Assembly: GCA_029932675.1 (NCBI GenBank)
Contig: JAOZPP010000067.1
Location: 1-19,136 of the forward strand
Source: a bacterium
GTDB lineage: Bacteria > SM23-81 > DAOVCL01
DNA: 19,136 nucleotides
Direction of reading: 5' to 3'
Shown here: piece by piece, positions 1-19,136 of the stretch
Layout: each line of letters starts with the position of its first letter
How positions within the stretch are numbered: the first letter of the stretch is position 1
Notes under the pieces: generated by a model
Seen by the model: the letters and a program-made list of their open reading frames with translations, nothing else
The model's database searches: none
Told to the model about the DNA's origin: nothing
Translations under genes and position numbers: made by a program

Positions 1-2
1 TT

Positions 3-2846
3 GTGGCCTGGGGGGACAACGAGTGTAGCCAGTGCGGGGTGCCTGCGCCCAATGCCGACTTCATCGCCGTTGCCGCAGGCGGGGAGCACAGCCTGGGCCT
101 GAAGGCCTCGTCAGAGATGCTTGGCACTATCGCTGGCATGGTGAAGGACTCATATACCGAAGAGTCGTTAGAGGGCGCACTTGTGGAAGCAATGCAAGGA
201 GAGAGCATAATCGGTAGCGACAACTCAGAATCAGACGGGAGCTACAGCATTCCCAATTTATCCCCAGGAACTTACAGTGTCCGAGCCTCAAGAGATGGTT
301 ATGAGATTAAAACCGAAAATGGGAAGGAAGTAATTGCCGATCAGACCACAACTGTTGATTTCCAGTTGAATCCCAGCCCCTTGGATACCCTGTTCTTTGA
401 CGATTTTGCTGATGGGAATGATGATGGCTGGGAGAAATACGGCAGTTGCACCTGGACGGTGGAAAATGAAGAATATACCTCCAGTGTGAGCGGATCGGAA
501 GTCTGGTGTCTCAGTGTGGCCGGTAACTCTGAATGGACGGATTATATCTTGGAGGCCGATGTCTATGGAGTAGAAGGGGTAGACAAGGTAGTGGCGTTTC
601 GGGTGATTGATGAGAACAACTTCTATGCGGTAAATGTGAGAAGTGATTGGATGGGGGCAGATGAGGTTACCCTCTCTCGGATAGTGGGCGGAGTTTCTAC
701 CGAGATCACCACGGCTGAATATCCCAGCCAGCTTAATACCTGGTATCATGTTCAAGTCAAGGTCATTGGTGAAAATATAAAGGTCCGGGTAGATGACAAC
801 CTGGTTATTGACTACACCGACACCGACACTCCTTTAGACCACGGTCGAATTGCGGTTACCGCCTACTCCGGGGGCTACGGAAGCGCCACCGTGAGGTTTG
901 ACAATGTGCTGGTGGCCTGGCCCTATCCAGAAATAGTAATAGAGGACTTGTCCCCTCTCTATACCGGTATGCCAGTAACTATTGACGGGAGAGTCCAACA
1001 CAGAAATGGGCAACCTTATTCACCGCCAGGTGGTATCGATCTGGGAGTTGAGGATCCGATATCGTGGATGTCTACAACGGTTGATGTGGGCCCAAACGGT
1101 GAGTTTACCTATACGACTCAGACTGGGACAGATACCCTTGGGCTTTATGCTTTCAGGTTCTTCCTTCCGACAGAGTATGGTGAGGTGGAGAGGATATTGG
1201 TTCTCCCCATTATGGACGAACAAGATACTTCCACATACAATACTATTTACGAGGTGACCGTGGGTGCTCTTGAAGACACAATGGATAATGCAACTAACTC
1301 AATGACGAAACGGTATGTAGATTATAAAAGGGATGACAGAAAGCTCATATTACCACCACCACCGATGATCCTTTGGAATAGCACAAAAGCGTTGGGGAAG
1401 CAGATGACATCGATGGTCACAAATGCGGGTAGGAGGTGGTTCAGCTCCACAACTAACAAAGGTGTTCTGGGTGCCGTGGGGGCATCGTGCGGCGCTATGG
1501 CTATTCCTGGCTCTCAAGTGGTTTCAGTCCCCTTGTGTGTTAGAACCAGTCTCACAGCCGTAGGCACCTATTCACACGAGTTAGTTATGGAAGCCGTTTA
1601 CGAAATTATTGATGCTCTTAATGTGACGGAGGAAGAGAAGACTCAAATGAAGGAAAAGGCGACCGCAAAAGGGATGGTGGCAAGTGTGATCTCCGCTGCC
1701 TCCACAGGAGGGATATTCGGGTTCGGGGTCGCTGCTATCAGAATGCTTGAATACGGAGTAAAGGATCCCGAACTATTTGATGTTCTCCGTGCACCTAATC
1801 CCAAGACACTTCACAGCGAAATAGTAGGATTTTCAATAATTGCCTTTGACAGTCTCGGTGATGTTCTAACCTACGGTGTTTACCCTTTTGAAGAAAGGAC
1901 GTGTATTGTAAGGAGTTATTGTCCTGTGGATCTGATAGTAACCGACCCTCTTGGAAGAGTGGTCAACAAGGATACTACCGAAATACCTGGAGCTCGATAT
2001 ACTGAGTTTGATTTTGACTGTGACGGTGAACCGGAGGACGAGATTTTGATCCCTGCTCCTGAAATCGGCGAGTTCGATGTCCAAGTAGTACCAGACTCTA
2101 CTGCTACTCCAACAGACTCATTTTCTCTAATTGTTGACTATACATATTGCGATACAACTCTGGTATTAGCACAAGATGTGCAGATCCAGGATATCCCCCC
2201 CGAACCATTTACCTTCGAGACTTTTGAGAACCTTCCTCCAGATACCTTCTCCTTGTTCGCACCTCAGAATAGCGCCACAGTTCCTCTACCGATTACATTC
2301 GACTGGAATGATGCAACTGACCCTAATCCCGGCCACGATGTTTTCTATGACCTGTATTTGAGCTTGAATTCAGATTTTTCCGATTCAATTGTAATGGAAG
2401 GGCTAACCCAAAGTGAATGCACCCTCGATAGTCTACCTACGGGTTCAAAAGATGGCACCCCCTATTATTGGAAGGTCAGGGCTTATGATGCTTGGCAGGC
2501 TGATACTTTTAGTAACCAGATATGGGTCGTAAATATAACTGGCGTTGGAGTGGGTGACCAAAATGCTCCAGAAGGGCTGCCCAAAGTCTTTGCTCTCTCC
2601 CAAAGCTACCCCAACCCGTTTAACCCAATTACCGAGATCAAGTATGCTTTGCCCAGGGATTGCTGGGTGAGGTTGGAGGTTTACAACATCTTGGGGCAGA
2701 AGGTGGCGAGTTTGGTGGATGGGGAGCAGAAGGCGGGATATAAGGCCGTTAGATGGGATGCGGGGGCACTTTCCAGCGGGATATATTTCTGCAGGTTAGA
2801 GGCTGGAGGTTTTGTGCAGACAAGGAAGATGGTGCTGATCAGATAA
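3..2846 (+). CDS. Secreted multidomain protein with RCC1 repeat and T9SS type A sorting domain (5' truncated)
   Basis: The gene is open at the left edge; the first visible codon in frame is GTG at 3 and the true start lies upstream. Visible residues 1-35 match one RCC1-type beta-propeller repeat (AWGDNECSQCGVPAP, then AVAAGGEHSLGLK), so more repeats probably precede it. Residues about 42-122 look like a carboxypeptidase-regulatory-like beta sandwich (DGSYSIPNLSPGTYSVRA). Residues about 130-308 resemble a concanavalin/LamG-like sugar-binding fold. A central region (about 480-610) contains Ala/Gly-rich, partly hydrophobic helices of unknown role. Residues about 770-865 are fibronectin III-like. 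The last 80 residues carry the SYPNPFNP motif and end in RKMVLIR, as in type IX secretion sorting domains of FCB bacteria. The likely role is an exported or cell-surface protein; binding target unknown. No stem followed by a T tract directly follows the stop. Confidence 0.85.
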   Translation: MAWGDNECSQCGVPAPNADFIAVAAGGEHSLGLKASSEMLGTIAGMVKDSYTEESLEGALVEAMQGESIIGSDNSESDGSYSIPNLSPGTYSVRASRDGYEIKTENGKEVIADQTTTVDFQLNPSPLDTLFFDDFADGNDDGWEKYGSCTWTVENEEYTSSVSGSEVWCLSVAGNSEWTDYILEADVYGVEGVDKVVAFRVIDENNFYAVNVRSDWMGADEVTLSRIVGGVSTEITTAEYPSQLNTWYHVQVKVIGENIKVRVDDNLVIDYTDTDTPLDHGRIAVTAYSGGYGSATVRFDNVLVAWPYPEIVIEDLSPLYTGMPVTIDGRVQHRNGQPYSPPGGIDLGVEDPISWMSTTVDVGPNGEFTYTTQTGTDTLGLYAFRFFLPTEYGEVERILVLPIMDEQDTSTYNTIYEVTVGALEDTMDNATNSMTKRYVDYKRDDRKLILPPPPMILWNSTKALGKQMTSMVTNAGRRWFSSTTNKGVLGAVGASCGAMAIPGSQVVSVPLCVRTSLTAVGTYSHELVMEAVYEIIDALNVTEEEKTQMKEKATAKGMVASVISAASTGGIFGFGVAAIRMLEYGVKDPELFDVLRAPNPKTLHSEIVGFSIIAFDSLGDVLTYGVYPFEERTCIVRSYCPVDLIVTDPLGRVVNKDTTEIPGARYTEFDFDCDGEPEDEILIPAPEIGEFDVQVVPDSTATPTDSFSLIVDYTYCDTTLVLAQDVQIQDIPPEPFTFETFENLPPDTFSLFAPQNSATVPLPITFDWNDATDPNPGHDVFYDLYLSLNSDFSDSIVMEGLTQSECTLDSLPTGSKDGTPYYWKVRAYDAWQADTFSNQIWVVNITGVGVGDQNAPEGLPKVFALSQSYPNPFNPITEIKYALPRDCWVRLEVYNILGQKVASLVDGEQKAGYKAVRWDAGALSSGIYFCRLEAGGFVQTRKMVLIR

Positions 2847-3050
2847 AGATGGGAGACGGGGGTAATGACGAAATCCGAGTGGCGAATGGCAAGAAAGGAG
2901 GCGTGGGTCGTTGGTTGAATGGTGATGGCTGATTTGAGATAAAGATGCCCCACATTGAAGCAGCGTGATCGGGGGTCTGTGAGGGCAGGAGCCCTGACCG
3001 CACAGGATGATCAAATAGAGGTGGGGACCACCCCACCTTGAGGTGTGGTT

Positions 3051-3154
3051 CGTCACTCGTAACTTGGCATCAGCAACGGTGGGCAGTCAGCCTCAGAACC
3101 TGAAGCCCCCAAAGGGACTGAAAGTGTCTCCATGAGGAAGGGTCCAGACAACAC
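3051..3154 (+). repeat. 104-bp repeat, copy 1 (possible group II intron domain I relic)
   Basis: It aligns without gaps to 4303-4406 with about 12 mismatches in 104 positions; the first 78 positions differ at only three sites. The text (GTGGGCAGTCAGCCTCAGAA, CCAAAGGGACTGAAAG, GTCCAGACAACAC) resembles, from memory, domain I of bacterial group II introns, where a GTCCAGACAG-type segment is typical. No reverse transcriptase frame, GTGYG 5' end or domain V hairpin was found nearby, so it would be a relic. The duplication is seen directly; the intron identity is only a guess. Confidence 0.7.
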
Positions 3155-3162
3155 AGGAGGGT

Positions 3163-3206
3163 AAAAAATCGCCTCTTGGACAGAATCAAAGGCCAAGGGG
3201 CGTTTT
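3163..3206. terminator. Terminator-like hairpin, possibly bidirectional
   Basis: CGCCTCTTGG (3170-3179) pairs with CCAAGGGGCG (3193-3202) over ten positions with one G-T wobble and a 13-base loop. The stem is preceded by an A tract and followed by TTTT, so it could terminate in either direction. It would separate the upstream secreted-protein gene from the nucleotidyltransferase/HEPN pair. Confidence 0.5.
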
Positions 3207-3245
3207 GTTATCAAATGAGCTTGCTCTGCGTCATCTATAAATTCC

Positions 3246-3274
3246 TTGACACAAAGGGGTTAAGTTTATATACT
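3246..3274 (+). promoter_or_regulatory. Sigma-70 promoter of the first MNT/HEPN pair
   Basis: TTGACA at 3246-3251, a 17-base spacer, then TATACT at 3269-3274 gives an almost perfect housekeeping promoter about 100 bases upstream of the first gene start. It points towards the nucleotidyltransferase/HEPN pair and nothing else lies between. The 5' leader of roughly 90 bases contains a GGGGTT/AACCCC hairpin. Confidence 0.75.
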
Positions 3275-3372
3275 GCAATTGCAAGTAAGAGTTCTGCAAA
3301 CCAGGATGTGCCTGAGCTCACACTGGGGTTAGAGTAAACCCCGAAATGTCAACCAGGGGAAATCCTTAGGAG

Positions 3373-3714
3373 ATGATGGATAGAGACACGAAAAACTCAT
3401 TCGATTTGGGGAGGCTAATCAGTTTTATAACCTCAGAATACAACCCAGAGAAGGTTATCCTCTTTGGCTCTTATGGAACTAAGTTAAAGCGCCAAAATTC
3501 TGATATAGACCTGTTAATCATAAAGAGGACGGAAAAGAGATTTGTGGATAGGGTGGTAGAATTGATGCGGCTTATAAGAAGTCGGTTTGGGTTGGAATAT
3601 CCTGTCGAGCCACTTGTTTATACACCAGATGAATTTAGAAGAGCGAAAAAGATAAACAGCCTATTTATACGGACAATTTTAGCAAAAGGGGTTATTCTAT
3701 ATGAGAAAGAATAA
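3373..3714 (+). CDS. MNT-type nucleotidyltransferase (antitoxin-like)
   Basis: This 113-residue protein is a minimal nucleotidyltransferase of the DNA polymerase beta superfamily. The active-site signature is GS (residues 32-33), ten residues, then D44-x-D46 in SDIDLLII. The C-terminal part (EYPVEPLVYTPDEF) is usual for MNT proteins paired with COG2250-type HEPN proteins. Start choice is between adjacent ATGs at 3373 and 3376; the ribosome binding site TTAGGAG abuts the first, so the second has slightly better spacing. It overlaps the next gene by 14 bases, the standard arrangement for such pairs. The likely role is an antitoxin that nucleotidylates (for example AMPylates) its HEPN partner; this is family knowledge and untested here. 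Confidence 0.85.
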   Translation: MMDRDTKNSFDLGRLISFITSEYNPEKVILFGSYGTKLKRQNSDIDLLIIKRTEKRFVDRVVELMRLIRSRFGLEYPVEPLVYTPDEFRRAKKINSLFIRTILAKGVILYEKE

Positions 3715-4108
3715 GCCTGCCGCAGGGATTTGGTTGAAGAAAGCTATTGAGGATCTTTCCTTTGCAAAGGCAGGTTGGAAAGAGAGTAAGATAGCATCAG
3801 TCACTTGTGTGCTTTGCCAGCAGGCGGTAGAGAAGGCATTAAAATCTCTCTTGGAACTGGAAAATGTTAGCGTAGAAAGAACTCCGTCTCTCAAGACCCA
3901 CAGATTGGTGGATATCATAGAGGAGTGTAAGGGGTTTTATCCCCAGGTAGAGGCATTCACCGATGATTGTGATAAATTGACGGTCTACTATTTTGATAGA
4001 TATCCGGCAGAAATCCCTTTGAATTTGACTGAGGAGGACGCTGAATTTGCCCTTAAGAGTGCAGAGAAGATCCTGGAGTTTGTAAAGCAAGTAATATCAA
4101 AATCCTAA
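3701..4108 (+). CDS. HEPN domain protein (COG2250-like), partner of the upstream nucleotidyltransferase
   Basis: This 135-residue helical protein has the HEPN hallmark CQQAVEKALKSLL (residues 39-51), a following TH pair (66-67) and YYFDRYP near 96-102, as in the COG2250 branch. It lacks the RX4HXY RNase motif of HepT proteins, so ribonuclease activity cannot be assumed. The start ATG at 3701 lies inside the end of the nucleotidyltransferase gene, with AGGGG about ten bases upstream, which suggests coupled translation. This branch of MNT/HEPN pairs is abundant in archaea and thermophilic or uncultured bacteria; function is often given as toxin-antitoxin, but a nucleotide or RNA-binding role remains possible. 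Confidence 0.8.
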   Translation: MRKNKPAAGIWLKKAIEDLSFAKAGWKESKIASVTCVLCQQAVEKALKSLLELENVSVERTPSLKTHRLVDIIEECKGFYPQVEAFTDDCDKLTVYYFDRYPAEIPLNLTEEDAEFALKSAEKILEFVKQVISKS

Positions 4109-4172
4109 GTAGTTGGTAAGAGAAGGGATAGAGGGAAAAGGATGTCCATAAAATTTCAAGATCGTTGTAACT

Positions 4173-4212
4173 AAGGAAGATAGTGCTGAGCGCAGATAGA
4201 GAAGGGAGACGG
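4173..4212 (+). pseudogene. Relic of a T9SS-cargo gene 3' end
   Basis: AAGGAAGATAGTGCTGA and then GGGAGACGG closely match the last codons and downstream flank of the first gene (2822-2859: AAGGAAGATGGTGCTGA, GGGAGACGG), with a two-base length difference between the blocks. In the first gene this codes for the end of the sorting domain (KMVLIR and stop). No upstream coding remains, so this is a short degenerate remnant or a duplicated gene border. Confidence 0.45.
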
Positions 4213-4302
4213 AGGACCAAAGCTAAATACTGAATGACGAAGAGGGAATCATTACTTGTTGGCTGAGAGGAGATAGGGGTTGAACTACTATTGCCCGGGG
4301 AT

Positions 4303-4406
4303 CGTCACTCGTAACTTGGCATCAGCAACGGTGGGCAATCAGCCTCAGAACCTGAAGCACCCAAAGGGACTGAAAGCGTCTCTAATGGAACGAGCCCAGA
4401 CAGCAC
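4303..4406 (+). repeat. 104-bp repeat, copy 2
   Basis: This is the second copy of the repeat at 3051-3154, same orientation, same length. It diverges mainly in its last 26 bases (GGAACGAGCCCAGACAGCAC). The two copies are about 1.25 kb apart and bracket the MNT/HEPN pair. Possible group II intron relic, as argued for copy 1. Confidence 0.7.
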
Positions 4407-4434
4407 CGATGATCGGTCGACCCAATTTTAAGGC

Positions 4435-4467
4435 AACCTCCCGCAGATTCGGAATCTGCGGGAGGTT
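4435..4467. repeat. Quasi-palindromic hairpin
   Basis: The arms AACCTCCCGCAGATTC (4435-4450) and GAATCTGCGGGAGGTT (4452-4467) are exact reverse complements around one central base; in RNA the innermost bases would open into a loop. No T tract follows directly. It stands 14 bases before the intrinsic terminator, so the two form a tandem hairpin pair. Confidence 0.8.
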
Positions 4468-4481
4468 TAAACCTTTGCCCA

Positions 4482-4514
4482 AACCGCCGCAGGCAACTCC
4501 TGCGGCGGTTTTTT
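4482..4514 (+). terminator. Intrinsic (Rho-independent) terminator
   Basis: AACCGCCGCAGG (4482-4493) pairs perfectly with CCTGCGGCGGTT (4499-4510) around a five-base loop, and the run of six T starting at 4509 completes a textbook terminator on the plus strand. It should end transcripts coming from the MNT/HEPN pair or repeat copy 2 and insulate the MEMO1-AMMECR1 gene. Confidence 0.85.
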
Positions 4515-4712
4515 ATGGGTTGGGTTTCCCTGAAAATGGTTTGACTTTTGGTCGGGGCATAATATATTTCCTGTAGTGCAGAGATCCGAAGATGAGAGGA
4601 TGTCAATCAAACCACAGAGCTCAGAGAGCAACCGTGGCTCGTTATTCTTGAGCCCTACTTCTACCCGTCCCAATTCGGGTCGGGTAGACGCTGTCACACT
4701 GAGGTAGGAAGT

Positions 4713-4734
4713 GGGGTGCAAGGTCTTGCACCCC
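4713..4734. repeat. Perfect 10-bp stem hairpin
   Basis: GGGGTGCAAG (4713-4722) and CTTGCACCCC (4725-4734) are exact inverted copies around two bases. It lies 120 bases upstream of the MEMO1-AMMECR1 gene. It has no T tract and could be a REP-like palindrome or a leader structure. Confidence 0.6.
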
Positions 4735-4853
4735 TCTCAAGCAACTTTGCCCTCAAAAAAACAAGATCTTGCAGGTTTGCAATACAGAGCAGATCTCTGT
4801 GCTCTCTGTGGTTAGTTCTTTGGCGACGCCGAACCCTAAACTGAGGGGGGGTT

Positions 4854-6356
4854 ATGAAGCAAATTACATTTATCATAGGATTCTTGGCCCTCTTAGCTCT
4901 CGGTCCAAGCTGTAATCAGGGGAATTCCAGTGTGCGCCAGCCTGCTGTGGCTGGGGGATTCTACCCTGCCTCCCGGGATGAGCTGAGGGGGATGATCGAT
5001 GGTTTCCTCTCCAGGGTTCAGGAAGAACGGATAGAGGGGAGGGTCTATGCCATCCTCTGCCCCCATGCTGGCTATCAGTTCTCCGGTCAGGTCGCTGCTT
5101 ACTCTTTTAAACAGCTTGCGGACCGTCATTATGATACGGTGATCATCATCGGCCCCAGCCACCATTACTGGGTGGATGGGGCTTCGGTGGGTGATTGGGA
5201 TTACTACGAGACTCCCTTGGGAAAGGTGAAGGTGGACAGGAAGTTGGCAAAAAAGATAAGGGATTACAACCAGAAACTGGTCTTCTCCCCTGCCGCTCAT
5301 GAGAGGGAACACTCAGTGGAGGTGGAGGTTCCCTTCCTGCAAAGGGTGTTAAAGGGTTTTCAGCTTGTCCCCATAGTGATGGGCAAACCCACTTTGGAGA
5401 ACTGTCATATCCTTTCCCAGGCTATCTTAAGGGCCATAGGTGACCGGAGGGTTCTCTTGGTGGCCAGTTCTGATATGTCCCACTATCCCTCCTATGAAAA
5501 TGCTCGTCAGGTTGATGAACAGACCCTCTCTGCCATAGGGAGCCTCGACCCGGAGAGGGTATTTAGGTCTGACAGGGAAATCCTAAGCCAAGGTGTCCCC
5601 AACTTAGAATGCACCTTGTGTGGCTTAGGACCTGTGGCCACCGTGATGATGGTGGCTAAAGAGATGGGAGCGGAGAAGGCCAAGGTGCTTCATTATGCCA
5701 ACTCTGGGGATGTAGCAGTGAAAGGAGTGAAGAATAGGGGGAGGGTAGTAGGGTATGGAGCCGTAGCTTTTTATACCCCAAAAACCCAAACCAAAGGAGG
5801 AAAACCAATGGACTTGACCGATGAGGAGAAGGCGGAACTCCTGAGGATAGCTCGTACTACCCTGGAGCACATCCTGAGGAAGGAGAGCCCACCAGAATTT
5901 GAGCCGAAAAGTGAGAGGTTGAGGGAGAAGAGAGGGGTCTTCGTCACCTTGACCAACCAGGGGAGACTGCGCGGATGTATCGGCCATTTCCCGGCTGATA
6001 CCCCTCTTTACAAGATAGTCTCTCAGATGGCCATTGCGGCAGCTACCCAGGACTATAGGTTTTACTATAACCCAGTTACCTTTGAGGAACTCGACCAGAT
6101 AAAGATCGAAATCTCCATCCTCTCCCCGATGAAGAAGGTGACCGATGTTAACCAGATAAGGATGGGTGTAGACGGGATCTACATCCGGCAGGGGAACCGA
6201 GCGGGAACTTTCCTCCCCCAGGTGGCTACCGAGACCGGATGGAGCAGGGAAGAGTTCCTCAGCCACTGTTGCCAGGATAAGGCTGGTCTCCCTCCGGATT
6301 GCTGGAAGAAGGGGGCAGAGATCTACACCTACACGGCAACCGTCTTCCATGAGTGA
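4854..6356 (+). CDS. MEMO1-AMMECR1 fusion (AmmeMemoRadiSam proteins B and A) with lipoprotein signal
   Basis: Two domains that are normally separate genes are joined in one 500-residue frame. Residues 1-20 form a signal peptide ending in a lipobox-like LGPSC, so the protein is probably exported and lipidated on Cys20. Residues about 28-308 are MEMO1-like: PHAGY (70-74), GPSHH (100-104), EHSVEVEVPF (152-161), SSDMSHY (205-211) and CTLCG (253-257) supply the His/Cys metal site of the family. Residues about 319-500 are AMMECR1-like, with the invariant LRGCIG at 372-377. The linker TPKTQTKGGKPMD contains an in-frame ATG with a consensus ribosome binding site. These families co-occur with a radical SAM protein, AmrS, which is not seen here. 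The biochemical role of the set is unsettled. The next gene overlaps by eight bases. Confidence 0.9.
   Translation: MKQITFIIGFLALLALGPSCNQGNSSVRQPAVAGGFYPASRDELRGMIDGFLSRVQEERIEGRVYAILCPHAGYQFSGQVAAYSFKQLADRHYDTVIIIGPSHHYWVDGASVGDWDYYETPLGKVKVDRKLAKKIRDYNQKLVFSPAAHEREHSVEVEVPFLQRVLKGFQLVPIVMGKPTLENCHILSQAILRAIGDRRVLLVASSDMSHYPSYENARQVDEQTLSAIGSLDPERVFRSDREILSQGVPNLECTLCGLGPVATVMMVAKEMGAEKAKVLHYANSGDVAVKGVKNRGRVVGYGAVAFYTPKTQTKGGKPMDLTDEEKAELLRIARTTLEHILRKESPPEFEPKSERLREKRGVFVTLTNQGRLRGCIGHFPADTPLYKIVSQMAIAAATQDYRFYYNPVTFEELDQIKIEISILSPMKKVTDVNQIRMGVDGIYIRQGNRAGTFLPQVATETGWSREEFLSHCCQDKAGLPPDCWKKGAEIYTYTATVFHE
5793..5810 (+). promoter_or_regulatory. Internal ribosome binding site and ATG at the MEMO1/AMMECR1 junction
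   Basis: AAAGGAGG at 5793-5800 lies seven bases before an in-frame ATG at 5808-5810, exactly where the AMMECR1 domain begins (Met319 of the fusion). This spacing is ideal. It could produce a free cytoplasmic AMMECR1 protein of 182 residues besides the exported fusion, or be the fossil start of a gene that merged with its upstream neighbour. Confidence 0.7.
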
Positions 6357-7233
6357 GATTAAGATCCTCTATGAGTCCCCCGAGTGGTCTAACCTCCACT
6401 TAGGCCAGCTCTTGGAGGCCAGGGGTGCGGAGGTAGAACTCATCGACCTGAGAGCTGCCTCCCTCAGCCTGGGGGATGAACCACCCTCAGGGCTCTATGT
6501 AAACAGGGTGTTCCCCAGCGCGGTGATGAGGGGCGCAGCCTCCAGCATAAGTTTGGCCTGGAAGTGGATCTTGTGGCTGGAGTCAAAGGGGAGAAGGGTG
6601 ATAAACCCCTCTCAGGCCTCCCGCTATGACTATGACAAGGCAACAACCTATATCAAACTCTCCCAACTTGGGGTATTGGTCCCCCAGACCATTGTCTGTG
6701 GCAGCATAGAATCCTTGAGGGAGGGGGTGGAGATTCTGGGATTTCCCTTAATCCTCAAGCAGAACTTAGGAGGAAGAGCTTATCAGACGAAGATCTTCCA
6801 ATCGCCCATCCAATGGGAAGAGGAGCTTACCAAGGGGATAGCCTTTGGCGCTGACCATCTCCTCCTCCTTCAGAGATATATAAACCCCTTAGGGGATTAC
6901 ACCCTGAGGGCAGAGGTGGTGGGGGGGGAGCTAATCTGCCTCTTAAAGAGGTATGTAGCCAAGGGAGGGATAAGCAGTTGGTCGCGGGGCTCCCAGTATG
7001 AGGTCGTCTCCCATCCGGAGGAGGAGGTAGTATCCCTCTCCTTGAGGGTGGCCCAGGAGACGGGTATGGAGATGGGGGGGTTAGATTTTATCAGAGATAG
7101 AGAGGGTCAGCTCTATCTACTTGATCTTAATGCCACCTCCAACTTTACCCCCGAGTACCTCACCTTCTTGGGTTTTGACCCAGTGGAGAGGATGGCCACA
7201 TATATCATACAGGAGGTGAAGGGGGAGGGATAA
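6349..7233 (+). CDS. RimK-like ATP-grasp ligase
   Basis: The 294-residue protein has the ATP-grasp plan: an N-terminal alpha/beta domain (1-90, KILYESPEWSNL), the conserved DKATTYIKLSQLGVLVP segment (96-112), the ATP-binding lysine in LILKQNLGG (134-142), a basic loop around RYVAKGG (201-207), and metal ligands in GGLDFIRD (243-250) and YLLDLNATSNF (256-266). Enzymes of this family couple ATP hydrolysis to joining a carboxylate to an amine, as in RimK (glutamate addition to ribosomal protein S6) and lysine-biosynthesis LysX. The substrate cannot be read from the sequence. The start ATG overlaps the upstream stop in ATGAGTGA, so it is translationally coupled to the MEMO1-AMMECR1 gene. No signal peptide, hence cytoplasmic. 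Confidence 0.85.
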   Translation: MSEIKILYESPEWSNLHLGQLLEARGAEVELIDLRAASLSLGDEPPSGLYVNRVFPSAVMRGAASSISLAWKWILWLESKGRRVINPSQASRYDYDKATTYIKLSQLGVLVPQTIVCGSIESLREGVEILGFPLILKQNLGGRAYQTKIFQSPIQWEEELTKGIAFGADHLLLLQRYINPLGDYTLRAEVVGGELICLLKRYVAKGGISSWSRGSQYEVVSHPEEEVVSLSLRVAQETGMEMGGLDFIRDREGQLYLLDLNATSNFTPEYLTFLGFDPVERMATYIIQEVKGEG

Positions 7234-7550
7234 AGTTCTTGTGAGGAGGAGTCTTCCTGCACTGATGGTTTTTGACAACTTGATCGGGGGATGACTTAGT
7301 CCCGATCTATTCATAAATTAGGGTGAGGATCTGCGACACACATAGGTTTTATGTTGTAAGGACAGGGCTTCAGCCCTGTCCGTTCCCCTCTCTCGATTAC
7401 CCAATTAATAAATCAAAGACCATTAGTGCAGGCTGAAGACCTTCGGGCCTTTCTTGTTGAGGGTAAAGCCTTCTTAGTCCCGGCTAAACCGGGGAGGCCT
7501 TATGGGAGGTGAGCGACCGTAAGGGAGCTAAGTTCGTTAGAGGAGGTAAA
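7234..7550. other. 317-base intergenic leader with several palindromes
   Basis: No gene is supported. It contains GATCGGG/CCCGATC at 7282-7307, the perfect hairpin at 7360-7381, a GGC/GCC-rich stretch around 7440-7470, and CCCGG/CCGGG around loop CTAAA at 7479-7493. TTGACA occurs at 7272 without a good -10 box 17 bases on, so the promoter is uncertain. The last 70 bases (GGGAGGTGAGCGACCGTAAG and onward) might be a structured leader of the dehydrogenase operon, but no riboswitch class was recognised. Confidence 0.5.
7360..7381. repeat. Perfect palindrome built on GGGCTTCAGCCC
   Basis: GGACAGGGCT (7360-7369) pairs exactly with AGCCCTGTCC (7372-7381) around two bases. Similar GGGCTNNAGCCC cores occur at 13869-13880, so this may be a small genomic repeat family of the REP kind. 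It lacks a T tract. Confidence 0.7.
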
Positions 7551-7865
7551 ATGAGGATAGTCCAACATCCCATATTGACCTTTGCGCGGGGGAAGAAGAT
7601 AAGCTTCACCTTTGATGGGCGCACCTTGGAGGGGTATGAGGGTGAGCCAATAGCTGCTGCTCTCCACGATGCTGGGGTGAAGGTGCTTAGGCGAAGCATA
7701 AGATTGAGCAGGCCGCGGGGTTTCTTCTGTGCGGTGGGCAAATGCTCCTCCTGCCTGATGAAGGTTGATGGAAAGCCAAATGTGCGGGTCTGTATCGAAC
7801 CCCTCAGGGAGGGGATGAGGGTAGAAACCCAGAGGGGAAAGGGGGAACTAATTGAGAGAGGTTGA
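7551..7865 (+). CDS. (2Fe-2S) ferredoxin-like small subunit of a flavin amine dehydrogenase (HcnA/SoxA N-terminal type)
   Basis: ATG at 7551 is chosen because it follows GAGGAGGTAA by two bases; an in-frame GTG at 7509 has no such site. The 104-residue product has a 2Fe-2S binding pattern C60-x4-C65-x2-C68-x12-C81 in FCAVGKCSSCLMKVDG and RVC. This Fer2_4-like fold is a separate subunit in HCN synthase (HcnA) and in some proline or sarcosine dehydrogenases, and the N-terminus of sarcosine oxidase alpha. It should pass electrons from the FAD subunits to an acceptor. It overlaps the next gene by 14 bases and probably opens the operon. Confidence 0.85.
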   Translation: MRIVQHPILTFARGKKISFTFDGRTLEGYEGEPIAAALHDAGVKVLRRSIRLSRPRGFFCAVGKCSSCLMKVDGKPNVRVCIEPLREGMRVETQRGKGELIERG

Positions 7866-8946
7866 AATAGCCATTGTGGGGGGTGGTCCAGCCGGTCTCT
7901 CTGCTGCTGGGATTGCTCTTCAGACAGGGGCAACCGCACTGCTCATCGATGATGGACAACACCTGGGGGGGCAACTTGTCAAACAGACCCATAAGTTCTT
8001 TGGCTCAAAGGAGCAGTATGCCAGCACGCGAGGCATAGAGATAGCCCGTATTTTGGAGAAGGGATTAGAAGGTCATCCTCACCTCGAGGTTTGGCTCAAC
8101 TCCTCTGCTGTCGGGTACTATCCAGATGGGGTGCTCACCGTGCTCAAAGATGAGCGACTGGTGAAGGTTAAACCAGCCAGGTTGATAATAGCCACCGGGG
8201 CAGCGGAGAAGATGTTGGCCTTTGCCAACAACGATCTTCCTGGAGTTTATGGTGCCGGAGCTGTGCAGACCTTGATGAACCTGTACGGAGTTCTACCCGG
8301 GAGGAGGGCCTTGATGGTAGGGGCAGGGAACATCGGGCTCATCGTCAGCTACCAGCTTCTCCAGGCAGGGGTGGAGGTGGAGGCAGTTGTAGAGGCAATG
8401 CCCAAGGTAGGGGGCTACTGGGTGCATGCGGCTAAGCTGCGGAGAACGGGAGTTCCCATTCTCACCTCCTATACCGTTCTGGCAGCAGAGGGGAGGGAGT
8501 GGGTGGAGGGGGCGATAATCTGTCCAGTGGATGAGCGGTTTCGGCCCATCAAGGGAAAAGAGCAAAGGATCGAGGTGGACCTGATCTGTCTGGCAGTAGG
8601 ACTCTCCCCTTTGAGCGAATTACTCTGGCAGGCAGGGTGTAAGATGAAATACATCTCCCAATTAGGAGGGTTCGCTCCCCTCAGGGATGGAAATATGGAG
8701 ACTACTGTAAAGGGGGTCTATGTGGCTGGGGATAGTGCAGGTGTGGAGGAGGCATCCACGGCTATGGTGGAGGGGAGGATAGCTGGCCTGGCTGCCGCCA
8801 CTTCCCTTGGCTACAGGATAGCGGATGCCCAGCGGCTAAAGGAGGGGCTTTGGGCCGAACTGGAAATGCTCAGGAGAGGGCCGGTAGGGCAGAAGGTGAG
8901 GGAAGGCGTAAAGACGGCGCTGATCAATCAGGATTCCGATTCTTAG
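7852..8946 (+). CDS. FAD/NAD(P)-dependent oxidoreductase, alpha subunit of amine dehydrogenase (HcnB-like)
   Basis: TTG at 7852 is the likely start: the FAD-binding GGGPAG motif follows at residues 10-15. A second dinucleotide motif VGAGNIG lies at 156-162, IIATGA at 112-117 and the FAD-closing VAGDSAG at 291-297, the two-dinucleotide-fold arrangement of HcnB, sarcosine oxidase alpha and archaeal-type proline dehydrogenase alpha. At 364 residues it is shorter than HcnB-type proteins, which usually carry a C-terminal BFD-like 2Fe-2S domain; that domain is encoded separately at 11505. It overlaps the ferredoxin-like gene by 14 bases. The substrate is undetermined. Confidence 0.87.
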   Translation: MREVEIAIVGGGPAGLSAAGIALQTGATALLIDDGQHLGGQLVKQTHKFFGSKEQYASTRGIEIARILEKGLEGHPHLEVWLNSSAVGYYPDGVLTVLKDERLVKVKPARLIIATGAAEKMLAFANNDLPGVYGAGAVQTLMNLYGVLPGRRALMVGAGNIGLIVSYQLLQAGVEVEAVVEAMPKVGGYWVHAAKLRRTGVPILTSYTVLAAEGREWVEGAIICPVDERFRPIKGKEQRIEVDLICLAVGLSPLSELLWQAGCKMKYISQLGGFAPLRDGNMETTVKGVYVAGDSAGVEEASTAMVEGRIAGLAAATSLGYRIADAQRLKEGLWAELEMLRRGPVGQKVREGVKTALINQDSDS

Positions 8947-9079
8947 CTCGCGTTATTCATAGATCGCGGATGACCACAGCGAAGTCGAGACCGAAAAAAC
9001 ATCGTAGCCCGTAGATCGTTACCCCTCCTTTATGGAGGAGGCACTTGAAGTCCCCCTTGCTGGATTTGGATCAGTTTAG

Positions 9080-9811
9080 ATGGATGACCCCTTAGAATTG
9101 GCCACCAGGGTGAGGGGATTGGTAGCTAAGGGGAAGAGCCGCCGTTATTACCGTTTGGGTAGAGGTGGTGGGTGGTATGGGGGGATAGCTACTGCCGATT
9201 GCTGCGGGTGCAACCTCAGATGTTGCTTTTGCTGGAGCAATTATCCCCGGGACAACCCCCAAAGGACGGGGAGGTTCTATACCCCAAAGGAGGTCTTTCA
9301 AAGCCTGGTAAGCTGTGCCCAAAGGAGGGGGTATAACCAGCTAAGGATATCGGGCAATGAGCCAACCCTTGTTCCGGAACACCTCTTCCCGATCCTAAAG
9401 ATGGTCGAGGGGAGTGGGTATAGGTTCATCTTGGAGACAAACGGCACCCTCATCGACTCCAAGTATGCCCTCTCCTTCTCCAAATATAAACACCTCCACG
9501 TGCGGGTCTCCTTCAAGGGAACCAACCCAGAGGAGTTCTCCCTTCTCACTGGGGCCCTTCCCCACGGTTTTGAGCTCCAGATGGAGGGATTGAGAAACCT
9601 ATGGGAGGCTGGGGTGAGCTGCCACCCAGTCCTTATGGCTTCCTTCAGCACAGAGGGAAACCGGGAGAGGTTTAAGGAAAGGCTAAAAGAGATCTCCCCC
9701 AACTTGGCCTTGGAGCTTGAGGAGGAGTGGCTCATCCTTTACCCTCATGTCCGTTTTAAGTTAGAGGAAAGAGGTATTCTCCCTTATGGCCGTATATATC
9801 AAAAAGCCTGA
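9080..9811 (+). CDS. Radical SAM protein (COG5014-like)
   Basis: The 243-residue protein carries the radical SAM cluster motif CNLRCCFC (C44-x3-C48-x2-C51), preceded by two more cysteines (41, 42), and ISGNEPTL in place of the usual GGEPT motif for SAM contact; ILETNGTLI further supports the fold. It is compact and lacks a visible SPASM or other auxiliary-cluster domain. It resembles small Fe-S oxidoreductases of the COG5014 kind, of unknown substrate. There are 133 bases between it and the flavoprotein gene and no strong ribosome binding site before ATG 9080. The next radical SAM gene overlaps it by 26 bases, so the two are probably made together. Confidence 0.85.
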   Translation: MDDPLELATRVRGLVAKGKSRRYYRLGRGGGWYGGIATADCCGCNLRCCFCWSNYPRDNPQRTGRFYTPKEVFQSLVSCAQRRGYNQLRISGNEPTLVPEHLFPILKMVEGSGYRFILETNGTLIDSKYALSFSKYKHLHVRVSFKGTNPEEFSLLTGALPHGFELQMEGLRNLWEAGVSCHPVLMASFSTEGNRERFKERLKEISPNLALELEEEWLILYPHVRFKLEERGILPYGRIYQKA

Positions 9812-10964
9812 ACCCAGCCAGAAGCTGCGGGTTTTAGGGGTGGGGGCCAAATTCGATGTCTCTGGTTATCCATCCCTCCTCTCGGCAAAGAGGAAGATGA
9901 GGTTTGGGTTCATCTACCCAGCGGTGGGAAAGGGGGGAAGGCTTATCCCCCTCCTCAAGGTCCTCCAATCCAACGCTTGTATGGGAAACTGCTACTACTG
10001 TGCCAACCGCCAAGGGAGGGACTTCAGGAGGGTAAAGTTCTCCCCTTCAGAGATGGCCAAGCTCTTCATCCGCTATTATGAAGGGGGAGTTGTCAAGGGG
10101 CTCTTCCTCTCCTCGGCCATCTCCGCCAGGCCAACTCAGGTGGAGGAGGAGATGCTGGAGACGGTGCGGTTGGTGAGGGAGAAATATGGCTTTCGGGGAT
10201 ATGTGCACCTGAAGATCCTCCCTGGAACGGAAGAGGACCTCATTGCCGAGGCAGCAAAGTTTGCCGACCGGCTCTCCATAAACCTGGAGGCCCCAAACCA
10301 GACCTATCTCTCAAGGCTGAGCCCATTCAAGGATTATTCCGGGCAACTCCTCCGGGGGCTGGAGAGGATAGCGAGGGTGCATAGGGAATCCCCCCTTAAA
10401 GCAGGGGTGACCACCCAACTGGTTGTGGGACCCTCTGGAGAGTCGGACAGGGAGCTAATGGAGCTCTCCCATAAACTTTACAAGGGATTGGGGCTTTGGA
10501 GGGTTTATTACAGCGGTTTTACCCCGCTTAAGGATACCCCCTTTGAGGGCCTTCCCCCCTGCTCCAAATGGAGGGAGGCCAGGCTCTATCAGGCAGATTT
10601 CCTCCTTCGTCGGTATGGTTTCACCCCCTCCGAACTCCCCTATGATGGGGAGGGGAACCTCCCTCAGGATATGGACCCCAAGCTTGGTTGGGCCTTAGCC
10701 CACCCGGAGAGGTTCCCCGTTGAGGTGGAGACCGCCTCTTTTGAGGAACTCCTCAGGGTGCCGGGAATCGGGAGGATCTCTGCCCAGAGGATTGTAAACT
10801 TGAGGAGGAAGGAGGGGATAGGGGGATTAGAGGGACTAAAGAGGATGGGAGCAGTGGTGAAGAGAGCACGCAACTTCATCACTATAAAGGGGAAGTTTTC
10901 TCCTTCCCCACAGAAAGGGGAGAAAGAGGTTGACGAACAGCTCTTCCTCTGGGAGGAGCTATAA
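9786..10964 (+). CDS. Radical SAM protein with C-terminal helix-hairpin-helix (COG4277-like, putative DNA modification/repair)
   Basis: The 392-residue protein has the cluster motif CMGNCYYC (C65-x3-C69-x2-C72), a TIM-barrel-like core to about residue 260, and the family segment DPKLGWALAHPERFPVEV (297-314) followed by a helix-hairpin-helix ELLRVPGIGRISAQRIVNLR (321-340), which suggests DNA or RNA binding. It matches proteins labelled putative DNA modification/repair radical SAM proteins, elsewhere linked to a uracil-DNA-glycosylase-like protein. No such partner is visible here; its neighbour is another radical SAM gene, overlapped by 26 bases. The Lys/Glu-rich tail after residue 370 is poorly conserved in character. 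Its place inside a dehydrogenase operon is unexpected. Confidence 0.87.
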   Translation: MAVYIKKPEPSQKLRVLGVGAKFDVSGYPSLLSAKRKMRFGFIYPAVGKGGRLIPLLKVLQSNACMGNCYYCANRQGRDFRRVKFSPSEMAKLFIRYYEGGVVKGLFLSSAISARPTQVEEEMLETVRLVREKYGFRGYVHLKILPGTEEDLIAEAAKFADRLSINLEAPNQTYLSRLSPFKDYSGQLLRGLERIARVHRESPLKAGVTTQLVVGPSGESDRELMELSHKLYKGLGLWRVYYSGFTPLKDTPFEGLPPCSKWREARLYQADFLLRRYGFTPSELPYDGEGNLPQDMDPKLGWALAHPERFPVEVETASFEELLRVPGIGRISAQRIVNLRRKEGIGGLEGLKRMGAVVKRARNFITIKGKFSPSPQKGEKEVDEQLFLWEEL

Positions 10965-11023
10965 TCACTGAAACAATTAGAAATTGGCGTTTTCTTCAAT
11001 TCTGTTAAAATTCAGGAGGAGGT

Positions 11024-11512
11024 ATGTTAGAGAAGGATGGCGTCCCCACTCAGGATGATCTGGCTAGCATCGCCCCATCAGAGGAGAGGCTGGCTAAGGG
11101 ACCGGTGGCCATCATCGAGTGCTTTCAGCCGATCCCCTGCGATCCTTGTTATGACTGGTGTAAGAGGGGAGCAATAGAGAAGTTTCGGGATCCCACGGAC
11201 CTTCCCCAGATAGACTACGAGAGGTGTAATGGATGCAGTCTCTGTGTAATAGGCTGCCCTGGGCTGGCCATATTTATCGTCGACCAAGCCTATTCTGAAA
11301 AGAGGGCCCGGGTAGTGCTTCCCTATGAGTTCCTTCCCTTGCCAGAGGAAGGGGAAGTAGTAGAGGCCCTGAATAGGAAGGGGGAAAAGGTGGGTAGAGC
11401 GGAGGTGCTAAAGGTCCAGCAAACAAAACAGAAGACCACCCTGATATCCCTCCTGGTCCCTCAGAAGTTAGCTATGGAGGTGAGATTCTTCCGGAGGGGG
11501 GAGAATGGATGA
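11024..11512 (+). CDS. 2[4Fe-4S] ferredoxin-like electron-transfer subunit
   Basis: AGGAGGAGG just upstream of ATG 11024 is an excellent ribosome binding site. The 162-residue protein has eight cysteines in ferredoxin spacing: C33-x5-C39-x2-C42-x3-C46 and C68-x2-C71-x2-C74-x3-C78 (RCNGCSLCVIGCPG), so two 4Fe-4S clusters are likely. The C-terminal half (about 95-162) is a beta-rich extension (VVLPYEFLPLPEEGEVVEAL) of unknown role, perhaps docking to the flavoproteins. Such a subunit is present in archaeal and Thermotogales-type proline dehydrogenase complexes and absent from HcnABC, which favours the former comparison. It overlaps the next gene by eight bases. Confidence 0.87.
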   Translation: MLEKDGVPTQDDLASIAPSEERLAKGPVAIIECFQPIPCDPCYDWCKRGAIEKFRDPTDLPQIDYERCNGCSLCVIGCPGLAIFIVDQAYSEKRARVVLPYEFLPLPEEGEVVEALNRKGEKVGRAEVLKVQQTKQKTTLISLLVPQKLAMEVRFFRRGENG

Positions 11513-11780
11513 GGAGAAAATCATTATCTGTCGCTGTGAGGACCTCACCCTCAAGGATATAAGGGAGGCCATTAGCCAGGGCTGCACCACCCTTGAGGAG
11601 ATCAAAAGGGTAACCCGCTGTGGGATGGGGCCCTGTCAGGGACGCACCTGCCTCCCCCTGGTGGCTGCCGAGCTCTCCCGCGCCACTGGTAGGGGGATAG
11701 AGGAGATCCTCCCTTGCACCGTCCGCCCCCCCCTTATGCCCCTCAAGATGGGAACCATAGCTGGAGCCGAAGATGGTTAA
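11505..11780 (+). CDS. BFD-like (2Fe-2S) protein
   Basis: This 91-residue protein has the bacterioferritin-associated-ferredoxin pattern C9-x-C11 and C39-x4-C44 in ICRCEDLT and CGMGPCQGRTC, the typical 2Fe-2S site. In HcnB, sarcosine oxidase alpha and opine oxidases the same module is the C-terminal part of the alpha flavoprotein; here it is a separate gene, three genes away from the flavoprotein. The LEEIKRVTRCGMGPCQGR segment is diagnostic. Eight-base overlaps on both sides (ATGGATGA upstream and ATGGTTAA downstream) indicate coupled translation. Confidence 0.87.
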   Translation: MDEEKIIICRCEDLTLKDIREAISQGCTTLEEIKRVTRCGMGPCQGRTCLPLVAAELSRATGRGIEEILPCTVRPPLMPLKMGTIAGAEDG

Positions 11781-12918
11781 GGGCGCTGAAGTGGTCATCA
11801 TCGGAGCCGGGATCATCGGTTCCTCCATAGCCTATTACTTAGCTAAGGAGGGCTTAAAGGATGTCGTCATCTTGGAGAGGGAATACCCCTGTTGGGGGGC
11901 AACGGGAAGGTGTGGAGCGGGGATAAGGCAACAGTGGGGAACAGAGATGAACTGTAGGTTGGCCAAGGGAAGTGTGGAAATCTTCAAAGGGCTTTCCGAT
12001 GAGTTAGGCTATGATATTGAGTTTGAGCAAGGTGGTTACCTGGTTCTGGCCACGAGCCAAGCCCAGCTCCAGTTGTATAAAAGAAATGTAGCTCTGCAGA
12101 ACAGACTGGGCATCCCCTCGCGGATCGTTACCCCCCAGGAAGCAAAGGAGATCGTTCCCATCCTTAAAACCGATGGGCTCCCTGGGGCGGCCTACTGCCC
12201 CACTGATGGCCATGCCAACCCCTTCAAGACGAATCTCGCCTATCTAAGGGCCGCAGAGAGGTTGGGGGTAAAGCTCTATAAGTTTACCCCAGTAGTAGGG
12301 ATTGAGGTGAAAGATGGGATGGTCCAAGGGGTGATCACTACTGCCGGGAGGATAGAGACCTCCAAGGTAGTGAATGCTGCGGGTGGTTATTCTGCTGAGG
12401 TGGGAAAGCTAGCCGGGTTGGAGATCCCCACCCATTCGGAGAGACATCAGATAATGGTTACCGAGCCTTTGGATGGTCTCTTCGATCCAATGGTCATCTC
12501 CTTTACCAGTGGGCTCTACTGTCAACAGGTTCCGCCGGGGAGCATCCTAATGGGAATGGGGGATCCAGATGAGCCCCCCAGCCACAACCTCAGTGCCTCC
12601 TGGCAGTTCCTCCAGAGGATGGCCCAAGAGGTGCTCAGGATACTTCCCGTTCTGAAGGAGGTGAGGGTAGTAAGACAGTGGGCGGGCCTCTACAACAAGA
12701 CCCCAGATGCTCAACCGATCATTGGGGAGGCGGAGAAGGTGAAGGGTTTCTATATGGCCATTGGCTTTAGTGGTCATGGGTTTATGATCGCTCCGATGAC
12801 CAGCTACATCCTTGCCCGCTTGATTACTGGAGGGGAGCCACCCATCTCAGTGGAGCGCTTAAGCCTGGAGAGGTTTGAGCGAGGAGAACTGGTCATTGAA
12901 CCATCGGTAGTGGGCTGA
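11773..12918 (+). CDS. FAD-dependent amine/amino acid dehydrogenase, beta subunit (DAO family; proline dehydrogenase / sarcosine oxidase beta / HcnC-like)
   Basis: The 381-residue protein begins with the FAD-binding motif VVIIGAGIIGSS (7-18). Further DAO-family signatures are GRCGAGIRQQWGTE (45-58), HSERHQIMVTEP, RQWAGLYNKTPDAQPIIG and GFSGHGFMIAP near the C-terminus. This is the catalytic subunit that oxidises a secondary or primary amine, with the other redox subunits carrying electrons away. The combination with 4Fe-4S and BFD subunits most resembles multi-subunit dye-linked L-proline dehydrogenases; glycine (HCN synthase), sarcosine and hydroxyproline remain possible substrates. No transmembrane segment or signal is seen. 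The stop overlaps the next start by one base (TGATG). Confidence 0.88.
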   Translation: MVKGAEVVIIGAGIIGSSIAYYLAKEGLKDVVILEREYPCWGATGRCGAGIRQQWGTEMNCRLAKGSVEIFKGLSDELGYDIEFEQGGYLVLATSQAQLQLYKRNVALQNRLGIPSRIVTPQEAKEIVPILKTDGLPGAAYCPTDGHANPFKTNLAYLRAAERLGVKLYKFTPVVGIEVKDGMVQGVITTAGRIETSKVVNAAGGYSAEVGKLAGLEIPTHSERHQIMVTEPLDGLFDPMVISFTSGLYCQQVPPGSILMGMGDPDEPPSHNLSASWQFLQRMAQEVLRILPVLKEVRVVRQWAGLYNKTPDAQPIIGEAEKVKGFYMAIGFSGHGFMIAPMTSYILARLITGGEPPISVERLSLERFERGELVIEPSVVG

Positions 12919-13856
12919 TGCGGGCCGCTGGTATAGACCTGGGAACAAATTCTGCCCTTCTCTTAGTTGCTCAGGTGGAGGGGCGCAGGATCATTCCCCT
13001 CCTCGAGGAGGAGAAGGAGATCAGGATCGGGGAGGGGTTGGGCAGGGGGAAAGACCTTACCCAGAGTGCTATGGAGAGGGCCTTAAGGGCCCTCTCGGAG
13101 TTTAAGGAGAAGGCCTTAAGCTGTGGGGTGGAGAGGCTGCGCCTAGTGGGGACCAATGCCCTCCGGGAGGCAGCCAATCGAGAGGAGTTCCTGGGGCTTG
13201 TTAAGGATAGGCTTGGCCTGGAGCTTTCCGTCCTCAGCCCCGCGGAGGAGGCAGAGCTCAGCTTTCGGGGGGCAGTTTATGGACTGGAGAGCCCTGGCTC
13301 CCCGGTCTTCATTGCCGACATTGGCGGCGGTAGCACCGAGCTTGTGCGGGGGGATGGCGGCCAGATCGTTGAATGGCAGAGCCTACCCTTAGGGGGAGTA
13401 GGGCTTACGGAGAGGTATGTCCACTCTGACCCCATTAGCCGGGAAGACCTGAGGAGGTTAAACACAGGGATCTTGCAGGTGCTTCAGACTATAAGGTTTG
13501 ATCTTCCCCCTACGGGTGTATTGGTGGGGGTGGGGGGAACCATTACCACCCTGGCGGCGATGGATATGGGGATGGCCTGCTATGACCCCCAGCCTGTCCA
13601 TGGCTATTGGCTGAGCCTTTCATCCGTGGAGTCAATCTTTAATAGGTTGAAAAGTTCTCCCCTCCTCCAGAGGAGGGAGATGGTTGGTTTGTCCCCGAAG
13701 CGGGCGGAGATAATCTTGGCCGGGACGGCAATCTGCCTTCACCTAATGAACTACTTCTCCCGCTCCGAGGTCCTGGTGAGCAGCAGGGGCCTGAGGTGGG
13801 GCTTGGTCCTGAAGGAGCTGGCCCGTGATCCCCCCTCACCTTCTACCCGACTTTAG
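12918..13856 (+). CDS. Ppx/GppA-family exopolyphosphatase / guanosine pentaphosphatase
   Basis: The 312-residue protein is a short, two-domain ASKHA-fold phosphatase without the C-terminal HD-like extension of E. coli Ppx, as in the Aquifex enzyme. Visible motifs are GIDLGTNS (5-12, phosphate 1), LSPAEEAELSFRGAV (106-120, with the catalytic glutamate), FIADIGGGSTELV (131-143, phosphate 2) and GVGGTITTLAA. It hydrolyses inorganic polyphosphate and/or pppGpp; which one cannot be told. Start ATG 12918 overlaps the dehydrogenase stop by one base, so it belongs to the same transcript. Its stop codon lies inside the stem of the structure at 13850-13920. Confidence 0.9.
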   Translation: MRAAGIDLGTNSALLLVAQVEGRRIIPLLEEEKEIRIGEGLGRGKDLTQSAMERALRALSEFKEKALSCGVERLRLVGTNALREAANREEFLGLVKDRLGLELSVLSPAEEAELSFRGAVYGLESPGSPVFIADIGGGSTELVRGDGGQIVEWQSLPLGGVGLTERYVHSDPISREDLRRLNTGILQVLQTIRFDLPPTGVLVGVGGTITTLAAMDMGMACYDPQPVHGYWLSLSSVESIFNRLKSSPLLQRREMVGLSPKRAEIILAGTAICLHLMNYFSRSEVLVSSRGLRWGLVLKELARDPPSPSTRL

Positions 13857-13920
13857 TGGGGGTTTGGAGGGCTTTAGCCCAATAAAATGGCCCTAAAGGG
13901 CCATTAACCCACACTAAAGT
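13850..13920 (+). repeat. Branched hairpin structure spanning the phosphatase stop codon
   Basis: An outer 15-base stem (ACTTTAGTGGGGGTT at 13850-13864; AACCCACACTAAAGT at 13906-13920, one mismatch) encloses two perfect inner hairpins: GGGC/GCCC at 13869-13880 and AATGGCCC/GGGCCATT at 13886-13905. Together they form a three-way junction in RNA or cruciform DNA. There is no T tract directly after it. Confidence 0.7.
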
Positions 13921-13927
13921 TATCACC

Positions 13928-13958
13928 GAGGTGGCAGAACCCCGATTCTGCCATCCTC
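13928..13958 (+). terminator. Terminator-like hairpin after the phosphatase operon
   Basis: TGGCAGAA (13932-13939) pairs with TTCTGCCA (13946-13953) around a six-base loop, and GAGG/CCTC extends the stem with one bulge. A T-rich stretch (TTTTTAGTTTTTTT) begins about 16 bases later, further than in a textbook terminator. It is the most plausible end of the 7551-13856 transcript. Confidence 0.5.
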
Positions 13959-14054
13959 CCATTGTTTTTAGTTTTTTTACCCGGCTTCCCCGTTTCCGTT
14001 CCGTCTCCGGGCGGGTAGCCCGTTCACTGGACTCATTTTAAATCTGGAGGGAAG

Positions 14055-15629
14055 ATGAAGGTAAGAGTTTCTCTGATAATTTCGTTTTTCCTGCTGGGTT
14101 GGGCCATCTCAGAGGCAAAGCCCATAGAGAGATATATCGAAGAGGCCAAGGCCCTTGAGCAGAAGGGGAAAATAGAGGAGGCTATTGGGCTGATGAAGAA
14201 GGCGGTGGTGGTTGACTCCACTAATGCCACTGCCTGGGCCTACTTGGGTATCTTCTTAGGGGAGAGCGCTGGAAGCTCCCACGACCTTATGTTTCAGGCT
14301 ACCCGTTCATCCCAGTCCTTTCAGGCCCTCGACCGTAGCTTGGCCCTCGATTCCCTGAATGTCTATGGCCTCCTCTACCGGGGGATTATGGGGGTGCAGG
14401 TTCCAAGCTTCTTGGGGAGGTTGGATCAGGGGATAAGGGATCTGGAGAGGTTGGTGCACCTACCCAAGGAGATGATCCCTCGAGATCTGCTCCCTCAGGC
14501 CTATAACTTCTTAGGGGTAGGCTATCAGAAGAAAGGGGAGAAGGGGAAGGCTAAGTGGGCTTGGGAGAGGGTAATTGAGCTCGCCCCAAACTCCAAGTTG
14601 GCCCAAGAGGCCAGGGATAACTTGGGCTCCCTGCGGCCTCATCCCAAGAAGGCTAAACGGACGATGATCGTAGGGGAGGCCATAGAGAAGGCCAAATCCC
14701 TTATGGCCCAAGGGAGGTATGAGGAGGCAAAGGCTATCCTTGTGGAGGCCATCGAGGCCGACTCCGCCAATGCCCAGGCCCAAGCCCTTTTGGGTGTAGC
14801 CTATGGGGGGATTGCCGGAAAGGGCTACGACGAAAGGATCGCTCAAGATACCAACTATCGCATAGGGCTCTGCACCAAGGCTTTTACCCACTTAGATAGG
14901 GCGGTGAAGCTTGCCCCCAATGATTTGGAGATCAGGCTCCTTAGGGGGATAGCAGAGGCCACCTTCCCGGCTTTTCTTGGCTGGGGGGATCAGGCGATCG
15001 AGGATCTGAGGATGGTGGCAGATGGGGATGTCCCTGATACCACCAAGGCTCTGGCCCTCTACTACATCGGCTATGTCCACAAGCTAAAGACCCTCTCCCT
15101 CTGGGGGGAAGTGACCGATAAGTATCCGAGATCAAGGGCCACCCAGCTAATCTATGAGCAGATGTCCCCTCCCCAGGAGCCTGGCCCTTCCTTCCCTTCC
15201 GGCCCAAAGCTGCTAATCAGCTTTTGGCTTGGCTACCAGGATCAACTTCCCCCGCAGACAGCCGTTTGGGTGGAGGACTCCCAAGGGAGGTTTGTGCGCA
15301 CCCTCTATGTATCAGGTTTTGCCGGGTGGGTAGGCAAAAAGCAGGTTACCCTCCCCCAATGGGGGAAGGCATCAGGCTTTCAGGCCGATGCGGCAACCGG
15401 GGCAAGCATCGATTGGGGGAAGCATATCTTTACCTGGGATTTGAAGGATGGCTCAGGAAAGAGGGTGAAGAAGGGGAGATATACAGTTAAGGTTGAGGTG
15501 CAGCACTGGCCGAGCATCCATCACTCCCTGGCCTCAGCCGAGATAGAGGTGGGGAAGAAGGAGAAGAGCACAGTGGTCCATAATCCCCCCTTCATCCCTA
15601 CCCTAAAGGTAACCTACCTACCTAAGTAG
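14055..15629 (+). CDS. Secreted TPR-repeat protein with C-terminal DUF2271-like domain
   Basis: ATG 14055 follows GGAGGGAAG at good distance. Residues 1-22 are a cleavable signal peptide, so the protein is periplasmic or surface-located. Residues about 26-190 and 205-370 are two related halves, each starting with a tetratricopeptide unit (AKALEQKGKIEEAIGLMKKA; AKSLMAQGRYEEAKAILVEA) and containing a matching FLGRLDQGIRDLERLV / FLGWGDQAIEDLRMVA block: an internal duplication. Residues about 385-524 resemble DUF2271 (AVWVEDSQGRFVRTLYVS, VTLPQW, TWDLKDGSGKRVKKGRYTVK), a periplasmic beta-sandwich module found beside redox and membrane proteins. Long spacers separate it from both neighbours, so it is probably a single-gene unit. 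The function is unknown; a scaffold role is likely from TPRs. Confidence 0.8.
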   Translation: MKVRVSLIISFFLLGWAISEAKPIERYIEEAKALEQKGKIEEAIGLMKKAVVVDSTNATAWAYLGIFLGESAGSSHDLMFQATRSSQSFQALDRSLALDSLNVYGLLYRGIMGVQVPSFLGRLDQGIRDLERLVHLPKEMIPRDLLPQAYNFLGVGYQKKGEKGKAKWAWERVIELAPNSKLAQEARDNLGSLRPHPKKAKRTMIVGEAIEKAKSLMAQGRYEEAKAILVEAIEADSANAQAQALLGVAYGGIAGKGYDERIAQDTNYRIGLCTKAFTHLDRAVKLAPNDLEIRLLRGIAEATFPAFLGWGDQAIEDLRMVADGDVPDTTKALALYYIGYVHKLKTLSLWGEVTDKYPRSRATQLIYEQMSPPQEPGPSFPSGPKLLISFWLGYQDQLPPQTAVWVEDSQGRFVRTLYVSGFAGWVGKKQVTLPQWGKASGFQADAATGASIDWGKHIFTWDLKDGSGKRVKKGRYTVKVEVQHWPSIHHSLASAEIEVGKKEKSTVVHNPPFIPTLKVTYLPK

Positions 15630-15650
15630 GGGAAACCCTATGAGAATCCC

Positions 15651-15679
15651 TTGACTTTTCAGGACAAAACCAGTATGTT
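15651..15679 (+). promoter_or_regulatory. Sigma-70 promoter of the DUF433 gene (promoter/leader repeat copy A)
   Basis: TTGACT (15651-15656), a 17-base spacer and TATGTT (15674-15679) form a good promoter 90 bases upstream of the gene start. The promoter and the following 80 bases recur at 16248 in diverged form. Confidence 0.65.
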
Positions 15680-15768
15680 CCACTTAGCCTATGCCTGAGA
15701 ATTATATCTGAAGATCTGGCCGGGTGTCAGGGAAAGTAAGTCTTGCATAAATACAGAAGGAGCGAACT

Positions 15769-15993
15769 ATGAACTGGCAAGAACGTATCATAGTTGACCC
15801 GGAGATTCTGGTTGGCAAGCCTGTGATCAAAGGCACGCGTCTGGCCGTAGAGTTTATCATCGACTTGCTGGCCCAGGGTTGGACGGAGGACGAAATTTTG
15901 CGCAATTATCCAGGAATCACGCATGAAGATATTCGGGCCTGTTTGCAATATGCCAGCGAGGTGTTGCGCACAGAGAAGGTATATCCACTGTAA
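15769..15993 (+). CDS. DUF433 (VapB45-type) antitoxin-like protein
   Basis: The 74-residue protein has the whole DUF433 pattern: ERIIVDPEILVGKPVIKGTR (5-24), then a helix-turn-helix-like region AVEFIIDLLAQGWTEDEILRNYPGITHEDIRACLQYA. These proteins are DNA-binding antitoxins usually followed by a PIN-like DUF5615 toxin. The ribosome binding site AGGAG at 15757-15761 precedes ATG 15769. Instead of a toxin gene, a 128-bp inverted-repeat element begins five bases after the stop codon, so the toxin is missing, displaced or never present. Regulation is probably by its own promoter at 15651. Confidence 0.88.
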   Translation: MNWQERIIVDPEILVGKPVIKGTRLAVEFIIDLLAQGWTEDEILRNYPGITHEDIRACLQYASEVLRTEKVYPL

Positions 15994-15997
15994 TTGA

Positions 15998-16125
15998 GGG
16001 GTCAGGTCTTGCTTTTTGCACTTGGAACGGTAGAGTAGAACAACCCCTCTAAGGCTGATCTTCCTATAGAAGAAGTGGTGAGAAGGGAGGAGTATACTAA
16101 GGTGCAAAAAGCAAGACCTGACCCC
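15998..16125. mobile_element. 128-bp element with perfect 24-bp terminal inverted repeats (MITE/REP-like)
   Basis: The 24 bases at 15998-16021 (beginning GGGGTCAGGTCTTGC) are exactly inverted at 16102-16125 (ending GCAAGACCTGACCCC). The 80-base interior has no coding potential and a small TCTTC/GAAGA hairpin. Similar GGGGTCAGGTCTTGC ends are, from memory, widespread in environmental bacterial genomes, sometimes with IS200/REP-associated Y1 transposases. No flanking target duplication is evident, so REP pair or long hairpin is as likely as MITE. Confidence 0.65.
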
Positions 16126-16247
16126 ACCTTCAGGATTTAAGGCAATCAAGGATAGGTTGAAGAATCTTCAAGAGCTTCGTCTTCCCATAAGAAATTCTGA
16201 TGGATCAAGGTAAGTCAGGAGGTTATTTGAACATCGGTGGATAGCGC

Positions 16248-16276
16248 TTGATTTTTTACAAAAAAACCGTTATGTT
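16248..16276 (+). promoter_or_regulatory. Sigma-70 promoter (promoter/leader repeat copy B) upstream of the methyltransferase operon
   Basis: TTGATT (16248-16253), a 17-base spacer and TATGTT (16271-16276) match copy A in spacing and in the bases that follow (TTAGCCTA, CTGAG, ATCTG). It lies about 245 bases upstream of the methyltransferase start and is the best candidate promoter for it. Confidence 0.55.
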
Positions 16277-16520
16277 TTCTTTAGCCTACTTCTGAGATTA
16301 GATCTGGAGACCTGACCGAGCGTTGGGGAAGATGTTAGGTTTTGCGTAAACACAAAAGGGAATCGAGGAGTTAGATCCCCCGGTCGGATCGTGATGCAAC
16401 AGGGGTTCTGCCATTTCGCCCTTATGGCGGAGATTACCTTAATATGCAAAATTGCGCTTAATATTTTTGGGGACAGGATATGTCAACCAAGATCGAGGAG
16501 TAGTGAAGGAGGAGATGGAT

Positions 16521-17771
16521 ATGATAGAGGATAAAAAATATGTAGAGTTACTCTGGGCAGGGAAGTATGACAGGTATGATAAAGGGAGGAAGAAGCCGAT
16601 AGAAAAGCCCAATCTCCCCCTCCAATTGGTGGAAACTATAAATGAGCCACGGCTGAAAGAATATGAGGGTACCTTTGGCAAGCAGTTTTACCCCCAAAGT
16701 GAGTATCCCCAGAACTACCCGAAGGACTGGAAAAACTTACTTATCTGGGGTGATAACAAACTGGTGATGAGTTCTCTGATTAAGCAAGGCTGGGCGGGAA
16801 AGATTAATTTGATTTACATTGATCCGCCGTTTTTCACCGGCGCAGATTTTACCGTGAGAACGAAGCTTGGTGACGAAAGAATAAAGAAGGAGCCATCTAT
16901 AATTGAAGAAAGGGCTTACAAAGATACCTGGAGCGGCGGGATTGCCTCCTATCTCAAGTATATGTATGAGCGATTGGTTTTGATGAGGGAACTCTTGGCT
17001 GAGAACGGGTCAATTTATGTGCATCTTGACTGGCATGTGGGACATTATGTTAAGGTGATGATGGATGAAATTTTTGGGTATGATAATTTTAGGAATGAGA
17101 TTGTGTGGCAAAAATTATCTACTCCTAAAGCTCAAACCTTAGGTTTTGGTAATGTTCATGATACCATATTGTGGTATAGTAAAGGAGAGAAGTTAATATT
17201 TAATGAAAGTAGAGTGCCTCATAAGGCAGAATATTTAGAAAAGATGTATAGATTTGTTGAATCCGAAACAGGAAGAAGATACAGATTGCATGATTTCACT
17301 CAAAAAGGGCAAGGAGAACCTAGAAAGTTTGGTGATAAAGTATTAGCACCACCACCAGGAAAACATTGGATTTGGTCACAAGACAAAATAGATGAGGGAT
17401 TAAAAAAGGGATTAATAGTTTTCTCCAACACAGGAATGCCACAGATAAAAAGATATTTGGATGAAGTAGTAGGTCATAGACTTAGTGATATTTGGATAGA
17501 TATAAATCCAATCGGCTCAGTTGCACAAGAGAGACTTGATTTTGACACGCAAAAACCCGAATCCCTCCTCAAACGTATCATTCTCTCGTCTTCTAATGAA
17601 GGCGACATAGTTGCAGACTTTTTCTGTGGTTCAGGCACTACCTTAGCAGTTGCAGAGAAACTGGGAAGGCGATGGATAGGTTCTGATCTCTCCAAGTTTG
17701 CCATTCAGGTTACCAGAAAGAGGTTATTGGATATTCACAACTCAAAGGATTTAATGGAGAACGAACGATGA
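16521..17771 (+). CDS. Site-specific DNA methyltransferase, beta class (type III Mod-like, N6-adenine or N4-cytosine)
   Basis: ATG 16521 is chosen because AAGGAGGAG ends six bases before it; an upstream in-frame TTG at 16452 has no such site. The 416-residue protein has catalytic motif IV DPPF (101-104, in LIYIDPPFFTGADF) before the SAM-binding motif I FCGSGTT (368-374) and WIGSDLS, the order of beta-class amino-methyltransferases. WKNLLIWGDNKLVMSSLI before motif IV is typical of Mod-like enzymes. Residues about 186-333, between the two motifs where the target-recognition domain should be, are encoded by markedly more AT-rich DNA than the flanks. The gene overlaps the next by four bases (ATGA). 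It probably modifies DNA for a restriction or defence system extending past the window. Confidence 0.9.
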   Translation: MIEDKKYVELLWAGKYDRYDKGRKKPIEKPNLPLQLVETINEPRLKEYEGTFGKQFYPQSEYPQNYPKDWKNLLIWGDNKLVMSSLIKQGWAGKINLIYIDPPFFTGADFTVRTKLGDERIKKEPSIIEERAYKDTWSGGIASYLKYMYERLVLMRELLAENGSIYVHLDWHVGHYVKVMMDEIFGYDNFRNEIVWQKLSTPKAQTLGFGNVHDTILWYSKGEKLIFNESRVPHKAEYLEKMYRFVESETGRRYRLHDFTQKGQGEPRKFGDKVLAPPPGKHWIWSQDKIDEGLKKGLIVFSNTGMPQIKRYLDEVVGHRLSDIWIDINPIGSVAQERLDFDTQKPESLLKRIILSSSNEGDIVADFFCGSGTTLAVAEKLGRRWIGSDLSKFAIQVTRKRLLDIHNSKDLMENER

Positions 17772-18061
17772 AAACTCTTGAAGAGATAAAGAAGATATTG
17801 GCTGAGAATAAAAAGTTGCTGGAAGAAAAATATAAGATAAAGGAGATAAAAATCTTCGGTTCTTATGCCAGACACGAGCAGAAAAAGCGGAGCGATGTTG
17901 ATATTCTTGTAGATTTTTATGAAGTGCCCGACCTTTTAAAATTCATTGAAATTGAAAGATATCTTGAGGAATTATTAGGGGTTAAAGTGGATTTGGTTAG
18001 GAAAGTTGTTTTACGCGCGGAACTAAAGGATAAAATCATTAAGGAGTCAGTAGAAATATGA
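17768..18061 (+). CDS. mntA: MntA-type nucleotidyltransferase antitoxin
   Basis: This 97-residue minimal nucleotidyltransferase shows the full active site: GS (31-32), ten residues, then D43-x-D45 in RSDVDILVDF, and a third acidic residue in KVDLV (about 75). It is a different branch from the nucleotidyltransferase at 3373. In the MntA-HepT family it inactivates its toxin by adding AMP units to a tyrosine in the RX4HXY motif. It overlaps the methyltransferase stop (ATGA) and the toxin start by four bases, so it is translated within the methylation operon. The DNA is AT-rich and Lys/Ile-rich, unlike the genes left of 14 kb. Confidence 0.88.
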   Translation: MKTLEEIKKILAENKKLLEEKYKIKEIKIFGSYARHEQKKRSDVDILVDFYEVPDLLKFIEIERYLEELLGVKVDLVRKVVLRAELKDKIIKESVEI

Positions 18062-18413
18062 AAAGAGATTACAAACTTTTTTAAAGGATATTCTGTTATC
18101 GATAGATAAAATTGAGAGTTTTGTAGATGAGATGAGTTTTGAAGAATTTATGAAAGATGAGAAAACAAAGAGTGCTGTAATAAGAGAAATAGAGGTTATT
18201 GGAGAGGCAACTAAAAATATACCAGAGGTGATAAGAAAAAGGTATAAGGAATTACCCTGGAAGGATATGGCAAGGATGAGAGATAAAATCATACATTTCT
18301 ATTTTGGGGTTGATTATGAAATTGTCTGGAAGGTTGTGAAAGATAGATTGCCCGATATTAAAAATTTAATTAAAAAGATTGTTAGCGCACAGGAGAGGAA
18401 AAATGGCTGCTAA
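18058..18413 (+). CDS. hepT: HepT-type HEPN toxin with a one-base frameshift near the 5' end
   Basis: From ATG 18058 the frame reads MKRDYKLF, the usual HepT opening, then meets TAA at 18082 after a run of six T. Shifting back by one base at that run gives LKDILLSIDKIESF and stays open to 18413, restoring a 118-residue HepT. The toxin motif RX4HXY is intact (RDKIIHFY), so catalytic RNase and the AMPylation tyrosine are kept. An unshifted product could start only at ATG 18132 (93 residues), lacking the first helix. The defect may be an inactivating mutation, a homopolymer sequencing error or recoding. It overlaps mntA by four bases and the next gene by eleven. HepT proteins are ribonucleases restrained by MntA. 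Confidence 0.8.
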
Positions 18414-19136
18414 GAAATACGGTAAGCCAGCACGCCCTTTTGAACTCTGGAACATAGGCAATTACGAAACTGTTTACTGGCAGGAAAAGCAGGATGAGTA
18501 CCTTGCTTTTATGCTCAGACTCTATCAATCTCAACCTTTGACGGGATTTAGATATCTGCACGGAAGGAAAGAAGATAGAGCGGTTCATATTGGTCCTTTG
18601 AATGCTCCTGTTACAATGGAGGAGATCGAAAAGGTAGTAATTGAATGCAGAGCCAATAATTTCTACAAAGCAGATATCCTGGGTTGGGACTGGAGCTATG
18701 AGGTAAATGAGTTAGGAAAAGAGCTGGCAAAGAAGAACGGAGTTGATTTAAGGCTTATTCAAATTCCGTCGGTAAACGAAATAAAATCTGCCCTTGTTGG
18801 TTTTGACTTACAGTTACTGAAAATACCCGATGAAGCAATTGAAAAAGATTTGGCGAAGTATGTAAAATTTGCTCAGGTGGCTTATCTTGAGATTGAGATG
18901 AAGGTGGAAAATAAAGAAGCAACTCTCCAAATCACCGACTTTCAGATTCCGCCAACTGCTGAACTTGCCGAAATCGCAAGTAAGGTGAGAGATTCAAGAG
19001 AACTTATAGATTATTGGGCAATAGATTGGGACTACAAAGGCGACACTTTCCATAACCAATGGCAGAGTTTCAGGACAAAGAAAAATCCAAGAGTAGATTA
19101 TAAGGCAAGACACAGGTATGAAGAGCCGGGAGAATA
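18403..19136 (+). CDS. Probable partner or C-terminal module of a DNA methyltransferase (3' truncated by window)
   Basis: ATG 18403 follows AGGAGAGG at good distance and the frame is open for at least 244 codons to the window edge. It begins MAAKKYGKPARPFELWNIGN. Segments such as VHIGPLNAPVTMEEIEKVV, ADILGWDWSYEVN, RLIQIPS, YWAIDWDYKGDTFHNQWQSF and RTKKNPRVDYKARHRYEEPG resemble, from memory, the C-terminal region of long adenine-specific methyltransferases in archaea and uncultured bacteria, where it is fused to the catalytic domain. Here the catalytic protein ends at 17771 and the MntA-HepT pair lies between. The role may be target binding or linkage to a restriction helicase downstream. Its codons are less AT-rich than those of the toxin pair. 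The assignment is tentative. Confidence 0.6.
   Translation, partial: MAAKKYGKPARPFELWNIGNYETVYWQEKQDEYLAFMLRLYQSQPLTGFRYLHGRKEDRAVHIGPLNAPVTMEEIEKVVIECRANNFYKADILGWDWSYEVNELGKELAKKNGVDLRLIQIPSVNEIKSALVGFDLQLLKIPDEAIEKDLAKYVKFAQVAYLEIEMKVENKEATLQITDFQIPPTAELAEIASKVRDSRELIDYWAIDWDYKGDTFHNQWQSFRTKKNPRVDYKARHRYEEPGE

Follow-up and report, generated by a model that had tools for sequence, protein, structure and literature searches.

Memo, AMMECR1 and a radical-SAM partner are widespread in prokaryotes, and Memo and AMMECR1 are present also in humans, but we know of no joint function of the three proteins. In the window analysed here, a whole stretch of 19,136 nucleotides from a bacterial contig, Memo and AMMECR1 are encoded in one frame behind a signal-type N-terminus, and a potential ribosome-binding site precedes a Met codon at the domain junction. 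The question raised by this locus is whether the gene makes one protein or two and, if two, in which compartments these would work.

The frame is open from the ATG at 4854 to the TGA at 6354-6356 on the plus strand (500 aa), and contains, in this order, the signal-type N-terminus, an intact Memo domain, a short linker and an intact AMMECR1 domain (Table 1). The presence of both family domains in one frame, as given in the initial annotation, was confirmed by Pfam and NCBIfam matches to each domain, with 272 bits against a cutoff of 26 for AmmeMemoRadiSam protein B (TIGR04336) and 184 bits against a curated cutoff of 99 for protein A (TIGR04335). H71, H103 and C256 of the fusion align with H49, H81 and C244, the metal ligands of human MEMO1 (PDB 7KQ8; PMC11081632), and the AMMECR1 region is complete and carries the RGCIG motif as in the archaeal AMMECR1 proteins (1ZQ7, 1VAJ); MEMO1 and archaeal AMMECR1 are, however, separate proteins, whereas here they are joined in a signal-bearing fusion. 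An assembly error or a missing stop codon, which relatives with a stop between the domains might have exposed, was ruled out because both the 79%-identical sister gene (L013/L042) and the remaining homologues of the alignment read through the junction without a stop. The matches listed for 386 genomes spread over the domain Bacteria include about 85 fused ones of full length, and about 100 fused genes were looked at in all. The Memo-AMMECR1 fusion is thus old and widespread, and neither an error nor rare.

Table 1. Positions of the features on and next to the Memo-AMMECR1 fusion gene in the window
Feature	Position	Strand	Basis or remark
Gene of the Memo-AMMECR1 fusion (AmmeMemoRadiSam B+A; the long product has 500 aa)	4854..6356	+	ORF, domain matches
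Signal-type N-terminus MKQITFIIGFLALLALGPSC	4854..4913	+	Cys20 conserved in sister; lipobox degenerate
Memo domain	4938..5762	+	Residues 29-303, PF01875 2e-64
Internal Shine-Dalgarno AAAGGAGG	5793..5800	+	-11.6 kcal/mol against anti-SD; weak mRNA structure
Free AMMECR1 of 182 aa (second product, proposed), MDLTDEEKAELLRIAR...	5808..6356	+	SD and ATG, comparison of fusions
AMMECR1 domain	5841..6347	+	Residues 330-498, PF01871 2e-55
RimK-like ATP-grasp ligase gene	6349..7233	+	8-nt overlap with the stop of the fusion; beside the fusion in sister too

By inspection and hydropathy, the N-terminus consists of a positively charged n-region and a hydrophobic h-region. The lipoprotein type initially assigned to it held only in part: the sequence is of the signal type and its Cys at residue 20 is kept in the sister, but the preceding residues, LGPS-C in the window protein and IGLR-C in the sister, both fall outside the usual lipobox pattern. 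Among 96 aligned fusions, the N-terminus is of signal or TM type in 82, 34 of them with a clear standard lipobox and 48 more with a signal or TM segment. From these features the window protein is likely to be exported, while its lipidation is uncertain because its lipobox is degenerate.

At the junction, a spacer of 7 nt (5801-5807) separates AAAGGAGG from the in-frame ATG at 5808-5810 (residue 319), and linker residues 313-319 read TKGGKPM; the initial placement of the site seven bases ahead of 5808 agreed in both coordinates and linker translation. Its pairing energy equals that of the main start at 4854, and the mRNA around 5808 ranks, among 50-nt stretches of the gene, within the 5% with least structure. 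The match with the solved AMMECR1 structure 1zq7 begins with residue 2 of 1zq7 on residue 321 of the fusion, so that translation begun at 5808 would give AMMECR1 in full. In most fusions from genomes of the same gene content (class B+A-, see below), the internal Met precedes the domain anchor by 11-14 residues, and stand-alone AMMECR1 proteins start mostly 10-18 residues before this anchor; by these alignments ATG 5808 sits at the predicted natural start of AMMECR1. Taken alone, the internal site is unexceptional in this purine-rich genome and proves little: among 134 internal in-frame ATGs of sampled genes of the genome, 16 are preceded by an SD of -8 kcal/mol or below and 10 by one of -11 or below. 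Because strong chance SDs are this common, the comparison across genomes was relied on.

No AMMECR1 domain besides that of the fusion was found in the genome. Memo is encoded twice, in the fusion and in a signal-less stand-alone gene of 274 aa (L008:8471-9295). One radical-SAM (rS) enzyme has a Tat-type N-terminus with SRKEFL (L008:11159-12307, SRKEFLKRFGGG...) and another is without signal (L009:2754-3773). TIGR04337 is represented by two full copies above cutoff (380 and 362 bits) and one cut by a contig edge; this third AmmeMemoSam radical-SAM gene (L010:1-780, edge of contig 63) lost its 5' part at the contig start, and with it the N-terminus that would show its compartment. The rS genes of this genome lie on contigs other than that of the fusion but adjoin the fusion in G073, G329, G354, G234 and G376; adjacency is usual, but not required. 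The sister genome G001 has the same layout of fusion, Memo and two rS types, Tat-type beside signal-less, the Tat type being stated solely for the genomes read, as the rS start was unplaceable in about half of the loci. The sister also keeps GGGAGGAG at equal distance from the ATG, although the surrounding linker residues differ. With the fusion as the single source of this domain, a cytoplasmic set would be without AMMECR1 unless the start at 5808 is used. The absence of a stand-alone AMMECR1 gene may reflect unassembled sequence, the genomes being mostly drafts and the present one 97% complete.

For the comparison, the best in-frame ATG from the end of Memo to the start of AMMECR1 was scored, with an anti-SD pairing threshold of -6 kcal/mol and a spacing of 3-12, in 96 fused genes and two added later, and the genomes were classed by the presence of a stand-alone Memo (B) and a stand-alone AMMECR1 (A). 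A separate long Memo family (frames of about 380-480 aa with lower scores), present in many genomes such as G037:C129, G185:C217 and G048:C145, was left out of the stand-alone protein B count. In the first round of 81 fusions, whose genomes were assigned to classes from search tables once an initial SD scan had been run, the site was present in 16/18 of B+A-, 0/23 of B+A+, 3/34 of B-A- and 2/6 of B-A+ (B+A- against B+A+, Fisher p=1.5e-9; counted by family, 11/12 against 0/17, p=3.5e-7). Solely the out-of-sample genomes are free of this order of work. Among 15 previously unclassed fusions, the four with an SD (L043, L045, L053, L019) all come from B+A- genomes and the eleven without one from genomes outside this class, three of these eleven genomes having weak or long Memo matches that were left out of the B count. 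A later search in the class of G206 gave four genomes, two of them new (G404 and G071), and both are B+A- with the site present (AAAAGGAGGTAAGAAAATG; AATAAAGGAGCAGGCATG). All six out-of-sample B+A- genomes thus agree with the rule.

The final totals with the site are 22/24 of B+A-, the class of the present genome, 0/24 of B+A+, 3/44 of B-A- and 2/6 of B-A+. Conservation of the internal site in relatives, on which the initial annotation was to be judged, is therefore not universal, but the site is kept in 22 of the 24 B+A- genomes and in none of the 24 where both stand-alone genes exist. Across bacteria, the site is almost confined to genomes that have a cytoplasmic Memo but no AMMECR1 other than that of the fusion. 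The two B+A- fusions that miss the criterion have a GTG with an SD of -9.9 (L018) and an ATG at -5.4 (L195). Five SD-positive fusions are outside B+A-: G304, without a stand-alone Memo, is 86% complete and of a family common to a B+A- genome; in G047 and G376 the second AMMECR1 is divergent and scores low (73 and 107 bits); and G072 and G252 stand as plain exceptions to the rule.

Genome composition does not explain the rule, because internal ATGs in the gene bodies of the fusions rarely have an SD (-8 or below in 0-2.5%) and the classes do not differ in this respect. Linker ATGs number 22 per 313 codons in B+A- against 6 per 470 in B+A+. The site is distributed over the tree with about 11 changes of state; dependent evolution was favoured over independent evolution by a Pagel-type test (LR 40.8, p=3e-8), and when an unlinked trait was simulated 10,000 times, the correlation never rose above 0.54, against 0.81 observed. 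A strict independent-pairs test (treekit) had too few pairs to reach significance. The link between site and gene content survives phylogenetic tests. As expected of an internally initiated gene, the locus has an SD and a start codon yielding a whole domain, and the comparative and tree tests indicate that the site is conserved under selection. The fused gene thus very probably makes, as judged from these comparisons, also a free cytoplasmic AMMECR1 from the second, internal start.

The internal SD and ATG might be an unused relic of a tandem operon that lost its stop codon, the old site having yet to decay. Unfused tandem relatives (L028, L196, L197) carry an SD and ATG at the stop codon of Memo or directly downstream of it, and read-through of L196 would give a GGKM linker like that of the present fusion; the initial reading of the linker residues as a translated ribosome-binding site fits these tandems. 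A relic is nevertheless unlikely, because the site has outlasted saturation of the synonymous positions: it is present in each of L005, L013, L043 and L045, which together form a deep, supported clade (SH-aLRT 95) with fourfold sites at background identity, L005 and L013 being separated by a dS of 1.1, and L005 and L043 sharing 46% identity and a fourfold-site identity of 0.22. In the nearby B+A+ pair L014/L015, a well-spaced site was lost or never there, and the state of a relic would not depend on whether a stand-alone AMMECR1 gene is there. The initial annotation had posed stop-loss fusion and a locus with two products, a lipidated fusion and a cytoplasmic AMMECR1, as alternatives; each holds in part, the former by the tandem relatives and the latter by 22/24 against 0/24, with the detail "lipidated" unproven. 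Chance placement of an SD-like stretch ahead of an internal Met, with the fusion as sole product, would suit a purine-rich genome in which 10/134 sampled internal ATGs are equally well preceded, but is extremely unlikely: about 0.03 SD-ATG is expected per 20-codon linker in the fusions, yet 22/24 B+A- fusions have one, and at the right place.

The remaining alternative is that the fusion stays unexported, its N-terminus being a cytoplasm-facing membrane anchor, or that cleavage frees AMMECR1, so that no second compartment is involved. The degenerate lipobox agrees with this, but the clear lipobox or signal or TM segment in most of the aligned fusions and the Tat-type rS copy beside a signal-less one in both the present genome and G001 speak against it, and anchor-only or cleavage models leave the tracking of gene content by the internal SD unexplained; we consider it highly unlikely. 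A hydrophobic signal-type N-terminus is found in 22/22 B+A- fusions of the main set.

The domains, gene content, site and comparative rule observed here point, with considerable confidence, to a two-product, two-compartment account of the fusion gene. In its simplest form, one transcript with two initiation sites would give two proteins. Initiation at 4854 would yield the 500-aa signal-bearing fusion, which would be exported, lipidated or not, and work with the Tat-type rS partner, whose gene lies elsewhere in the genome. Ribosomes that start at 5808, using the Shine-Dalgarno within the linker, would make the signal-less AMMECR1 of 182 aa; this product would remain cytoplasmic and complete a second AmmeMemoRadiSam set, whose other members would be the stand-alone Memo and the rS enzyme lacking a signal. 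The localisation of the products, the pairing of the parts and the reaction are likewise predictions. More generally, AMMECR1 for two compartments was probably supplied repeatedly, and interchangeably, by either a separate cytoplasmic gene or an internal site in the exported fusion. In some ten lineages the internal start would then stand in, heritably, for a duplicated gene, and the two sets would be distinct and both in need of AMMECR1.

The gene conforms to AmmeMemoRadiSam in that its domains pass the cutoffs of proteins A and B, rS partners (TIGR04337) are present in the genome and fused B-A genes are common across bacteria, but differs from the system as described in having an export-type signal together with a conserved internal start and a predicted free protein A. 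A literature search on AmmeMemoRadiSam function or on a bacterial dual-localised AMMECR1 found nothing relevant, and none of the literature searched described an export-signal B-A fusion with a conserved internal start. The closest parallel is Cas11b, a functional short protein from internal in-frame initiation within cas8b (PMC11899642): one gene has two in-frame products, the shorter begun at an internal Met, as predicted here. The short product of cas8b, however, joins the same Cascade complex, whereas the products here are predicted for different compartments and parallel systems, with the internal start and a separate gene as alternatives to each other. The pattern suggests that many bacteria run exported and cytoplasmic sets in parallel, with AMMECR1 needed in each, and that the second start is kept exactly where a further AMMECR1 gene is missing. 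In such genomes the cytoplasmic AMMECR1 would escape gene finders and presence/absence tables, and the need for AMMECR1 in each compartment becomes testable by a single start-codon change. Divergent second Memo-AMMECR1 fusions (AMMECR1 86-103 bits) were found beside an ordinary fusion in G006:C31, G283:C7 and G152:C27.

The RimK-like ligase downstream shares 75% identity with its sister copy over the 259 aa compared; it is a probable operon partner of the fusion and could be a functional partner as well. Farther downstream, 7509-12918 is probably one operon, in which split sarcosine-oxidase-like pieces (2Fe-2S, FAD, ferredoxin, BFD-like, SoxB-like) surround two radical-SAM genes, one at 9080-9811 and, behind it, one at 9786-10964 that resembles TIGR03916 (putative DNA modification/repair rSAM linked to UDG) with 328 bits, just below the cutoff of 343.5. 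A nucleotidyltransferase/HEPN pair was identified by Pfam at 3373-4108, and a small pair at 17768-18413 resembles this type as judged from sequence alone.
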